Shown here piece by piece: positions 1 through 64,000 of a stretch of DNA of 64,000 bases. Below the pieces are notes generated by a model. It was given only the letters and a program-made list of their open reading frames with translations. It was not told the origin of the DNA and made no database searches. The stretch is from Halorhabdus rudnickae (GTDB taxonomy: Archaea > Halobacteriota > Halobacteria > Halobacteriales > Haloarculaceae), in assembly GCF_900880625.1 (NCBI RefSeq), contig NZ_CAAHFB010000005.1, positions 186,001-250,000 of the forward strand, in the 5' to 3' direction. A program made the translations under genes and the position numbers. How positions within the stretch are numbered: position 1 is the first letter of the stretch; each line of letters begins with the position of its first letter.

Positions 1-168
1 GATTTCTTCTGACGCCGCCAGGCTTCAAAATCGAAGCCAACCGAGCTCTGATCCCTTCTTCATTCCGCATCCTGAAACCCGACAATATTCCCTCGGTGGG
101 ACTTCTAATAGCCAAATCAGAAATAAGATCAAGCTACATTCAGCAGCGCTCTTTGATAGAGTCAATCC
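1..168. other. window start, no gene recognised
   Basis: No reading frame or repeat can be supported here. The stretch probably follows a gene lying outside the window and leads into the first promoter cassette. Confidence 0.4.
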
Positions 169-234
169 AAACCTATTAGCTACCGAAAGATATATTAATA
201 TGACACTCTACAAGACAATTGGAGGTCGCTACGA
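169..234 (+). promoter_or_regulatory. promoter/leader cassette 1
   Basis: Copy of the repeated cassette: AAACCTATT, CTACCGAAA, an AT-rich TATA region (gatatattaatat) slightly off consensus, CTCTA, and GGAGGTCGC eight bases before the ATG at 235. Confidence 0.8.
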
Positions 235-495
235 ATGCCAGAAAACGCAGTTGCGGCCGGTGCGAGAACTGAATTGAAAAACGCGATAGTAGGTAAGGCG
301 AAGGTTTTCCACGCGGAAGTGAAGAAAGCACTCGACACGTCGACGTCTTGGGCTGCCGAACGATCGAATTTTCAGCTGGGGATCGCAGCCCTCGGAACAG
401 CCGTTATCGCCAGCGGGACGAGCACGTCAGCACTGATCCTGGCCGGGATCGTTCTGATCACGAACGACCAGATCCAAAAGGGACGCTGGACCTGA
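235..495 (+). CDS. small putative membrane protein
   Basis: An 86-residue protein of unknown function, driven by its own cassette promoter. The first half is charged and probably helical. The second half (about residues 45 to 80) is a long apolar stretch rich in Ala, Gly, Ile and Leu that could form one or two membrane helices. No signal peptide or metal motif is visible. The start is fixed by the GGAGGT just upstream. Expressed presence is likely because of the cassette; the function is not inferable. Confidence 0.7.
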   Translation: MPENAVAAGARTELKNAIVGKAKVFHAEVKKALDTSTSWAAERSNFQLGIAALGTAVIASGTSTSALILAGIVLITNDQIQKGRWT

Positions 496-590
496 AAAAC
501 CTCGAGAACGCAAGCATAGAACGCGAACCGCCGGCGAATTTTCGCGGGAGTAGCACGAAGGCGTCAAACCGAGGAATCGATCAGCAATTC

Positions 591-661
591 AAACCCAATT
601 ACTACCGAAACATTTATTATTAACCCGCTCTATGGACTAGATGCCTTAGGAGGTCGCTACG
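591..661 (+). promoter_or_regulatory. promoter/leader cassette 2
   Basis: AAACCCAATT, ACTACCGAAA, TTTATTATTAA, CTCTATGG and AGGAGGTCGC in the standard spacing, ending one base before the ATG at 662. Confidence 0.88.
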
Positions 662-1165
662 ATGAACGACCGATGTTACACCCCCGGGCCGGACGAAACG
701 CTCACTGACATCCTTTCGGACGACGACGCCGTCGAGGAGATGCCGGCCGAACGTGTGAAGGAAGCATACGTTCGGATGAAACTCTTCGAGGTGGCCAAAG
801 AGCGGTACCTCGAACCCAAGTACGGGCGTGAATCGATGGCTAACGACGACTACGATCGCCTGATGGACTTCCTGGAAGAGTGGGACGTCCAGGGCGTCCA
901 GATGGCCCTCCAAGTGTACGCCGGCAAGGCCTACAGCCATGACTTCGTTCGGGACGTGAACGAAGGGGAGGTGACAAGGGAAGCGGCCCGGCGAGTGGTC
1001 GACCGGGTTTTCGACGAGATCACGAAAACCAGTATCGCCGAAGAGCGCCGTATCGAAGCGGTTCGGGACAGTCTGAAGAGCACCCTCCGGAGTTGTGGGA
1101 TGCCCCGCCCGAAAATCGCCCGTGCAGTCGTGCAGAACTGGAAAAGCGAACGGGCCCGGGAGTGA
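662..1165 (+). CDS. hypothetical acidic helical protein
   Basis: 167 residues, rich in Glu, Asp and Arg, with predicted helices throughout. The basic C-terminus (about residues 135 to 167, with a PRPKIARAVV stretch) could be a small DNA-contacting helix pair, but no family is recognised. Followed by a stretch of almost 380 bp without a gene, so it is a monocistronic cassette gene. Start chosen at the ATG next to the cassette SD. Confidence 0.75.
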   Translation: MNDRCYTPGPDETLTDILSDDDAVEEMPAERVKEAYVRMKLFEVAKERYLEPKYGRESMANDDYDRLMDFLEEWDVQGVQMALQVYAGKAYSHDFVRDVNEGEVTREAARRVVDRVFDEITKTSIAEERRIEAVRDSLKSTLRSCGMPRPKIARAVVQNWKSERARE

Positions 1166-1478
1166 CCGGTGGGTCGGTCGAAGCTATCCCCGCCAGCGAT
1201 CGCGAGCTCGTGGCCGTGGCTAGACTCTCGAGAATGCCGTGGTGAATCTTGGCAGCAATCCCGGCGTGAGTCGTCAGATTGGGCTATATACGACTTAGAT
1301 ACAGTAGATGAAATATAGCACGCACATCTTTCGGATACATCCGGTAAATCCAATCTGTTCTATAAAACCTATAATGTAGAGTGGTCCGATACATCTTATA
1401 CTGCCTCTACAGCATAGAAGGTAATTCTATCCTATGCTTCCTATACATCCTATAACGTACATGCTTTATATCTATACC
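1166..1478. other. intergenic, AT-rich with loose repeats
   Basis: No convincing gene. The second half (about 1330 to 1470) is AT-rich and holds imperfect repeats built on CCTATAAYGTA and TACATCYTATA words (for example near 1369 and 1448). It could be degenerated promoter sequence or a protein-binding region; nothing firmer can be said. Confidence 0.4.
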
Positions 1479-1543
1479 AAACCCAGTTACTACCGAAGCA
1501 CTTATTATGGTATCGCTCTATGGTTCATACAGGAGGTCACACG
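1479..1543 (+). promoter_or_regulatory. promoter/leader cassette 3
   Basis: AAACCCAGTT, ACTACCGAAG (last A of the BRE changed), TTATTATGG, CTCTATGG, AGGAGGTCAC, then ATG at 1544. Confidence 0.85.
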
Positions 1544-2101
1544 ATGGCTACAACTGGATTCGAGAACTCTCGAAAGGACGCTTACGTGTGCAAAGGGTGC
1601 GCGAACGATGCGAATCTGTCGACGTCGAACCTACGGACGGTCGAGGATTCTCAGTTCCGTCACGGCAACGGTGGGGGCCCGTGCGCTATCTGTGGCCTGG
1701 ACACGCTGGACACTCTCGCCCGGAAAGCCCTTCGAGGTCGAACGGAGCGCGACCTGGTGACGGTCGACAACCTCGAGGACGAGGTGGACAGGGTCGAGGC
1801 CGTCGCGAAGATCCTCGACGAGGCATACACCCACACTCGCGTTCGAATCGAGCTCGGCCCCGGTGAGACGCCGGAAAAGGCCGAGATAGCCCCGGGCGTC
1901 AGCATGGTCCAACACAGTGACGACGCCGACGAGACGCTTTACGTCGACATTCCCGAGGAGACGCCGGCCGGCGTCCGATCGAGGACCGACATGGTCCAGG
2001 AAACGCTGGAAGCGTGGGACTGGCGACTCGAAACGATTGACGAGCCGATGGGCGAGAACGGCCCCGACGCCCAAGTCCGCGCGGTCCCCCCGGAACAGTA
2101 G
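1544..2101 (+). CDS. zinc-ribbon hypothetical protein
   Basis: 185 residues. An N-terminal metal-binding module has CKGC at about residues 13 to 16 and CAIC near residue 48, about 35 residues apart, with a His between. The rest is acidic with alternating beta-strand and helix character. An upstream in-frame GTG at 1520 falls inside the CTCTATGG element, so the ATG with AGGAGGTCAC is preferred. Probably a nucleic-acid or protein adaptor; the function is unknown. Confidence 0.75.
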   Translation: MATTGFENSRKDAYVCKGCANDANLSTSNLRTVEDSQFRHGNGGGPCAICGLDTLDTLARKALRGRTERDLVTVDNLEDEVDRVEAVAKILDEAYTHTRVRIELGPGETPEKAEIAPGVSMVQHSDDADETLYVDIPEETPAGVRSRTDMVQETLEAWDWRLETIDEPMGENGPDAQVRAVPPEQ

Positions 2102-2130
2102 GACAAAACCCCGGGCACGGACGCCAGATG

Positions 2131-2140
2131 TCTTTTTCTC
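2131..2140 (+). terminator. possible T-rich terminator
   Basis: TCTTTTTCTC lies about 30 bp after the stop of the preceding gene, the usual form of a haloarchaeal transcription stop. Confidence 0.35.
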
Positions 2141-2290
2141 GAAGCCACAGACCAAAGCAAGAATCCGGAAGTCGGGGCCAAATCTGGGGAAAGAGAGCCT
2201 AATTCCCCGATATCCTAATCAATAGACTTCTACAACGTTCCGAGTAGACTGTCTAACTACTATCAGTTAATATATAATACTGCCCTCGTT

Positions 2291-2360
2291 AAACCTAATT
2301 GCTACCGAAACCTTTATTATTATTATATCACTCTATGAACTAAGTAGGAGGTCACGAAAG
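2291..2360 (+). promoter_or_regulatory. promoter/leader cassette 4
   Basis: AAACCTAATT, GCTACCGAAA, an expanded TATA region (TTTATTATTATTAT), CTCTATGA and AGGAGGTCAC before ATG 2361. Confidence 0.87.
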
Positions 2361-2972
2361 ATGTCAACAACTGCTGACGACGGCGAGACCGGCGAAGGGG
2401 CAAGTGCTGAAAGCGTGACGTTCGAATTCGAGGCCCAGGAGACCGTTGTGCCGGACGTGTGGGTCGAGGAGACGTTCGAGAACCGGTACGGCGATCAGCG
2501 CGCGGTCCTCGCCGGCGACACCTACGATGTGCTGATCGAGAAGGGCGTCAAGGACGAACTCGACTGGGACCAGACCCACCACAAGTGGAACGAGCGTCGC
2601 GAGGAGTGGATCGTCGACGCGGACGCCCTGGACCACCTCCAGGAAGTCGCCGACAAACACGGCGCCACTGTCGCCGCGGAGATCGACGAGATCGACGACG
2701 CGGAGACGGGCCTTCGGGAAGCCGCCGAAACCGTGGAGGAAGGCGACCGGATCACCGTCGAATACCTCCAGAAGAACGGCAACGGGATGAACTCGAAAGA
2801 GGGAACCATCTGGCGAGCGCCCTCGCGCCGGAACTCCCCCGCGATCGTTTTCGAGCGGGACGACGGCCAGACGATGCGTGTCAAGCACGACGAGTTTGGG
2901 GACGTCGGCCTGTTCACGGGCGGTCACCACCCGTTTGTGGGTAGTGTCTCGAGCATCACGATTGAACGGTAA
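2361..2972 (+). CDS. hypothetical protein with C-terminal beta domain
   Basis: 203 residues. After an acidic leader, residues about 45 to 110 contain a WNERREEWIVD stretch that superficially resembles the small strand-rich modules of annealing-helicase (HARP-like) proteins. The C-terminal 75 residues start with GDRITVEYL and look like a small beta-barrel. Similar GD(R/E) openings recur in other element proteins (11030, 20958). No catalytic motif is seen. Cassette-driven and monocistronic. Function unknown; a DNA-associated role is only a guess. Confidence 0.72.
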   Translation: MSTTADDGETGEGASAESVTFEFEAQETVVPDVWVEETFENRYGDQRAVLAGDTYDVLIEKGVKDELDWDQTHHKWNERREEWIVDADALDHLQEVADKHGATVAAEIDEIDDAETGLREAAETVEEGDRITVEYLQKNGNGMNSKEGTIWRAPSRRNSPAIVFERDDGQTMRVKHDEFGDVGLFTGGHHPFVGSVSSITIER

Positions 2973-3151
2973 TCCGCCCTCTTCTCGGTTCGTGACGCCG
3001 CTATCAGCTACCACGAGCTCGAAATGGGCTTTCGAAAAGCGCAATTGTGACGGCAGGACACCGGGTTTCTGGTGAAATACCAACGGGCCACCCAACCAGC
3101 AGGTATCTAATAGCGCGGATTTCTAGGACAGATCTATTTTAGATAAGTCCT

Positions 3152-3222
3152 AAACCCAATCACTACCGAAACACTTATTATAATCGAGCTCTATAGATTA
3201 GATACACCGGAGGTCACCAACG
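3152..3222 (+). promoter_or_regulatory. promoter/leader cassette 5
   Basis: AAACCCAATC, ACTACCGAAA, TTATTATAA, CTCTATAG (one change), CGGAGGTCAC, ATG 3223. Confidence 0.88.
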
Positions 3223-3726
3223 ATGGCAGTCAGTGAGACACCCACCGGCGAGGAAAGTGCCGAGGATACGATCACGGCGACAGTAGGCCACGGGTTCGAC
3301 GAAACGCGAGAGGTCCCCCAGGAGATCGGCGAGTTCGAGGTATGGGACTGTCCGAACAACAGCACGGTGGTTTTCAAGCGGGATTACACCCCCACGGACG
3401 ACATGGTCCTGCCGGCGATCCGGGAGAAGTACGCGATCACGACGAAGGGGGAAGGCCGGTGGGACGTCACCAAGAGCGTGGAAACTCGAGAAGAGGGGTC
3501 GGGCCACAACATCCGAACGGGCGAGGAGTACGGCACGGTGGTTTCGGACCTGCAAACGCACGAACCGGTCGGGGTAGACTTCGAGACGTTCGAGGCCGCG
3601 CTCGAGCACCTGCGCCGGCTTGCTGAAGCCGCGAGCGTTACGGACACCCCGCCGAAGGAAGTCAAGGCGACAACCAACCCGATCCACAAGGCGTTCAACG
3701 AGGTTCGGCGCGAGGAACGGGAGTGA
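3223..3726 (+). CDS. hypothetical protein, PQEI-domain family (element paralogue)
   Basis: 167 residues. It shares a layout with the product of 6349..6990: an EVPQEIGEFE opening matching ELPQEIAGFE, a strand-rich middle, and a helical ending (FETFEAALEHLRRLAEAA against FESIEDAKEKLVELARKA). The two look like diverged copies of one element-specific family. The stop overlaps the start of the next gene (TGATG), indicating translational coupling. Role unknown. Confidence 0.75.
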   Translation: MAVSETPTGEESAEDTITATVGHGFDETREVPQEIGEFEVWDCPNNSTVVFKRDYTPTDDMVLPAIREKYAITTKGEGRWDVTKSVETREEGSGHNIRTGEEYGTVVSDLQTHEPVGVDFETFEAALEHLRRLAEAASVTDTPPKEVKATTNPIHKAFNEVRREERE

Positions 3727-3968
3727 TGGCTATGCCGGAGTTTGCTACTGGCGAGGACAGCGAGCAGGAGAGTGTTCCCTGGCCCACCGAGAGCGATACG
3801 GTCGTTCACCCGGATGGGAGGGAATGGTCGATCGAACGTATCGGGGAGAAGGACGGCCGGGCTTCGGCGATCGCCGATCTAGCCCCGGAAAACGACGAAC
3901 GACGGCGGAGCATGTCGGTGGTTGAGTTGAAGGCCCTTCTCAGACACGCCGGCTACGAACTCGAGTAG
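3726..3968 (+). CDS. small hypothetical protein
   Basis: 80 residues, acidic. The first ATG (3726) overlaps the preceding TGA stop. A GTG at 3723 and an ATG at 3732 are alternative starts. The N-terminal half contains a strand-like TVVHPDGREWSIERI and the C-terminus an amphipathic helix (VVELKALLRHAGYELE). Co-transcribed with the PQEI-domain gene; no family recognised. Confidence 0.65.
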   Translation: MAMPEFATGEDSEQESVPWPTESDTVVHPDGREWSIERIGEKDGRASAIADLAPENDERRRSMSVVELKALLRHAGYELE

Positions 3969-4001
3969 CGGCCGAGCTAGCTAGTCCGGGCCACTTTAAC
4001 G

Positions 4002-4071
4002 AACCCAATGACTACCGAAACATTTATTATAATACCGCTCTATGGTTTAGATACACCGGAGGTCACTACAA
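4002..4071 (+). promoter_or_regulatory. promoter/leader cassette 6
   Basis: GAACCCAATG, ACTACCGAAA, TTTATTATAA, CTCTATGG, CGGAGGTCAC, ATG 4072. Confidence 0.88.
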
Positions 4072-4296
4072 ATGAGAATGATCATGCTGACCGACGCGAC
4101 GTGCAAGAAATGCGGCGCTGACGCCCTCTGCAAGGGGACGAAGGACGAACCGACTATTGCCAAAGTGTTCGTCCGGTGCGACGAATGCGGACACGACTTC
4201 GGCATGGTCGGGACGATCAAGAAGGACAACGTCGACGGTCCGGACGAAATTTCCGACCGGTCGGCCGAGATGGCCCGGAAGCGGGCGGGGGCCTGA
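4072..4296 (+). CDS. small zinc-ribbon protein
   Basis: 74 residues with two metal knuckles, CKKC (about residues 9 to 12) and CDEC (about 38 to 41), spaced as in TFIIS-type or rubredoxin-like ribbons. The rest is short and charged. Such stand-alone ribbons usually bind nucleic acid or a polymerase. First gene of a two-gene unit with 4306. Specific partner unknown. Confidence 0.75.
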   Translation: MRMIMLTDATCKKCGADALCKGTKDEPTIAKVFVRCDECGHDFGMVGTIKKDNVDGPDEISDRSAEMARKRAGA

Positions 4297-4305
4297 GGTG
4301 GAACG

Positions 4306-4611
4306 ATGGCCGACAATGAGACTGTGATCCGGTCGCAGGCGGAGCAAGTCGCCGAGTATCACGGCGTATCGGCCCACAACAGGCAAGTCGTCGAACGAAT
4401 CATGAGAGACGGCTTGTTCCGCCGACTGGCGCTTGCTCACCATCATGCTTCCGAAGCGGTCGAACTAGTCGGGAGCGACGGTCGGGTCCCTGGCCCTGGT
4501 CTCGAGACCAGAGCGATCGGCGAACAGACGAACGAAGCGGCCGACGAACTACTCAACCAGCTACGGACTCGCGGGGAGTTGCTACTACCCGAGGACGCGG
4601 TCGAAAGCTGA
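4306..4611 (+). CDS. small helical hypothetical protein
   Basis: 101 residues, predicted almost entirely alpha-helical, starting nine bases after the preceding stop with a GAGGTGG SD-like run before the ATG. Residues about 10 to 40 (QAEQVAEYHGVS and following) resemble a helix pair but not a clear HTH. Second gene behind cassette 6. Function unknown. Confidence 0.65.
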   Translation: MADNETVIRSQAEQVAEYHGVSAHNRQVVERIMRDGLFRRLALAHHHASEAVELVGSDGRVPGPGLETRAIGEQTNEAADELLNQLRTRGELLLPEDAVES

Positions 4612-4671
4612 CAGATGGATCGTCTTCCCCATTTGATTCCTTCCAAATAGGTGATCCTTCGCCCCTAACTC

Positions 4672-4743
4672 AAACCTATCCACTACCGAAACCTTTATTA
4701 TAATCACTCTCTATGGTTTAGATACACCGGAGGTCACTCAACG
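4672..4743 (+). promoter_or_regulatory. promoter/leader cassette 7
   Basis: AAACCTATC, ACTACCGAAA, TTTATTATAA, CTCTATGG, CGGAGGTCAC, ATG 4744. Confidence 0.88.
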
Positions 4744-5418
4744 ATGGCCACATCACAGCGGAGTCTTGGCGCGTTCGAGGGGGCTAAGTCCGTCACCGAT
4801 CGCGACGGAAACCAGCATTCGATTGCTACAGTCGAAACGTCCGACGATCTACGTGCCTGGGCCCAGGCATACGCTCGGGATGTCGTCGACGAGCACGACA
4901 TGGACGTAGATCTCGAGCGCGTCACCTTCCAGGTCGATACGACCGACCGAAGTAAGGCCCGCATCGCCGCGATGAAATCCCTGGATTTGCCGGTGAGGAC
5001 GACGATTGGCGTCCCGATCGACTGGGGGAAGATCCGTGAGCACGTGCCGATCCCGGAGGGTTCCGACATCGAAGAGCACCGGAACGTGCGGGTGAAACTC
5101 ACCTGGAACGCTTTCGATGCCGAGAGTATCGGGCCCGAGGACTGCCGCGGAGCGCTGCGCCATGAACTCGTCCACGTCGAGCAATACCAGCAATTCGGGA
5201 CGTCGAACCACCGAGACGGTTTCAAAGCGCGAGCCCGCGAGATCGACGCGCCCCTAGAAGGCCCGCAGTGGAGTGATCCGAGTTATCTCCTCTTTTGTTC
5301 GGAATGTGGTCAGAAAGTCGGTGAACGACACCGAGCCTCGAAGGTCACCAAGAACCCGAACGAATACGGTTCAGAGTGTTGCCACGCCCCGCTCAACGTC
5401 GAAGACGTTAGCGATTAA
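4744..5418 (+). CDS. SprT-like zinc metallopeptidase
   Basis: 224 residues. An HELVH zinc-protease motif (HExxH, residues 140 to 144) is followed by VEQYQQFGTSNHRDGFK, the normal third-ligand region of SprT/Spartan proteins. A C-terminal zinc ribbon is formed by C185/C188 and C212/C213. In SprT-like and Spartan proteases this fold cleaves proteins crosslinked to DNA, and small homologues are common on mobile elements. Here it would fit the repair set of the element (UDG-like, helicase, RPA). Family assignment is firm; the substrate is inferred. Confidence 0.82.
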   Translation: MATSQRSLGAFEGAKSVTDRDGNQHSIATVETSDDLRAWAQAYARDVVDEHDMDVDLERVTFQVDTTDRSKARIAAMKSLDLPVRTTIGVPIDWGKIREHVPIPEGSDIEEHRNVRVKLTWNAFDAESIGPEDCRGALRHELVHVEQYQQFGTSNHRDGFKARAREIDAPLEGPQWSDPSYLLFCSECGQKVGERHRASKVTKNPNEYGSECCHAPLNVEDVSD

Positions 5419-5659
5419 CTGGATAATTCGAAGGACTCGAGGGCAATGAAGAGGCCCGAGGCGCCATCTTGAGGACGCTGACGCGTCGCTGTTCGATGCT
5501 CGAAGTTGAGTAAAAGCACAGGAGCGATCCCTGTGATGACCCAACTCAATCCATTTCAATGTTGACTCCGGTCAGTGGTAAGATTATTGGAAGTATAATT
5601 ACCTGACAATATTCCGACATGTTTAAGGGGTAGGAGTGCATAGAATATGATGGGTCGTG
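5419..5659. other. intergenic with duplicated gene start
   Basis: No full gene. At 5533 to 5553 there is a copy of the 21-bp start region of the next small ORF. Here the frame opened by ATG 5536 reads MTQLNPFQC and stops at 5565. A possible promoter for 5660 is TGTTTAAGG near 5620. Confidence 0.5.
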
Positions 5660-5773
5660 ATGACCCAACTCAATCCACCGCCCGACTGGTTGCGGGAGTG
5701 GGCGACGGTGGCCGCGAAACTCGCGGCGGCCGCATACGCCCTCTTCCGGATCGGGCGGGCACTGCTCGCATAG
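5660..5773 (+). CDS. 37-residue amphipathic peptide
   Basis: ATG at 5660 opens a 37-residue frame: MTQLNPPPDW followed by an Ala-rich helix with Arg and Lys on one face (AAKLAAAAYALFRIG). No cassette and no SD; a TTTAA box near 5622 could give a short-leader transcript. Its 5' end is duplicated upstream at 5533. It precedes a small membrane protein gene, so a membrane-active pair (holin-like or toxin-like) is conceivable but unproven. Confidence 0.5.
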   Translation: MTQLNPPPDWLREWATVAAKLAAAAYALFRIGRALLA

Positions 5774-5838
5774 CTCGGGGCTGACGCCCCGAACCACCCC
5801 GAAAGGGGTTGGGCGAGCGGCGAGCGACCCACACACTC

Positions 5839-6054
5839 ATGACCGACAAAACGCTCTTCGGCCTCGACCGATCGACCCTCAACTCGGCCAGCTGGGTAGC
5901 TGCTATCGGGATTTTCGTCCTCTTGTTCGCCGGCGAGGAGTGGCTGCGGGGCCAGGATCTCGGGGCTGTCGCGATGGTACTATATATCGCCCTGGGGGGA
6001 GTCGTACTCCTAGACCTGGTCATCTCTATCCAGAGATGGCGGAAAAATGACTGA
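5839..6054 (+). CDS. small two-helix membrane protein
   Basis: 71 residues with two hydrophobic segments (about residues 14 to 29 and 38 to 60) and a positively charged tail (QRWRKND), giving a probable inside C-terminus. ATG 5839 was chosen over an upstream GTG at 5809 because the added residues are unrelated hydrophilic sequence. No cassette in front; it may be read with the 37-residue peptide. Unknown function. Confidence 0.65.
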   Translation: MTDKTLFGLDRSTLNSASWVAAIGIFVLLFAGEEWLRGQDLGAVAMVLYIALGGVVLLDLVISIQRWRKND

Positions 6055-6285
6055 ATACACCGACGTACTCGAGACTTAGGAAGTCGATCGTGGAAATGAT
6101 AAACGCCGATCGCACGCCAAACGGATACTTTCTCCCAACCCATTGCGAAATATTCCCTTGATGGGAATCTTGACGCTGGATTAATAGAAAGAAGTTAACT
6201 CTACCAATAGAAGGGTTGAGAAGGAGATTATACGTGATAGATGACATCCATAATATAGATAATATATCATTTTCAGATAATAATT
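6055..6285. other. AT-rich intergenic
   Basis: No gene seen. Strongly AT-rich from about 6160 to 6285, just before the next cassette. Confidence 0.4.
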
Positions 6286-6348
6286 AAACCCAAAAACTAC
6301 CGAAAGACTTATTATAATATCCCTCTATAGTCCGAGTAGGAGGTCACG
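6286..6348 (+). promoter_or_regulatory. promoter/leader cassette 8
   Basis: AAACCCAAA, ACTACCGAAA, TTATTATAA, CTCTATAG, AGGAGGTCAC, ATG 6349. Confidence 0.88.
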
Positions 6349-6990
6349 ATGGCTCAAAGTGAACTCGAAGCTGAGGCGGAGTCTGATTCACTATACGGAC
6401 GCGGAGGTCCATACCCGAAAGACAGTGACCGGTTCGACCCGCTCAACGGTTCGCCGCCCGGTCCCTGGACGCTCGAAGAGCATACGATCGGCGGGACGGA
6501 CGGAGACCGCCGAGAACGAGCGACATGGGAGCGAGAGGACAAGAGTGGGACGCTCACGGTTGAGAGTCCGGAGGATTACGACGGGTACGTCATCGAGCAC
6601 GATCCCCTACGTGGTGCGCTGCGCCGTCGCCCGCCCCAAGAACGTGAAGAAGCGTTCGACGAGGCCGTCGAGATCATGCAGGAGAATGATGGGACCGTGA
6701 AACCAACGATGCTCAGCAGCCACACAACGCACGAGCTCCCCCAAGAGATCGCTGGGTTCGAAGCGACGGCGAACGGGACGTACAAGGTCTTGTATCGACA
6801 TCAGAACGGAAAGCGACTCTCAATTCGGAAGTCGTCGGGGACGAGCGCTGTAGCGGTTAAGAACCGGCATTTCAGGGTGAAGCTCAGCGCAGAGAACGCG
6901 GCGACCATCGAATCCGAACAGTTCGAGAGTATCGAGGACGCGAAAGAGAAACTCGTCGAACTCGCCCGAAAGGCGATCACGGACGAGTAG
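6349..6990 (+). CDS. hypothetical protein, PQEI-domain family
   Basis: 213 residues. The N-terminal half is acidic and Gly/Pro-rich, probably partly disordered, with a LYGRGGPYPKDSDRFDPLNG stretch. The C-terminal half (about 118 to 213) carries the ELPQEIAGFE opening and a final helix shared with the 3223 product. Cassette gene, monocistronic. The repeated domain suggests a small element-specific family; biochemical role unknown. Confidence 0.72.
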   Translation: MAQSELEAEAESDSLYGRGGPYPKDSDRFDPLNGSPPGPWTLEEHTIGGTDGDRRERATWEREDKSGTLTVESPEDYDGYVIEHDPLRGALRRRPPQEREEAFDEAVEIMQENDGTVKPTMLSSHTTHELPQEIAGFEATANGTYKVLYRHQNGKRLSIRKSSGTSAVAVKNRHFRVKLSAENAATIESEQFESIEDAKEKLVELARKAITDE

Positions 6991-7054
6991 ACAGTAATCC
7001 CGAGAGATTGGCCGGTGATCGCAAACCTCGAGCGTGGGCTTTGGCCACTATTAC

Positions 7055-7121
7055 AAACCTAATCACTACCGAAAGACTTATTATAATCCCGCTCTATGGA
7101 CTATACAGGAGGTCGCCAACG
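7055..7121 (+). promoter_or_regulatory. promoter/leader cassette 9
   Basis: AAACCTAATC, ACTACCGAAA, TTATTATAA, CTCTATGG, AGGAGGTCGC, ATG 7122. Confidence 0.88.
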
Positions 7122-7682
7122 ATGGACCTAAACACGCTCGAGGTCGGCGGGACGGACGAACCAGAATGGGTTTCGGAACCTGCGGAGATCGCCGAACTCC
7201 TATACAGTCTCGATCAAGGCGAGACGATCGCCGTGAAGATCGAACGGTCGTGGGGGACGATGCTGAAGCACATCACGATCACCAAAGGGCCCTACCCGGA
7301 TGTAAAGAACTACGCGAGCTCGTCGCTCGCGGAGCCCTACGACGTCATCCTGAATGGCGAAAGTCGGCGTAACCCGTCCGCCGATTTCGCCGAGACGCGC
7401 GGAATTTCGCACGACCCGGACGAAGGGACTGTATACTTCAAGATGGGCGTCGGCCGCTTCGACGAGCTCGAGGCCGTCACAACGGACACACTTGCGGTCA
7501 GCTACGAGGCCGAGGTGGACGTCGCAGCGGAATGTTCAGATTGCGGTCAGACGACGCGCATTCCGGTTTCTCAAGAGGACCTTCCCCGGCAAGGCCCCCA
7601 GATGGTCGACAGCGACGACGGCTTACTGACGCCCTGCTGCCGGTCGGAGAATTGGAAAACGACGCTCGTCGAAACGGTGTAA
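7122..7682 (+). CDS. hypothetical protein with C-terminal zinc ribbon
   Basis: 186 residues. The body is strand-rich. The last 55 residues hold CSDC and a later CC pair (TPCCRSENW), a compact ribbon. An in-frame frame extends upstream through the promoter cassette to 7008, so the ATG with AGGAGGTCGC is used. Cassette-driven, alone. No known family. Confidence 0.72.
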   Translation: MDLNTLEVGGTDEPEWVSEPAEIAELLYSLDQGETIAVKIERSWGTMLKHITITKGPYPDVKNYASSSLAEPYDVILNGESRRNPSADFAETRGISHDPDEGTVYFKMGVGRFDELEAVTTDTLAVSYEAEVDVAAECSDCGQTTRIPVSQEDLPRQGPQMVDSDDGLLTPCCRSENWKTTLVETV

Positions 7683-7723
7683 GCGGCGATCGGCCACGCG
7701 GTTGCTCGAACGATCGCCCTTGT

Positions 7724-7795
7724 AAACCTAATTACAACCGAAATACTTATTATTAACACGCTCCATGAGCTAGATGCGTGAGGAGGTCACTACGA
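7724..7795 (+). promoter_or_regulatory. promoter/leader cassette 10
   Basis: AAACCTAATT, ACAACCGAAA (T to A), TTATTATTAA, CTCCATGA, GAGGAGGTCAC, ATG 7796. Confidence 0.86.
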
Positions 7796-8308
7796 ATGAG
7801 CAAGACACACACTGAAGACGGACAGTCAGAAGGCGAGGATGTCCAAACGTACACAGCGCTCGATGTCGGATGCCCGATCTGCAACGGCGAGCTCGATCCC
7901 GCCGGTGAACAGGTCCCCCAGTCGTTCGACTATCACGAGGTCGCAGTCAGGTGTGAGGACTGCGGGCTCCGCTTCACGGTGGAGTACCGGGCAATCGACA
8001 TTTCGTGGCAAAACCCCGTCCAGGAACGCCATTCGGCGGTTTCGCAGGGCTTGATGGAACCCGGTGAACACGAGTATACCAACGCGAATCAGTACGCACC
8101 CCTCCCGCCGATCGACGCGCTCCGCTCGATCGATTGGCCGGCCGAGTGTGAGTGTGGCGAGCACTTTACGCCGAATGAGGTACTCGCCGGGCCGGACGCC
8201 GTCGAGACCATCGAAGAAGAAGGCGACCCATCAGACGGCGAGACGCCCGTTCTTCTGGAGTGTGTGGCGTGCGGAGAAGAGACGATCGTCTACGCCGGAG
8301 AAGACTGA
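7796..8308 (+). CDS. double zinc-ribbon protein
   Basis: 170 residues with two four-cysteine modules: CPIC...CEDC (about residues 24 to 63) and CECG...CVAC (about 119 to 160). The linker is acidic and aromatic. Two-ribbon proteins of this size usually act as nucleic-acid or translation-associated adaptors. Start at ATG 7796 beside GAGGAGGTCAC. Function unknown. Confidence 0.75.
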   Translation: MSKTHTEDGQSEGEDVQTYTALDVGCPICNGELDPAGEQVPQSFDYHEVAVRCEDCGLRFTVEYRAIDISWQNPVQERHSAVSQGLMEPGEHEYTNANQYAPLPPIDALRSIDWPAECECGEHFTPNEVLAGPDAVETIEEEGDPSDGETPVLLECVACGEETIVYAGED

Positions 8309-8366
8309 GGGTTGCGCATCGCCTGGAGATTGAGATTCCGAAGAAGGGGCCGTCCACCGACCAGCT

Positions 8367-8431
8367 AAACCCAATTGCTACCGAAAGTTTTATTATAATA
8401 ACTCTCTATGGTCCTAGCAGGAGGTCGCACG
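8367..8431 (+). promoter_or_regulatory. promoter/leader cassette 11
   Basis: AAACCCAATT, GCTACCGAAA, TTTATTATAA, CTCTATGG, AGGAGGTCGC, ATG 8432. Confidence 0.88.
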
Positions 8432-8908
8432 ATGGCCGAACACGATACTTCGACGGCAAGGGGCCGACAGTACCACCGGATTTCGAAAGCGGAATTCGAG
8501 CAAAATCTCGGCGAGATGGCTGAATACGAGCGAGTGGATTACGATGCCGCGAGCGAGCTCGTGTACGACATCCCGCTCCCTGTCGATCACCTCACGATCC
8601 GGGTGTTTTCGACGATCCAAGAAGGGGCCAGTGCCGCCCGTGATTGTGGCAACGACGCCATCCGTTGTGTCGTCTGGCATCAAGAGGCCGACGAACCGAT
8701 CGGTGGCCGCGAGAAAACACTTCGACTCAAGACGTGGGCAGGCAACCTTCGCGAGAAGATGGCGGACCTCATGGCCCGCTGGCGGGACTACGACAGCGAT
8801 CCGTGGTGCGATGAGTGTGGTTCTGCCCTCACCCTTCAGGATGGCCCATATGGGCAGTTCCTCGCTTGTACGGACTACCACTGTGAGCACACGAAGGATC
8901 TTCCCTGA
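8432..8908 (+). CDS. hypothetical protein with topoisomerase-type zinc finger
   Basis: 158 residues. Residues 1 to about 110 form an alpha/beta domain (IPLPVDHLTIRVFSTI, then a CVVWHQEADEPIGG strand pair and a helix ending in LREKMADLMARW). The C-terminus CDEC...QFLACTDYHCEH matches the C4 finger found at the end of type IA topoisomerases and on many small DNA-binding proteins. A DNA-binding role is plausible. Cassette-driven, single gene. Confidence 0.75.
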   Translation: MAEHDTSTARGRQYHRISKAEFEQNLGEMAEYERVDYDAASELVYDIPLPVDHLTIRVFSTIQEGASAARDCGNDAIRCVVWHQEADEPIGGREKTLRLKTWAGNLREKMADLMARWRDYDSDPWCDECGSALTLQDGPYGQFLACTDYHCEHTKDLP

Positions 8909-8980
8909 TCGCCTTTCGCCCGAACCCTGGCTTTCTGGGAAGTCCCCACAATGACTCCCCCGATCGAGGTCGAGAACCCC

Positions 8981-8990
8981 TGTTTTTCTG
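8981..8990 (+). terminator. possible T-rich terminator
   Basis: TGTTTTTCTG about 75 bp past the stop at 8908 and before the next cassette. Confidence 0.3.
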
Positions 8991-9019
8991 GCTTCGATGG
9001 GGCCGCGGAGGGGTTGTAT

Positions 9020-9089
9020 AAACCTAATTACTGCCGAAAGATTTATTATAATCCCGCTCTATGGACTAGATACGCAGGAGGTCACAACG
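9020..9089 (+). promoter_or_regulatory. promoter/leader cassette 12
   Basis: AAACCTAATT, ACTGCCGAAA (A to G), TTTATTATAA, CTCTATGG, AGGAGGTCAC, ATG 9090. Confidence 0.88.
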
Positions 9090-9548
9090 ATGGAACAAAC
9101 CGCCCTCGAGGATTTCGGCAAAATGGCACTGACTGACGGTGGCCAGGCCGAGGAACAGCACTTCGATCCGAGCGGGGACAGCGCGACAGTCTCGGACGCT
9201 TGGGAAGGCACCTTCATCTACACGTCGTGGGGCTACGGCCAGACGAATGTCAACCTCGCCCAGATCACGGAGGTCAGCGGGACGGGGAAAACGGTCAAGG
9301 CCCGGATGGTCAAAGGTGAGCGCGTCTCTGTTGAGGAAGGGTCCGAATCCGTTCGACCGACTGCGGAACAGTACGGCGATGAGTTTCGGCTTCAGGTCCG
9401 CGACAGCGGCGGCGATCCCGTTTTCCGAGGGAGTTACCCCTACGTAGATGGCGACAAAGACAACGGCACGCGACGAGACTCATTCTTCCCGTGGGACAAC
9501 AAGGCCGGAAATACGGTTCACCAGACAGCGCCCAACTACGGGCACTAG
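9090..9548 (+). CDS. GYxQTNV-type phage/plasmid protein of unknown function
   Basis: 152 residues. The core (TSWGYGQTNVNLAQITEV, then TGKTVKARMV, and an ending in PNYGH) resembles a small beta-rich protein seen on bacterial phages and plasmids that begins with a SWGYDQTNVDFYQV-like strand and ends in T.YGH. I recall that family by pattern only; its function is unknown. Finding it here supports a mobile-element origin. Cassette-driven, single gene. Confidence 0.7.
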   Translation: MEQTALEDFGKMALTDGGQAEEQHFDPSGDSATVSDAWEGTFIYTSWGYGQTNVNLAQITEVSGTGKTVKARMVKGERVSVEEGSESVRPTAEQYGDEFRLQVRDSGGDPVFRGSYPYVDGDKDNGTRRDSFFPWDNKAGNTVHQTAPNYGH

Positions 9549-9600
9549 CGCTCGAAGCAAAGCCCGACCGGTGACCGATCAACCGAGGTCGATCTCAGTA

Positions 9601-9610
9601 TTTTTCTCCT
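9601..9610 (+). terminator. possible T-rich terminator
   Basis: TTTTTCTCCT about 50 bp after the stop at 9548. Confidence 0.3.
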
Positions 9611-9693
9611 TCCGTTCAACCCCAATTTTCCGGGAGTCGGGCCCTGAATTGTTCAATGAAAATATTCGACAGCTTCATCGACCACCACGGTAC

Positions 9694-9760
9694 AAATCTA
9701 TTTGCTACCGAAAGACTTATTATAATACCACTATTTAATCTAGTCGAGGAGGTGATTGAA
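9694..9760 (+). promoter_or_regulatory. promoter/leader cassette 13
   Basis: AAATCTATT, GCTACCGAAA, TTATTATAA, then a degraded start element (CACTATTTAAT) and a perfect GGAGGTGAT Shine-Dalgarno, ATG 9761. Confidence 0.83.
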
Positions 9761-10030
9761 ATGGCGACACAGATCGACTCTCTCGAGGAAGCTAACGAAG
9801 CCACCCTGGAAAACGGTCAAGCGCTCCGAATCCAGCCGCCAGCGCCCGGTGCAACGCGCTATTACTGGGTCGAGGACGGTGAATGGCGCTTCAAGAAGTG
9901 CGGCCACAACTACTCGAATTCGGTAGACGTGGAGACGGTAGGGGAGCGTCTGGAGCGGAACATCCCGAAGAACGATATGCCCGGTGGCGGCGTATTGGCC
10001 GTCAGTATGGTTGAAGTCCACCGGCACTAG
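9761..10030 (+). CDS. small hypothetical protein
   Basis: 89 residues with a beta-rich centre (RIQPPAPGATRYYWVEDGEWRF) and one Cys. No family recognised. Its leader has the strongest SD of the series, extended to GGAGGTGAT. Monocistronic. Confidence 0.65.
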   Translation: MATQIDSLEEANEATLENGQALRIQPPAPGATRYYWVEDGEWRFKKCGHNYSNSVDVETVGERLERNIPKNDMPGGGVLAVSMVEVHRH

Positions 10031-10062
10031 CCGACGGAAAGCGATTGCTTCGCCATAGGTGA

Positions 10063-10133
10063 AAACCCAATTACTACCGAAAGTCTTATTATTAACTCGC
10101 TCTATTGTCTAGATACACCGGAGGTCACCATCG
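10063..10133 (+). promoter_or_regulatory. promoter/leader cassette 14
   Basis: AAACCCAATT, ACTACCGAAA, TTATTATTAA, CTCTATTG, CGGAGGTCAC, ATG 10134. Confidence 0.87.
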
Positions 10134-10409
10134 ATGGCACAACGCTACTGGATCAAGCGGGCGGAGGACGGAAACGAAGTTGTGGGTACGTACTTCGATT
10201 CGGAGGCGAAGGCCGAGGCGGTCGCCGGGGCTCTGGAAGACGAAGCGGGCGCCGAATACTTCGTCTCACAAGCACCGGGGAACGAGGAACCACCGTCTGA
10301 GAAAGGGGACGAAGATCAAGAAGCGACCACCGCACGAGCGGAGGCCGCCGCAGAACGCCGACTAGACGAACGCCGAGAACGGACGTTCGACGAGCGGGGA
10401 TATTTCTAA
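10134..10409 (+). CDS. small hypothetical protein
   Basis: 91 residues. It begins with a strand-helix-strand unit (RYWIKRAEDGNEVVGTYFDSEAKAEAV) of the kind seen in small single-domain RNA- or protein-binding folds, followed by a charged, probably disordered Glu/Arg-rich tail. First gene of a two-gene unit; the partner starts 22 bp downstream. Confidence 0.68.
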   Translation: MAQRYWIKRAEDGNEVVGTYFDSEAKAEAVAGALEDEAGAEYFVSQAPGNEEPPSEKGDEDQEATTARAEAAAERRLDERRERTFDERGYF

Positions 10410-10431
10410 ACCCCGGGGAGATACTAGGCTC

Positions 10432-10920
10432 ATGGCATCGCTAGATCTGGACGAAACGGGGGAACGGCAATTCGAGCACGGAGCCAGAGGGTACGGGGTG
10501 GAGGTGTACGGTGGAACGGCGGAAGATCGTGAAGCGGTCCTCCGAGATCGTCTCGGCGGCGACGTCGTCGCCGTCGACGCGAGGACGGTCGAGGACAGTG
10601 AGGAGTTGGTAAAGTCGGCGCTCCTGGAGATGGGCGTCGACAAGAAAGAGATCGAAAAGCGCCGGCGCGTCGGTGGAAGAGTACTCCGGCGGGTGCTCGT
10701 CGATACTGGACACAGTTTCGCGATCCTCGAGCTCGATCAGCTAGAATCGGACGCCCGGACGAGCGTCGCCCAGATGATGAAGGGAGTGGCTGAGGGGATG
10801 ATGGACGCCGACGAAGTCATGATCGGTTTCTCGTCTGAGGAAGGCGGCGCAGCGGTCCACGCAGAGCCCGACCTCCGGATGCGCGTTCGAAGTTGGGAGA
10901 TCAACCCGGACCAGGACTGA
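10432..10920 (+). CDS. hypothetical protein, possible degenerate AAA-like fold
   Basis: 162 residues. It has no Walker A, but the order of its segments is like the second half of an AAA+ core: a strand ending in acidic residues (SFAILELDQL, compare AILILDELDRL in the Orc1 of this element), a helix (SVAQMMKGVAEGMM), a strand (EVMIGFSS), and a terminal RMRVRSWEI. This may be a decayed initiator-like or ATPase-interacting protein; alternatively the likeness is accidental. Co-transcribed with 10134. Confidence 0.6.
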   Translation: MASLDLDETGERQFEHGARGYGVEVYGGTAEDREAVLRDRLGGDVVAVDARTVEDSEELVKSALLEMGVDKKEIEKRRRVGGRVLRRVLVDTGHSFAILELDQLESDARTSVAQMMKGVAEGMMDADEVMIGFSSEEGGAAVHAEPDLRMRVRSWEINPDQD

Positions 10921-10966
10921 CGAGATCGAATACAACCCGGTGTAGACAGCTGTACCCAGGTACCAC

Positions 10967-11029
10967 AAACCTAATTACTACCGAAGGGCTTAATATATAT
11001 GCACTCTTTTACTGACGTAGGTGGATGAA
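10967..11029 (+). promoter_or_regulatory. promoter/leader cassette 15 (divergent)
   Basis: AAACCTAATT, ACTACCGAAG, TTAATATATAT, CTCTTTTA, and GTAGGTGGATG in place of the strong SD. The 3' half has drifted from the consensus. Confidence 0.72.
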
Positions 11030-11758
11030 ATGACTGCAACCGTCGATACGAGCGAGTGCGACATGAGCGAGATCGAGAAGAAGGCGCTCGAGGTTATCGA
11101 CCGAGTCAGGACGGGCGACCGGATCCTCTTCAACGATCGGGTGCAGCCACTCGAAGTGACGCGACAGGAAGGCCTGCATGAAGGTAATTTCGGGAGTGCG
11201 TGGGCCAAGCTGAAAGGTCCCCAAGGAGGCCGATACAAGATCAGGTACCACGACGGCAGCGCCGGAGAGTACGTCACCGTGGGGCGACGTGAAGGGGCGA
11301 ACGAAGACGGCTTTCCAGTCTACGATTTCTTCGAGTTGACCGACATCGAGATAGTCGATCACCACGAGTTTCGGATCGGCCAGATGTTCGAAGACAATGA
11401 TGGCCCATTCGACTACCTTATCGTGACGAAACTCCCTGATAACGGGTTTCACGATGCCGAATTGGTCCGGATTCGGACTAAAGAGGGTGAAGTTGCCAGT
11501 GCAACCGAGAGCGGCTTATTCGGAAGCAGAGCGCGAGAGAGAATCTTCGCCGGCGAACTCGAGCTCATCCGAGAGTACAAGTTCGGGTACGGTGATCGCG
11601 GAATTCACTACGACACCGAACGGGAAGAGAAAGTCAGACTGTCCGGGCCCCACAAGCGAGGCGTCGATCTACGCCCCGTCGACGGGAACGGCCTGGAGGT
11701 CGTCGACTGGGAGACAATTCTTTTCGGCTTCGATAATCGATTCGTCGACAGCGAGTAG
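11030..11758 (+). CDS. hypothetical protein with GDRIL domain
   Basis: 242 residues. Residues about 25 to 95 contain GDRILFNDRVQPLEV ... GPQGGRYKI, a beta-rich unit also present at the N-terminus of the 20958 product (GDRILWEGRSEPLTV ... GPRGGVTTL). The remainder is strand-rich and acidic. ATG 11030 is preferred to GTG 11021 because the AGGTGG run lies just before it. Unknown role, probably an element-specific or haloarchaeal fold. Confidence 0.72.
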   Translation: MTATVDTSECDMSEIEKKALEVIDRVRTGDRILFNDRVQPLEVTRQEGLHEGNFGSAWAKLKGPQGGRYKIRYHDGSAGEYVTVGRREGANEDGFPVYDFFELTDIEIVDHHEFRIGQMFEDNDGPFDYLIVTKLPDNGFHDAELVRIRTKEGEVASATESGLFGSRARERIFAGELELIREYKFGYGDRGIHYDTEREEKVRLSGPHKRGVDLRPVDGNGLEVVDWETILFGFDNRFVDSE

Positions 11759-11777
11759 TCTGAGCACGTCGAGATAC

Positions 11778-12026
11778 CTACGGGATGCCCTCTAGCTGAT
11801 TCTCCCGTTTCCGTAGATCTTGCTGTTGCTGGATCGCCCACTCATCTATCGCGCCAAGAACCAGATACACAAGCCCTAGACCCAGACCAAGGGGCGGTTG
11901 AAGAAAAGTAGGGAGCGACCTGAAGAACAGAGTAGCCAAGTCCATGACTATCAGTATGGTTCCCCCGGTAAACAACACGATCGGCATCTTATGGATCCAA
12001 AAGCGGTCAAACCACCGGTGAAGCAT
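11778..12026 (-). CDS. small membrane protein, two helices
   Basis: 82 residues on the reverse strand, converging with the preceding gene. Two hydrophobic segments (about residues 15 to 35 and 43 to 62) are separated by a short polar turn, with a Gln/Arg-rich C-terminal tail. It has no promoter cassette, like the other reverse-strand membrane genes at 13.6 to 14.2 kb. Unknown function. Confidence 0.6.
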   Translation of the reverse strand: MLHRWFDRFWIHKMPIVLFTGGTILIVMDLATLFFRSLPTFLQPPLGLGLGLVYLVLGAIDEWAIQQQQDLRKRENQLEGIP

Positions 12027-12079
12027 TCTCTTAGCCTATTATTCTAACCACTCTCACAAAATACCCACCCTTGAGTTCT

Positions 12080-12143
12080 AAACCTATTTGATACCGAAAG
12101 GTTTATTATACAGCCACTCCATGAACCAAACAGGAGGTACACG
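12080..12143 (+). promoter_or_regulatory. promoter/leader cassette 16
   Basis: AAACCTATT, GATACCGAAA, TTTATTATAC, CTCCATGA, AGGAGGTACAC, ATG 12144. Confidence 0.84.
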
Positions 12144-12551
12144 ATGGCGACCAGCAAATACACTTCCGACGGTTCGAGTCTCGAAGTTACCCAGCGCTAC
12201 AGCGAAGACCTGTTCGACTTCCTGTGGTGCCCGGTGTGCGGCAGCCGGGAGTTCCACCATATCGTGTTCGAGGGCGTGTTCTGCGAGGCGTGCAACACGC
12301 AGGTCGAAATCAAGCAGGCCCAAGACAAGGCCGGTACCGACGAAGCGGTCTTGGTCACATTCTCGAACGAAACGACTTGGAACCTCCACAAGGACAGCCG
12401 ACGGGAACTGCCCGAGGGGACGGTTTCGCTGAAGGTGATCGGCGGCCCCGGAGCTCGCGAGATCGACATGTGGCATCCCTCTCCGGATGATTTCTGGGAG
12501 CCTGTTCAGCCGGGAGAAGACCTGACTGACGAAGATTCCGACGAAGACTGA
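12144..12551 (+). CDS. DUF7567-like zinc-ribbon protein
   Basis: 135 residues. An N-terminal ribbon CPVC...CEAC (about residues 29 to 52, with FHHIVFEGVFCEACNTQVE) is followed by a domain containing TTWNLHKDSRRELPEGTVSLKVIGGPG and an acidic tail. This matches, from memory, a widespread haloarchaeal family annotated DUF7567. Function unknown; likely cytoplasmic. Single cassette gene. Confidence 0.75.
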   Translation: MATSKYTSDGSSLEVTQRYSEDLFDFLWCPVCGSREFHHIVFEGVFCEACNTQVEIKQAQDKAGTDEAVLVTFSNETTWNLHKDSRRELPEGTVSLKVIGGPGAREIDMWHPSPDDFWEPVQPGEDLTDEDSDED

Positions 12552-12685
12552 GGATAGCAAGCGGATGTCTGGACGAATAGTTTCGACTAGCGGAAAGTCC
12601 ACAATATACCGGTAGTCGGGCATCTAACCGCTGAATGGAAAACGATATTCAGAAGATAACCTATCGAGTGTTATTGACTGATTCT

Positions 12686-12753
12686 AAACCTAATTACTAC
12701 CGAAAAACTTATTATTATCTCACTTTATGGACAAAGTAGGAGGTCGAGAAAGT
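12686..12753 (+). promoter_or_regulatory. promoter/leader cassette 17
   Basis: AAACCTAATT, ACTACCGAAA, TTATTATTAT, CTTTATGG, AGGAGGTCGAG, ATG 12754. Confidence 0.86.
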
Positions 12754-13497
12754 ATGGCAACGAGCGGTTCCGATTCCGGCGGAGTTTCAAACGACGAACG
12801 GTCTCTCAAAGAGCAGCTTCGGTTCTACGATGACGATTTCCCTCGAGAAGAGCCGTCATGGGACGAGGACGCGGTCGTCACGCCACGTGCGTTCCTTTCG
12901 GAGTACGGGTACGACCTTTCGGGCGAGCGGCTTCCGTCGCAGCTAGCCCGGCATCTGATCGACGAGAAGAGCCTGGAGCCGGTCATCACCCTGGTTCGGA
13001 CGTTCGGGAACACCGGTAACTTCGAAGAGGAGGGCGTCGATCGAATCCGGAGCATGGTCGACATGGGCGGCTACAACGCGATCACTCTCTACCGGCTAGA
13101 TGGTGAGCCGGGCGAGGACGAAACCATGCTATCCGCGTATGCGGACGGCGGTTTCATCGTCGAGTACTGCTATATTCGAGAAGAAGAGAAGCGCGAAGAA
13201 GCGGGTCACGACAAGAATGGGTACTACTGGACGGATATTGACGGACAGAACGAGCTCATCAAGAAGCTCCTCTACGGGACGGATGAGGGGCCATGGGCCG
13301 ACGGCGCCGGAGAAGATCGCCGATGGTCGCCGGAGTGGACGGAAATGCCGAACCCGGCCGGCCAAGAGACGTGGGCGGTCACCATGTTGGGGGACACGCA
13401 GCTGAACAAACCGCTCACCGAACTCGCCGAAGAGAACCTTCTCGACACCGCTCTTCGGGAGAAAGGTAACGGTCCGTATCAGGAGACGGTCGCTTAA
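12754..13497 (+). CDS. hypothetical acidic protein
   Basis: 247 residues, very acidic, of mixed alpha/beta character. No Cys motif, nucleotide motif or membrane span. An upstream in-frame ATG at 12727 lies inside the cassette start element and is rejected. Largest unrecognised monocistronic cassette product in the first 14 kb. Function unknown. Confidence 0.7.
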   Translation: MATSGSDSGGVSNDERSLKEQLRFYDDDFPREEPSWDEDAVVTPRAFLSEYGYDLSGERLPSQLARHLIDEKSLEPVITLVRTFGNTGNFEEEGVDRIRSMVDMGGYNAITLYRLDGEPGEDETMLSAYADGGFIVEYCYIREEEKREEAGHDKNGYYWTDIDGQNELIKKLLYGTDEGPWADGAGEDRRWSPEWTEMPNPAGQETWAVTMLGDTQLNKPLTELAEENLLDTALREKGNGPYQETVA

Positions 13498-13605
13498 GGA
13501 CCAGTCCCAGGCGGCAAGGTCCCCGCTGGTTTACCAATCGCTATACCAAGAAACGCGAGAGCTAATCGAATAAGGACCTAAACCAGACGATTTAGACGGT
13601 AGAAG

Positions 13606-13926
13606 TTATCCATCTTCGAAATCTGCCAGCGGTTCGATGTCGTCATTTCGGAGAGATCGTATCTTGCTGACGAGCTCGACGAGGAACGAGAAGACCCCTG
13701 CGACGAGGTAGTAACTGTAGTGCTCTTGGATTAGGCCTGCCCTGGCAACCACGTAAGCGCCGACGGCTCCGCCAGCAAAAGCGAGGGCGAGTCGACAGAT
13801 AAGATAGACCCACCAATTGCGTACTGATCCCTGGGAATCGTACCGGTACTCGAGGTAGAAGAATAGGCCACCGAAGAGGAGTACCACAACAACCAGCGTC
13901 AAGATCGTGAGGATGACGTCCATCAT
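13606..13926 (-). CDS. membrane protein, three helices
   Basis: 106 residues. Hydrophobic segments at about 3 to 23, 40 to 62 and 72 to 90, with a charged C-terminal tail. The start is ATG 13926 (an ATG at 13923 also fits). It lies just downstream of, and in the same direction as, another small membrane protein gene, forming a two-gene reverse-strand unit without a cassette. Such pairs could be envelope or secretion components, but nothing specific is recognised. Confidence 0.62.
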   Translation of the reverse strand: MMDVILTILTLVVVVLLFGGLFFYLEYRYDSQGSVRNWWVYLICRLALAFAGGAVGAYVVARAGLIQEHYSYYLVAGVFSFLVELVSKIRSLRNDDIEPLADFEDG

Positions 13927-13931
13927 GAGAA

Positions 13932-14180
13932 TCAAAGCAATCCGGTAACCGTATCGACCACTCGGTTGAAGGCTTCCGGGGAAACGACCCACAGAGCACC
14001 CAGCACTGCTAGAGCCATTCCCGCCCCGTACACGATCCGGGCTGTAAATCCGATCACCACCTTGAGGACTACGATCGCCGCAGCGATCGCCGCAGCGATC
14101 AGGACGAGTTTGACGACCGGGAAGCCAGCTACCTGAAGGACGATACCACTTGTCCCCGCGGAAAGTGGGTCACCCACCAT
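13932..14180 (-). CDS. small membrane protein, two helices
   Basis: 82 residues with two apolar segments (about 16 to 44 and 50 to 66), rich in Ala, Val and Ile, and no charges inside. Five bases separate its stop from the next gene. The ATG at 14180 sits near a divergent region shared with cassette 18. Its size and two-helix layout are like small virion or pilin-type membrane proteins, but no signal is diagnostic. Confidence 0.62.
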   Translation of the reverse strand: MVGDPLSAGTSGIVLQVAGFPVVKLVLIAAAIAAAIVVLKVVIGFTARIVYGAGMALAVLGALWVVSPEAFNRVVDTVTGLL

Positions 14181-14249
14181 ATGAAACGATCAGACTGCTT
14201 GGGTTTTAAAACCGCGTGGGTGCTTGTCGACCGGATTCGCCAAAACTCT

Positions 14250-14319
14250 AAACCTAAGAACTGCCGAAACACTTATTATTAACCCGCTATATGGTATAGA
14301 TGTGATGGAGGTCACTACG
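14250..14319 (+). promoter_or_regulatory. promoter/leader cassette 18
   Basis: AAACCTAAG, ACTGCCGAAA, TTATTATTAA, GCTATATGG, TGGAGGTCAC, ATG 14320. Confidence 0.86.
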
Positions 14320-14733
14320 ATGAAGGAACAACTTCAGACCGAAGCCAAGGACGAGGCAACGATCTACCAGCTACACCGCGGCGATCACCGGTCGGACACG
14401 GACGGCAAGATCGCTCTTGAAGTCCGCATGGCCATTCGGGAAGAAGGCTACAAGAGCCTGAAGACTGACGGGTTCGAGCTCGCCGAAGCCACGTTCGAAC
14501 GCCTCTACGAAGAAGTCGGCACTCAGAGTGTCACAGTAGGCGCTGACGAGGACGCCGGCGTCCAGAGTGGGCTCTCGGAGGTCTGGCACAAGTGGAACCG
14601 AGGGAGCGGTAAGGAGAGCGAAGCATTCATCGAAGCCGAGACGCGGAGCCTCGAAGTAGGTGACCTGGTCGAGATCAATGGGACGTTCTACATCAGTGCG
14701 CCGAGTCAGTGGGCAGAAGTCGAATTGATGTGA
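14320..14733 (+). CDS. hypothetical protein
   Basis: 137 residues, acidic, mostly helical, with a strand pair at the C-terminus (LEVGDLVEINGTFYISAPSQ). No family recognised. The reading frame runs upstream through the cassette; the SD-proximal ATG is used. Next to it, 100 bp downstream, a cassette without SD drives 14834. Confidence 0.68.
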   Translation: MKEQLQTEAKDEATIYQLHRGDHRSDTDGKIALEVRMAIREEGYKSLKTDGFELAEATFERLYEEVGTQSVTVGADEDAGVQSGLSEVWHKWNRGSGKESEAFIEAETRSLEVGDLVEINGTFYISAPSQWAEVELM

Positions 14734-14777
14734 AATCTCTTCTCCAGGATACCCCGTTCGAAGGGTGGGGTTAGGTA

Positions 14778-14833
14778 AAACCCAATTACTGCCGAAAGAC
14801 TTATTGGTGAAGGCCCTCTATGGTCAGATAGAC
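14778..14833 (+). promoter_or_regulatory. promoter cassette 19, lacking the SD
   Basis: AAACCCAATT, ACTGCCGAAA, TTATTGGTG (damaged TATA), CTCTATGG, then GTCAGATAGAC and ATG. The SD part is missing, so the transcript should be nearly leaderless. Confidence 0.78.
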
Positions 14834-15820
14834 ATGCCAATAATCGATCCGACAGCCACGGACGGGGATGAACCGCCCCACTTCGAAACGCCAGTCTACG
14901 GTGAAGACTATATCAAGATGGGGGTGCCGACCCAAGTCGAAGATCTCGTCGCCCTTTCCGACGACTACGCTGCCGTGATGTACCCCTACTGGGACGAAGA
15001 TGACCTCGGACTGGGATTCCACGTGGAGTTCCACGAAGGGTCCCAGATTGCCGGACGAAAGGTCCACTACAACGAAGAACACGACAACTTCACCCTCCGA
15101 GTCCCGTCAGCCCTGGCGAGGATCTCGGGGCTCAAGTCCCTCGCAAACAACGCTGAGGTGGTCCTGAGTTACTTCTCGGTCTATATCGACGGCAAGCCAT
15201 TACACGAGTTCTCTATTGAACAGATCGAGGATGAAATCACCAGTGGTGATATGGACGGTATCGACCCGGGTCGGGTCACAATCGACATCACAACCCGGCC
15301 TTCGCTGACACCGATCGGTGGAGTGGTCTCCTCGCAAGCAGATCACGCTGACCTCGACGAGAAATTCACAGAAAGCGGCCTTACGCCCTCACGCTCCAGA
15401 GATTCAGAGTTGATCGAGTCACTGCGGTACGAGGTGCCGCTCGACTACGCTCGAGCATACGGGTTTGAGCCGCGGCAAGAGGTGACTGTAGAGCTCATCG
15501 TCGACGACGGGACGCTCGGACTCGCGTTCAACCTGGACGGGGACATCGACGATCCCCACCTCGCAACGCGGTCGCTGAACGCTTACAGTCCAGACAGTAG
15601 TGGCCCGCGAAAGGATCAGTACGCAGTCTCGGTCCCAAAGGCCGCTGTCCGTGGTTTACGGTGGTCGCTCGACATGCCGCTCCGTGCTATCCCCCAAGCT
15701 GATCGTTTCGTACTCGTCCCTGCCAACCCGGTTGGAACGATCGACGAGACAGTCAAAGAAGACGATGTTCTCGTCGAGGAGCTCGGTGAGGCGCCGAAAG
15801 CGCCGTCGATCGAAGCGTAA
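14834..15820 (+). CDS. hypothetical beta-rich protein
   Basis: 328 residues, acidic. Two segments resemble the swapped-hairpin opening of AbrB-like folds (NFTLRVPSALARISGL near residue 88 and QYAVSVPKAAVRGLRW near 270), separated by a long strand-rich middle. The only cassette gene without a leader SD; the ATG lies close to the expected +1, which fits leaderless translation. Start confirmed by lack of alternatives between the promoter and residue 1. Possibly a DNA-binding or structural protein. Confidence 0.68.
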   Translation: MPIIDPTATDGDEPPHFETPVYGEDYIKMGVPTQVEDLVALSDDYAAVMYPYWDEDDLGLGFHVEFHEGSQIAGRKVHYNEEHDNFTLRVPSALARISGLKSLANNAEVVLSYFSVYIDGKPLHEFSIEQIEDEITSGDMDGIDPGRVTIDITTRPSLTPIGGVVSSQADHADLDEKFTESGLTPSRSRDSELIESLRYEVPLDYARAYGFEPRQEVTVELIVDDGTLGLAFNLDGDIDDPHLATRSLNAYSPDSSGPRKDQYAVSVPKAAVRGLRWSLDMPLRAIPQADRFVLVPANPVGTIDETVKEDDVLVEELGEAPKAPSIEA

Positions 15821-15875
15821 ATCGCCGGCCACCCCCCTCAGTTTCTTGTGGAAATCCCCCAAAAGTACCGGTCGG

Positions 15876-16688
15876 ATGAGTAAGCCACTTCCCGAAGTCG
15901 ACTATGTTCTCTGGAGTAATTGGACACGGCCGAACGGTGGGGCTGGTCGGTGCGAAGGTTGTCCGGCACACTGGTCAGTGCGTGAGGACTATCACGGCGA
16001 GGCAGGATCTCGAACGAGCTCGTTCGATCACCGCCCGTTATTCGCATACGGGGATGCGGACCCGGAGATCGTTATCGTCGGTGAAGGGCCTGGACCGCCC
16101 CAGGATGACGGGGACCATCACCCAGCGGATGAGAACAAGCGAGAAGCAGATCTCGAGGACGTTCGGAGCGAGTCGATCATGGATGCGGTGAACGGGACAC
16201 TCAAATTCGCCGAACCACTCTTCACAGCTGTCGAAGAGTCGGAGTTTGACGGTCACTTCACTCAAGTTCGGAAGTGCAACCAGATCGAATACGACGAGAG
16301 CAACGATCGGGCCAGGAGACACTGTGCCGGCGCTGGCCAGTTCGATGGGTACCTGTATGAAGAGATGGATGCACTCGATCCCGAGGCCGTCATCACGATC
16401 ACGACCCGCGGCGGGGCGGAATTCAGCGAGGTGTTCGGCCTACCCAGGATGAAAACCAAAGCTATGGCACAAGGGAGCGGCGAGAGCGGCTTCAGAGTCC
16501 ACGTGCAAGACGAGATCGGGTTCCGCTGGTATCCGGCCCCACATCCAAGACCTGCCGGTGCTGAGTGGACGTTCAAGCATCTGGATAGCATCAAAAGCGA
16601 GTGGGGTAGAAGGAAGAGTACAAGAGAATACTTCAAGCTGTTCGTCGACGAGGTCCTCGAGGATTTTCAGCGGTCGAGGACCTCGTAG
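15876..16688 (+). CDS. uracil-DNA glycosylase superfamily protein
   Basis: 270 residues. An N-terminal CEGC cluster (about residues 29 to 32) precedes IVIVGEGPGPPQDD (motif 1 of family 4/5 uracil-DNA glycosylases is GEAPG-like). A later KCNQ takes the usual C.P/N position, and PAPHPRPAG gives the HP(S)-type motif 3. These enzymes remove deaminated cytosine from DNA. The motifs are non-canonical (GEGPG for GEAPG, HPR for HPS), so activity may differ. It starts 55 bp after the previous stop without a cassette, probably as a second cistron. Confidence 0.62.
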   Translation: MSKPLPEVDYVLWSNWTRPNGGAGRCEGCPAHWSVREDYHGEAGSRTSSFDHRPLFAYGDADPEIVIVGEGPGPPQDDGDHHPADENKREADLEDVRSESIMDAVNGTLKFAEPLFTAVEESEFDGHFTQVRKCNQIEYDESNDRARRHCAGAGQFDGYLYEEMDALDPEAVITITTRGGAEFSEVFGLPRMKTKAMAQGSGESGFRVHVQDEIGFRWYPAPHPRPAGAEWTFKHLDSIKSEWGRRKSTREYFKLFVDEVLEDFQRSRTS

Positions 16689-16717
16689 GGTAGACGATCG
16701 CCCTACCAAGTGTATAG

Positions 16718-16972
16718 TCAGTCGTCGGGTTCGACCGCTGGAGTGAGTATCCACTCCGGCGCAGCGTCGTAGGTTTTCCCACCGGCGAAGTGCTCGTTCT
16801 CGTGGTCGACGACCTGGACGACCACCTCGCCGGCGCTGCGGTGAATCTCCTCAATCTCGCCGTGGATGACGTCTTCCGAGGACATCCCTTCCCGCCAGTC
16901 GGCGAAGACTTCGTCGCCTTGGTCGAAAGGGTACTCTTCGAAACTGACCGAATTGGACTGTGTGACACTCAT
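16718..16972 (-). CDS. small beta-rich hypothetical protein
   Basis: 84 residues. GDEVFADWREGM ... HGEIEEIHRSAGEVVVQVVDHEN has the strand pattern of a small SH3-like or KOW-like barrel. It is the only reverse-strand gene with a promoter cassette, placed back to back with the cassette of 17133. Function unknown. Confidence 0.7.
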   Translation of the reverse strand: MSVTQSNSVSFEEYPFDQGDEVFADWREGMSSEDVIHGEIEEIHRSAGEVVVQVVDHENEHFAGGKTYDAAPEWILTPAVEPDD

Positions 16973-17045
16973 ATTCGTAGCGACCTCCTGTGTATCCAAA
17001 GCATAGAGTGGGTCTATAATAAGTGTTTCGGTAGTGTTTCGGTTT
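16973..17045 (-). promoter_or_regulatory. promoter/leader cassette 20 (reverse strand)
   Basis: Read on the minus strand: AAACCGAAAC, ACTACCGAAA, TTATTATAG, CTCTATGC, AGGAGGTCGC, then ATG at 16972. The BRE word also occurs a second time, so CCGAAAC is doubled. Confidence 0.86.
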
Positions 17046-17057
17046 GTAGGTGTGGTT

Positions 17058-17132
17058 AAAACCTAACCACTATCGAAAGATTAATTTTAAACCCGCTCTA
17101 TGATCTAAACGCGTGAGGAGGTCACTACGAAT
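17058..17132 (+). promoter_or_regulatory. promoter/leader cassette 21
   Basis: AAACCTAACC, ACTATCGAAA, TTAATTTTAA, CTCTATGA, GAGGAGGTCAC, ATG 17133. Separated by only 12 bp from the divergent cassette 20. Confidence 0.83.
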
Positions 17133-17579
17133 ATGAGCTTGAAAGATTTCGAAGCTGGAGTAGATTCGACACTCGAAGAGATTTCGAACAACCTGGAGGA
17201 GGGGATCGAGGCCTTGGAACAGATCGAAGACGAGGATCTGGACCAGGCAGAGCCAGAGACGATCGCCCAGCTAGTGAAGGTCATCAAAGAAATCGAGAGC
17301 AAAGCCGAGGATACTCGGAAAGAGGAAGTCGAACCCGTGCTATCCGAACACGTTGAAGTGGGGGACAGTTTCGAAGGGCTATCGAGAGTTTCCAATTCGC
17401 GGACGTTCGTTCAGAGCCCCACCCAGATCGTGACGGAACGGCTCGAAGAGGCTGGGGCTGATCCTATGGAAGCAATGGATCTCGATCCGAAGAAGCTCGA
17501 GGAAGTGGCTGAAGAGGTCGGCATCAATCCAGACGAGTTCCTTGCGGAGAATACCTATTCGTACTTCCGGCGTGAGTGA
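17133..17579 (+). CDS. acidic coiled-coil protein
   Basis: 148 residues. Residues about 5 to 75 are an uninterrupted Glu/Leu/Ile-rich helix with heptad character (LEEISNNLEEGIEALEQIEDEDL), followed by a short helical C-terminal region. Probably an oligomerising adaptor. It is the last cassette gene before the replication origin region. Function unknown. Confidence 0.7.
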   Translation: MSLKDFEAGVDSTLEEISNNLEEGIEALEQIEDEDLDQAEPETIAQLVKVIKEIESKAEDTRKEEVEPVLSEHVEVGDSFEGLSRVSNSRTFVQSPTQIVTERLEEAGADPMEAMDLDPKKLEEVAEEVGINPDEFLAENTYSYFRRE

Positions 17580-17591
17580 AGGAGTCCGCCC

Positions 17592-17613
17592 CCACCCCTC
17601 ATGACAGAGTAAA
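17592..17613 (-). repeat. ORB-like repeat
   Basis: Minus-strand reading TTTACTCTGTCAT followed by GAGGGGTG. Confidence 0.75.
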
Positions 17614-17648
17614 CTACGAGGGTGGGTTCGATCGAACTCGGTGCGAAC

Positions 17649-17674
17649 ACACCCTCCCCTCATGACAGAGTAAA
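17649..17674 (-). repeat. ORB-like repeat
   Basis: Minus-strand reading TTTACTCTGTCAT followed by GAGGGGAGGGTGTG. Confidence 0.78.
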
Positions 17675-18020
17675 CTGCGTGGCTGAGAAAGAGGAAGCCA
17701 GAAGCCAGGCAGCAAAGAACCAGTCTTAGAAGGACTAAAGCTGCGGAAATAGAAGGGGAGAGTTAATCAGCTAACCGATTAAGGAAAGTATTATCAAAGT
17801 TACAATGATTCTGAGAAACATATCTAAGGTTATATTTCTCATCACTTCTAACTAGTTTGCGGTTGTTGTTAGAAGATGTTGCTAATAAAACTTCCCATAT
17901 TTAAATATTAACGTAGGATTGCCCGTTAGAGGGTCTATATCCTGAGAAAACTGGAGGTATAGTAGTTTGCAGACCTTCTACCCCTCTTCTCTCTCGAGTT
18001 ACTCACTCACGTTTGGACAG

Positions 18021-18046
18021 TTTACTCTGTCATGAGGGGAGGGTGT
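18021..18046 (+). repeat. ORB-like repeat
   Basis: TTTACTCTGTCAT then GAGGGGAGGGTGT, the mirror image of the 17649 copy around the AT-rich region. Confidence 0.78.
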
Positions 18047-18189
18047 GTGGTGAGGGAATCTTAGATGAAGGTGTCTGTAGGCAGTTCCTACCTTTTCAGA
18101 AAACACAATGATCTTGTAGAATTTCAGGGCAACACCTCAATATTTCCATACTTGCTAATTACACGACATAGAACCTCTCTATCCCCGGT

Positions 18190-18207
18190 TTTACTCTGTC
18201 AGAAGGG
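18190..18207 (+). repeat. degenerate ORB-like repeat
   Basis: TTTACTCTGTCAGAAGGG, about 45 bp before the orc1 start; the G-run is shortened. Confidence 0.6.
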
Positions 18208-18252
18208 TCCAGTAGATTTATTTATCGGGGGGAGGGATAGTTGTGGTAAGCC

Positions 18253-19632
18253 ATGCCGTCGTCAGAGAGGGGCAATCATCCTGGTGGGGAGGTCACAGAA
18301 GATGATCCCGACCAAAACGGGATCAATATTGAGGACGAACTGCTGTCTCAGCGGACCACCGTCTTCCAGAACGAGTCTCTTCTCCAGCCCTCGAAGGTTG
18401 TGAGTGAAGATCGTATCTTTGGTCGCGATGAGCAACTGTCGCAGGTCATCAATCTGTTCAAAAGAGCCTTGGACGACGTCCCTCCCAAGGATATGCTTCT
18501 ACATGGTCCATCGGGAACCGGGAAGTCTCTTATCGCGAATATGGTATCAAAGAAGCTTGTCCGAGTAGCTGAACGCAAAGATCGGCAGTTTGCATACATC
18601 AACATCAACTGTCGGAATTTTAAGACAGAGGACAAAGCTGTATACGCTATTTTGGACCAGGTTTCGGAGGAGGTGGGTGTGGACCACGATATCCCGAGAC
18701 ATGGCATATCTACGTCAGAGAAGTACGATCGTCTTTTTGACCTTATCCGTGATAACCTGGATCTCGCGATTTTGATCCTAGATGAATTGGACCGACTGAT
18801 CGGTAGTCCTGGTGGGAAGAGCTCTCAACCAGCGTTTTCGAATCTTCTTTACAACCTCACTCGAGCGTCGGATATTGGCAATCTGGATAATCAGATCGCT
18901 GTCGCAGTCCTCACGAATGATCCGGAGTCGCTCATATCTAATCTTGGGTCGAGAGTGGAGAGTTCCTTCAAGCCCCGAAAGATCCTGTTCCCGGATTACA
19001 ACGCTCAGCAGCTTCGGCAGATCCTCAGACGCCGGGAAGACGCCTTTAAAGAAGGTGCACTAGAGGATGGTGCCCTCAGACTCGCAGCTGCCCATGCGGC
19101 GTCCGGTGAAGGCGATGCCCGAATGGCGATCGATCTCCTTCGCGCCTCTGGGGAGGTATGTGACGAAAGAGGAGAGTCTACCGTCCACGATGGGCATGTA
19201 AATGAGGCAATGGAACGGATCGAGAAAGAGTACGTCTTGGATATCGTTCGGAACTCGAGCTCGCAGAAGAAGCTGGTGGCATATGCTGCTACTATTTGCC
19301 AGGGAATGAGTCACGCCGAGCTAGAAGCAAGTGGGGTCCCAGCTGTCGTCATCCATCGAGTGTACGAGAAAATGGCGGATAAACTCGATATGTCAACGAA
19401 CGAGCGCCAGACTACGCTACGATGGCTACGTGGGTTTGAGACCAATTCCCTGTTTGAATCACAAAAGAAGGGCTATGGTCAAGGAAAGGGCCAGCATCAA
19501 CATTTCAAGCTCACGAAGGATCCAGATACAGTCAAACAGGCCCTCAAGTCGAATAGCGACAGGTTCGACGCTATCGACGAGGATATTGTCCAGCAGGTAG
19601 CTACAGCCGAGTTCAACAAGCTCCTATCGTAG
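18253..19632 (+). CDS. orc1: Orc1/Cdc6-type replication initiator
   Basis: 459 residues. AAA+ core with Walker A GPSGTGKS (residues 85 to 92), Walker B ILILDELDRL (D177, E178), a sensor-1 strand (VLTNDP) and an arginine-finger region (LGSRVESS). A C-terminal winged-helix domain follows (about 355 to 459). These proteins bind ORB repeats and load MCM helicase at archaeal origins. ORB-like repeats lie on both sides, so the protein probably serves this origin. It has no promoter cassette, so initiation is likely controlled apart from the cassette regulon. Start ATG 18253; no strong SD. Confidence 0.93.
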   Translation: MPSSERGNHPGGEVTEDDPDQNGINIEDELLSQRTTVFQNESLLQPSKVVSEDRIFGRDEQLSQVINLFKRALDDVPPKDMLLHGPSGTGKSLIANMVSKKLVRVAERKDRQFAYININCRNFKTEDKAVYAILDQVSEEVGVDHDIPRHGISTSEKYDRLFDLIRDNLDLAILILDELDRLIGSPGGKSSQPAFSNLLYNLTRASDIGNLDNQIAVAVLTNDPESLISNLGSRVESSFKPRKILFPDYNAQQLRQILRRREDAFKEGALEDGALRLAAAHAASGEGDARMAIDLLRASGEVCDERGESTVHDGHVNEAMERIEKEYVLDIVRNSSSQKKLVAYAATICQGMSHAELEASGVPAVVIHRVYEKMADKLDMSTNERQTTLRWLRGFETNSLFESQKKGYGQGKGQHQHFKLTKDPDTVKQALKSNSDRFDAIDEDIVQQVATAEFNKLLS

Positions 19633-19656
19633 GCTGTCGACGATCGAAGGAGCGTC

Positions 19657-19666
19657 ATTCTTTTTA
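19657..19666 (+). terminator. possible orc1 terminator
   Basis: ATTCTTTTTA about 25 bp after the orc1 stop. Confidence 0.35.
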
Positions 19667-19689
19667 CTAAAAACGTGAATCCGGACAGA

Positions 19690-19717
19690 TTTACTCTGTC
19701 ATATGGGGGGTGTGAAC
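19690..19717 (+). repeat. ORB-like repeat
   Basis: TTTACTCTGTCAT, ATGGGGGG, TGTGAAC. Confidence 0.78.
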
Positions 19718-19874
19718 CTACTTGCGTATGGTGGTTTCAGATTCGTCTTTAAGTGCATCTAATCGTGACTCAGTTTAATATAACGTATTTGATTTAAATG
19801 CGGAGGGGACCCACCACTCTCATATTGCTGAAGCCATCTTCAGCGTTTTCGTTCTAAACGGCATATTCCGTAAT

Positions 19875-19903
19875 TTACTCTGTCATAAGGGGGGTGTGAA
19901 CCC
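19875..19903 (+). repeat. ORB-like repeat
   Basis: TTTACTCTGTCAT, AAGGGGGG, TGTGAACC; the best copy. Confidence 0.8.
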
Positions 19904-19998
19904 CCTACCGTCTGCCCTTTACCAACTCGCCTTTATATACTCGTGGTGAAGAAATTTTGTCCTATTTGCGGGTTGAGTCTAAACGCACTACGTGCTCA

Positions 19999-20021
19999 TT
20001 TACTCTGTCATAAGGGGGGTG
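19999..20021 (+). repeat. ORB-like repeat
   Basis: TTTACTCTGTCAT followed by AAGGGGGGTG. Confidence 0.78.
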
Positions 20022-20083
20022 CAATACGACTCCCGCCTGGTGGTTAGCCACTTACTCTTTAAGTGTGTGTATATGAAATATAA

Positions 20084-20103
20084 TTTACTCAGTCATGTGG
20101 GAA
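20084..20103 (+). repeat. degenerate ORB-like repeat
   Basis: TTTACTCAGTCATGTGGGAA; one substitution in the core and a short G-run. Confidence 0.6.
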
Positions 20104-20143
20104 CCCAATTTCATTTTTGATATACCCGCCAAAACGGCCGCCC

Positions 20144-20170
20144 TTACTCTGTCATAAGGGGGGTGTCAAA
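20144..20170 (+). repeat. ORB-like repeat
   Basis: TTACTCTGTCAT, AAGGGGGG, TGTCAAA. Confidence 0.76.
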
Positions 20171-20267
20171 CCGCTTCCGTATGGCGATTTACTACTAGCG
20201 CTTAAAAATGATATACCGGCAATTCTCTCTTATATTGCGTGTTGTGTCTAAACGCATTATTATCGCG

Positions 20268-20290
20268 TTTACTCTGTCATAAGGTGGGTG
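20268..20290 (+). repeat. ORB-like repeat
   Basis: TTTACTCTGTCAT, AAGGTGGGTG, only five bases before cassette 22. Confidence 0.75.
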
Positions 20291-20294
20291 TTCT

Positions 20295-20363
20295 AAACCC
20301 ATATACCACCGAAGGACTTATTATAAACCCGCTCTATGGTTGTGGTAGGAGGTCACCTGAACG
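20295..20363 (+). promoter_or_regulatory. promoter/leader cassette 22
   Basis: AAACCCATA, ACCACCGAAG, TTATTATAA, CTCTATGG, AGGAGGTCAC, ATG 20364. It abuts the last ORB-like repeat. Confidence 0.86.
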
Positions 20364-20855
20364 ATGTGCTCTGAAGAGGATTACGAGTTTGAGATGTTCG
20401 ACCTACGAAAGCGAGTCCTCGCTGCTGTAGCTGAGTACGCTCGTGAAGATCGCCTCACGCAAGCGAAGCATGAGGGTGCCCGACTCATCCAGCGGCTCGG
20501 TGAAGGTGACGCTGAGAAAGCTGCGCAGGCGTTTCGAACGAGTTTCGACAAGGCCAAAGAGATGATTGGAGAGGATGTGGGCTACGACCTTGAGATTAGG
20601 GAGATGCCGCCGATATTGGAGGACCACGATGGCGAGATCGAACCGCACGAGATCGCGGGGGAGACAGTAGAGGTGGCCCGTTCGGTCAATAAGACGGGGT
20701 TCGGTCAACGTGAGTCGTCGCTATACCCGATCGTCGCCCATCCGAGTGGCTACCGCGTTTGTACGTGCCCGGCTCAGAAGTACTACATCGTCTGTCCACA
20801 CACTCTCGCTCGAGTTATCGAACGGAATTGGCCGGAGGCTCCTCTCCCCGCCTAA
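20364..20855 (+). CDS. SWIM zinc-finger protein
   Basis: 163 residues. The helical N-terminal two thirds are followed by YRVCTCPAQKYYIVCPHTLARVI, a canonical SWIM finger (CxC then CxH, about residues 131 to 145). SWIM domains bind DNA or proteins and occur in transposase-, SWI/SNF- and recombination-mediator-type proteins. Its place beside the origin array is suggestive. Target unknown. Confidence 0.78.
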   Translation: MCSEEDYEFEMFDLRKRVLAAVAEYAREDRLTQAKHEGARLIQRLGEGDAEKAAQAFRTSFDKAKEMIGEDVGYDLEIREMPPILEDHDGEIEPHEIAGETVEVARSVNKTGFGQRESSLYPIVAHPSGYRVCTCPAQKYYIVCPHTLARVIERNWPEAPLPA

Positions 20856-20886
20856 ACGCTGCGCTGTTCTGTTTTCCATACAATCT

Positions 20887-20957
20887 AAACCCATTTACTA
20901 CCGAAATATTTATTATATATCCGCTCTATGAACTAGATGCTTGAGGAGGTCTCTAAG
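20887..20957 (+). promoter_or_regulatory. promoter/leader cassette 23
   Basis: AAACCCATTT, ACTACCGAAA, TTTATTATATA, CTCTATGA, GAGGAGGTCTC, ATG 20958. Confidence 0.87.
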
Positions 20958-21566
20958 ATGGCACAAGCTGAAGCGGAACAACCCTTGACGGAGCGGTACC
21001 CAATCGCCGGCGGGCCGCCGGCGCTGGCTGACGGCGATCGAATTCTCTGGGAGGGACGCTCTGAACCCCTCACAGTGATCGAAGAAGCTCACGAAGACGG
21101 CAAGCACTCGGATGTTCGCGATGTCGCCGCGGAAGGACCTCGAGGTGGAGTCACCACTCTTTCTCGAGAGGTGACGTCCCGGTCTTGGAAGACGGACTCA
21201 GATGGGGCCGTCGACAGCGTTGTGATCGTTGAGGAGGGCGATCGAGAGCCAGTTGCCGCCGGCAAGACCGATCCAGTGACGACAGCATGGGACGGCCCCC
21301 TTGACGACTGCCCGTTCTGTGGTCATTTAGACCGTTTCTCGAGTCAGAACTTCCGCTGTCACTACGTCACGAGTGGTCTGTGGGGTGGAAGTCCAGAGCT
21401 ACGAAATGCCCCGATCGAACGGACGGATGCCGGGGCTGAACGGGCAATTCTCCGGGCTGAGTGTGTCAAATGTGGTGGTATTGTCTACGAACATCCTGCC
21501 TACTCCTTACTGTTCGATGGCGACAGTGGACCAACGGAATTCCCACCGGAGAAAATCGAGGGGTAA
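20958..21566 (+). CDS. GDRIL-domain protein with zinc ribbon
   Basis: 202 residues. N-terminal GDRILWEGRSEPLTV ... GPRGGVTTL unit (about 28 to 75) shared with the 11030 product, then a four-cysteine ribbon CPFC ... CVKC (about 116 to 172) interrupted by an aromatic loop. Likely a nucleic-acid-binding adaptor; function unknown. ATG 20958 beside GAGGAGGTCTC. Confidence 0.74.
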   Translation: MAQAEAEQPLTERYPIAGGPPALADGDRILWEGRSEPLTVIEEAHEDGKHSDVRDVAAEGPRGGVTTLSREVTSRSWKTDSDGAVDSVVIVEEGDREPVAAGKTDPVTTAWDGPLDDCPFCGHLDRFSSQNFRCHYVTSGLWGGSPELRNAPIERTDAGAERAILRAECVKCGGIVYEHPAYSLLFDGDSGPTEFPPEKIEG

Positions 21567-21725
21567 ACAGCTTTCCTTGCTGTTGCGTTGTTCGAGCGAT
21601 AGTATCCCTTGTGACGAGAAGCCGCTAGCAATGGTTTCAGGCCGGTGTGGGAATGGTGTGATTTGGTTTACCGTCGACGAGGACGAGTAAACACGCGATC
21701 TCGGTTGCGACGAGGTCCAGCTGAT

Positions 21726-22226
21726 TCAATCGCTGTTATCGCTTTCACCGTCTCGAACCATTTGGTCTAGGAGGTCCTCGTCGATTTCTTCGCCTTCTTC
21801 GTCCTCGTCATCTTCTTCGATGTCTCCGCTCCCCCCGCTTTCTTCTTCGATGACTTCGCTACTCTTGTTTTCGTCTACGTTTACGGCTTCTTCGTCGGGT
21901 TCCTCTTCTAGATCGTCTTCGGTCGGTGTGAGCACTATTGTCGATCCCTCGTTGAAAACATAGATAGTATCATTCTCGGAGAACCCCGGTTTCCGGAACT
22001 GTGCAGGAATAGTCAGGTGATTTTGTGCGGTGACTGGGGCCCGAATTTGCTCCCCTGTCATCGGACCATTATGGACTGGTGGTTGGTCGACGGGGTACAG
22101 TTTAATCATCCCCGGAGGAGTGTATTCTCCGGGCTCTAAGACAAAATATGCAGACGCAATATCGAACGACTTGGGGAGACGTATCTGCCCCGACTCGCTA
22201 ATCTTGCGCAACACGTACTCAGCCAT
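21726..22226 (-). CDS. tandem AbrB/SpoVT-like regulator with acidic tail
   Basis: 166 residues. Two swapped-hairpin AbrB-type segments are visible: RKISESGQIRLPKSFDI (residues about 6 to 22) and APVTAQNHLTIPAQFRKPGFSENDTIYVF (about 63 to 92). A long Glu/Asp-rich tail follows (about 105 to 166). A protein with two AbrB halves can bind DNA as a monomeric pseudo-dimer. It lacks the promoter cassette, is on the opposite strand, and its 5' region holds two inverted repeats. It is therefore the best candidate in the window for an element-wide regulator. That role is inference. Confidence 0.78.
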   Translation of the reverse strand: MAEYVLRKISESGQIRLPKSFDIASAYFVLEPGEYTPPGMIKLYPVDQPPVHNGPMTGEQIRAPVTAQNHLTIPAQFRKPGFSENDTIYVFNEGSTIVLTPTEDDLEEEPDEEAVNVDENKSSEVIEEESGGSGDIEEDDEDEEGEEIDEDLLDQMVRDGESDNSD

Positions 22227-22229
22227 CAA

Positions 22230-22273
22230 GTACGGCTCAGAACCGTACTCTTACAAAACTACCTTCTGGTAGC
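22230..22273 (-). promoter_or_regulatory. operator-like inverted repeats upstream of the AbrB gene
   Basis: GTACGG-N7-CCGTAC at 22230 to 22248 begins four bases before the ATG. CTACC-N4-GGTAG lies at about 22260 to 22273. Spacing suits autoregulation or an mRNA hairpin over the start. Confidence 0.55.
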
Positions 22274-22430
22274 GTGTAAATTCTATATTCCACCACTTAA
22301 ATGGCATTTAAATCTCCCCATCAAAACTCATTAGACCCGATACTTACGGGCTCTAAAGCCAAATATCTGGATAGAAGTGTTATAGATAATATCTGTGGGT
22401 CTACTGGGGGCCTACTACCGACTCAATTTC

Positions 22431-22502
22431 AAACCCAATAGATGCCGAAACACTTATTATAATATCGCTCTATGGATTAGATGCGTAGGAGGTCACACAG
22501 AC
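22431..22502 (+). promoter_or_regulatory. promoter/leader cassette 24
   Basis: AAACCCAATA, GATGCCGAAA, TTATTATAA, CTCTATGG, AGGAGGTCAC; the first ATG after it opens a nine-codon frame. Confidence 0.87.
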
Positions 22503-22532
22503 ATGAACACGCTACGGATAAACGAGAGGTGA
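22503..22532 (+). CDS. nine-residue leader ORF
   Basis: ATG at the normal distance from the cassette SD starts MNTLRINER and stops at TGA 22532. The end of this frame contains GAGAGGTGATCAGG, which acts as the SD of the next gene (ATG 22539). Translation of the leader would therefore pass over or reinitiate at that SD, giving coupling or attenuation. It may equally be a remnant left by insertion of a gene behind a cassette. Confidence 0.55.
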   Translation: MNTLRINER

Positions 22533-22538
22533 TCAGGT

Positions 22539-22727
22539 ATGAGCGAATTTGAACCCCACGTGGTCAAAGCGGATTGCGTCTTGAGCGCTGTTCTTAAAGC
22601 GCATGATGGGGAAGACGCTATAGAACAGTTTCGTGACGCAGCGTCGGAAGACTATCTCGATGTCGAAATCGGCGATATGACGATGCAGTTGCGGATCGAC
22701 GAAATTGCGGTCGAGAAAGACGAGTAA
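22539..22727 (+). CDS. small hypothetical protein
   Basis: 62 residues, acidic, helical then beta-hairpin (DVEIGDMTMQLRIDEIAVEKD). The only gene preceded by a leader ORF in this element. Function unknown. Confidence 0.62.
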   Translation: MSEFEPHVVKADCVLSAVLKAHDGEDAIEQFRDAASEDYLDVEIGDMTMQLRIDEIAVEKDE

Positions 22728-22781
22728 ACCCTTTTCCCGTCGAGTTTCGCACGTGTCGACGATCGACCGGCCTTCAATTAT

Positions 22782-22847
22782 AAACTCAATTACTACCGAA
22801 ATATTTATTATGATACCACTCCACGGATTAGATAGGAGTGATTCACA
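22782..22847 (+). promoter_or_regulatory. promoter/leader cassette 25
   Basis: AAACTCAATT, ACTACCGAAA, TTTATTATGA, CTCCACGG, and a weaker SD (AGGAGTGATTC), ATG 22848. Confidence 0.84.
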
Positions 22848-24188
22848 ATGGAGCAGACGAAGGCAATCGGCATAGCAGACGCCGTCAAGCTCCCCCCGGA
22901 GTTTGACGGAATCGACGTCGCCATCGTCGGTGGGTTCGTTCGCGACCGACTCCGCGGGGTCGAAACGAACGATGTCGACTTGATGGTGACGGGCGTGACT
23001 CCGGGCGAGATGCGGGATCGACGGTTTCGGCCGATCGAAGGCGCGTCTTTCCCGGTCTTCCAGGATACGCTAGGCCGGGAGGTGGCCCTTGCCCGGACAG
23101 AAGAGTCTACGGGCGAGGGACACACCGGTTTCGAGGCACATGCGATCCCGGCCGACGTCCCTCATGAGGAAGCCGTCAGGCGCGACCTCGAGCGGCGTGA
23201 CTTGACGATCAACGCGCTGGCCGTCGACGCTCGGACAGGTGGGGTCTTCGATCCTCACGGCGGGATGCAGGACCTCGAGACTGGGACTCTCCGCCACGTC
23301 TCGGAAGCGTTCGCTGAGGATCCGCTACGTGTGGTTCGTGTGGCGCGCTTCCGGGCCCGGACGGGTTTCGAGATCGCTGACGAGACCCGCCGGCTCATGG
23401 CAGAGATAGCCCCCGACCTAGCGACGATCCCGGACGACCGGATCGGTGCTGAGCTCGTAAAGGCGCTCAAGCAGGCGGTTCAGCCCCGGGCGTTCGTCGA
23501 TGTACTGGACGATGTCAATGCGCTCGAAATTGCATTTCCGGAACTCGCGGCGCTCGCGAACGTTCCCGCTGGTCCGGAGGGGACCCACGAAGAGGGCGAT
23601 AGCTTGGAGCATACGCTTCAGGTCCTCGAACAGATGCATGAGCGACGTGGGAACGATGTGCCGGCTCTCCTTGCCGCCCTCGCCCACGACTTAGGGAAGG
23701 GAGAGACGCCGGCAGACGAACTTCCCGCCCACCACGGTCACGGAAAGCAAGGTGTCCCCATTGCTCGGTCGGTGCGGTCCCGTCTCGGCCTCGATCGTGA
23801 CCTCCGGGGGGTGATGGATACAGCTGCTAGCGTTCACATGAGACTCCCCCGGATCGAGGAAATGACGGCGCCGGCGATCATCGACCTCGCCAAAGAGGTC
23901 CACGGCTCTCCGCTCTCGATCGAGCAAGTGATCGACCTCGGGACGGCCGACGCGAAGGGACGGGATCCTGCCGACGACTTCCCGGATGGGATCGTCCGCG
24001 AACACCTCACCCTCGCCGTCAAGACGATCGAGGAGATCGGTGGGGCTGAGGCCATGCAAGAGCGCGATATCGACCCTACGGATGTGGGGTCTGAGATACC
24101 TGGGGAGCGGATCGGCAATCTCGTTCGCCAGGACCGGGTCGAAACCTTCCGCGACCGGGCCGGCACGCTCACCACTGTTTCTTCGTAG
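22848..24188 (+). CDS. class II CCA-adding enzyme/poly(A) polymerase family nucleotidyltransferase with HD domain
   Basis: 446 residues. Pol-beta head with GGFVRD (28 to 33) and the catalytic DVD (D42, D44), an RRD motif B (near 117), and EDPLRVVRVARFRART in the neck helix region. An HD domain follows (HTLQVLEQM, then AHDLGKGE with H280/D281). This is the bacterial class II arrangement, close to the E. coli type with HD phosphohydrolase. Archaeal tRNA CCA enzymes are normally class I and lack this architecture. It may repair tRNA ends or modify another RNA during element growth. The family is clear; the substrate is inferred. Confidence 0.88.
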   Translation: MEQTKAIGIADAVKLPPEFDGIDVAIVGGFVRDRLRGVETNDVDLMVTGVTPGEMRDRRFRPIEGASFPVFQDTLGREVALARTEESTGEGHTGFEAHAIPADVPHEEAVRRDLERRDLTINALAVDARTGGVFDPHGGMQDLETGTLRHVSEAFAEDPLRVVRVARFRARTGFEIADETRRLMAEIAPDLATIPDDRIGAELVKALKQAVQPRAFVDVLDDVNALEIAFPELAALANVPAGPEGTHEEGDSLEHTLQVLEQMHERRGNDVPALLAALAHDLGKGETPADELPAHHGHGKQGVPIARSVRSRLGLDRDLRGVMDTAASVHMRLPRIEEMTAPAIIDLAKEVHGSPLSIEQVIDLGTADAKGRDPADDFPDGIVREHLTLAVKTIEEIGGAEAMQERDIDPTDVGSEIPGERIGNLVRQDRVETFRDRAGTLTTVSS

Positions 24189-24215
24189 CCGGCACTTCGG
24201 TCGGAGCTCACCCTG

Positions 24216-24287
24216 AAATCCAAATACTACCGAAAGTTTTAATATGAATCTACTCTATGGACTAGATGCGCAAGGAGGTCACTACAC
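24216..24287 (+). promoter_or_regulatory. promoter/leader cassette 26
   Basis: AAATCCAAAT, ACTACCGAAA, TTTAATATGAA, CTCTATGG, AAGGAGGTCAC, ATG 24288. Confidence 0.84.
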
Positions 24288-24584
24288 ATGCCAGAATCCG
24301 CACCTGAGAACGCGAAGGCTGTCGCGAAAAGCTGCGACCCGAGCAAGATCGACAAGGCTGTCCCTCCGCTTACCGAGATCGAGTGGGATACCCTGGAGAT
24401 CGAGGATGTCACGACGTGTGACTCGCTTGACGGCGAACCCCAGGCGGTAGGGACCGTCATGGCGGAGGTTCCGCACATCAACTCTTCAAAAACTGAGCGT
24501 AAGTCACTCTACGTCGAAATCTACCTCACCCATGATCCATCTGGTGAGCTCGTCGTCTCTGGCGGTACGGTCGAATACGTCTAA
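24288..24584 (+). CDS. small hypothetical protein
   Basis: 98 residues. A strand-rich C-terminal half (KSLYVEIYLTHDPSGELVVSGGTVEYV) suggests a beta-sandwich or OB-like unit. It lies directly upstream of the RPA operon but has its own cassette. No family recognised. Confidence 0.66.
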   Translation: MPESAPENAKAVAKSCDPSKIDKAVPPLTEIEWDTLEIEDVTTCDSLDGEPQAVGTVMAEVPHINSSKTERKSLYVEIYLTHDPSGELVVSGGTVEYV

Positions 24585-24639
24585 ACGAGCAGCTTTGATT
24601 TTCACCGTCGTTGAGTCCCCGCCGCCACACTGGAGTTTT

Positions 24640-24704
24640 AAACCCACTTACTACCGAATGATTTATTATACACCCACTCTATTACTCTAGTGGAAGGTGA
24701 TAGT
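24640..24704 (+). promoter_or_regulatory. promoter/leader cassette 27
   Basis: AAACCCACTT, ACTACCGAAT, TTTATTATAC, CTCTATTA, and GAAGGTGATAG as SD, ATG 24705. Confidence 0.82.
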
Positions 24705-25634
24705 ATGACGGAGATCGACATAAGCGAGGAAGCTCAAGACCTTCACGACGATCTGCCCGACGACGTGGGGCTATCGGTCGAAGAGATCGAGGACCAGCTT
24801 TCCACGCTGGTAGGGGACTACAACGTCCCGCTCGAAGAGGCTCGACATAGTGTCGTATCGAACCACACCGACGAGTCGGACACGGAGATGGAGTCCGAGA
24901 ACGAGGAGGTGGACGCCGCCGAGGTAGCGTCCGAAGGTGAGTGGGTGAATCTGACGGCAAAGGTGATCGACCTCTGGGACCCTCGAAGCGATTCGATCGG
25001 GCAGGTCGGTCTCCTCGGTGACGAGTCGGGCCGGATCAAGTTCACTGCATGGGCCAAGTCTGACCTTCCGAAGCTAGAGGAGGGAGAAGCCTACCGCTTC
25101 GAGGATGTCGTCACCAACGAGTACGAGGGTCGGTACTCGGTCCAACTCAACGAGAGGACCACGGTCGAGCAGGTCGACGAAGGGATCGAAGTCGGAGATG
25201 ACGACGTCGAGATCGTCGGTGCGCTCGTCGATATCCAAGACGGAAGTGGCCTGATCAACCGCTGTCCGCAAGAGGGGTGTACGCGAGTCCTCCAGAACGG
25301 CCGCTGTTCGGAGCATGGTGAGGTCGACGGCGACTTCGACCTGCGGATCAAAGCAGTCCTGGACGACGGGGAGTCGGTTCAGAAGGCGATTTTCGACGAG
25401 GAGATGACGGAGGAAGTGACCGGCATTTCGCTCGATGAGGCCGAAGAGAAGGCGATGGATGCACTCGACAAGAGTGTCGTCACCGACGAGATCCGTGATC
25501 AGCTTCTTGGCCGGTACTACCGGGTCAAAGGGCCTGTTATGGGCCGCAATCTCCTGGTCAACGAGGTGGAAGAGGCCAACGAGATGGACGATCCTGAGGA
25601 GATCCTCATCAAAGCGAGGTCGATGGACGCATGA
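24705..25634 (+). CDS. rpa: replication protein A (single-strand DNA-binding, OB-fold)
   Basis: 309 residues. An OB-fold (about 72 to 150: GEWVNLTAKVIDLWDP ... GRIKFTAWAKSDLP) is followed by a second OB/zinc unit with C187, C192, C201 and H204, as in haloarchaeal RPA. A C-terminal winged or OB-like tail (GRYYRVKGPVMGRNLLVNEVEE) ends the protein. It would coat single-stranded DNA during replication and repair of the element. The stop overlaps the start of the RPA-associated gene (ATGA), the usual haloarchaeal pair. Start at ATG 24705 beside GAAGGTGAT. Confidence 0.9.
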   Translation: MTEIDISEEAQDLHDDLPDDVGLSVEEIEDQLSTLVGDYNVPLEEARHSVVSNHTDESDTEMESENEEVDAAEVASEGEWVNLTAKVIDLWDPRSDSIGQVGLLGDESGRIKFTAWAKSDLPKLEEGEAYRFEDVVTNEYEGRYSVQLNERTTVEQVDEGIEVGDDDVEIVGALVDIQDGSGLINRCPQEGCTRVLQNGRCSEHGEVDGDFDLRIKAVLDDGESVQKAIFDEEMTEEVTGISLDEAEEKAMDALDKSVVTDEIRDQLLGRYYRVKGPVMGRNLLVNEVEEANEMDDPEEILIKARSMDA

Positions 25635-26203
25635 GCCAAGCACAAACCCGTGAGGTTGCCAAGCGGATGTTCGCCACCGAGATCAACGACGCAACGCACA
25701 CGTTCAAAGAGAGTGACGAAGAGCGCGCCCCCGTGTACGCCCTGCTGCCGACGGGCGACTACGCGAACCGGGTGTTTTTCGTCGGGACGCTGACCGAGAC
25801 GCAAGATGTCGGCAACGATGACAGCGAGTACTGGCAGGGCCGAATCACCGACTCAGACGAGACGGTGTTCGTGTACGCTGGTCAGTACCAGCCGCAAGCT
25901 GCGGCGTTACTCCGGGAGATCGAGCCGCCGGCGTATCTATCGGTCGTCGGCAAGCCCCGAACCTACGAGACGGATGATGGAGATATCAACGTATCTCTTC
26001 GGCCGGAGAATCTGGCCATCGTCGACGAAGAAACCCGGGACGCCTGGATGACGGAGACGGCCCAGCGAACGCTAGATCGGATCGAGCGTTTCCGGGCCGA
26101 CGACCCGGACGAGTACGTCAACATGGCAAAAGAGCAGTACGACGAATCCGTCGACACGTATCGGCAGACAGTCATCAGTGCGATGCAGTCGCTTGAGTCG
26201 TGA
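25631..26203 (+). CDS. RPA-associated protein (COG3390-like)
   Basis: 190 residues, overlapping rpa by 4 bp. It begins with REVAKRMFATEINDATH and contains FFVGTLTETQDVG ... WQGRITDSDETVFVYAGQYQPQA, the OB-fold signature of the haloarchaeal Rpap family (COG3390) always encoded next to RPA. Forms a complex with RPA in Haloferax (known for the family). Element-encoded copies would give it an autonomous ssDNA-binding system. Confidence 0.88.
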   Translation: MSQAQTREVAKRMFATEINDATHTFKESDEERAPVYALLPTGDYANRVFFVGTLTETQDVGNDDSEYWQGRITDSDETVFVYAGQYQPQAAALLREIEPPAYLSVVGKPRTYETDDGDINVSLRPENLAIVDEETRDAWMTETAQRTLDRIERFRADDPDEYVNMAKEQYDESVDTYRQTVISAMQSLES

Positions 26204-26227
26204 CCGATCGGCAACGCTAGCTTCGAC

Positions 26228-26232
26228 TTTTT
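26228..26232 (+). terminator. possible T-run terminator of the rpa operon
   Basis: TTTTT tract (in GACTTTTTCAG) 25 bp after the stop at 26203. Confidence 0.3.
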
Positions 26233-26297
26233 CAGCCGGGCGGGTAAGTGGTAGTGACCTCGCCGTAGCGTCTCCGCCAGTGATCGCAGCGGAAAGC

Positions 26298-26366
26298 AAA
26301 CCTATTTACTACCGAAACACTTATTAGAGAAACACTCAATGAACTAGATGCGAAGGAGGTCACACG
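26298..26366 (+). promoter_or_regulatory. promoter/leader cassette 28
   Basis: AAACCTATTT, ACTACCGAAA, TTATTAGAG (altered TATA end), CTCAATGA, AAGGAGGTCAC, ATG 26367. Confidence 0.84.
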
Positions 26367-26747
26367 ATGTACGTTACAATCCAGGAACCGGATGCCAAAT
26401 CCATCGATTACTTCGGTGTGAGTGACTGGGAACTAGCAGGTGACAAAGACGCGGTGGACCTCCATTTCCACCGTGATTCGGGAGTCAACGGCCGGCAATG
26501 CGTCCCCGGTCGGGTCGTCTCCAGCGTGAGTGAATCGGTATACAACACTCAGGGAGCTTACGAAACGATCGGCGACCGAGCGGTCGCCGGCGACGGGGTC
26601 GTCGTAGTCGCGCTGACCGACCAGTACCCGTGGGTAGAGAAAGCGGTCCACAAGCTACAGGACGACGAACTGGACGGTATCGAGGGCCTTCACGTGGTCG
26701 AAGCGGGCGACGACGTGGACGATCTCGAAGAAGCGCTGGATCTCTAA
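26367..26747 (+). CDS. hypothetical protein
   Basis: 126 residues, acidic alpha/beta with strands at the N-terminus and around residues 75 to 85 (GDGVVVVALTDQYPWVEKAV). No motif identified. Fifteen bases separate it from the next gene; the two form a unit. Confidence 0.66.
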   Translation: MYVTIQEPDAKSIDYFGVSDWELAGDKDAVDLHFHRDSGVNGRQCVPGRVVSSVSESVYNTQGAYETIGDRAVAGDGVVVVALTDQYPWVEKAVHKLQDDELDGIEGLHVVEAGDDVDDLEEALDL

Positions 26748-26761
26748 CGGGGGCGTCTGTC

Positions 26762-27085
26762 ATGTCTGAAGCCACCACCGACACGGAACAGCAATCCGAT
26801 CACGTTCACCCGATCACTGAGGACGAACTCGAGGAAGCCAAACGGGGGTTACGGTGGGCAGAGCGAAAGAGCCGCGACGTGGACCGCGAACATCTCGATA
26901 GCGTTCGCGATCAAATTCTCGACCAAGCCCCGGGCGCGGCCGTCGAGTTAGCGCCCGAAGGATGGGATTTGCTGGCGAACGCACTGGCTGACTATGAGAT
27001 CGATGCGGTCGGAACGCCGGCCCCCGATCCTCTTCATTCGATAGCGTTTAAGGCCGCAGTCGGAGCCGACGCCGATCTCGAGTAG
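26762..27085 (+). CDS. hypothetical helical protein
   Basis: 107 residues. Two long helices (LEEAKRGLRWAERKSRDVD; PEGWDLLANALADYEID) and a short C-terminus. Start at ATG 26762; the longer in-frame GTG start at 26630 overlaps the upstream gene and is Arg-rich out-of-frame coding, so rejected. Second cistron behind cassette 28. Confidence 0.64.
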   Translation: MSEATTDTEQQSDHVHPITEDELEEAKRGLRWAERKSRDVDREHLDSVRDQILDQAPGAAVELAPEGWDLLANALADYEIDAVGTPAPDPLHSIAFKAAVGADADLE

Positions 27086-27103
27086 GCGATTAGTCACCGA
27101 CAC

Positions 27104-27173
27104 AAACTTAATTACTACCGAAAGCTTTATTATAATCACACTCTATTGTTTAGATACACCGGAGGTAACTACG
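27104..27173 (+). promoter_or_regulatory. promoter/leader cassette 29
   Basis: AAACTTAATT, ACTACCGAAA, TTTATTATAA, CTCTATTG, CGGAGGTAAC, ATG 27174. Confidence 0.86.
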
Positions 27174-27503
27174 ATGACTGTAATGACCCGCGCCGAAGCT
27201 CGCGAAGAAAAACACCGCCAAAAAGTCGAACACCTGATCCCGGACTGGGAAGCGCGTGCCCGCGCCCTGATGGAAGACTATTCTATCCCCGAGGAGTTCG
27301 AAGCCCACGGGTTCGAAGACAAGCACGATGTCGCTGAGAAGGTCGAAGAACGCACGATCGAGGTGATCCGAGAGGCCCGCATAGAAGTCCCTCACGACGC
27401 CGTGCATTTCGTGGAAGAAGAGGTCGAGATGGCCAAAGATCAGGTGTATCAGCTGGTCATGGACGAATTCGAGGAGTACGCCGGTGACGAGCTCGACTTG
27501 TAA
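27174..27503 (+). CDS. acidic helical hypothetical protein
   Basis: 109 residues, nearly all helical and strongly charged; residues 1 to 30 are basic, the remainder Glu-rich. First of three genes (27174, 27541, 27837) probably read together. Function unknown. Confidence 0.67.
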   Translation: MTVMTRAEAREEKHRQKVEHLIPDWEARARALMEDYSIPEEFEAHGFEDKHDVAEKVEERTIEVIREARIEVPHDAVHFVEEEVEMAKDQVYQLVMDEFEEYAGDELDL

Positions 27504-27540
27504 AGAAACCAGCTTCAGCTACCAAATTCGAGTGATACTT

Positions 27541-27840
27541 ATGGCATTCAACGAGATCGCCGGCGGATACATGGGGGGGGACGATATCAGTGTCGGCACA
27601 GACGACGAAGACGGCGCCGAGTATGTCTTGGTCGTATCTGGTCCGGATCACTACGAAACGTGCATCCGGTTCGACGAGGTCGACCAAACACGGAACACGA
27701 CCGATTTTTACAGACGAATCCGGCCCCAGGCAGGGAAGCGAGGGCACCGCGTACAAACCGGTCAGATTGAAAAGGTCGACTTCGGACGTGTCGGGGACGT
27801 CCTCTCTGCGATAGCCCGGGGGGAGAACCCACAGCCATGA
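27541..27840 (+). CDS. small hypothetical protein
   Basis: 99 residues. Strand-rich core (AEYVLVVSGPDHYETCIRFDEV) and a basic middle (GKRGHRVQTGQIEKVDF). ATG 27541 is preferred over 27484, which would overlap the previous gene without benefit. The stop overlaps the next start (ATGA). Confidence 0.64.
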   Translation: MAFNEIAGGYMGGDDISVGTDDEDGAEYVLVVSGPDHYETCIRFDEVDQTRNTTDFYRRIRPQAGKRGHRVQTGQIEKVDFGRVGDVLSAIARGENPQP

Positions 27841-28151
27841 CGGGGGAGTGTATCAACTGTGGGTCGCAGAATACGGAACTCTGGCGGGGAGAGGACGGCC
27901 ACTTCCGAAAAGAGTGCGGGGACTGTGGCTACGTGGCCGGCCCCTTCGTGAGATCTAACCAGGAACGCGGCGGGATGGATGCAGAACAGCGGAACGGCCG
28001 GGACGAGAGTACAACCAATCGCAGCGAAAACGAGAGCGCCACCGCTAGCGACGAAAGCACTCCCAGTAACGATGAAAGCGATTCTAGCGACGAGGACGAA
28101 AATAACGGAGACTCAGGTCGAACGCTGACGGATTTCGTCGGTAGCGAATAG
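27837..28151 (+). CDS. zinc-ribbon protein with disordered acidic tail
   Basis: 104 residues. CINCG ... CGDCG (about residues 5 to 32) forms a ribbon; the rest is a low-complexity Ser/Asp/Glu/Asn tail typical of halophilic disordered linkers. Overlaps the upstream gene by 4 bp. Probably a nucleic-acid-associated accessory protein. Confidence 0.7.
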   Translation: MTGECINCGSQNTELWRGEDGHFRKECGDCGYVAGPFVRSNQERGGMDAEQRNGRDESTTNRSENESATASDESTPSNDESDSSDEDENNGDSGRTLTDFVGSE

Positions 28152-28222
28152 TGGTCATTCTGGCGAGGACCTCCTGGGATTTCTCTGTCTGGACTGTCCC
28201 GGCCTCAAGAGAGTAACGGTAT

Positions 28223-28291
28223 AAACCCAATAGCTACCGAAACATTTATTATTAAACCGCTCTATGGACTAGATGCGTAGGAGGTCACACC
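28223..28291 (+). promoter_or_regulatory. promoter/leader cassette 30
   Basis: AAACCCAATA, GCTACCGAAA, TTTATTATTAA, CTCTATGG, AGGAGGTCAC, ATG 28292. Last copy in the window. Confidence 0.88.
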
Positions 28292-28720
28292 ATGACGAAA
28301 ACCGCTACAACCGCTGGCGAGGCCGAACCGACAAAGGGCGAGCGAGGATCCTCGGGGTTTCCGTTTTATACGGAAGTAGTCGATGGCGAGCTCAAGACGC
28401 TCGTGCTGTTCATCCCGTCGACCAAGAAGTTCTATGAAATGCTTCCCGAGGGTCATGAGGACATCGACCCGGATGCAAGTCGGACTCTCAAAGATCCCCG
28501 ATCGGGGGACATTTTCACCTATTCGACGTCGTTCGTCGAACGCCAGATGCAGAAAGTCCACGGCAACCACTGTGTCGGCACGGTGGACGCTGAGCGGTGG
28601 GCTGACTTCCGGGAGGACTACCTGGAAGCTGACGAGACGGACATCGACGAGGCGAACGAATTTCTCGACAAGCACGTGTTCGGCTACGAGGAAGGCGAGG
28701 AACCGGGGGGTCGAGCATGA
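28292..28720 (+). CDS. hypothetical protein
   Basis: 142 residues. SGFPFYTEVVDGELKTLVLF begins a strand-rich N-terminal half; the rest is helical and acidic. Overlaps the following zinc-ribbon gene by 4 bp (ATGA). No family recognised. Confidence 0.67.
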   Translation: MTKTATTAGEAEPTKGERGSSGFPFYTEVVDGELKTLVLFIPSTKKFYEMLPEGHEDIDPDASRTLKDPRSGDIFTYSTSFVERQMQKVHGNHCVGTVDAERWADFREDYLEADETDIDEANEFLDKHVFGYEEGEEPGGRA

Positions 28721-29088
28721 GCGACGCGCCCACTTGCCCCCGGTGTGGAAGCGATGACACCGTGTGCAACCCGGACACCGATGTACCTGGCGCGAATCCC
28801 GATTTCGGGTGCGACGAGTGTCTCTACCTGTGGAATGGGGAAGCGGCTGAGACGGGGCAAGACGACGTTTTCGAGGACTTCGCTGAGGCAGAGGCCGTTC
28901 GGTGGCTCGACCGGGTGCATCCAGTCGTCGACGCCGGCGACCACATTTCAGACGTGGAAGGACGACATCTCGAGCTCGAAGCCGACGACCGGGACGAGAA
29001 TATCGTGCTTCACGAGCGGCTCGTGACCCGGTGGGCTACGGAAGAGTCTCGCCATTTCGAACCGATCGCGACGGCCAACCCTGCCTGA
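28717..29088 (+). CDS. zinc-ribbon protein
   Basis: 123 residues. CPRC (about 7 to 10) and CDEC (about 33 to 36) form an N-terminal ribbon similar to those of transcription-associated small proteins; the C-terminal two thirds are helical and acidic. Translationally coupled to 28292. Confidence 0.7.
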   Translation: MSDAPTCPRCGSDDTVCNPDTDVPGANPDFGCDECLYLWNGEAAETGQDDVFEDFAEAEAVRWLDRVHPVVDAGDHISDVEGRHLELEADDRDENIVLHERLVTRWATEESRHFEPIATANPA

Positions 29089-29186
29089 ATCCCGTTTCGG
29101 TTCAGTTCGTAGCACCCCGGGTTGGTGTATCAGCATATTCTATTCTAACCCGTAAGTATTAAGTTAAATCCGAACCAACGTAGTAG

Positions 29187-29203
29187 TACACGGAGGTCGC
29201 AAG
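29187..29203 (+). promoter_or_regulatory. Shine-Dalgarno leader without full cassette
   Basis: ACACGGAGGTCGCAAG before ATG 29204 matches the leader part of the cassettes. The sequence further upstream (AAGTATTAAGTTAAATCC) lacks ACCGAAA and CTCTATG, so the promoter differs. Confidence 0.55.
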
Positions 29204-29593
29204 ATGGCCACTTCAACTACGACGGGAGAAGAAATCGGGGAGGGCGTGTTCGCTCGCGACGCCGATCAGGACGAGGACAGTGACGACTTGGTGATCGTGC
29301 TTGAGCGGATGGGGACGCCGGTTAGTGAGATCGTCGTCTACGAAGAGCCGAACGGGGATGAGAAGACTGTCGACGAATGGAACCCGGATCACGACCCGGA
29401 TGCTGAGGGGATCAAAGTCGTGTATCGCGACAGCGTCGACTACAAGTTCGACGGCGAATGGACGGTTTCTGACGTGATGGCGGCTTTCGAGTCCGGTGAG
29501 CTCACCGAGAGCCAGGGCAATGGTGGCTACGGGGTCAAGTCGTACACCATGCCCGTCTCACGGCTGACGCCGGTCGGGGGTTCGGACGCATGA
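29204..29593 (+). CDS. hypothetical protein of the helicase operon
   Basis: 129 residues, acidic. DDLVIVLERMGTPVSEIVVYE opens a strand-helix-strand unit and the C-terminus ends YGVKSYTMPVSRLTPVG. Overlaps the helicase gene by 4 bp (ATGA), so it is a likely accessory to that protein. No known family. Confidence 0.7.
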   Translation: MATSTTTGEEIGEGVFARDADQDEDSDDLVIVLERMGTPVSEIVVYEEPNGDEKTVDEWNPDHDPDAEGIKVVYRDSVDYKFDGEWTVSDVMAAFESGELTESQGNGGYGVKSYTMPVSRLTPVGGSDA

Positions 29594-31959
29594 CGGCAGC
29601 CAAGCGATCGTCTAGCGGCCAGGGCGATGACCCGCTATCGCTCGGTGACGTTTTCCCGTTCGACGAGCCTTATGAGGCCCAGCAGGAAGCGATCACTCGC
29701 CTCGCCGATCTATTCCGCAAGCAGGGGATTGCGGCGTTCGAAGGTGCCTGTGGTACGGGGAAGACCCTCGGAGCGCTCACGCCGGCGATCCAGGCTGTCC
29801 GCGACCCACGCACACAGTACGAGCGCGTCCTGGTGATCACTAGCGTCAAGCAGCAACTTCGAGCGTTCGAGCAGGACGGGCAGACGATCAACGAGAATCT
29901 TCCTGACGGCGTCCCGCCAGTGAGCGGCCTTTCGCTCGTCGGCAAAGAGGACCTGTGCCCCTACGCGAGTGAAGGCGTCATCTCGTCGGACGAGTTCTAT
30001 ACGTCGTGTGAGGACCTCTGCGACTCGGTGCGGCAGGCCGGCGCGGCGGCATCCGGGCCGCGCGAGAAAATCGGCAACTGGGAGCAGATGGCGGGGCGAG
30101 CTCGGGACGCTGATCGCCCTCTCTCGGGCGAGGACTGGGTGGCCCCGTTCGGTACTTCACCCCCCACGGACGATGAAGGGGAGCAGTACTGCCCGTTCTA
30201 CGCCGCGTTCCGTGCTGAGATGCAGAAAGAAGAGCGAGGCGGTTATCACCCGCATGGGGTGATGACGCCGCCTGAAATGCTGGCCCACGGCGCGAGTGAG
30301 GGGCAGTGTCCCCACGCGCTGATGCGAACCGGCCTGGAAGAATCCGAGTTGCTGATCGGCAACTACTACCACGTATTCGATCCGGTCACGGTCGAACGCC
30401 TCACGGCCGATGTGATCGGGCCGGAGACGATCCTGGTCGTCGACGAGGCACACGGCCTGGAAGAGTCCGTCCGCCAGCTGCTTTCCGACGACGTCTCCCG
30501 CTACTCGCTCGATCGAGCGATCGGGGAGGTGGAAGGTCTCCTCGAGGGCGAGGGGACGCTCGCCGAACGTGCCCGGCAGCACCTATCGAACGAGGGCGTG
30601 AACCCAGCGAAAGTCCGGGATTTCCGGCGTTTTCTCGAAGCCGTGCAGCGCTGGATCGATAACCGAGCGATCGACAACCTTGAGTCGGAAGATTCGGGGT
30701 GGCTGGATAACCTCGACGAACTCCCGGGCGAGATCGAGGACAACCTTCGGGAGCCGGACGAACCGGATGAGGACGATTTCTCCGAGTGGGTCGTCGAAGA
30801 GGGCTTCGAACATGAGTGGGAGCGGGTCGAGAGAGTCGGGACAGCCGTGGCTGACTCCCTCCAGGAGGCGGCCTCGGAGGTCGGCGGTTCTCGAGATCAG
30901 ACGTATTCGGACTCGGTGGGGCGCATCCTCAATCGCTGGCGTACCTGCGGCCACGAGCAGTACTTCCGGCAGTTCATCCTCGAAAAGCGGGATCGGATGT
31001 ACGACCAGGAAGACGGCTGGAAGCGTGCCTACCGCGCCCGGCTCAAGATGCACAACTGTATCCCGTCGGACCCGATCGCAAAGCGGCTGGATCAGTTCGG
31101 TTCGGCGGTGCTTATGTCGGCCACGCTGGCCCCGATCGACGTTTACCGCGAGGTCGTCGGGATCGATCAACTCGCGGAAGGAGACGAAAACCGCGATCCC
31201 CGCCCGGTCGAAGAGATGGTCTACGGGCTGGACTTCCCCGAGAAGAATCGCCGGTCGCTGGCAGTGAAAACCACGCCGTTCACCGGCAACAATCGGGGGA
31301 ATCCTGACTACGAACAGTTTTGGGACGACGAGGAAGAGAGCGTTCGCGAAGAGTATCGTGACGTCATCGAGGACGTGGTTCGGACCACGCCGGGCAACGT
31401 GCTCGTCTGTATGCCTTCCTACCGAGAGGCCGAGTGGGCCGGCAAGTTCCTCAAGCGGAACACCGACGTCTCGAAAGAGATCCACATCGACGAGAGTAGC
31501 AGCGAGGACGAGACCGAGCAGCTGAAAGAGCGGTTCTTCGCTGGCGACGGCAAGGTGCTGTGTACCGGCCTTCGAGGGACGCTGACTGAAGGGGTCGACT
31601 ACGACGGCGATCGGCTGTCCGCAGTCGTCGTCTGTGGCGTCCCGATCCGAGGCCTCGGCGGTGACTACCCCGACGCAATCCAGGCGGCCTACGAGAGCCG
31701 CTTCGGTGAGAACAATGGCTTCGAGTATGCATTCACCGTCCCCGCCGTCCGAAAGGCCCGGCAGGCGATCGGTCGCGTGATCCGGGGCGACGAAGAGGTT
31801 GGGGTTCGCGTGATGGCTGACGGACGCTACGCCGAAGAATGGCGGTGGAACAGCGTTCGCGAGTACCTCCCGCAGTACGCCCTCGAGGACTTCCAGACGG
31901 CTGGGATCGATCTACTCGAGGACGGGCTGGAACGATTCTGGGAACGCCATGAGGTGTGA
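29590..31959 (+). CDS. DinG/XPD-type (Rad3 family) iron-sulfur DNA helicase
   Basis: 789 residues. Q-motif region (DEPYEAQQEAI), Walker A GACGTGKT (52 to 59), DEAH box (285 to 288), and a four-cysteine iron-sulfur cluster region between them (C123, C140 or C144, C201, C240). Helicase domain 2 carries SYREAEW, GTLTEGVDY and the arginine finger motif QAIGRVIRG. These enzymes unwind DNA 5' to 3' in repair and recombination. The gene follows a small coupled ORF and ends the + strand run. Complete, of normal length. Confidence 0.92.
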   Translation: MTAAKRSSSGQGDDPLSLGDVFPFDEPYEAQQEAITRLADLFRKQGIAAFEGACGTGKTLGALTPAIQAVRDPRTQYERVLVITSVKQQLRAFEQDGQTINENLPDGVPPVSGLSLVGKEDLCPYASEGVISSDEFYTSCEDLCDSVRQAGAAASGPREKIGNWEQMAGRARDADRPLSGEDWVAPFGTSPPTDDEGEQYCPFYAAFRAEMQKEERGGYHPHGVMTPPEMLAHGASEGQCPHALMRTGLEESELLIGNYYHVFDPVTVERLTADVIGPETILVVDEAHGLEESVRQLLSDDVSRYSLDRAIGEVEGLLEGEGTLAERARQHLSNEGVNPAKVRDFRRFLEAVQRWIDNRAIDNLESEDSGWLDNLDELPGEIEDNLREPDEPDEDDFSEWVVEEGFEHEWERVERVGTAVADSLQEAASEVGGSRDQTYSDSVGRILNRWRTCGHEQYFRQFILEKRDRMYDQEDGWKRAYRARLKMHNCIPSDPIAKRLDQFGSAVLMSATLAPIDVYREVVGIDQLAEGDENRDPRPVEEMVYGLDFPEKNRRSLAVKTTPFTGNNRGNPDYEQFWDDEEESVREEYRDVIEDVVRTTPGNVLVCMPSYREAEWAGKFLKRNTDVSKEIHIDESSSEDETEQLKERFFAGDGKVLCTGLRGTLTEGVDYDGDRLSAVVVCGVPIRGLGGDYPDAIQAAYESRFGENNGFEYAFTVPAVRKARQAIGRVIRGDEEVGVRVMADGRYAEEWRWNSVREYLPQYALEDFQTAGIDLLEDGLERFWERHEV

Positions 31960-31964
31960 TCGGC

Positions 31965-32495
31965 TTACTCGTCGACGTGCTCCCAGGCCCCTAGAATCAG
32001 ATCCCGCTCGCTAACCCACTGGAGATCCATCTCGTCGGAAACCAGTCTGTACTGTTTGTGTCCGGGGTACGTCGGGTCGCAGTCACCTTTGACCGGCCAG
32101 GTCTGCGTATACTCCCATGCCACGCTGACGATAGACCAAGTGGTCGGCTCGTCTTCGTCGTCCTCGTCGCCGTGATCATGCTCGAACTGGTCCCCGATCG
32201 TGAACTGGAAGTCTTCGATCGGACGTGGATCCTTGACCACTTCGCTCCCCTGCTTTTCTCCGTAACTCACTAGGACGGTTCGACCTCTGTCAATATCGTC
32301 AGGCCCACAGTGAGACCGGACGATCTCGTTCAAAAACGCATGGAACGAGTCATACGACTCTTTCACTGCATCGTCAAGGTCATCGACATCCCCAGCCCGG
32401 ACACGCGCAGCCACTTCTTCGAGCTCGGAAAGGTAGTCAAGGGCGTCCATTTCTGACGATGGCTGTTCCTCATTGGAAGAGCCTTCAATGGCCAT
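31965..32495 (-). CDS. hypothetical acidic protein
   Basis: 176 residues, converging with the helicase gene. Helical N-terminus (about 15 to 70), an acidic loop (GDQFEHDHGDEDDEDE) and a strand-rich, Trp-containing end. Last gene of a three-gene reverse-strand operon; its start overlaps the end of the preceding gene by 11 bp. No family recognised. Confidence 0.68.
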   Translation of the reverse strand: MAIEGSSNEEQPSSEMDALDYLSELEEVAARVRAGDVDDLDDAVKESYDSFHAFLNEIVRSHCGPDDIDRGRTVLVSYGEKQGSEVVKDPRPIEDFQFTIGDQFEHDHGDEDDEDEPTTWSIVSVAWEYTQTWPVKGDCDPTYPGHKQYRLVSDEMDLQWVSERDLILGAWEHVDE

Positions 32496-32925
32496 TATTG
32501 GTACTCACCGGGTTTTTGGGCGGCTTTCGCGGGTCTGAGAACTCTACTCTCACCCCATATCTATCGTCCAATTCTTGAACAAACTCGGCGACTCTAGCTG
32601 CTGAAGACTCTTCGAAAACGTAGATGCGGACCCACTCGTCGCTCACCTCGAGAGTCACCTCTGACGACCACACTTGCTCCCCGTTTTCGACGTGTAACAG
32701 ATTTCCTTTGCAGGTCCAGTACCCATTGTGGATCTTCGAGGTGGCCCCGAAGAAGTGCCAAGGCTCTCCGACTTCTGTTATCTGGTCCAAGAACACCCCC
32801 GGATCGACAGTTTCCCCGAAGTAACAGACGAAGGGTCCCCCCTGGACGGAGGCCCCATGACTTCTTGGAGTGTACTTGAGTCGTGTTTGGTCAATCTGAT
32901 CTTTGAGGTTGTCTGGCGTGATCAT
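32485..32925 (-). CDS. hypothetical protein
   Basis: 146 residues. Alternating strands with several aromatic residues (GPFVCYFGET; WHFFGATSKIHNGYWTCKGNLLHV), like a small beta-sheet domain with a final helix-strand (AARVAEFVQELDDRYGVRVEF). Start at ATG 32925, overlapping the upstream stop (ATGA). Middle gene of the reverse-strand trio. Confidence 0.68.
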   Translation of the reverse strand: MITPDNLKDQIDQTRLKYTPRSHGASVQGGPFVCYFGETVDPGVFLDQITEVGEPWHFFGATSKIHNGYWTCKGNLLHVENGEQVWSSEVTLEVSDEWVRIYVFEESSAARVAEFVQELDDRYGVRVEFSDPRKPPKNPVSTNNGH

Positions 32926-33404
32926 GCTTTGGCTCCCCTCCCTTTTCCGGCGGTTGAGACGATCTCTCCGGCGTCGGCCCAGGCCGTGTGGCACTCATCA
33001 CAGAGTGAACAGACACCGTCTTCGACCGTTTGGTACTCCTGGAGGTCGTGATCCCGATCGCTCCCACCACACCAGAAGCAACGATCGAAATCGGAGAAGA
33101 CGTCTTGCTCGCAAGCGTCTTCCCACACTGTTTGCTCGGCTGGGTCCCACCGGTAGGCTTCTGCTGTTGGCCGAAGAGTGGCTGGGTGTGATTCGATCCA
33201 ATCCAGCGCTTCGTCATCATCGAAAACCCTTCCCTCCACGTAACTAGATCGGCGCTCGTCGCCTGAACAGTAACGCACCGCACGCCATTCGCCGGCGCAG
33301 AATCGTAGCCACCGCCACCCATGAGCCGCCCCTTCGGCACAGACGGCTGAATTGGAGCGGAGGTACTCACGAATGTCTGCGGCGATTTCTCGGGGTGTCG
33401 TCAT
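32922..33404 (-). CDS. zinc-finger hypothetical protein
   Basis: 160 residues. After an N-terminal DNA-wrapping-like helix (REIAADIREYLRSN) and a Trp-rich middle, a C-terminal CFWCGG ... CSLCDECH cluster (about 108 to 142) could bind one or two zinc ions, HNH-like in appearance but with no clear catalytic His pair. ATG 33404 is preferred over the longer frame to 33512. First gene of the reverse-strand trio. Confidence 0.68.
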   Translation of the reverse strand: MTTPREIAADIREYLRSNSAVCAEGAAHGWRWLRFCAGEWRAVRYCSGDERRSSYVEGRVFDDDEALDWIESHPATLRPTAEAYRWDPAEQTVWEDACEQDVFSDFDRCFWCGGSDRDHDLQEYQTVEDGVCSLCDECHTAWADAGEIVSTAGKGRGAKA

Positions 33405-33508
33405 GCTATCAGGGCGGGTTCCCCCACCACGACCCTGCCGAAGATTCGAACTTCGGAAGACGTTCGAACCGATCCAATCAGGGCCCTCTTCATGAATATC
33501 TAAGATTG

Positions 33509-33736
33509 TCACCGAACCACCAATTTATGAATATCGGCGTTTCTCAGAATGTCGGTGAGGGTTTGAGGCTGGTATTTCCAACATCTTTCACTCTCAATGA
33601 AGCGTTCCCAAGTTTCGACATCTTTCTCGTCAAATTCGTCTAAGTGGATCTTGGCTTCGAGCTCACCGGAGATCCGGTAGTGATACAGAATAGTCCCCTC
33701 GGGAACGAAGTCTTCAGCCGGATTTGAACTGGTAGT
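33509..33736 (-). pseudogene. 5'-truncated gene at a recombination junction
   Basis: Open for 75 codons with coding-like sequence (for example VPEGTILYHYRISGELEAKI, then HLDEFDEKDVETWERFIESE) ending at TGA 33509. There is no start codon: an in-frame TGA lies immediately upstream at 33737 to 33739. Composition and strand match the reverse-strand trio, so this is the 3' end of a gene cut off at about 33,736, just where the integrase segment begins. Confidence 0.6.
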
Positions 33737-33779
33737 TCACATGCCGTAATTCAAAGGGGTGGAAGCACCATGTACTGGT

Positions 33780-35033
33780 ATGACCGATCCGGGCGATCAG
33801 ATCGACACGCTCCGGGAGCGTATCCAGGATTCCGAAGAGATCAGCGAGGACGACAGGGCGGCACTGCTCGATTTCAGTGACCAGCTCTTCTTGCTCCAGA
33901 CCGAGTACAGCGACCACCGGCACCTCAAGCTCCTCCGTCACTGCACGCGGATGGCCGAACACGTCGGCGGGGTGGCCGACGCGCTGGACGACCGCGAAGC
34001 GACCGAGGAACTCGTTCGCTGGATCAACCGGACCTACGACAACGAGGAGACGAACCGGGACTACCGTGTCGCACTCAGCGTCTTCGGACGGCGAACGACC
34101 GACGAGAACGGCGACGAACCGCCCGAGAGCATCGAGTGGGTGCCGTCCGGGACTTCCAACAACTACGATCCCGCACCGAACCCCGGCGACATGCTCCACT
34201 GGGAGGAAGACGTCCTCCCGATGATCGAGGCGACCAATCACAGCCGCGACGCCGCATTGATCGCCGTCGCGTGGGACTCCGGCGCGCGTAGCGGCGAGAT
34301 TCGGAGTCTCACCATCGGCGACGTCGCCGACCACCGCCACGGCTATCAGCTTACGTTTCAGGGCAAGACCGGCCAGCGGACGGTCACGCTGATCCCGTCC
34401 GTTCCGTACCTCCAGCGGTGGCTCGCCGATCATCCCGCGCGGGACGATCCGAACGCGCCGCTGTGGTGCAAGCTGAACCGTGCCGAGGAGTTCTCCTACC
34501 GGATGTTCACGAAGATCCTCGAGGGCGCTGCCGAGGACGCGGGCGTGAACAAGCCCGTCACGTTCACCAACTTCCGGAAGAGTTCCGCGAGTTATCTCGC
34601 CTCGCAGGGCATGAACCAGGCCCACATCGAGGATCACCACGGGTGGGTCCGCGGCAGCGACGTGGCGGCCCGCTACGTCAGCGTCTTCGGCGAGGACGCC
34701 GACCGCGAACTCGCCAAGATCCACGGCGCCGAGATCGACGAGGACGACGAACCCGACCCCATCGCGCCGATGGACTGTCCGCGCTGCGGGAAGGAGACGC
34801 CCCGCGAGAAGGACTTCTGTGTCTGGTGCGGCCAGGCGACCTCTCACGACGCCGTCGAGGAGATCAAGGCCGAAGAGCAGGACCTCCGGGACTCCATTCT
34901 GACCCTCATCAAGGAGGATCCCGAACTCCTCGACGACATTGAGAAGGCCCAGGAGGCGATGACGGTCTTCGAGAACCGACCCGATCTCCTCGAAGACGCC
35001 GAACGATTCCGTGAAGCGCTGAGCGACAGTTGA
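33780..35033 (+). CDS. tyrosine recombinase/integrase
   Basis: 417 residues. An N-terminal SAM-like region (about 1 to 105), then the catalytic domain: R170 (GARSGEIRSL), R266 in TNFRKSSASYL, HHGW at 286 to 289 and the nucleophile Y299 (AARYVSV). A C-terminal zinc ribbon (CPRCGKETP ... CVWCG) and an acidic helical tail follow. It matches the haloarchaeal phage-type integrase family with a terminal ribbon. The box-II histidine is replaced (TNFR). ATG 33780 is chosen over GTG 33759. Placed at the compositional break, it is the likely agent of integration. Confidence 0.88.
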   Translation: MTDPGDQIDTLRERIQDSEEISEDDRAALLDFSDQLFLLQTEYSDHRHLKLLRHCTRMAEHVGGVADALDDREATEELVRWINRTYDNEETNRDYRVALSVFGRRTTDENGDEPPESIEWVPSGTSNNYDPAPNPGDMLHWEEDVLPMIEATNHSRDAALIAVAWDSGARSGEIRSLTIGDVADHRHGYQLTFQGKTGQRTVTLIPSVPYLQRWLADHPARDDPNAPLWCKLNRAEEFSYRMFTKILEGAAEDAGVNKPVTFTNFRKSSASYLASQGMNQAHIEDHHGWVRGSDVAARYVSVFGEDADRELAKIHGAEIDEDDEPDPIAPMDCPRCGKETPREKDFCVWCGQATSHDAVEEIKAEEQDLRDSILTLIKEDPELLDDIEKAQEAMTVFENRPDLLEDAERFREALSDS

Positions 35034-35252
35034 CATTCGGGTTGCACCCGGCGCTCGTACGTTGTATGCGTGGGTAAGATCGGTCGTGGTGGTTCCGGAG
35101 GTGCCAGAAGCGGACCAGTCCGCTCGTCCGCTGGGACATTTATCTCGTGGAGTATGCTACTCTTAAGAAGACCATTCAGAGGGGGCGTTGACTCAGCAAT
35201 CGCATCTCTCGAGAACGCCCTCGTCGAACGAGACTTCAGAGAAATGTTCTAA
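35034..35252. other. intergenic
   Basis: No gene or repeat recognised downstream of the integrase; a candidate att site is expected hereabouts or at 33.7 kb, but I cannot identify one. Confidence 0.3.
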
Positions 35253-35357
35253 TCAGTCGCGAAGCTCTGCGACTGACTGACCGACCTCGCGAACGTGTTC
35301 ACTCCGCTCGAGGTCGAGTTCCTCAGCAAGGTAGTCGACTGTCTCTTCGAGGCTCAT
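35253..35357 (-). CDS. possible short ORF (34 residues)
   Basis: ATG 35357 opens MSLEETVDYLAEEL and ends in VAELRD. Acidic helical, coding-like in codon choice, and the frame is open further upstream, so it may be a fragment of a longer gene. Its end contains a perfect 7-bp hairpin (CAGTCGC-N8-GCGACTG, 35254 to 35275) that could instead be a transcription stop. Confidence 0.35.
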   Translation of the reverse strand: MSLEETVDYLAEELDLERSEHVREVGQSVAELRD

Positions 35358-35449
35358 AACGAGATGGAGTCTGTCGAACAGGATAAACCTAGTGTTGGGC
35401 TTTGGGAACAATACTCGGAGATCGGAGAATCAGGCCGCGACAATGCACA

Positions 35450-35644
35450 TCAAGTCAGTACTTCCCGGCCGGTCTCCAGTTCCTCGACGACCTGATCGAG
35501 TTCCGGATCGGACAGCCCACGGATGAGCAGCGCCGCCGCGTACGCCCGGATCTCGATGCTGCTGCCGTGCCGAAGGATGTACTCGAGTTGGTCTCGGTTC
35601 TCCCGGGCATACTTCCGGGTCGATTCCGGCACGTCGCCGGTCAC
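35450..35644 (-). CDS. small helical protein
   Basis: 64 residues, all helical (RKYARENRDQLEYILRHG; AYAAALLIRGLSDPELDQVV). Its start overlaps the end of the zinc-ribbon gene (ATGA). Pairs of a tiny ribbon and a tiny helical protein near integrases are common in haloarchaeal integrated elements. Function unknown. Confidence 0.7.
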   Translation of the reverse strand: MTGDVPESTRKYARENRDQLEYILRHGSSIEIRAYAAALLIRGLSDPELDQVVEELETGREVLT

Positions 35645-35832
35645 GAGGCGTTCACCTCGATTGGGTCGCCGGTTTCCGGGTCTCGCAGGGAGTCGAACTC
35701 GGGGTTCGCGCCGTGGAGACGGCTACAGTCGTGACACCAGTAGTGTCCGTTCGACCGTGTCCACGAGGTGTGGCCGTTCGGACAGACTGGTTGATCGAAG
35801 CCGTCCCCGAACACAGGGTCGTTTCGAGACAT
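35641..35832 (-). CDS. small zinc-ribbon protein
   Basis: 63 residues with CPNGH (about 17) and CHDC (about 33), an HTSW stretch between, and a short acidic tail. Looks like the DUF-type mini zinc ribbons accompanying haloarchaeal integrases. Coupled to 35450 by a 4-bp overlap. Confidence 0.72.
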   Translation of the reverse strand: MSRNDPVFGDGFDQPVCPNGHTSWTRSNGHYWCHDCSRLHGANPEFDSLRDPETGDPIEVNAS

Positions 35833-35949
35833 TGCAACTCAACGTGGGACTGCCAGAAACGTAAGCGACGGCGCGCTCCTTCCGGAATTTCACGAACTCT
35901 CTGTGCGGCTGATTCCGAAATATGATTCGACCTGTAGTACTCATTGGGG

Positions 35950-36375
35950 CTATTCCCACAGTGTCTCGATGCGCTCCTCGAGATAATCAAGCACGAGGCG
36001 ACATACGTCACGATGGTCGTTCGGCCAGTCGGCGTCCCGAGCGTCAGTACGACTGGCTGCCGGCGGCGGGTAGAAATGATCCCGCGAATTGTGCACGTTC
36101 GGATGGCGATCCCACCGACACTGCCACGTCTCCTCGTCGCGCTCTTCCCGATAGTGGATGGTGAAATCGTCGGTGCGGTACCAGCGGATCTCGAAACGAG
36201 CCGAGACTTCGTTCGGGTAGTAGTCACCAGACAGCTCGACCCGCACGTGTCGCTTTCCGTCCTCGACGATCCGGGCGGCGTCAGTCTGACGACCGCCGGC
36301 GAACCGGGACCGTATTTGTCGCAGGACTGCCCGATCGATCGGCGCGGGGCTCGCGCCGTCGTCCACCGGCACCAT
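35950..36375 (-). CDS. TumE-like (DUF6516) putative toxin
   Basis: 141 residues. The sequence IRSRFAGGRQTDAARIVEDGKRHVRVELSGDYYPNEVSARFEIRW with a following HNSRDHFYPPP resembles the TumE/DUF6516 family, RelE-like proteins paired with an antitoxin. It follows an HTH gene by two bases in the same direction. Start ATG 36375. Family recognition is from pattern memory; a toxic activity is inferred from the pairing. Confidence 0.62.
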   Translation of the reverse strand: MVPVDDGASPAPIDRAVLRQIRSRFAGGRQTDAARIVEDGKRHVRVELSGDYYPNEVSARFEIRWYRTDDFTIHYREERDEETWQCRWDRHPNVHNSRDHFYPPPAASRTDARDADWPNDHRDVCRLVLDYLEERIETLWE

Positions 36376-36377
36376 CG

Positions 36378-36896
36378 TCAGCTGTGTGATGGCACCGTCG
36401 AGTCGGTGGCCGTTCGCCTGGCACGCTCGTGCAGACGGCGCTCCTCGACGACGGTGGCCCACTCGCTGAGGTCCACGTACACATCGTCGACGTCGTCCGC
36501 GTCGAACGCGAGCACGTCGACGTGAGCAGGTGAGTCAGCGTCGTACTCGTCACGGTACCTTTCGATCTGGGCAGTGAGTTCGGAGACGCGGGCCTGGAGC
36601 TCGTCAACGGTGTGTTCCCGTGCCAGTTCGTTCACCCGTCGCCATTCGAAGTAATCGTCGTTGCGCTCGTACCGGGCCGGACGGCCCTCGTGCCGGATGA
36701 CGATCCCGAGGTCGGCGTAGAAGGAGAGATGCGACCGCGCGGCATCCTCCGAGCAGTCCGCTCGATCGGCGATCTCCGCTGCCGTCATCGGGTCGCGTGC
36801 ATGGAGGATCGTTCCATAGACGCGCTGTTTCGTGTCCTCGTCTTCGAAGGGGCGATCGAACGGCGGTGGGCCGTCGCCACGGGAACGCTCTGCCAT
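36378..36896 (-). CDS. HTH regulator/antitoxin-like (DUF7342-like)
   Basis: 172 residues. A winged HTH at about 25 to 90 (KQRVYGTILHARDPMTAAEI ... SEDAARSHLSFYADLGIVIRHEG) is followed by a coiled region (VDELQARVSELTAQIERYRDEY) and a C-terminal acidic part. Haloarchaea carry this family upstream of TumE-like genes. Likely autoregulates the pair. Confidence 0.7.
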   Translation of the reverse strand: MAERSRGDGPPPFDRPFEDEDTKQRVYGTILHARDPMTAAEIADRADCSEDAARSHLSFYADLGIVIRHEGRPARYERNDDYFEWRRVNELAREHTVDELQARVSELTAQIERYRDEYDADSPAHVDVLAFDADDVDDVYVDLSEWATVVEERRLHERARRTATDSTVPSHS

Positions 36897-37136
36897 ACAT
36901 CATCCCACGCACTAAAACTACATATTTCTTTCTGCAGCAGACATATGTATTCGGGCTGCGCTATCATGGGTGACCCGGCTGTTGGACTGGCAACGCTCGA
37001 ACCCGTTGCTGGACGGCAGTCGATCCACGATCAAACGCGTGTTCGGCCGTCCAGGCCGCCTGCTGTTGACCGGAAGCCGGCAGTGAGACGATTGCTGTAT
37101 CATCGTACGCAGGTATCGGGATAACACCCGGTCATA
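36897..37136. other. intergenic, convergent/divergent spacer
   Basis: No gene seen; an AT-rich patch near 36915 to 36945 could hold the promoter of the HTH gene. Confidence 0.35.
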
Positions 37137-38522
37137 TCAATGGTCGTGATCGTGGTGTTCGATCTCCGGGTGCTGCTCGGCATACGTCGACGGTGTCTCC
37201 TCGAACGTTCGCTTGCAGGTCGTTGAGCAGAAATAGTACGTTGTCCCGTCGTGGACTGTACTCGGTTCGGAATCATCGGTCCGCATACCGCACACGGGAT
37301 CACGATACTGCCCGGGCGCCCCGAGTCCCCGTCGGTAGACGTATAGGAGGAACCCCGAGAGTGCGAAGGCGATCAGGTTGAGATAGAACGTGTAGTTGAG
37401 TTCGAAGTACGTCTGTTCGGTCGCGGTCTCGCCGCCGGCCAGATCAGGAACGATGCCGAACGCGTCGAACAGCAGTTCCATGAGGAAGCCCGTGAAGGCC
37501 ATCGTCACGAAGAACACCCCGAGGATGTACAGCATTACCTTCCAGCCGTAGTACTTCCGGTAGACGTTGAGGACCGGAATCGTGATGAGGTCGGCGTAGA
37601 CGAAGGCGATCACGCCGGCGAAGCTGATCCCGCCACCCCAGAGCGCGACCGCGAACGGGACGTTGCCCATGCTGCCGACGAAGCTGATAACGGCGATGGC
37701 GACGCCCATGATGGCGTTCTCGGCGGTCACGAGCAGGCCGTCACCCTGGACGAACAGCGTGTTCCACACCCACTGCGGGACGAAGACGATGACGAACCCC
37801 GAGACGAGAAAGCCGGCGATGACGTCCGTCCAGATCATCGACCACTCCTTGCGAAACTGGTTGCCGACCTTGTACCAGCCACCCCACGAGAGGAGTTCCT
37901 CGCGCCAGCCGCCCGCGCTCGAGGACTCCTGTAGATAGGTCTCCATGCATCCTTCCGAACAGAACTGCAGCGTCTCCCCGCCGTCGGTCGTGACCGTGTA
38001 CTCCTCGGTCCCTTCCATGCCGCACGTGAGATCCTCAGTCGTGCCCGATTCGCGGTCGCGCGCATTCAGCGTCTCTCGGACCTCTGCGAAGAGGCTTTCC
38101 GGGAGCGTGAGATGCACGATCACCGCCATGACGGCGATGAGAACGAGCCCGCCGAGGAGTTCCGCCACGAGGAACTCCCAGCCCAGCAGAAGCAGGATCA
38201 TCAACCCGAGTTCGACGATGAGGTTCGTCGACGCGAACATGAACGCCAGGAAGTTCACGGCGTGAGCGCCCTTCTTGAACAATCCCTTGCCGATGGCGAC
38301 CGCGCCGAAGCTGCAGCCGCTGCTGGCCGCGCCGAACAGCGTCGCTTTGGTGAGTCCGCGCAGATCGCCATCGCCGAGGACCCGCGCCATGCGCTCTTTG
38401 GAGACGTAGACCTGGACGAGACTCGTGATCGTCAGGCCCATGATGATCGCCCACGCGGCCGTCCAGAGAAACCCCACGCCGATCCGGAGGGATTCGAGGA
38501 CGCCATTGATAATCGGTGACAT
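37137..38522 (-). CDS. COG0701 permease with internal TRASH and C-terminal YHS domains
   Basis: 461 residues. Eight or more membrane helices in two halves, with the family signature GAASSGCSFGAVAIGKGLF (about 70 to 88). Between the halves a TRASH module (CGMEGTEEYTV ... FCSEGCMETYL) and at the C-terminus a YHS module (DPVCGM ... YYFCSTTCKRTF) plus a His/Asp tail bind metal. Families of this type export copper, arsenic compounds or other soft metals. ATG 38522 matches the first membrane helix; a longer frame upstream is out of context. Substrate undetermined. Confidence 0.85.
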   Translation of the reverse strand: MSPIINGVLESLRIGVGFLWTAAWAIIMGLTITSLVQVYVSKERMARVLGDGDLRGLTKATLFGAASSGCSFGAVAIGKGLFKKGAHAVNFLAFMFASTNLIVELGLMILLLLGWEFLVAELLGGLVLIAVMAVIVHLTLPESLFAEVRETLNARDRESGTTEDLTCGMEGTEEYTVTTDGGETLQFCSEGCMETYLQESSSAGGWREELLSWGGWYKVGNQFRKEWSMIWTDVIAGFLVSGFVIVFVPQWVWNTLFVQGDGLLVTAENAIMGVAIAVISFVGSMGNVPFAVALWGGGISFAGVIAFVYADLITIPVLNVYRKYYGWKVMLYILGVFFVTMAFTGFLMELLFDAFGIVPDLAGGETATEQTYFELNYTFYLNLIAFALSGFLLYVYRRGLGAPGQYRDPVCGMRTDDSEPSTVHDGTTYYFCSTTCKRTFEETPSTYAEQHPEIEHHDHDH

Positions 38523-38831
38523 GGGAATACACTCGTCGGGATCGCCTTTTGCAATTGTGCTTAGCAAACAGGTCCCAGACACCGATCGGATCATTGGAAA
38601 CGAAACTGAATTTCGTCATTCGCTTCAGTCGCAGGCACACCGTGCTGCCGTGGGACCACGACGACCCACCGCGTGCCGCTTTCGTGGTTTATATGGTGGG
38701 CATTTTGCCCCCAGTTCGAATGAATACACCGACGAGATTGTATCGCGTGCCGGAATCGTCAACGGAGGCACGTCAGTCCCTTTGAAATTTGAGCAGAAAA
38801 TCGCCTGAAACAGCCACCCGTTGGTATACAC
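38523..38831. other. divergent promoter region
   Basis: No gene. It separates the permease from the ABC exporter and should hold promoters for both. Confidence 0.4.
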
Positions 38832-39554
38832 ATGGCAGTCTCCGAACCACAGACGGCCGCTACCGACAGCACAGAGGCGGTGCTTCGCGCGAGCGACATC
38901 GAGAAAACCTACGGCTCACGACTCCCGTTCACTCGACAAGTGCCAGTCCTCTCGGGGGCCGACCTCGCGATCCACCCCGGCGAGATCGTCGGGATCGTCG
39001 GTGAAAACGGCGCGGGCAAGTCCACGCTGATGAAGATCCTCGTCGGCGTCCTCGACGCCGATGCGGGCACCGTCGAGCGGTCGGGATCGATCGGGTGGTG
39101 TCCACAGGAACCGCTCTTGTACGATCGACTGACCGTCGCCGAAACCTTCCGGCTGTTCGGATCGGGCTACGACATGACGAGCGAGGAGATCGCCGCGGCC
39201 AGGGATCGCCTCGCCGATCGACTCGACTTCGAACAGTATCTCGACTACCGTGTCGACCAGCTGAGTGGCGGGAACCGCCAGAAGGTGAACCTCGCGATCG
39301 CCGTCATGCACGATCCCGACGTCCTCTTGCTGGACGAACCGTACACGGGCTTCGACTGGGAGACCTACCAGCAGTTCTGGGCCTTCGCCCGCGAACTCGC
39401 CGACGACGGGACGGCCATCGCCATGATCTCCCACCTGATCGAAGAGCGCGAACGGCTCGATCGGGTCTACGAACTCCGAGACGGGACGGTGCAGGACGTG
39501 ACGGAGGAGGGGACCGATGGGACAGACACGACCCGGGAGGGCGACGATGCATAG
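38832..39554 (+). CDS. ABC exporter ATPase
   Basis: 240 residues. Walker A GENGAGKS (57 to 64), Q-loop CPQEP, signature LSGGNRQK, Walker B VLLLDEPYTGFDW, and H-loop MISHLIEE. Of the CcmA/ABC-2 type with two downstream permeases. Overlaps the first permease gene by 8 bp. A second, paralogous cassette at 60.4 to 62.6 kb shares the WCPQEPxLYDRLTV and DEPYTGFDW stretches. Confidence 0.9.
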   Translation: MAVSEPQTAATDSTEAVLRASDIEKTYGSRLPFTRQVPVLSGADLAIHPGEIVGIVGENGAGKSTLMKILVGVLDADAGTVERSGSIGWCPQEPLLYDRLTVAETFRLFGSGYDMTSEEIAAARDRLADRLDFEQYLDYRVDQLSGGNRQKVNLAIAVMHDPDVLLLDEPYTGFDWETYQQFWAFARELADDGTAIAMISHLIEERERLDRVYELRDGTVQDVTEEGTDGTDTTREGDDA

Positions 39555-40284
39555 GATCCGGGAGGGCGTCCGGCTCAACCTGCAGGCGTTCGTCCGGACA
39601 CCGCTGAATCTCGTCCTCGCGGTCGTCCTCCCGCTCGTAGTCATCGAGGGGTGGGGGCAGGCGATGGCGGGTCTCCCGTCGATGCCGACCGTCGAGGCCA
39701 TCCCGCTGGATCTGGGACGGATGCTCGGCGCGGTCTTCGGCGTCGCCATCATCGCCGGATTGCTGGGACTCGTCCAGATGATCCACGCCCGCTCGGCCGA
39801 TCGACGGCTGATCCAGGCCGGCTTTCCGGCCCGCACGTTGCTCGCGACGCGCCTGCTCATGCTGACTGTCGTCGCGGTGGCCGTCGCCGTCCTCAATTTC
39901 GCTGTCCTGCACGTGTTGATCGGCCCCGAGGCGCCACTCGTCGCGTTCGCCGCCCTCGCGCTCGCGGGGATCGTCTACGCGTTCCTGGGCGCACTCGTCG
40001 GCGCGATCGTGCCCCGCCTGTTCGAGGGCTCGCTGGTCGTGGTTTTCCTCGCCATGATGGACGCCTTCCTCAGTGGCGACAGTCCACTGGCGGCCGACGT
40101 GCCGGACTTCGTCGAGTTCTTCCCGCTGTATCATCCGAAGGCGGCGCTCGAAAGTGCGGTCCTCGAGGGCACGATAGCCACGGGTGAGTTCGCGTTCGTC
40201 GCTGGGTATCTCGTCGTCCTCCTCGCACTCGTGACGGCGGTGTTTACACTCACCATGCAGACCTCGGGGAGGTGGGCGGCGTGA
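39547..40284 (+). CDS. ABC-2 permease subunit
   Basis: 245 residues, six membrane helices. Starts at ATG 39547 inside the ATPase gene end. The sequence motif of an amphipathic start (REGVRLNLQAFVRTPLNL), then SADRRLIQAGFP between helices 2 and 3, matches the 61104 paralogue (DADHRLSICGFP). Partner of the ATPase and of the next permease; substrate unknown, membrane-located. Confidence 0.82.
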   Translation: MHRIREGVRLNLQAFVRTPLNLVLAVVLPLVVIEGWGQAMAGLPSMPTVEAIPLDLGRMLGAVFGVAIIAGLLGLVQMIHARSADRRLIQAGFPARTLLATRLLMLTVVAVAVAVLNFAVLHVLIGPEAPLVAFAALALAGIVYAFLGALVGAIVPRLFEGSLVVVFLAMMDAFLSGDSPLAADVPDFVEFFPLYHPKAALESAVLEGTIATGEFAFVAGYLVVLLALVTAVFTLTMQTSGRWAA

Positions 40285-41033
40285 CCCGAACGCTGACGGC
40301 CCTTGGAATCGGGCTCCGCGAGCAAGTCCGCAACCGGGTGCTCGTCGCACTGCTCGTCGTGCTGCCGTTTGCCTTCATCACCCTCGCGTTTGCCGTCACG
40401 CAGGACGTCGACATGCCGGTCCGCACGCTCGTCGACGGCGAGACGGCGTCGGTCATGCGCCCGATGCCCGACGTCCACGGCGTGATCATGACGCCGATCA
40501 CGAGCGCACTGATCGCCGGCCTCGCCGGCCTCTTCGTGATGCGGACGGCCAGCGTCGACGGCCGTCTTGCGGTGGCCGGCTATCGCGCCCGGGAGGTCAT
40601 CGCCGCGCGCTTCGGCATTCTCACAGCGATCACCCTCCTCGTGACGGGCGTTTCGGTGGGCGTCATGTGGCTCGATTTCGTCCCCGAGAACCCGCTGTGG
40701 TTTGCGGCGGCGATGGTCCTGCTCTCGCTCATCTACGGGATGCTCGGCATTCTGCTGGGTGCCGTCGTGGATCGACTGGCCGGGCTGTGGATCATGCTGA
40801 TCGTGCCGATGCTGGACATCGGACTGTTCCAGGACCCGCTGTTCGTTCAGTCCGAGCCCGACTGGTGGATGCGGCTCCTCCCGGGCTACCATCCCGTGCG
40901 CGTGCTGGTCGATGCCGGGTTGACAGGGACCGTCGATTCAGCCGCGTCGCTTGGGTGGGGCCTTGGCTACCTGCTCGTGGTCATGGTCGTAGCCGTCATC
41001 GCGTTCTATCGCGTGTCGGGCATTCACCGGTAG
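40281..41033 (+). CDS. ABC-2 permease subunit
   Basis: 250 residues, six membrane helices. GTG 40281 overlaps the preceding stop (GTGA) and follows GGAGGTG; an in-frame GTG at 40272 is the alternative. Contains VDGRLAVAGYRAREVIAAR, matching the DDRLRLAGYRSRDLIVSR of the paralogue at 60377. Completes the heteromeric exporter. Confidence 0.82.
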   Translation: MTRTLTALGIGLREQVRNRVLVALLVVLPFAFITLAFAVTQDVDMPVRTLVDGETASVMRPMPDVHGVIMTPITSALIAGLAGLFVMRTASVDGRLAVAGYRAREVIAARFGILTAITLLVTGVSVGVMWLDFVPENPLWFAAAMVLLSLIYGMLGILLGAVVDRLAGLWIMLIVPMLDIGLFQDPLFVQSEPDWWMRLLPGYHPVRVLVDAGLTGTVDSAASLGWGLGYLLVVMVVAVIAFYRVSGIHR

Positions 41034-41074
41034 TGAGTGCCCGACCCTGGGCTCAACCTCGATCCGATATGTCG

Positions 41075-41224
41075 TTACTCTTTATCGTCGACAGGGGCAC
41101 GCTCGTCAGAGAGGTGTTCCCATATCTCCGTGCAACCGCATCCATCGGGTACCTCATCGAGGTGCTCGCTGTCGGTGGCTTCGCGGTCCGATTCGGTCTT
41201 CTCCTGCTGGGGTATGTTAGTCAT
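41075..41224 (-). CDS. small Cys-containing protein of the sulfite reductase operon
   Basis: 49 residues; ends with VPDGCGCTEIWEHLSDERAP. The CGC pair and short acidic body recall small haloarchaeal proteins next to sulfur genes. It lies 23 bp behind the F420-type subunit, same strand. Too short for confident family assignment. Confidence 0.55.
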   Translation of the reverse strand: MTNIPQQEKTESDREATDSEHLDEVPDGCGCTEIWEHLSDERAPVDDKE

Positions 41225-41246
41225 ATCAGTCTCTGAGTTTGGGTAG

Positions 41247-42470
41247 TTAACACCAGTCCTCGTATTGATGCACCCGTGCCGGGTTGAGCGGTTCGGGCGC
41301 GCGGTCGGTGTCGTCGTAGGCTTCGCGGTGTTCGGCGTGACTGATGCCAATCGCCCCCTCAGGATCGTACTCCCGCGGGAGGATGCTCTCGGCGCGACGC
41401 TGGTTCCAGTTCGCCAGCTTCTCCAGCGCCGTCGTGTCCTCGAGTGCCTCGACATCCAGGCCCTCGCTGGCGTCTTCGAGAGCTGCTTGGCCACGCTCGG
41501 TCCGGACGACGAGGGTCGTCCGGCCGTCCGGGCTGGCGACGTTGCCGACGCTGAGGTCGGCCGCGCCGCCAAGGAAGTCCGCACACTCGTCACAGCCCCG
41601 CAACCCGGCCGAGTCGAAGCTGTCGATCGACTCCTCTAGGAGGGTCTCCCCGTCGTCGCCGTAGGCGTAGAGGACGCCCTCGGTCACGTCGAGGCGGTCG
41701 ACGGCCGCCGGGTCGACGCCGTGTTCGGCGATCCTGCCGGCGAGGCGCTCGGCCTCGAAGTTGCGGGTGCACATCAGCGCGACCGTCAGGTCGATCGCCT
41801 CGACGACGTCCCGGTCGTAGCGATCCAGCGCGCTCGCGCCCTGGATCACACAGGGCGTCCCGACCAGCGCCAGACTGGGATCCTCGAGGTCCGACTCGGC
41901 GATCAGCCCGTCGAGTTCGCCGAGGCTCATCACCTGGCTGTAGATGCTGCCGGCGCTGTTGAGCAGTTCCTCGCGTGTCGTGGCGAGTCGGGCGACGCCG
42001 CCGAGCGGCTCCTCGGGGTCCTCGCTCGCGACGACGGCCCCGTCGATCTCGCCGGCCTCGATCAGCGTCGCGAGCAGTGCCGTCACGCCGCCGCCGTCCT
42101 GGCCCGCGTCGCGAGCGTCCCCACTTCGTGCCCGGGCGGCGACGGTTTCCGGCTCGTCAAGACCGCGCTCCTCTTGGGCACTTTCGACGACGCGCTCGTA
42201 CCGGAGGCCGCTCCGGGGACAGTAGTCCCAGCAGCTCGAACAGCCGGTACACATCTTGACCAGCGTCGGGCGGTTCTCGGCCTCGTCGATCCCGATGGAG
42301 TCGGAGGGACAGGCCGCGACACAGGAGCCACACTGGATACAGCGGTCGGCCTCGATGACCGCCTCGTCCAGCGTCCGGAACCAGATCTTGCCCGGGGGTT
42401 CGGCGACCTCGCCGGGCTGTTCGCGCGGGTCCGATCCGACACTGGGAATCGAGGGGTTCGTGCCTGACAT
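41247..42470 (-). CDS. coenzyme F420 hydrogenase/dehydrogenase beta-subunit family protein
   Basis: 407 residues. Two [4Fe-4S] motifs near the N-terminus (CIQCGSCVAACP and CTGCSSCWDYCP) precede the FrhB-like body (GGGVTALLATLIEAGEIDGAVV ... GTPCVIQG ... CDECADFLGGAADLSVGNV). In this family the subunit moves electrons from reduced F420 or another carrier to a partner reductase. Here it sits directly downstream of, and touching, a siroheme reductase gene, so it probably feeds electrons to that enzyme. Confidence 0.85.
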   Translation of the reverse strand: MSGTNPSIPSVGSDPREQPGEVAEPPGKIWFRTLDEAVIEADRCIQCGSCVAACPSDSIGIDEAENRPTLVKMCTGCSSCWDYCPRSGLRYERVVESAQEERGLDEPETVAARARSGDARDAGQDGGGVTALLATLIEAGEIDGAVVASEDPEEPLGGVARLATTREELLNSAGSIYSQVMSLGELDGLIAESDLEDPSLALVGTPCVIQGASALDRYDRDVVEAIDLTVALMCTRNFEAERLAGRIAEHGVDPAAVDRLDVTEGVLYAYGDDGETLLEESIDSFDSAGLRGCDECADFLGGAADLSVGNVASPDGRTTLVVRTERGQAALEDASEGLDVEALEDTTALEKLANWNQRRAESILPREYDPEGAIGISHAEHREAYDDTDRAPEPLNPARVHQYEDWC

Positions 42471-44858
42471 CTAGCTCACCTCCGATTCGACCGCAACCGT
42501 CGCGCCATCGTCGTGCTCGATCGTCCGTCTGAGCGCCGGCAGCGACTGGCGGTTCGCCCAGTTCGTGAAGGACTCTCCGGGGTCGCTGTCGCGCTGGTAG
42601 GTCCGGAGCGTTCGCTTGATCGCGTCGGGGACCGCCGAGAGCGGGACGCTGCCGGCGACCCAGTCGATGAACTCCCCGGCCGCAAGATCGCTGCCGACGC
42701 CGACGTCCGCGGCGTCCACCTCGCCGGTATCATCGCGGTGGCGCTCGCCGCGCAGGCCGAAATCGGCGACCTGGGGCTGGGCACAGGAGGCCGAACAGCC
42801 GCTCATGTGGACGCGGATCGCGTCCGGGAACGCGTCGCTATCCAGCTCGCTGTCGGCGAGCCACTGGTCGAGTTCGCGAGCCCACCGCAGGCCGCGGGTC
42901 TTGGTCTCGACGATCCCGTAGCCACAGAATTCCGCGCCCGTGCAGGTGACGATCCCGCGCTCGAAGGGGCCGGGGTCCGGGCTGTAGCGGTCGAACACCG
43001 GCGATGCGAGGAGGTCATCGAGGTCCGATTCGGCGACGTCCGGGAGCACGAGGTTCTGGTTGATCGTCGTCCGGAGTTCGCCCGATCCATATTCCTCGCT
43101 CAGGTCGGCGAGTCTGATCAGGTCCTGACCGTCCATTCGCCCCGTCGGGACGTTGATGCCGACGTAGTACCGGCCGTCGCCCTGCTCGTGGACGCCGACG
43201 TGATCGCCCCGGTAGTCGGTCGTCAGGTCCTCGCCGGCGGGCTCGAACTCGAAGTCGAGGTAGCGCTCTAGTTCCTCGCGGAACTGCTCGGTCCCCCACT
43301 CCTCGACGAGGAAGCGCAGGCGGTTGACCGCGGTGTCGAGGTAACTCCCGTGGTCGATGAACAGGTCGGCGGTGGCGACGGCGACATCCTGGGTCTGGTC
43401 GGGTTCGAGGAAGACCCCGAGGTCCGTCGCCGCCCGCGGGCCGTCCGAGAGGCCGCCGCCGACCCGGACGTGATAGCCCTCGCGGCCGTCCTTCTCGGCC
43501 GGAACGAACCCGAGATCCTGGATCTCGGCGCGGGCACAGTTGTCGGTACAGCCGCTCAGCGAGACCTTGAGCTTCCGGGGCAGGTTCGCGAGTTCGCGGT
43601 CGCCCTCGAAGCGGTCGGCGATCGCCTCGCCCAGCGGGCCGACGTCGTGGTCGTCATCGCCCAGCCCCGAGGCGGGACAGGTCACGACGTTGCGCAGCGT
43701 GTTCCCGCTGGCCTGGATCGTCGTCAACCCACACGCGGCGTAGCGATCCCAGATCTCGGGCATGTCCTCGATGCGGATCCAGTGGAGCTGGAGGCCCTGG
43801 CGGGTCGTGATGTCGAGGAAGCCGTCGCCGAACTCGGGGTTCTGCTCGCTGGCCCCGTGTTCGGGCGGCGCGGTCGCGAACTCCTCGGCGATCTCGCCGA
43901 ACGTTCGGGCCTGTTCGGCCGTCAGGTGACCGCAGGGCACCTTCGTCCGGAGCATGAAGTGCTCGTCCTGCTTCTGAGTGTACAGCCCGATGAGGTGCGT
44001 CCGGCTGAAGACGTCCTCGCCGAGTTCGTCCCTGATGGCGTCGACGCCCCCCGGCGCGAGTTCCCGGACGTCCTCGTAGAGTTGCTGAGGATTCCAATCG
44101 GGCGATTCCGCCCGGACCCAGTCGGTCAGGCTCCCCTCGTAGAACGCGAGGTTCTCGAACCGGCGGTCGGCGAGGACGAGGAAGGTGTGGCTCAGCCGCC
44201 GGGCGGTGTTACAGTACAGCACGATCTGCCGGCCGCGCTCGAGGCCCTTCTCGGCGAGGAGCGCTTCGATCTCGTCTTCCGGCCGGAGTCGGCCCTGCTC
44301 GAGCAACTCCTCCCAGCTCAACTGGACCGCGCCGGGGATGTGTGACTGCTCGTACTCGGCGGGCGTCCGGGTGTCGACCAGTAGTGCGTGGCCCTCAACG
44401 GCCTCCTCGACGGCCTCGCGGTCGAACACAAGGTCGTCGTCGATCGCGGCGGCCTCGTAGGTCGTCCGTTCGGGGTCGGGGCTGCCCGTCTCGACTGACC
44501 CCTGCTGTCGCCAGGCGTCGAAGCCGCCCTCGAGGAGGCGGAGGTCCCCCTCGTGGCCGAAGGCGGCGGCGGTCAGCAGGAACCGGGCGGCGTAGACGCC
44601 GCGTTCGTCGTCGTAGGCGACGATGTCGTCGGTCGGGTCGATCCCGGCCTCGCCCAGCAGCGCCTCGAACTCCTCGCGGACCGGGAGTTTCCCGGTCGAG
44701 ACGCTGCTGGGGTCCCTGAAGCTGTCGTAGGACACGTTCACCGCGCCGGGGACGTGCCCGACGTCCTCGAAGTGGCGACGCTCGCGAACGTCCACGACGG
44801 TCGCGTCCGCTCCGACGTCGAGTTCCGCCGGGTCGATCACGGCGAACTGGTCGGTCAT
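42471..44858 (-). CDS. double rhodanese/siroheme sulfite (nitrite) reductase fusion
   Basis: 795 residues. First rhodanese (about 1 to 125) has Asp at the usual catalytic position (VAYDDERGVY) and is probably inactive. The second (about 140 to 255) keeps the cysteine (VLYCNTARRLS). From about 270 a complete siroheme/4Fe-4S reductase follows, with the cluster cysteines in CTGAEFCGYG and CSASCAQ, plus a separate CTDNCARAE. The combination would split thiosulfate and reduce the released sulfite in one protein. ATG at 44858, with a typical upstream gap. Confidence 0.88.
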   Translation of the reverse strand: MTDQFAVIDPAELDVGADATVVDVRERRHFEDVGHVPGAVNVSYDSFRDPSSVSTGKLPVREEFEALLGEAGIDPTDDIVAYDDERGVYAARFLLTAAAFGHEGDLRLLEGGFDAWRQQGSVETGSPDPERTTYEAAAIDDDLVFDREAVEEAVEGHALLVDTRTPAEYEQSHIPGAVQLSWEELLEQGRLRPEDEIEALLAEKGLERGRQIVLYCNTARRLSHTFLVLADRRFENLAFYEGSLTDWVRAESPDWNPQQLYEDVRELAPGGVDAIRDELGEDVFSRTHLIGLYTQKQDEHFMLRTKVPCGHLTAEQARTFGEIAEEFATAPPEHGASEQNPEFGDGFLDITTRQGLQLHWIRIEDMPEIWDRYAACGLTTIQASGNTLRNVVTCPASGLGDDDHDVGPLGEAIADRFEGDRELANLPRKLKVSLSGCTDNCARAEIQDLGFVPAEKDGREGYHVRVGGGLSDGPRAATDLGVFLEPDQTQDVAVATADLFIDHGSYLDTAVNRLRFLVEEWGTEQFREELERYLDFEFEPAGEDLTTDYRGDHVGVHEQGDGRYYVGINVPTGRMDGQDLIRLADLSEEYGSGELRTTINQNLVLPDVAESDLDDLLASPVFDRYSPDPGPFERGIVTCTGAEFCGYGIVETKTRGLRWARELDQWLADSELDSDAFPDAIRVHMSGCSASCAQPQVADFGLRGERHRDDTGEVDAADVGVGSDLAAGEFIDWVAGSVPLSAVPDAIKRTLRTYQRDSDPGESFTNWANRQSLPALRRTIEHDDGATVAVESEVS

Positions 44859-45352
44859 ATGCCACCACCTGCCGGCCGGTCGGCGCGACGGAGGTGTGCT
44901 GAAGCGTTCGGATACATCGATACTGCAACCTACGCCTGTCCGACCACATTATGTTTTCGTTCTGGTATCTAGTGGTGATAGTCTATAATTCGAGTGATTA
45001 TCGACGCAACGAATGACGCTATACTCCCCCTCAGTATCACGGGCTTTTATATACTACTGATGGGGTAATCGACGTAGATGAAGCGCATTTTGTGAAATTC
45101 CGGACGGCAACAGGCGTCAGAGGAGACAATAAATATTGCCGATATCTGGGACGAGGTCCCATAAATTATAATATTTCTGTGTATATAATATATTTTATCT
45201 ACTTTCGCAATGGGCTGTCCCGTTCAATGAGTTTGGGTCTTATTAGCGTCTATACACGGCCGTCCCAATCTGAATGGGATATTCCTAGTGCGGAAGTAAC
45301 AGAACCCCCTATAGTAACAATATTTAATACTCGAGCGGCAGTAGATTGTTAT
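44859..45352. other. AT-rich intergenic region
   Basis: 494 bp with no gene. Contains AT-rich tracts (for example 45150 to 45195) and must hold the promoters of the reductase operon (leftward) and of the NikR-like gene (rightward). A spurious frame extends through it to 45092. Confidence 0.45.
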
Positions 45353-45778
45353 ATGACCGTAATTAGCATCTCGATGCCGGATGAACTCGTTGATCGACTC
45401 GATCAGTTCGCGAACAGTCATGGCTATTCCGGCCGCAGTGAACTACTCCGAGAGGCCAGTCGCAATCTTCTCGGCGAATTCGAGGACCGAAAGCTCGAGG
45501 GGCGCGAATTAATGGGTGTCGTGACGGTCGTCTTCGATTACGAAACGACAAACGTCGAGGAGAAGATGATGCGCCTTCGTCACGAGCACGAAGGAATCGT
45601 CGCCTCGAACTTCCACAGCCATATCGGCGAGCACTATTGTATGGAACTGTTCGTCTTAGAGGGCTCGCTCGACGAGATCTCGACCGTCGTCGGGAAGATT
45701 CGAGCGACGAATGACACACTCACGATCGACTACTCGGTGTTACCCGTTGATGACTTCGGTCCCTTCGCCGACAAATAA
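45353..45778 (+). CDS. nikR: NikR-type ribbon-helix-helix metalloregulator
   Basis: 141 residues. Ribbon-helix-helix DNA-binding domain ([20 protein letters not shown] ... [12 protein letters not shown]) followed by the ACT-like metal domain. H77, H88, H90 and C96 align with the four nickel ligands of E. coli NikR (H76, H87, H89, C95) with one offset. An extra H79 adjoins. Likely a Ni(II)-responsive repressor. Its nearest gene cluster is the efflux operon on the opposite strand, so it may instead control other metal genes here. ATG 45353 chosen: an open frame continues upstream but is non-coding in character. Confidence 0.86.
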
Positions 45779-45795
45779 TAATTCGGTCCTGTATG

Positions 45796-45960
45796 TCAGT
45801 CGTGTATTGTCCCTTGGTAGTATATGACGGTCGTGATCAGCAAACCCATTGCGATAATAGTGATTACCACTGATCCAATATCTCCCACAGGAAGCACCAG
45901 TCCCAGTAGCCATGTTCCCACAAGAGCAAGACTCACAAGAAGATAGACAATATATCTCAT
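45796..45960 (-). CDS. small membrane protein
   Basis: 54 residues, two apolar segments (YIVYLLVSLALVGTWLLGLV and GSVVITIIAMGLLITTVIYY). Last in line after the CPBP-type gene on the same strand, 135 bp away. Not long enough to be in most ORF lists; coding is plausible but unproven. Confidence 0.5.
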   Translation of the reverse strand: MRYIVYLLVSLALVGTWLLGLVLPVGDIGSVVITIIAMGLLITTVIYYQGTIHD

Positions 45961-46095
45961 TTCATACAATTTGTGGTTGTTGCCCCTTCTCCCTTAAATT
46001 TGCGATATTCCGGTTCCTCGCCAACGAGACTGAAACGACCGGTAGGGTCGCGCTGTAGTCCTGAGCGTAACGCAGAGATCGAAGATTTGTGAATT

Positions 46096-46824
46096 TCACA
46101 GTCCTCCAGTCACCTCTACGTATGCACTTGCAAACTGTACTGCATTATACGCACCGTGAATCACGGCCGGAACAGCAAGGTTGTCGGTGTACTCGTAAGA
46201 CGCGCCCAGCACCAGGGCAAGAACAAATGCAACACCGACGTACACCCACTTCCCTTCTCCGGTCAGCGAGAAGAGATGGATCGATGCGAAGAGCACACTC
46301 GCAAGAACGATTGCACGGACCGGATGCAGCGTTTCCCGGAGTGTCCCCTGAACCAGTCCCCGGTACAGTAGTTCCTCGCCTGGACCAACTAACAGAAACT
46401 GAAGCGGAATGAGCAGTAGAAATACCGTTGGATTCTGCTGACCGATCGTAACGACCTGATTTTGTGCTGACTCAAGTCCAAGCGCGGAGATGATCGTTGA
46501 TGCAACGACGAGCAGGCCGAGAAGAGCAACGATCCCGACGATGATCACGGTAATATCCCGCTTGTCCGGAACCGAGACCGGCACGAAGTCGATATCGAGA
46601 CCGCGAACAGTGAGATAGAAAACAGCGAGGCCACCGAACGTTACTCCTTGTAACAGTACGGTACTCGACACAAGACGCATCGTTGGACGAGTTGTGATAT
46701 CGATTCCGAATACAGCCAGTCCCGTGGCAGCAACGGTGACGACGACTGAGCCGATAATCATTGATCCGTACGTGAGTCCAATCGCAGTTACAACAGCACG
46801 GACTCGTGACATTACTCCCGTCAT
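46096..46824 (-). CDS. CPBP-family intramembrane metalloprotease
   Basis: 242 residues, about eight membrane helices, with the family motifs EELLYRG (EExxxR), FASIHLFSL and HGAYNAVQF. CPBP (Abi) proteins cleave membrane-embedded substrates. ATG 46824 starts near the first helix; a longer frame to 47031 overlaps the CDF gene and is rejected. Fourth gene in a run behind the P-type ATPase. Confidence 0.82.
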   Translation of the reverse strand: MTGVMSRVRAVVTAIGLTYGSMIIGSVVVTVAATGLAVFGIDITTRPTMRLVSSTVLLQGVTFGGLAVFYLTVRGLDIDFVPVSVPDKRDITVIIVGIVALLGLLVVASTIISALGLESAQNQVVTIGQQNPTVFLLLIPLQFLLVGPGEELLYRGLVQGTLRETLHPVRAIVLASVLFASIHLFSLTGEGKWVYVGVAFVLALVLGASYEYTDNLAVPAVIHGAYNAVQFASAYVEVTGGL

Positions 46825-46879
46825 TTGAAAGAACAAGGAACGAAGTGATCTGTATGGATGATTGTGGTGAGTGTCATAC

Positions 46880-47815
46880 TTAGTGGTCGTGACTCGTCCG
46901 GTCGTTGGTTCCCGGATCGATCGCTGTCTCACCCACAAGTTCGACAGTCGCGTGATCAATCCCGTGGTCCGATAGTAGCTCATGGGCTCGTGAGCGGATA
47001 GTTTGTTGCTGGTCGAGCGATGTCGACGCATACTGGAGGCGTACCGTTCCGACCGTCAGTTGACTACAGACTTGCCAGACATGCAGGTCGTCGATGCCTT
47101 CGACGCCATCGAGATTTGTCAATTTGTCTCGTAATTCATCCGGCGACACGGGACTTCGTTCCAGCAGGATCGACGTACTCTCTCGAAGTACCTTCCCTGC
47201 CGAAACTAGAATCAGAACGCCGATGAGGACGGCTGCGACTGGATCGGCGATCGGAAGATCGAATACTACAATCGCCAGAGTCGAGATGATCACCGCCACT
47301 GAGCCGCCAGCATCCCCGAGGAGGTGGTAGAATGCGCCCCGTTCATTGAGGCTCATTTCTTCTCCTTGAACAATATAGACCGAGCCAATATTGACAAGCA
47401 AACCCCCGGTTGCGATGATCAACGTCATAACGGGGTCGATCGTCACTGGTTCCAGGAACCGCTGGTAGGACTCCCAGAGAATATACGCGACCATCGGAAC
47501 GAGCAAAACCCCGTTGAGGAACGCACCAACAGTTTCCAATCTGTGGAGGCCGTACGACCACCGCTCCCCTCCTTCGAACCGTTCTGCGGTATAACTCGCA
47601 CCGAACGCCATCACGTACGCGAGCATATCGAACAGCATATGCAACGCATCACTGACGAGCGCGACCGAACCGAAGAGGAGTCCCCCAGCCAGTTCGACAA
47701 TGAATCCGACAAAATTGATGGCCGCGACGAGCGCTAACCGGCGCGTACTGCCCCCGTTGTCGGAGGCAGATTCATGGTCTACCGTATTACCGTGTGTATG
47801 TTCTCGGACAGACAT
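46880..47815 (-). CDS. cation diffusion facilitator (zinc/cadmium efflux)
   Basis: 311 residues. Six helices with SDALHMLFDMLAYVMA and the second LLGDAGGSVAVI motif, both with the metal-site Asp/His; a cytoplasmic C-terminal domain (SPDELRDKLTNLDGVEGIDDLHVWQV ... QLTVGTVRLQY) ends in a His-containing tail (TSHDH). The N-terminus carries a His patch (REHTHGN). Zn2+/Cd2+/Co2+ antiporter family. Lies 22 bp downstream of a small membrane gene behind the P-type ATPase. Confidence 0.9.
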   Translation of the reverse strand: MSVREHTHGNTVDHESASDNGGSTRRLALVAAINFVGFIVELAGGLLFGSVALVSDALHMLFDMLAYVMAFGASYTAERFEGGERWSYGLHRLETVGAFLNGVLLVPMVAYILWESYQRFLEPVTIDPVMTLIIATGGLLVNIGSVYIVQGEEMSLNERGAFYHLLGDAGGSVAVIISTLAIVVFDLPIADPVAAVLIGVLILVSAGKVLRESTSILLERSPVSPDELRDKLTNLDGVEGIDDLHVWQVCSQLTVGTVRLQYASTSLDQQQTIRSRAHELLSDHGIDHATVELVGETAIDPGTNDRTSHDH

Positions 47816-47836
47816 ATATTTTATTCAATACTAAGG

Positions 47837-48274
47837 TTAGTTAGATTCCGAAGCTTCCTGGTTTTCATTGGCGGATACTTGGGACATGTCCCCGTTCATT
47901 GGCGTCGATTCTTTCGACTGAGACTCGGCAGTAGTTGCTGTGTCAGTCCCAACATTGTCCAAATCATCCTCAGATTCGATTTGATCTCCCCCGTGAGTAA
48001 ATGACGCATCTTGTCCTGCTGATCCACCGAGATTCAACGGACGGAGCCACATGTACCAAACAACCAAAATGGTCCCACCGTAGCCACCGATCCACACGAG
48101 GTCCGCTGCGACAGAGAGGTTCACTGATTCGAGAGCGTTTACCAGTAAACCAGGACCAATGAGACCGCCGAGAACAACGATGACAAGCAACTGTCGCGAC
48201 GTGAGCCCGAACGGATATCCCTGCGGGTCCGACTCGGAGTCGTGTTCGGTGGGGGGATCGATCTCTGCCCTCAT
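47837..48274 (-). CDS. membrane protein of the metal efflux operon
   Basis: 145 residues. Two central membrane helices (about 32 to 55 and 62 to 80, LLVIVVLGGLIGPGLLV; ILVVWYMWLRPL), with long acidic soluble ends. Starts at ATG 48274, one base after the stop of the P-type ATPase gene, behind an AGAGAGGATGAT leader. Unknown role; co-expressed with the ATPase and the CDF protein. Confidence 0.68.
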   Translation of the reverse strand: MRAEIDPPTEHDSESDPQGYPFGLTSRQLLVIVVLGGLIGPGLLVNALESVNLSVAADLVWIGGYGGTILVVWYMWLRPLNLGGSAGQDASFTHGGDQIESEDDLDNVGTDTATTAESQSKESTPMNGDMSQVSANENQEASESN

Positions 48275-48275
48275 A

Positions 48276-50939
48276 TCATCCTCTCTGAGCATTGGTTTCA
48301 CTGTCTGTCTCCGGCTTGATTCTGGAGAGCCGCATTGCGTTTCCGGTAACGGCTGTCGTCATCCCGGCGTCGCCAGCGAGGACCGCCAACCAGATCGGCA
48401 CCACCCCGAACGGGACTGCCACAGCCAGACCGGCTTTGACGGCGAGACTCGACCAGATGTTCTGCCGGATGACGCCATTCGCGTCATGTGATAGTTCGTA
48501 GAGGTACGGCAACTTCGAGAGGTCGTCGCTCATCAGCGCGATGTCTGCCGTTTCGAGGGCAGTATCCGTGCCGGCGGCCCCCATCGCGACGCCGACAGTC
48601 GCTGTCGCAAGTGCCGGCGCGTCGTTGACACCGTCGCCGATCATCGCGACACCGCCGTACTGGTCGTCGAGTTCGTTGATCGCCTCGACCTTCTCGTCGG
48701 GCAGGAGTTCCGCGCGGAACTCGTCGACGCCGACTTCGGCGGCAATCGCCCGGGCGGTCCGTTCGTTGTCTCCCGTGAGCATAATGATGTGTTCGACGCC
48801 GCGGTCGTGGAGCTGTTGTATCGCCTGCTTCGCTCCGGGCCGAATATCGTCAGCGACGGCGATGACACCCTCAATTTCGTCTTTGGTGCCGACGAGGACC
48901 ACGGTCTTCCCCTGTGACTGGAGTTCGGGCACCGTCTCCTCGAGGAGATCGACACAGTCGTTGCGCTCGCACATCTGCTGACTCATCGTCGTGACGACAC
49001 CGCCGTCGGTCGTCGCGTGGACATGGTCGAGGTCGAAGCCGAGTTCTTCGAACAAGGCAGGCTTGCCCGCGTAATGTTTCTTCCCGTCGAGATCGGCTTC
49101 GACGCCTTTGCCGGTGATACTCTCGAAGTCCTCGATCGTCGGTTCCCCGACATCGCTCTCGTCGGCTAATTCGACGATAGCGTCGCCGATTGGGTGTTCG
49201 GATCGCGATTCCAGACCGCGAGCACACCGAAGGACATCTTCCTCACTGTTGCCATTCAACGGGACGACATCAGTAACAGTGAGTTCCCCCTTTGTGATCG
49301 TTCCTGTCTTGTCCATCGCGATCGCTTCGACGGCCCCCATCGCTTCGAGGTGGTTGCCACCCTTGATAAGGACGCCATTATTTGCAGCGCTGGTAATACC
49401 CGATACCACGGACACTGGCGTGGAAATGACGAACGCACAAGGACACGCCAACACGAGGAGTGTGAGGCCGTAGACGATGAACGTCGGCCACGACGCCCCG
49501 AACAAAAGCGGAGGGATGATCGCCACCAGAACTGCGAAGCCGACGATGACCGGCGTATAGTACGAGGAGAAGCGCTCTACGAACTGCTCGCGCTCGGTCT
49601 TGTTGGACTGTGCGTCTTCGACCATCTGTACGATGCGTGAGAGCGTATTATCGCCCGCTTCCGAGGAGACCTCGACCTCGAGATAGCCCTGTTCGTTGAT
49701 CGTCCCGGCGTACACCTCGTCGCCCGGCGTCTTGTCCACGGGCACGCTCTCCCCTGTGATCGGGGCCTGGTTGACAGCACTCTCCCCGTCGAGAACCTCG
49801 CCATCCATTGGGATCTTTTCGCCCGGACGCACGACGACGACATCGCCGATAGCCACGTCATCCACGGGCACCGTGACCTCCTCGCCATTTCGTTTCACTG
49901 TGGCTTCGTCCGGTGAGAGGTCCATCAACTCTTCCAGTGAGTTCCGGGCGCGGTCCATCGAGTAGCGTTCGAGCAGTTCCGCGACGCTGAACAGGAACGT
50001 GAGGGTGGCAGCCTCGAAGTACAGTGATTTTCCGAAGACGAGGCCAGCGATGATGGCGCCGCTGATGGCGATCGTCATCAACAGATCGATGTCGAGGTTC
50101 CGGTTCAGCGCGGAGTAGTAGCCGTTGCGGAAGATGATCGGACCGGCGACACCAACGGCAACGAGAAAGAGGATATCGGCGAGAAGTAACTCGCGACCGG
50201 CGAGATCAGTCACCAAGACGTTTTGCCCGGTGAGGATGAACTCGAAGAGAAGTCCGAGTGCGACGAATCCGCCGCTGATCCAGGTCTTGATCGCCCGCGA
50301 ACTGGTCCAGACGCTCTCGCGTTCGTCGGAACCACCATCCACTGTGGCTTCGTCGGTCGCGGTCGAGTCGGTCACCTCGTAGCCTGCACTCTCGATCGCG
50401 TCGACGATCCTCGATGATGAGAGGGAGTCACCATCGTAGGTCGTCACTACCTTCCTTGTCGTCGGCTGGGTCTCATAACTCGAAAGTCCCGATAGGCCAT
50501 CGAGGGCATTCTCTATCTTTCCTGCACAGGACGGACAGTCCATTTCGGGGACAGTGAAGGTCGTAATCGTCTCGGCCTGGTTTTCGACCGTGTACCCGGC
50601 TTTTTCGACGCGTTCAGCGATTTCGTCCGGATGTGTTTGGTCCTCTTCGTAAGTGACAGAAAGTGTCCCTGTCGTCACTTGGGGATCAACAGCACTGATC
50701 CCGTCGAGTTTCCGGACGCTGTTTTCCACTTTCCCCGCACAGGAGGGGCAGTCCATCTCGGGCACCGAAAACTGGGCGACATCATCCTGATTCGACGCAG
50801 TCACAGTGACACTGTTAGATTCATGATCACTGGTGTGATCATAATCATGAGTATGATCGTGTCCGTGATCGTGGTTATCTACATCATGAGAATGTGATGT
50901 CTCATGTGAAGTGCTTGAATTCCGATCGGACGAGTTCAT
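48276..50939 (-). CDS. heavy-metal P1B-type ATPase, probably Zn/Cd/Pb class
   Basis: 887 residues. A His/Asp-rich N-terminal tail (about 10 to 42) and two HMA domains (MDCPSCAGKVE and MDCPSCAGKIE) precede the ion channel motif CPCAFVISTP, the DKTGT phosphorylation site, and the GDGxNDAPAL hinge. The last helices read WLAVLAGDAG ... VTGNAMRL, with the Asp and VTxNAxRL of the ZntA class rather than the MxxSS of copper pumps. Exports divalent heavy metals with ATP. First gene of an efflux operon. Confidence 0.9.
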   Translation of the reverse strand: MNSSDRNSSTSHETSHSHDVDNHDHGHDHTHDYDHTSDHESNSVTVTASNQDDVAQFSVPEMDCPSCAGKVENSVRKLDGISAVDPQVTTGTLSVTYEEDQTHPDEIAERVEKAGYTVENQAETITTFTVPEMDCPSCAGKIENALDGLSGLSSYETQPTTRKVVTTYDGDSLSSSRIVDAIESAGYEVTDSTATDEATVDGGSDERESVWTSSRAIKTWISGGFVALGLLFEFILTGQNVLVTDLAGRELLLADILFLVAVGVAGPIIFRNGYYSALNRNLDIDLLMTIAISGAIIAGLVFGKSLYFEAATLTFLFSVAELLERYSMDRARNSLEELMDLSPDEATVKRNGEEVTVPVDDVAIGDVVVVRPGEKIPMDGEVLDGESAVNQAPITGESVPVDKTPGDEVYAGTINEQGYLEVEVSSEAGDNTLSRIVQMVEDAQSNKTEREQFVERFSSYYTPVIVGFAVLVAIIPPLLFGASWPTFIVYGLTLLVLACPCAFVISTPVSVVSGITSAANNGVLIKGGNHLEAMGAVEAIAMDKTGTITKGELTVTDVVPLNGNSEEDVLRCARGLESRSEHPIGDAIVELADESDVGEPTIEDFESITGKGVEADLDGKKHYAGKPALFEELGFDLDHVHATTDGGVVTTMSQQMCERNDCVDLLEETVPELQSQGKTVVLVGTKDEIEGVIAVADDIRPGAKQAIQQLHDRGVEHIIMLTGDNERTARAIAAEVGVDEFRAELLPDEKVEAINELDDQYGGVAMIGDGVNDAPALATATVGVAMGAAGTDTALETADIALMSDDLSKLPYLYELSHDANGVIRQNIWSSLAVKAGLAVAVPFGVVPIWLAVLAGDAGMTTAVTGNAMRLSRIKPETDSETNAQRG

Positions 50940-51211
50940 TACCAGCTGCTAGGATACAGTGTCTTATTAATGTAGCTGCTAAAAACCCCGTTATAAATGC
51001 CCAATACTAACAAAATAGGGCCATAAGTTAATAACACTCCGAAATAGTCGGCGTTCGGATTCTTTTTGAGTATGCACCAGAGCAAATATAAATATATTTT
51101 ATCAAAGGTCATCTCATATGCGCTGACGGGATACGAGCGTTTCCAGGAACCGTGTTTCGAATTACAAGACACTCGGAGCCGAACAGTTTATCTCTCGTGA
51201 CTTTGGAAGCA
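50940..51211. other. intergenic
   Basis: 272 bp, AT-rich, no gene seen; presumably the promoter of the ATPase operon. Confidence 0.4.
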
Positions 51212-51403
51212 TTATCGCTGGTGGGTTGCTCGGAATTCGCCGTGTTTGACGCCGAAAACGAGAGACAGCACGCCAAAGACGACAAGCCCGATGCTAACCA
51301 TCACAACGGTACTTGTGCTCATCGGACTTATCGCTGTACCCCCAACGAGAACAGCGAACAGGGTGATGAACCCGATTGCGGTTGTGGTCGTATCGAATTC
51401 CAT
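51212..51403 (-). CDS. small membrane protein
   Basis: 63 residues, two helices (ITLFAVLVGGTAISPM; VVMVSIGLVVFGVLSLVFGV) and a short basic end. Follows 51419 by 15 bases on the same strand. Resembles the tiny subunits encoded with haloarchaeal cytochrome oxidases, but no such oxidase is present here. Confidence 0.62.
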   Translation of the reverse strand: MEFDTTTTAIGFITLFAVLVGGTAISPMSTSTVVMVSIGLVVFGVLSLVFGVKHGEFRATHQR

Positions 51404-51418
51404 GTGTTTTTTTGGTTT

Positions 51419-51823
51419 TCAATCGGAAGTTGTGTCTGTCGATTCGGAAGTCTCTCTTGAATCCTGAGTCTGTGTCCGGACGAATCCGATCCAAAGGAGA
51501 GCACTGAGAAGACTGAGAGCGCCAGCGATAGCGATCGACTGTCCACGAACCGTTGTTCCAGTCTGATTCTGAAGAACCAATATAATTCCAACACCGATCA
51601 AAGCAATCCCTTGTATACCAGCCACTCGTATCGGTCGGGAGATGTACCCTGAATCCATCAGAATCCCTGTCACAGAACCGACAAACAGCAACAGCCCGGC
51701 GACAGACACAGGACGCACGCCGAGGAAAACACCAGCCTCCGAGAGAGCAAGACCCATAGCGACGAAAGGTGGCCAAGCGCTCGTACCCGTGAAGGAGGAG
51801 TCCAAGTCTGACGTTTCTCCCAT
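51419..51823 (-). CDS. cox-cluster-like membrane protein (DUF7541-like)
   Basis: 134 residues with four helices; MGETSDLDSSFTGTSAWPPF followed by VAMGLALSEAGVFLGVRPVSVAGLLLF strongly recalls the small cox cluster proteins of haloarchaeal ba3-type oxidase operons (from memory). Start ATG 51823. No oxidase genes are in reach, so it may be a translocated or orphan copy. Confidence 0.62.
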   Translation of the reverse strand: MGETSDLDSSFTGTSAWPPFVAMGLALSEAGVFLGVRPVSVAGLLLFVGSVTGILMDSGYISRPIRVAGIQGIALIGVGIILVLQNQTGTTVRGQSIAIAGALSLLSALLWIGFVRTQTQDSRETSESTDTTSD

Positions 51824-52025
51824 CGCCTAGAGTAAAGTCTTGGAGGTATAATAGATTCGCTGTTATTATCTCGTGTATTTTATTACAAAATACCATATCC
51901 ACGGAGATGAGTTAGTATTTGCATGCAGGTGAGAGAACTCGTTCGAAAGAAAGCGGCTATACCGAATTGAACCAGAACGGTTTCAACGCTGACGGTTCTA
52001 CTGTCACATACCGACGTTCACCCGT

Positions 52026-52292
52026 ATGTCATACGAAGGCACAACTATTCCACGAGGCGATTCAGCTGCTGGGAGGTGTGAGTACTGCAACCACCCATTT
52101 CCGACGACAGATCGTCTCGTACTCCACAAGGGCCTAGAACATCCGCAACAGTTGAATGACGACGAAGTAGAAGCGTTCCGTTCTGCCCGTTCGGACGAAG
52201 AAGACGAGTTACGCAGAGTGCGACTGAAAGCACTCGTAGCCCTCGTGATCTTGTACTTCAGCTTCTTGATGCTATATGCCATCGTCGCTTGA
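52026..52292 (+). CDS. C2H2 zinc finger plus membrane helix (DUF7410-like)
   Basis: 88 residues. CEYCNHPFPTTDRLVLHKGLEH (a C2H2 finger, residues about 18 to 39) is joined by a charged linker to one C-terminal helix (ALVALVILYFSFLMLYAIV). Haloarchaeal genomes place this family next to respiratory-oxidase-related membrane genes. It overlaps the next gene by 17 bp. Divergent from the 51419 gene. Confidence 0.72.
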   Translation: MSYEGTTIPRGDSAAGRCEYCNHPFPTTDRLVLHKGLEHPQQLNDDEVEAFRSARSDEEDELRRVRLKALVALVILYFSFLMLYAIVA

Positions 52293-53787
52293 TTCCAACA
52301 CGACTGCCGAGGAAAGCGAAACGAAACAAGTAGAAACACGTCATATATCGAAGCGTCCTATTTGGGTCGTCTCGAACACAAAACTCAGGATATTCATTCA
52401 GTTTGTAACCTGGGTCTCGATTCTGACGCTGTTTACCGGAACAGTCGCTGCCGGGAACGGAATGACGCTCTCGAAGCAGCCTCGGGATACCCTTGCTATT
52501 CCTCGGTGGCTGTATCTTGCCACTGGCGGCGCTGCGATCGGCGCCTCTGCCCTGCTTGCGAGCTTCGTCACTGATCGAGCGTTTATCCGCTATCTCCACA
52601 ACTGGTCACTCCCTGGCCCGACGGTCGACGACTGGTGGACACCGATTCGATGGATCGGACGTAGTCTTGGGGTTGTCGTCCTTGGACTGGCAGTGTATCT
52701 CGGACTGACCGGACCGCAGCTCCCAACGGCCAGTTTCACCATTCTCGTCACATTTGTCGTCGTTCGAGCGGGCTTGCCGATGCTTACGTATCTCGGAGGG
52801 AACGTTTGGCCAGTACTGAACCCCTGGCGAGGTATCGTCTCGCTTCTCCCAGCCGGACACCGACCGTATCCTGAAGAATTAGCCCGATGGCCAGCTGTAG
52901 GTGGCCTATTACTACTTGTGTGGATTGAGGTGATTTTCCCTGTCAGCACGATTCCGTCAATTCTTTCGATTGCGATCCTCGGTTACAGTGCCGTCACAAT
53001 CGCAGGCGCAGTACTCTTCGGCCCTGACGCGTGGTTCGAGAACGCAGATCCGATATCTGTCCTGTTTCGATTCTTCGGGGCTGTCGCTCCACTAAAACGG
53101 CGAGACGGGAAGCTCACTGTAAAACTGCCCGGTAGTGACCTGACTGACTCAGACTTAATCACGGACACATCCGATGTTGCGTTCGTCATTGCGCTGATCT
53201 GGGAGCTCACGTACAGCGGCTTCATCACGACGAAGACGGGCGCAGCAACTATCGAGGCACTCGTCAGCCTCTCCAATATTGGAGTGGGATCCGTACAGAT
53301 CCGTGCGATCTTCATCTACACACTCCTTTTCGTCAGTGGCTACGTCGTTTTCTTCGCCGGGTATTGGTATGCGGGCGTACTCTCTCGGCGACGGACCGGG
53401 ACATACATCACAGCGAAACGTATCGCCTTTCGGTTTGCACCCTCGCTATTGGCCATCGCAGCGGGATATCACCTCGCTCACTACACCGGACTGGCTGTAT
53501 CCCTCAGTCCGGCTCTAGGCATGGCAATTGTATCCCCACTATCGCCCCCAGCGAATCCCCTGACATTGTCTCCACCTGGATGGTTCGAGGGCTTGAGTAT
53601 CGCCTACGTGCTCGTCGGGCATCTCCTCGCTATCTGGGCAGCGCACGCGACCGCTTACGAACTCTTCTCGAGCCGACTCGTCGCAATCCGAAGCCAATAC
53701 CCGTTCGTCGCCGTGATGATTGGCTACACCGTCATCAGCCTCTGGATTCTCTCTCTGCCCGGTGCGACGCCTCCATATCTTCCCTGA
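52276..53787 (+). CDS. polytopic membrane protein, unknown
   Basis: 503 residues, about 12 helices. No nucleotide or metal signature; conserved aromatic and Pro-rich loops (PGPTVDDWWTPIRW; RAGLPMLTYLGGNVWPVLNPWRG) near the first third. Starts inside the end of the C2H2 gene, so the pair is coupled. Seen elsewhere in haloarchaea next to DUF7410 proteins (from memory). Function unknown; possibly associated with respiratory enzymes. Confidence 0.72.
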   Translation: MPSSLDSNTTAEESETKQVETRHISKRPIWVVSNTKLRIFIQFVTWVSILTLFTGTVAAGNGMTLSKQPRDTLAIPRWLYLATGGAAIGASALLASFVTDRAFIRYLHNWSLPGPTVDDWWTPIRWIGRSLGVVVLGLAVYLGLTGPQLPTASFTILVTFVVVRAGLPMLTYLGGNVWPVLNPWRGIVSLLPAGHRPYPEELARWPAVGGLLLLVWIEVIFPVSTIPSILSIAILGYSAVTIAGAVLFGPDAWFENADPISVLFRFFGAVAPLKRRDGKLTVKLPGSDLTDSDLITDTSDVAFVIALIWELTYSGFITTKTGAATIEALVSLSNIGVGSVQIRAIFIYTLLFVSGYVVFFAGYWYAGVLSRRRTGTYITAKRIAFRFAPSLLAIAAGYHLAHYTGLAVSLSPALGMAIVSPLSPPANPLTLSPPGWFEGLSIAYVLVGHLLAIWAAHATAYELFSSRLVAIRSQYPFVAVMIGYTVISLWILSLPGATPPYLP

Positions 53788-53938
53788 CCGTGTGTCGATG
53801 TTGTGTGATAGGATCACACAATTTCACAAGTTGTTGATTTCTGGCTGAACTGTGATGAGATATCCGTTCAGTAGGTGTGCCTACTGACAAGCTGTTGTTC
53901 GTGAATCTGTGTCTGGAGAATGTCGCCGGGGTCAAATC
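53788..53938. other. intergenic, convergent
   Basis: Short convergent spacer. No clear terminator tract. Confidence 0.3.
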
Positions 53939-54355
53939 TCAGGTCCAGTCCTGCACGCGGTGATATAATCCAGCTACAACCAATACCACTCCAGAAAGAA
54001 ATAGCGGTGAGAGATACAGTAGCCCGGCGACTGAGTTAACAGAAATCAAGGTCAGAAAGCCACCAAAACAGAGGAGGATTACACCACATACTGTGACTCC
54101 CACTGTCCAGACGCTGTTGTGCGTTACTCTCCTCCGAATAAGAGGTGCGACACCGACTGAGAGGATACACAGCCCGACTGCCGGAATCCAGAGGTAGTCA
54201 GAAAGAGCAATGAGGACTGTATCAAGGGGCCTAAACGTCGTAGCATATCCAGGGTAAGAGAGTATTGAAAGGATTCCCCACGCAATTATGAGCAAGCCCC
54301 CGACGACTGCACCAATTGAGGCAATCGAATGACGAGTATGCGTGATGTGGGTCAT
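53939..54355 (-). CDS. four-helix membrane protein
   Basis: 138 residues, four hydrophobic segments; layout like DUF998-type membrane proteins (GAVVGGLLIIAWGILSIL; DYLWIPAVGLCILSVGVAPLI). ATG 54355 is used in place of the TTG at 54358. Unknown role. Confidence 0.6.
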   Translation of the reverse strand: MTHITHTRHSIASIGAVVGGLLIIAWGILSILSYPGYATTFRPLDTVLIALSDYLWIPAVGLCILSVGVAPLIRRRVTHNSVWTVGVTVCGVILLCFGGFLTLISVNSVAGLLYLSPLFLSGVVLVVAGLYHRVQDWT

Positions 54356-54534
54356 CAATTGGGTATTATATGACCGTGTACAAATATGCGGATGCTCCGT
54401 CGAATTTCTGTATTGAACGATATGTGTTTCACCTGTACTGACCGCTCCAACACAAGTATGCCAACGGTTCTATGACACCTGGATGCGAGCATGATCGATG
54501 ACGCCCAAAATACGCAATCAGACTACGAGAGAAC

Positions 54535-55605
54535 TCACTCGACAGTGAACTCTATTGGTTCCATATTGATGAACGCGGTTTCGTAGCCGTCATGACGCGC
54601 CAGTTGTGGAGGCGTCTCAACGGCGATTCCGATCGTGTCGCCCGATCTGAGTTCGTCGAGCGCCGTTCCATAGATACTTCCGAGATTCGGGTCGAGGGTC
54701 GCTTGAAGTGGCCCTTGGGTGATTGTGACCCCGCGTCGATTGATTGTTACTGATAGCGCCATCCGTGGGAGCATCACGCGGTTGTACGGCGTTCGGGGAG
54801 AAACGAACAGGTAGGGACCCCCTGCATCACTAAACCGGTGGTCCCCATCGACGAGAGCCACGAGCATCCTCGCATCACCAGACTGTCCCTCGTGAAGTAG
54901 TCGGCCCGGAAGCTCAGATGTTGGTGGGACGACCGGTTCAGGGACCATCTCCATGTCCATGAGATCGACCGTCCCACGGGTACCCGCCTTCTCACCAAGT
55001 CGACGGATCTCCAAGTTGTACGTTACACTCGTATCGAACGTGAACTGCATCGTCGCTGACTGTCCCTGGGTGAATCGGTCTGTGAGCGGGTCGGTGCGAG
55101 CCGTCTGTAGCGGGCCGACCTGGAGCATCACATCGTACTGGCCTTCCCCCGGAAGCGCAATATTGTCGCCGTAATGGAATCCCATATTCGGCGAAATCAT
55201 CGGCCAGAGGTTGGTAGAAAACACCTGACCGTCGCTGTTACTGATTTCGACAGAGACGTCAACCGGGAGAATCGTCCTCGTCTCGGTGTCCCAGACACTC
55301 GCCATCAGATGCACCGAATCATCCGACTGAACGACGACTTTCGTCTTTCGTGAGCCAGTGAGATTCCAGAAACGGTGCGGGAAGGAATGCATCAGTGCAA
55401 ATCCGAGATTGCCGGCTATCGTCGTTCCGTATATTCCCATCCCTTCGATGATGGCAGGATAGTAGACGGCGTCAGGTCGATCCTCCACGAGCGGTGGATC
55501 ACGCCACGCGGATTGCGTCTCGAATCCAAGCTGCTCCAGGCAACCAGACAGCAACAGTCCACCTGAGACTGCGGCACCCTGTTTAAGCAACGTCCGTCGA
55601 TTCAT
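54535..55605 (-). CDS. P19-like iron/copper-binding lipoprotein
   Basis: 356 residues. Signal peptide with tandem Arg (NRRTLLKQGA) and a lipobox (LLSGC) gives a Tat lipoprotein. The body, rich in Met, His and Tyr (AVYYPAIIEGMGIYG ... HSFPHRFWNLT ... DLMDMEMVPE), resembles the haloarchaeal DUF7350 relatives of the P19 iron-transport proteins. Paralogous to the next upstream gene (shared VYYPxxxEGM, HRFW, MGFHYGDN, DLMDMEM, SPRTPYN). Last gene of an operon with a DyP-type peroxidase. Confidence 0.76.
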   Translation of the reverse strand: MNRRTLLKQGAAVSGGLLLSGCLEQLGFETQSAWRDPPLVEDRPDAVYYPAIIEGMGIYGTTIAGNLGFALMHSFPHRFWNLTGSRKTKVVVQSDDSVHLMASVWDTETRTILPVDVSVEISNSDGQVFSTNLWPMISPNMGFHYGDNIALPGEGQYDVMLQVGPLQTARTDPLTDRFTQGQSATMQFTFDTSVTYNLEIRRLGEKAGTRGTVDLMDMEMVPEPVVPPTSELPGRLLHEGQSGDARMLVALVDGDHRFSDAGGPYLFVSPRTPYNRVMLPRMALSVTINRRGVTITQGPLQATLDPNLGSIYGTALDELRSGDTIGIAVETPPQLARHDGYETAFINMEPIEFTVE

Positions 55606-55631
55606 TGTATCACTTGAATACACCATGAGAA

Positions 55632-56693
55632 CTACAATGTCATCTGTACGTCCGGCATATCAACGAATGCTGTCTCGTATCCTTCATGATGGGCCGTCTG
55701 TGGGGGTGATTCGACAGTGATCGTCAACGCGTCTCCCGTCCGTACATCCGCGACCGTCGCTCCGTAGTGATAGCGGAGCTCTGGATCGATGGTCTCCTGT
55801 AGAATTCCGTCGAACACTGACGTACCGTCACGGTGCAGTGTTCCCGAAAGGGACATCATCGGCAGCATCGTTCGATTATAAGGCGTGCGCGGAGAAACAG
55901 CGAGGTACTTCTGCTCCTCGTCCCCACCGAAACGCGACGCGTCTTCGAGGATCGTAACCACGAACTTCGCGTCCCCACTCGTCCCCGAGCTACGAACGTC
56001 CCCAGGGAGCGCGTCCGGTGTCGGGACTTGCGAGCTGGGTAACATCTCCATGTCCATCAGGTCGACAGCACCCTTCGTGCCTTCTCTGTCATCGGGGATG
56101 TCCGTATACGAAATCTCTTCGAGCGTCGATTCGCTGAACTCGAACTCGAACGTGAACGATGCGTTCCCCAGGTTCTCCGTCAGCGATCCGGTCCGTCGCG
56201 TTGACGGGCCACCGATGCGGACCTCGACAGTATATGTCCCGGTTCCCTGGAGTTGTGCGTTATCGCCGAAGTGAAAACCCATCGGCTGGGAAAGCATCGG
56301 CCACGGCGCGAACTGGTCAACTGACTCCCCCTCCTGCGAGATTGTGAGCTGTGGATTGATGTCGGGCGGGATGATCCCCGTCTGGGCATCCCAGACGACT
56401 GGCATAAGATGGATCGAATCCTCGGGTTGAATCTCGACCTCCGTGATTCCATTCGGTTTCATCAGCCAGAATCGATGTGCATACGAGTACGTGAGAGCAC
56501 ACCCATATCCGCCCTGTTCCTTCATTCCAGGCATTTTCATGCCCTCATAGTGGGTCGGATAGTAGACTGCGTCCGGGCGGTTCTCGGGGAGCGGAGGTGC
56601 CCGTGCTGATCGCGTCTCGAACAGGCCTGTACACCCTGCGACCCCTACGAGTGAACCGCTCCCGGCCACTCGGAGTACGTCACGACGATTCAT
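55632..56693 (-). CDS. P19-like iron/copper-binding lipoprotein, paralogue
   Basis: 353 residues. Twin-Arg signal (NRRDVLRVAGSGSL) with lipobox VAGC. Same fold pattern as 54535, with a more metal-rich N-terminal site (YPTHYEGMKMPGM). Binds a metal at the outer face of the membrane and presumably delivers it to a permease. Overlaps the peroxidase gene by 14 bp. Probably the product of a tandem duplication. Confidence 0.78.
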   Translation of the reverse strand: MNRRDVLRVAGSGSLVGVAGCTGLFETRSARAPPLPENRPDAVYYPTHYEGMKMPGMKEQGGYGCALTYSYAHRFWLMKPNGITEVEIQPEDSIHLMPVVWDAQTGIIPPDINPQLTISQEGESVDQFAPWPMLSQPMGFHFGDNAQLQGTGTYTVEVRIGGPSTRRTGSLTENLGNASFTFEFEFSESTLEEISYTDIPDDREGTKGAVDLMDMEMLPSSQVPTPDALPGDVRSSGTSGDAKFVVTILEDASRFGGDEEQKYLAVSPRTPYNRTMLPMMSLSGTLHRDGTSVFDGILQETIDPELRYHYGATVADVRTGDALTITVESPPQTAHHEGYETAFVDMPDVQMTL

Positions 56694-57987
56694 GCGTCAC
56701 CTTCTGGTTGTTCTCTACCGATCGCGCAGGCGGCAACGAACGCAGTGATCGTGGGGGAACGAGGAAGTTACCGCGATGCTCCGTACGGATGTACTGCAGG
56801 ATGCCGTTGTTGTTCCGTTGACCGACGGCCGACTGCTCGGTGACGTCAGTGCCATTCATCGCTTCTCTCGTGTCGACGAAGTCGGTGATCCGTCGCTGGA
56901 GCGAGAGGAAATGTACGCCCGCTTGTCCTCCGTCAGTCGAATCAAAGTCACGTCGAAGTAGCAGCGGCGAGTCATCATCGTCGCGAACACGGGCGTTCTT
57001 CTGCGCGTGACCGACGACACCCATCTCGCGGGCGGTTTTATCGGTCGGCTCACAGTCCTCGACTTCGCTGCTGTCGCCGAGATTGTCCCCAGCACCTTCA
57101 ATGACATCGTTCTCGGCGTGGTACGGGCAGAACATCTTCGCTTCACGCTGCCAGCGATCATCCTGATTGTACCACTGGTTGAGGTTGAGCTGGAGCTTGG
57201 AGATATGTTGGGTCGTCCCCCCGGCGAACGGCCCCGACTGGATTGTAACGCGGTCTTCGCTAGCCTGGTTCTTTTTGAATCCCGATTTGAATCCCATAAA
57301 CAGTGGTGCATCCTCGTGGACTTTGTCGGCAGGAACACCCTCCGCATCGCCTGCATTCTTCGCCGGCAACCCGTCCCCAATAAAGCCCGTCCGCCGGTCG
57401 GCGATTGAGAAAACCTCGGTCAATGCAGCGTCAGGCTGATCGACACCATTGAGCGTCGGTTTGTTTCCTTTGAGGGCTTCTTCGGTACCGAGTACCACCT
57501 GTGCTGTATTACTCGCCAGATGGACGACTGCGTCGGGCCTGTCCAGCTCAGGATTCTCGAACGGAGCGAGTGCCTCTGGGTGGGGGAGGTCAACGCCTTC
57601 GGGAAGGGGATTGTCAAATCGGTCGAAGTACGCTGGAGAATAACTCACCGTAAGCAACACTCCGTCTCCGTCTCGTTCGTATGCGTATTCGATACCACGA
57701 AGCGCCGTCTCAATCCGTTCGCGGTCCTGGTCAGTCGGCTGACCATCGCGTCGGCAGTTCAAATAAAGGAGAACGCGATGGTTCGGCGCGACGACGTTCC
57801 CGTGGTCGTCCCGCGGTAGGACTTCGTTCCACGCGTGTTGACGTGGTGGATACGACGAGAGGTCGTCTGGTCCCGTTGGAACATCAGCCTCTTCACGTGC
57901 TAAACAAGCGCTAAGCGCCGCTGAACCGCCAATTGCGACAGCCGATTTGAGGAATTCTCTGCGGGGGATTCCCCTTTCGCCAGTCAT
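56680..57987 (-). CDS. DyP-type (EfeB-like) peroxidase, Tat-exported
   Basis: 435 residues. Tat signal (GIPRREFLKSAVAIGG) and lipobox (LSAC). C-terminal haem region VVGHAQKNARVRDDDD followed by LLRRDFDST ... AGVHFLSLQRR matches the proximal His and RRG(Y/F) blocks of DyP-type peroxidases. The usual GxxDG is GFKSGF, lacking the catalytic Asp. EfeB-type enzymes release iron from haem or oxidise Fe(II) at the cell surface. First gene of the operon with the two P19-like proteins. Confidence 0.76.
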   Translation of the reverse strand: MTGERGIPRREFLKSAVAIGGSAALSACLAREEADVPTGPDDLSSYPPRQHAWNEVLPRDDHGNVVAPNHRVLLYLNCRRDGQPTDQDRERIETALRGIEYAYERDGDGVLLTVSYSPAYFDRFDNPLPEGVDLPHPEALAPFENPELDRPDAVVHLASNTAQVVLGTEEALKGNKPTLNGVDQPDAALTEVFSIADRRTGFIGDGLPAKNAGDAEGVPADKVHEDAPLFMGFKSGFKKNQASEDRVTIQSGPFAGGTTQHISKLQLNLNQWYNQDDRWQREAKMFCPYHAENDVIEGAGDNLGDSSEVEDCEPTDKTAREMGVVGHAQKNARVRDDDDSPLLLRRDFDSTDGGQAGVHFLSLQRRITDFVDTREAMNGTDVTEQSAVGQRNNNGILQYIRTEHRGNFLVPPRSLRSLPPARSVENNQKVTHESS

Positions 57988-58539
57988 TGGATATAAATTG
58001 GGTAGTCAGCCCAAAATCGGTTCCGATAGCAGTAGTCCCAACCGGGTGTTGACGGGTTATCTGAGATTCGAGGCGAAAACTGCGCTTTTCCTGCGAGGCG
58101 AGAGTGTTCCGACGCCGAGTCGGAACCGAGCGCCGAGCAGGGCGGGGATGAAGCCGACCCGGTGGGAAACAGACAATTATTGTCACCCGAGTCTGTGTTT
58201 CCGACGCTGGCGTTTAAATGACAGGCCGACTTACCGACGGACAGAAATCGGTCGGAACGGAGCGGATTCCGAACCGTGCTTCGGAGGGGGCCTGTCCGCC
58301 CACGAAACGAGGTCGTTCGAAAATCGAAGCTTTTCGTGATCACGAGAGACTTTGTCTCTCGGACGACAGTATCCGAAAGACCAGTCGGTGAACGCCACAT
58401 CCTCGAAGGGTGTGCCAATGTGCCGACTGCTCAAAGCACGCGCGACGATACCCCCGAGTCCGCTGACACCTGCTGGCGTCCCCGTGGCAAAAACAACACT
58501 GGGACGCCATACACGGTCAAGGATAGGGGTAGCGGCCAT
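57988..58539. other. intergenic with nested hairpins
   Basis: No gene supported although long GC-rich frames are open on both strands. At 58318 to 58361 three overlapping inverted repeats occur: CGAAAA-N7-TTTTCG (58318 to 58336), TCGTGATCACGA (58334 to 58345) and CGAGAGAC-TTT-GTCTCTCG (58343 to 58361). Possible structured RNA, terminator or a small repeat element. Confidence 0.45.
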
Positions 58540-58680
58540 TTGGCATGGTCAACAGTCCACCAGTCCGACGCTGTGGGACTACCCGTGCCCGAAAGGACTG
58601 GTAGTGCACGTCTGGACTGCAAACCTGAAACTCCCACCGCTCGGGAATTCTCGCCGTTCACGGCGAGGGGGATGTCAATT
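58540..58680 (+). mobile_element. possible remnant of an IS200/IS605-family (TnpB) right end
   Basis: GCCGTTCACGGCGAGG with a 7-bp stem (CTCGCCG-TTCA-CGGCGAG, 58650 to 58667) then GGGATGTCAA resembles the right-end hairpin of haloarchaeal IS605/IS1341-type elements. The preceding frame (LDCKPETPTAREFSPF) looks like the tail of a TnpB protein. No transposase core remains. Confidence 0.4.
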
Positions 58681-58779
58681 CATCTGTTACACCGTACAAT
58701 CAGCTTTGTTCGTCGCCTAAGTCGGAAGGATTCGCCTCATGGCCATTATACATGTACGTTAGTATCCATATACCGAACA

Positions 58780-59991
58780 ATGCCAATGGGAGAGGCTCAA
58801 CCGCAGCGAAAAACGATCTGTGGACAGGTCCCTCAAAGCGTCGCGGTTCGACCATTCCCTATATTTCTCGCTGCAATTGTGGCCTTGACGCAGGTTCCCG
58901 TTGTGTCCGCTCACGGCGACAAGACGACTGGCGGACTTTCCCAAGGACACGGCGCCATCCTCGTACTGGTCGGTGTCGGTATCCTCGGCGGGCTCATTCT
59001 TCTCAAACGGCTCAACCGCGTCACGCCAACGACCGCTCTCTACGGGGTGTTTATTGGTATTGCGATCGCTACGTTCGGTGCCATACTTTTCGATGGGCTC
59101 TCTCCGGATCCAACTTACACAGCCAGTACGATGCCCTTCCCCAGGACATGGTATCAGCCTCTGGCAGTAATGAGTGGATTGAGCATCATGGTCGCAAGTT
59201 TCGTGGTCGGATGGCTTCGGTGGCCATCTCGTCCACGATATGCGTTCCTTGGTATCCTTATGGGATTGTGGATCTCCTACCCCTTCCTCGTGCCTGGATC
59301 GACAAGTGATACACATCCACTGGGGTACGCTATCGTCCTCGGGACACCAATTTTAGTCGGCTATATTGTGTGGAAAGACGGCGGGAGCATCATTCGCGCA
59401 GTGATGCGTGATCCAGTCGCCCGTCGCTTTGGTATCGGCATCGGTGTCGTGTTAGCACTCTTTTTCGTTACTGTAACGGGTTACCTCTCGTTTTTCCCAG
59501 AGGCAGGCATCCCCAACGAGGTAACGATCGTAGTCCTTCCAGTCATCTATCAGCTGGTTTCGTGGCCAACACTCGAAATTGTCATTCCGCATGTCCCGTT
59601 TTTACATATCCCATTCACTCTGGCCATATCGCCTGGGTTAGTAGTCATCGTTGGAATGTTGAGCACGCTTGTTGGGTTGAACGCCGCTCTCATTGCTCGC
59701 TACTGGCGCATTGAGCAACAAGCTGGCTTAACTGAAGGGACTGCCGGGAGTGCGGCAATCGTCGGGACGTGCACCTGCGGCTGTTGTGGCCCACTTGTTG
59801 CGAAGGTCGCGGTGCTGGCTGCCGGCCCCTCGATCGCTGCCCCACTCTATTGGGTATTCGTCGATCCAGCTTCGCCACTCAGTGTGTTGTTCATCGTCGC
59901 AAGCCTCCTCCTATTTACCGGGAGTCTACTCTACTCGGTCCAAGCAACCCGACAGCCCGATCAATCGGCTGCAATTATCCCGGCTGACTGA
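58780..59991 (+). CDS. polytopic membrane protein with Cys-rich loop
   Basis: 403 residues with an N-terminal signal-like helix (IFLAAIVALTQVPVVSAHGDK) and about ten further helices. Between late helices there is a CTCGCCGPLVAKV motif that could bind metal. Divergent from the peroxidase/P19 operon, which suggests a related transport role. ATG 58780 (or 58786) is used; the open frame to 58276 runs through IS debris and is not believed. A TATA-like CATTATACAT lies about 30 bp upstream. Confidence 0.68.
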   Translation: MPMGEAQPQRKTICGQVPQSVAVRPFPIFLAAIVALTQVPVVSAHGDKTTGGLSQGHGAILVLVGVGILGGLILLKRLNRVTPTTALYGVFIGIAIATFGAILFDGLSPDPTYTASTMPFPRTWYQPLAVMSGLSIMVASFVVGWLRWPSRPRYAFLGILMGLWISYPFLVPGSTSDTHPLGYAIVLGTPILVGYIVWKDGGSIIRAVMRDPVARRFGIGIGVVLALFFVTVTGYLSFFPEAGIPNEVTIVVLPVIYQLVSWPTLEIVIPHVPFLHIPFTLAISPGLVVIVGMLSTLVGLNAALIARYWRIEQQAGLTEGTAGSAAIVGTCTCGCCGPLVAKVAVLAAGPSIAAPLYWVFVDPASPLSVLFIVASLLLFTGSLLYSVQATRQPDQSAAIIPAD

Positions 59992-60376
59992 GATGACGAA
60001 TCTGCCGTAAGAACACAATTTGAGCGAACGTCTCAGGATATGATGGGAAACGTCGACAGTACGTGTTTTTGGGACCAGTAGTGGTATTGATCGTTTTTGG
60101 AACACCCGTAACCGGCTTCCTCCCGTCAATACCGTTCTACCAAGTCCTCTCTGGAGGCATCATCGTCGCGGACTTTGCGGTCGGGTACATACGCTGCCCC
60201 CATTGCTTCCCGGTCGATCATCGCTTTGAGATCGACGTACGGCTGACACCTATCGTAGTGCTGCTGGACCCCCGTCGAGATATAGGGGTCCAGAAATCGA
60301 GTGGAAACACTTCAATCGTCCAGTCTGATCAAGTCCCAAGAGCGCAACGAGAGCAGGAATCGGTTCATTCGATGAG
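59992..60376. other. intergenic, convergent
   Basis: 385 bp between converging genes. An open frame at 60063 begins with a hydrophobic stretch but ends in random-looking sequence. No confident gene. Confidence 0.35.
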
Positions 60377-61111
60377 TCATTCGACAGCGGTGACACGGTG
60401 GAACACGACGATCCCGACGATCAAGACGACGATGAAGTACCCCGCGGCACCAACGAAGTTCCAGATGTCCAAACCCTCGGTGAAGGCTGCGTCCATCGTC
60501 GCATTCGTCGTAAAGTAGCCTGGGAGCACCTTCGTCCAGGCTGCGGAGTCGGTCGCCATCGGGTTCTGGAACATCAGCATATCCACGTACGGTAAGAAGA
60601 GCATGACGTACACCCCAGCTAAGCGACTCAAAGAGACACCGATGATCACACCCAGGACACCGTAAATCAGTGCTGTCAGGGTTGTTGCAGCGATGAAAGC
60701 GGGTATCGATACCGGAGAGAACCCGACCAGGACGATAGCTAGTGAGACAGCACTGACGATCAGGCCACCAGCAGCGAGCAGACTCACACGGGAGACAATG
60801 AGGTCACGCGAGCGATACCCAGCCAGGCGAAGCCGGTCATCGGCCGCTTTCGAGGACTGCATCAGGAACAGTCCGACGATACCCGACAGCAGTCCGGCGG
60901 TGACGGGCGTCACCAGTGCTGCGACGAACTCCGAGAGCGTAACCGTCACTGACTCGCCGCCAATCGGGATAGTCAGCGTCGCGTCCGGGACGATGTTCAT
61001 GAACCCCCCGATGAAGTACAGCGGGAGGACGATCAGCAATCCGATCAGGACCGGCGTTCGACGGAACTCTCGCAACCCCATCGTTACCGCCGTCGTGACG
61101 CGGTTATTCAT
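60377..61111 (-). CDS. ABC-2 permease subunit (second cassette)
   Basis: 244 residues, six helices. Paralogue of 40281..41033 (DDRLRLAGYRSRDLIVSR; GVLGVIIGVSLSRLAGVYVMLFLPYVDMLMFQNPM against GMLGILLGAVVDRLAGLWIMLIVPMLDIGLFQDPL). Overlaps the other permease gene by 8 bp. Third gene of its operon. Intact, although the ATPase gene before it is frameshifted. Confidence 0.82.
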   Translation of the reverse strand: MNNRVTTAVTMGLREFRRTPVLIGLLIVLPLYFIGGFMNIVPDATLTIPIGGESVTVTLSEFVAALVTPVTAGLLSGIVGLFLMQSSKAADDRLRLAGYRSRDLIVSRVSLLAAGGLIVSAVSLAIVLVGFSPVSIPAFIAATTLTALIYGVLGVIIGVSLSRLAGVYVMLFLPYVDMLMFQNPMATDSAAWTKVLPGYFTTNATMDAAFTEGLDIWNFVGAAGYFIVVLIVGIVVFHRVTAVE

Positions 61112-61865
61112 TGCGCGACACCCCCGTAGCGACGGGCTTGACAGTGTGCGTGTAAGCCAGTACTGCGAGACTGCTCAGAACTGCGACGATAGTCAACGCC
61201 GGTAGCAGCTCTCCCGACGCGAGTTCGCCGTCAAGGACAGCTCGGGAGACAACTTCGTGGGCATGGGTGGTCGGCGACAGTTGCGTGATTCGATCCTGAA
61301 TCGGGAAGATGCCACTGGCGATGACGTTATCCATGTCCGCGAGGATGACCAGGGAAAGCGACCCCTCCAGCGCTCGGGGGAGAACGGCCCCGACCAGCAT
61401 CCCCAGCATTGCGTAGATAACACCAACGAGTGTGAGCCCGGTGAAAACGAACAGCGGCGAGGCGACGGGCTCGGCCAACAGTCCGACTAGAGTCAGCGTG
61501 GAGACACCCGCAATCACCAGGCTGATCACAACGAGCGTCGCGAACCGGGAGACTAGCAAATCCAGCGCGGGAAAACCGCAGATTGAGAGGCGGTGATCGG
61601 CATCACGGGCGCTGATGAGCTGGAAGAGGCCGAGCACACCCGCGAGAGTCCCGGTCGCAAAGGTTGCCCCCGTGATCCTGGCGGTGGTATCGAGCGATGC
61701 GGGCAGATCTAGAAATCCGAACTCGGGGAACTGACCGTACGCAACGCCGAAGATATGAATCGAAGCGGCCGGGAGCACGACCAAGAGTGCGAGGTTCAGC
61801 GGCTCGCGAAAGAACGACAGTGCGCTCGCACGGATGCCGACGGAGTATCGACTGAGTAGACTCAT
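61104..61865 (-). CDS. ABC-2 permease subunit (second cassette)
   Basis: 253 residues, six helices; paralogue of 39547..40284 (shared DADHRLSICGFPALDLLVSRFA region and a GVIYAMLGMLVGAVLPRALEGSL helix). Overlaps the ATPase gene end by 4 bp and the next permease by 8 bp. Confidence 0.82.
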   Translation of the reverse strand: MSLLSRYSVGIRASALSFFREPLNLALLVVLPAASIHIFGVAYGQFPEFGFLDLPASLDTTARITGATFATGTLAGVLGLFQLISARDADHRLSICGFPALDLLVSRFATLVVISLVIAGVSTLTLVGLLAEPVASPLFVFTGLTLVGVIYAMLGMLVGAVLPRALEGSLSLVILADMDNVIASGIFPIQDRITQLSPTTHAHEVVSRAVLDGELASGELLPALTIVAVLSSLAVLAYTHTVKPVATGVSRNE

Positions 61866-62625
61866 TCGGGCTGTCCTCCGGTGGTCCCAGGTTGCTCGCA
61901 GTCGGTTTCCGGTTCGGTCGGCGTCGATGCGGGGGCTCCTTCCTCATCGACGACTTCTCTGTGGAGGTGGCCGTCGTGAAGTTCGTAGATTACGTCGAAG
62001 CGGTCACGTTCGTTGATGATGTGAGAGATGATGGCGATACCGACGCCGCGGTCTCGGAGATCTTCAGTGAGGTCCCAGAGAACGCTTGGAAGGTCTTCCA
62101 GTCGAAGCCCGTATATGGCTCGTCTAACAGCAGCAGGTCGGGTTCGTGCATCAGCGCGACACTGAGATTGAGCTTCTGCTTGTTCCCGCCGCTCAAATTT
62201 CGAACCTGCCGGTCCCGGAACCGCTCGAAATCGAGTTCCTCCAGCAACCACGACCGCGCCCCTTCGACGTCGCTGTTGGACATATCGTAGGCTTCACCGA
62301 ATAGATCGAACGTTTCATCAACGGTCAGTCGGTCGTAGAGTCGCGGTTCCTGGGGACACCAACCGATACGTCCGGAGCGAGTGACGGTGCCGCGGTCGTA
62401 GCCCAACACGCCAGCCAGGACCTGCATCAACGTCGACTTGCCGCTGCCGTTTTCGCCCATGATGCCGACGATTTCCCCACTGCCAATCTCCAAGGTTGCT
62501 CCGTCGAGGACTTCGACGGAGCGAGAGAACGGCAGCCAGGAGCCGTATGCCTTCTCGATGTTTTTCGCTTCGACGACAGTCGTCTGTGATTTACTACTCT
62601 GAGTGTTATGCCGTGCCTCGCTCAT
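61862..62625 (-). pseudogene. ABC exporter ATPase, frameshifted
   Basis: Homologue of 38832..39554 with Walker A GENGSGKS, WCPQEP, LSGGNKQK and LLLLDEPYTGFDW in one frame. Near 62,085 to 62,095, just after DEPYTGFDWKTFQ, the frame changes: SVLWDLTEDLRDRGVGIAII and the H-loop (ISHI) continue in another frame to the stop at 61862. One lost base explains it. Either the gene is inactivated, it is rescued by programmed frameshifting, or it is a sequencing error. The frame before the shift would end in an unrelated tail. Confidence 0.8.
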
Positions 62626-62724
62626 GGCTTACTTGGAACGTGAACACACTCTTTTGTTAAATTAACTGCTAAAATCAGGGCGATCTTATGCTGTCTTTAT
62701 TAATTAATTCAAAATTAGTTAATA

Positions 62725-62935
62725 TCAGAACCCATCCTGGCTGAAGTCGCTGAAAAAATAGGACGGGGAACGAGAGGACGAGCGATACCCAGAATCGCCG
62801 CCAGAACATCCCCTCGTGGCCCGAGTGATCCATATGGCTGCCGTGCTCCCCGCTCTCGCCCCCGTGTCCGCCTCCGTGGGCGTCCCCGCCGTGGTCGTGC
62901 TCTTCGTGAGACGGTACCCCCCTTTTCGCAGGACG
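62725..62935 (-). pseudogene. apparent fragment of a His-rich copper P-type ATPase N-terminus
   Basis: In a second frame (minus strand) the sequence reads SHEEHDHGGDAHGGGHGG, then HMDHSGHEGMFWRRFWVSL and VLSFPVLFF. This is the His/Met N-terminus and first helix of CopB-type copper ATPases. It is broken within a T-run near 62755 and ends in AT-rich DNA. It overlaps the 3' end of the next ORF in a different frame. Confidence 0.58.
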
Positions 62936-63960
62936 TCGAGGATCGGTTCGGCATCGAAAATCTCGTGGACGTGGTGGACACCGTCGGGGACCGTCGTATC
63001 ACGGATCATCTTCGAGACGGTTGATGCGACGATGCCCGTCACCCGACGTTGTTCTCGCCCGTCGAGTGCCGTCACCAGCGTCTTTGCGGTCGTATCCGCT
63101 TGCCCATCGGCCGCGACCGTCACCGCAAACCCGTCTCCGCCAACGGATGGTGTCGAAACGAGTTCCGCCAGCCGGTCGCGTCCGATCGCCTCGACTGCGG
63201 GTCGGTACAGCTTGAATCGTGAAAGCCCATGGACGGCCGCGGTGACGGCCCTGGAGTCGAAACAGAGGTACGTCTTCGCAGGCACGTCGAGCGTCCGGTG
63301 GATAACGTGTTGATCCGCGAAGTCGAAGCTGTAGGCCCGACGACGGCCGTACCGGGGGAACTCCATCGATTCCGGAGTCACGAAGCCACGGACCGGCAGC
63401 GAGCCTCCCGCGTCGTGGACCGTGAACTGCCGCCCTATTCGATCGAGCGTCCACCGACTCGCCGCGGGACCGAACGCTTCCCCGAGACCCAGAAGCACGC
63501 CGATCCGGATTTCTGAGACCGCCGACAGCTGGTCTGTCAGCCGTTTCGCCAGCAGATTCGTCACGCCGGGCACAAGCCCGACGCTCAGAACCCCTGTCGC
63601 CCCGTGATCGCGCGCCAGATCGTCGAGACCTTCGACCCGACGGAAGAACTCGTCGGAGGCCGTCACATCGACGTAGTCGATTCCCCGTTCGAGGCAGGCC
63701 TTGACGAACGCCGTTCCGGACTGGTCGACACACATCACGACATCGTCGACGTCTTTGAGGACACGATCGTACGATTCGGTACGCTGGAGATCGAACGCGA
63801 TACCGGAGACGTTCTCACCGAGGGCGCCAGCGGCGGTGGCCGCCTTCGTCCCGTCGCGACCAGCGACGATCACCGAGTTCGGTCCATCGGATACGGTGGC
63901 CAGTTCTCCCGCTATCGTTCGTCCCACGGACCCGTAGCCACCAACGATCAACATCGTCAT
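62725..63960 (-). CDS. saccharopine-dehydrogenase-like NAD(P)-binding protein, altered C-terminus
   Basis: 411 codons. N-terminal Rossmann fold with GGYGSVGRTIA (residues about 7 to 17), then DVVMCVDQSGTAFVKACLERGIDYVD and GLVPGVTNLLAKRL, typical of the saccharopine reductase/dehydrogenase-like family of unknown substrate. Native-looking sequence stops near residue 342 (FDAEPILDVLRKGG). The rest is out-of-frame reading of the His-rich ATPase fragment, so the 3' end has been replaced by rearrangement. ATG 63960 precedes it. Confidence 0.72.
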   Translation of the reverse strand: MTMLIVGGYGSVGRTIAGELATVSDGPNSVIVAGRDGTKAATAAGALGENVSGIAFDLQRTESYDRVLKDVDDVVMCVDQSGTAFVKACLERGIDYVDVTASDEFFRRVEGLDDLARDHGATGVLSVGLVPGVTNLLAKRLTDQLSAVSEIRIGVLLGLGEAFGPAASRWTLDRIGRQFTVHDAGGSLPVRGFVTPESMEFPRYGRRRAYSFDFADQHVIHRTLDVPAKTYLCFDSRAVTAAVHGLSRFKLYRPAVEAIGRDRLAELVSTPSVGGDGFAVTVAADGQADTTAKTLVTALDGREQRRVTGIVASTVSKMIRDTTVPDGVHHVHEIFDAEPILDVLRKGGYRLTKSTTTAGTPTEADTGARAGSTAAIWITRATRGCSGGDSGYRSSSRSPSYFFSDFSQDGF

Positions 63961-64000
63961 GCCGAGAGATCGACTCCCCGAAGGCGACGGGCGTTGATAG
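63961..64000. other. window end, upstream region of the last gene
   Basis: Forty bases; nothing can be identified. Confidence 0.2.

Follow-up and report, generated by a model that had tools for sequence, protein, structure and literature searches.

The occurrence of a CCA-adding enzyme on a haloarchaeal mobile element has already been described for HGTV-1, whose protein gp242 (YP_008059417) was published as a CCA enzyme and annotated under tRNA maturation (PMC8651126). HGTV-1 is a lytic tailed virus with 36 tRNAs, RtcB, and two RNA ligases. Related enzymes of PHROG 2244 are carried by other large mobile elements, namely jumbo and Vequintavirinae phages, and for those of jumbo phages a function in RNA repair has been proposed, namely the mending of tRNA 3′ ends (PMC7824862). 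The E. coli protein Cca (b3056), a multifunctional CCA addition/repair protein, is the sole CCA enzyme of its bacterium and a chromosomal, housekeeping one. In class II enzymes such as Cca, the ED..R motif selects nucleotides and has a templating role, and the HD domain of E. coli Cca carries phosphatase/phosphodiesterase-type activities. Haloarchaeal class I enzymes (TIGR03671) carry out the same reaction with a different class of nucleotidyltransferase, and we know of no archaeal class I CCA enzyme with an HD domain. The gene analyzed here lies in Halorhabdus rudnickae, within a stretch of 64,000 nucleotides (hereafter, the window) that corresponds to positions 186001-250000 of C5, which is 295 kb long and one of the 6 contigs of the genome. 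Its features are as follows, in window coordinates.

22780..22831, + strand: cassette copy of the CCA gene (repeat family D1), element-specific, putative promoter
22796-22801, + strand: BRE-like CCGAAA in that copy, from the sequence
22804-22810, + strand: TATA-like TTTATTA in that copy, from the sequence
22834..22839, + strand: Shine-Dalgarno-like AGGAGT, 8 bases 5′ of the ATG, read from the sequence
22848..24188, + strand: coding sequence of a predicted class II CCA-adding enzyme with HD domain, 446 aa, uninterrupted from ATG to stop
22923..23294, + strand: nucleotidyltransferase head, residues 26-149 (Pfam PF01743, PolyA_pol, E=2.5e-18; alignment)
22929-22946, + strand: GGFVRD, residues 28-33 (alignment)
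22971-22979, + strand: DVD, residues 42-44 (alignment)
23193-23201, + strand: RRD, residues 116-118 (alignment)
23316..23330, + strand: EDPLR (ED..R motif), residues 157-161 (alignment)
23364..23552, + strand: RNA-binding neck domain, residues 173-235 (Pfam PF12627, PolyA_pol_RNAbd, E=2.8e-10)
23607..23831, + strand: HD phosphohydrolase domain, residues 254-328 (Pfam PF01966, HD, E=2.4e-6)
23685-23690, + strand: HD pair H280-D281, invariant in aligned relatives

The alignment with E. coli Cca (about 40% identity, with a full-length HD domain in both) brings GG.VRD, D.D, RRD, EDPLR, and the HD site into register, and the residues of the latter (H255, H280, D281, H298, H330, and D368) show no substitution in any of 33 aligned relatives. 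Pfam gives the domain order head, RNA-binding neck, and HD, with which an AlphaFold2 model (mean pLDDT 93.2, pTM 0.90) agrees, and almost the entire chain of this model can be matched to class II enzymes of known structure (Z up to 26.7). The class II plan that the first-pass annotation had read from GGFVRD, DVD, RRD, and an HD domain is therefore borne out by alignment, Pfam, and model alike. The family similarity far exceeds chance: the top family model was PHROG 2244 (tRNA nucleotidyltransferase, E=1e-102), and NF008137 of NCBIfam, which models the E. coli-type CCA enzyme, matched at E=2e-88 with 297 bits, below its curated equivalog cut-off of 451 bits, so that the protein is placed within this family without counting as strictly equivalog to its enterobacterial member. 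Of 55 positions in the head that hardly vary among bacteria, the protein keeps 41, including the catalytic ones, and the positions R86 and K87 (numbered by the window protein), which are basic in bacteria, hold E and S. Judged from its alignment, domains, and modeled fold, the window protein is an E. coli-type class II CCA-adding enzyme with intact catalytic residues, and its nucleotidyltransferase activity is probably kept.

The closest relatives were found on other haloarchaeal mobile elements. The best match in 50,697 phage records was HGTV-1 gp242, at 51% identity over 95% of the query, followed by a next best of 37%; the two proteins share their domain plan, their acidity, and a location on a haloarchaeal mobile element, with the differences that the window copy sits on a plasmid-like contig in which no tRNA gene was found and in another promoter setting. 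Of the matches listed from 72,556 plasmid records, a single one was archaeal, the plasmid protein WP_302083212 of Salinibaculum sp. KK48, and a class-wide search added a further copy on a 392-kb contig of the haloarchaeon G457. These last two, on a plasmid or large secondary contig, have the class II plan with HD domain, are longer than the window protein, and are about 39% and 32% identical to it, respectively. In a tree of 40 rows, in which gamma- and betaproteobacterial and phage enzymes were sampled and the few, long-branched outgroups fix neither the root nor the ultimate donor, the four haloarchaeal copies form a single clade (98/94) that excludes the bacterial and phage enzymes of the tree, with the window protein and gp242 as sisters (100/99) and the jumbo/Vequintavirinae enzymes (≤37% identity to the window protein) on a separate branch. 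The clade stays when the longest branches are removed (99/96). The AU test weakly rejects joining the copies to the sampled phages (p-AU 0.023) and does not formally reject joining them to bacterial CCA enzymes (p-AU 0.149). All four copies are acidic (pI 4.6-5.0, with 4.8 for the window protein), in contrast to E. coli Cca at pI 6.2.

The distribution of this lineage is sparse. Matches were obtained in 2/146 genomes of the family, 2/392 and 1/392 of the order, and 2/391 of the class, with a weak match in genome G303 (E=4.6e-4), and the one or two matches per about 390 genomes lead us to reject a widespread haloarchaeal chromosomal family. Phylum-level matches in G672 and G597 come from fragmented assemblies, on contigs of 4-6 kb, and resemble other bacterial enzymes; they are probably contamination or a separate transfer. 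A pattern scan of genome contigs with the two closest proteins gave no match, and one of viral contigs returned HGTV-1 again together with a few distant contigs. Comparison of the four loci revealed no common gene near the CCA gene, and a neighborhood shared with HGTV-1, the KK48 plasmid, or G457 was accordingly rejected, the CCA gene alone being in common. An acquisition from bacteria or phage had been proposed by the first-pass annotation, and the part of this proposal that stands is an old bacterial or phage origin, which is likely given the class II plan. That a gammaproteobacterium or one of the sampled tailed phages donated the gene recently is disfavored by the tree, the 51% best match to a haloarchaeal virus, and the acidic composition, and on these grounds the haloarchaeal copies are best described as an old, rare, halo-adapted mobile-element lineage and no fresh bacterial import.

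The host already possesses a CCA enzyme of its own. As had been expected for an archaeon, the chromosome-sized contig C1 encodes an archaeal class I enzyme (TIGR03671, E=3e-154), which was the sole match to this model genome-wide, the window protein not being matched. CCA was encoded in 0/30 host tRNA genes examined, which makes the cell dependent on CCA addition and the substrates plentiful. Contig C5 was searched for tRNA genes with ARAGORN over its whole length and with Rfam over positions 1-280000; none was found, which removes plasmid tRNA genes as a candidate substrate. Moreover, no RNA ligase or kinase was found in the neighborhood of the CCA gene.

We infer that C5 is a megaplasmid from a cdc6/orc1 gene that lies between origin-like repeats in the same module as the CCA gene, together with BREX- and Hma-like defense genes. 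Specifically, the repeats TTTACTCTGTCATAAGGGGGGTG and their inverse flank cdc6/orc1 (18253-19632) within window positions 17591-20292 and likely mark a replication origin. Elsewhere on C5, at 23-46 kb (loci L008 and L009) and 149-160 kb (L014), are the BREX genes BrxHII, PglZ, PglX, and BrxC and an Hma-like set. PADLOC gave no match to any defense family. Just past the cassette module, window positions 33759-35033 encode a tyrosine integrase that ends in a zinc ribbon at its C-terminus. No att-like long repeats were found, and comparison of the integrase flank with the rest of C5 gave a single 19-base match, which rules against an integrase-bounded insertion. Further along the window are an ArsP-type permease with a YHS domain (37137-38594) and a long open reading frame with a His-rich N-terminus (48276-50939) that, by eye only, may be a metal transporter; together they are possible metal-resistance cargo.

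The cassette upstream of the CCA gene is one of about 29 copies in window positions 167-28272, most of them immediately 5′ of a plus-strand open reading frame, so that the earlier placement of the gene behind a cassette promoter is upheld, with the promoter function of the repeat remaining putative. Its consensus,.AAACCCAATTACTACCGAAA.ATTTATTATAAT..C.CTCTATGG.CTAGAT, totals 70.6 bits across 60 columns, with the BRE/TATA-like core inside. A scan of 142 genomes of the family matched the window's own genome alone (18 forward and 2 reverse), and a reversed-control pattern gave 0 matches in the same genomes. The conservation is unusually long, reaching far past BRE and TATA, and suggests a dedicated regulator or transcription factor; TFB genes are located on C5 at 17.7-18.2 kb and 60.3 kb. 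The genes before and after the CCA gene each have their own cassette copy, and it is therefore probably transcribed singly. A cassette with 2 mismatches was also observed on C3, a 10.8-kb contig of the same genome (L035), adjoining a diverged copy in the opposite direction.

Overall, these comparisons favor a role in auxiliary maintenance and repair of tRNA 3′ ends, to which we assign a probability of roughly 0.58. Under this reading, the CCA gene would be expressed singly from its copy of the promoter cassette that the element repeats, and its product would act on host tRNAs as a second CCA enzyme beside the class I enzyme, restoring C and A where 3′ ends have been shortened or damaged. The HD domain would heal ends by stripping 2′,3′-cyclic or terminal phosphates, thus making them extendable or rejoinable, and the large element may benefit from translation being sustained when host defenses, toxins, or stress attack tRNAs. 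We infer both activities, the substrate, and this benefit from the retention of all catalytic residues, whereas a relative that has probably lost the function has decayed at exactly those sites, and from the confident class II fold, the missing poly(A) polymerase signature, and host tRNA genes that lack CCA. The reading is further consistent with the occurrence of the same lineage in HGTV-1 alongside RtcB, RNA ligases, and tRNAs, and with the repair role proposed for jumbo-phage enzymes (PMC7824862). Counting against it, the repair setting of the HGTV-1 type is missing, given that C5 yielded no tRNA gene and the neighborhood no RNA ligase or kinase, the class I enzyme of the host may make the plasmid enzyme redundant, and the E and S replace basic residues in the loop at R86 and K87.

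The relative mentioned above, the G457 copy, is an intact long open reading frame (positions 1213-3027 of locus L044, on contig C3 of that genome) that keeps 27/55 of the head positions near-invariant in bacteria. In its nucleotidyltransferase site, G29, D44, R116, D118, E157, and R161 are gone, whereas every HD-site residue is kept, and Pfam detects the HD domain alone; its nucleotidyltransferase activity is probably lost. This pattern indicates that the HD activity may be under selection in its own right, and it lends support to a different explanation, in which a metal-dependent 2′,3′-cyclic phosphodiesterase/phosphatase, serving end healing or the removal of a cyclic-nucleotide signal, would be the selected activity and CCA addition would be secondary. 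Such an activity is also what the host cannot obtain from its class I enzyme, which has no HD domain. However, the nucleotidyltransferase catalytic residues are kept in 3/4 haloarchaeal copies, the site being complete in the window, HGTV-1, and Salinibaculum proteins over a deep divergence, and the HD region is less conserved overall, so that we consider a primarily HD-driven selection unlikely.

The rare and patchy distribution, together with a host that has a class I enzyme, would also fit a CCA gene passed between mobile elements as redundant cargo with no specific benefit here. This appears rather improbable for a gene that has its own cassette promoter, recurs on elements without common neighboring genes, and has retained intact catalytic residues in three of four copies. 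Polymerization on another RNA, which the first-pass annotation had also entertained, has lost ground: an enzyme that tails transcripts of the element or the host, whether poly(A)-polymerase-like or of another kind, would belong to the same superfamily, and switches between the two enzyme types are known in bacteria (PMC8208693), but it is very unlikely here, because the PAP signature [LIV][LIV]G[RK][RK]F.[LIV]h[HQL][LIV] is absent from the window protein while the same scan finds it in E. coli PcnB, which disfavors a poly(A) polymerase identity, and because the protein lies nearest CCA enzymes and far from PcnB in the tree.

Relative to what was described for HGTV-1, the locus adds a plasmid-borne sister of the viral enzyme in a host with a class I enzyme, on an element in which no tRNA gene was found, and a four-member haloarchaeal clade, one member of which combines a degenerate nucleotidyltransferase with an intact HD site. 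Class II and class I CCA enzymes are thereby encoded in a single archaeal cell, and the question of why mobile elements carry CCA enzymes becomes testable free of the confounder of element-encoded tRNAs, with the G457 relative as a natural separation-of-function comparison. More speculatively, and with a low probability in our estimation, the old element-specific CCA/HD lineage of haloarchaeal plasmids and viruses could serve as a counter-defense against nucleases that damage tRNA ends, in which HD end-healing can become the main function, as in G457. If this were true, it would point to a so far undescribed defense in haloarchaea that targets tRNA ends.
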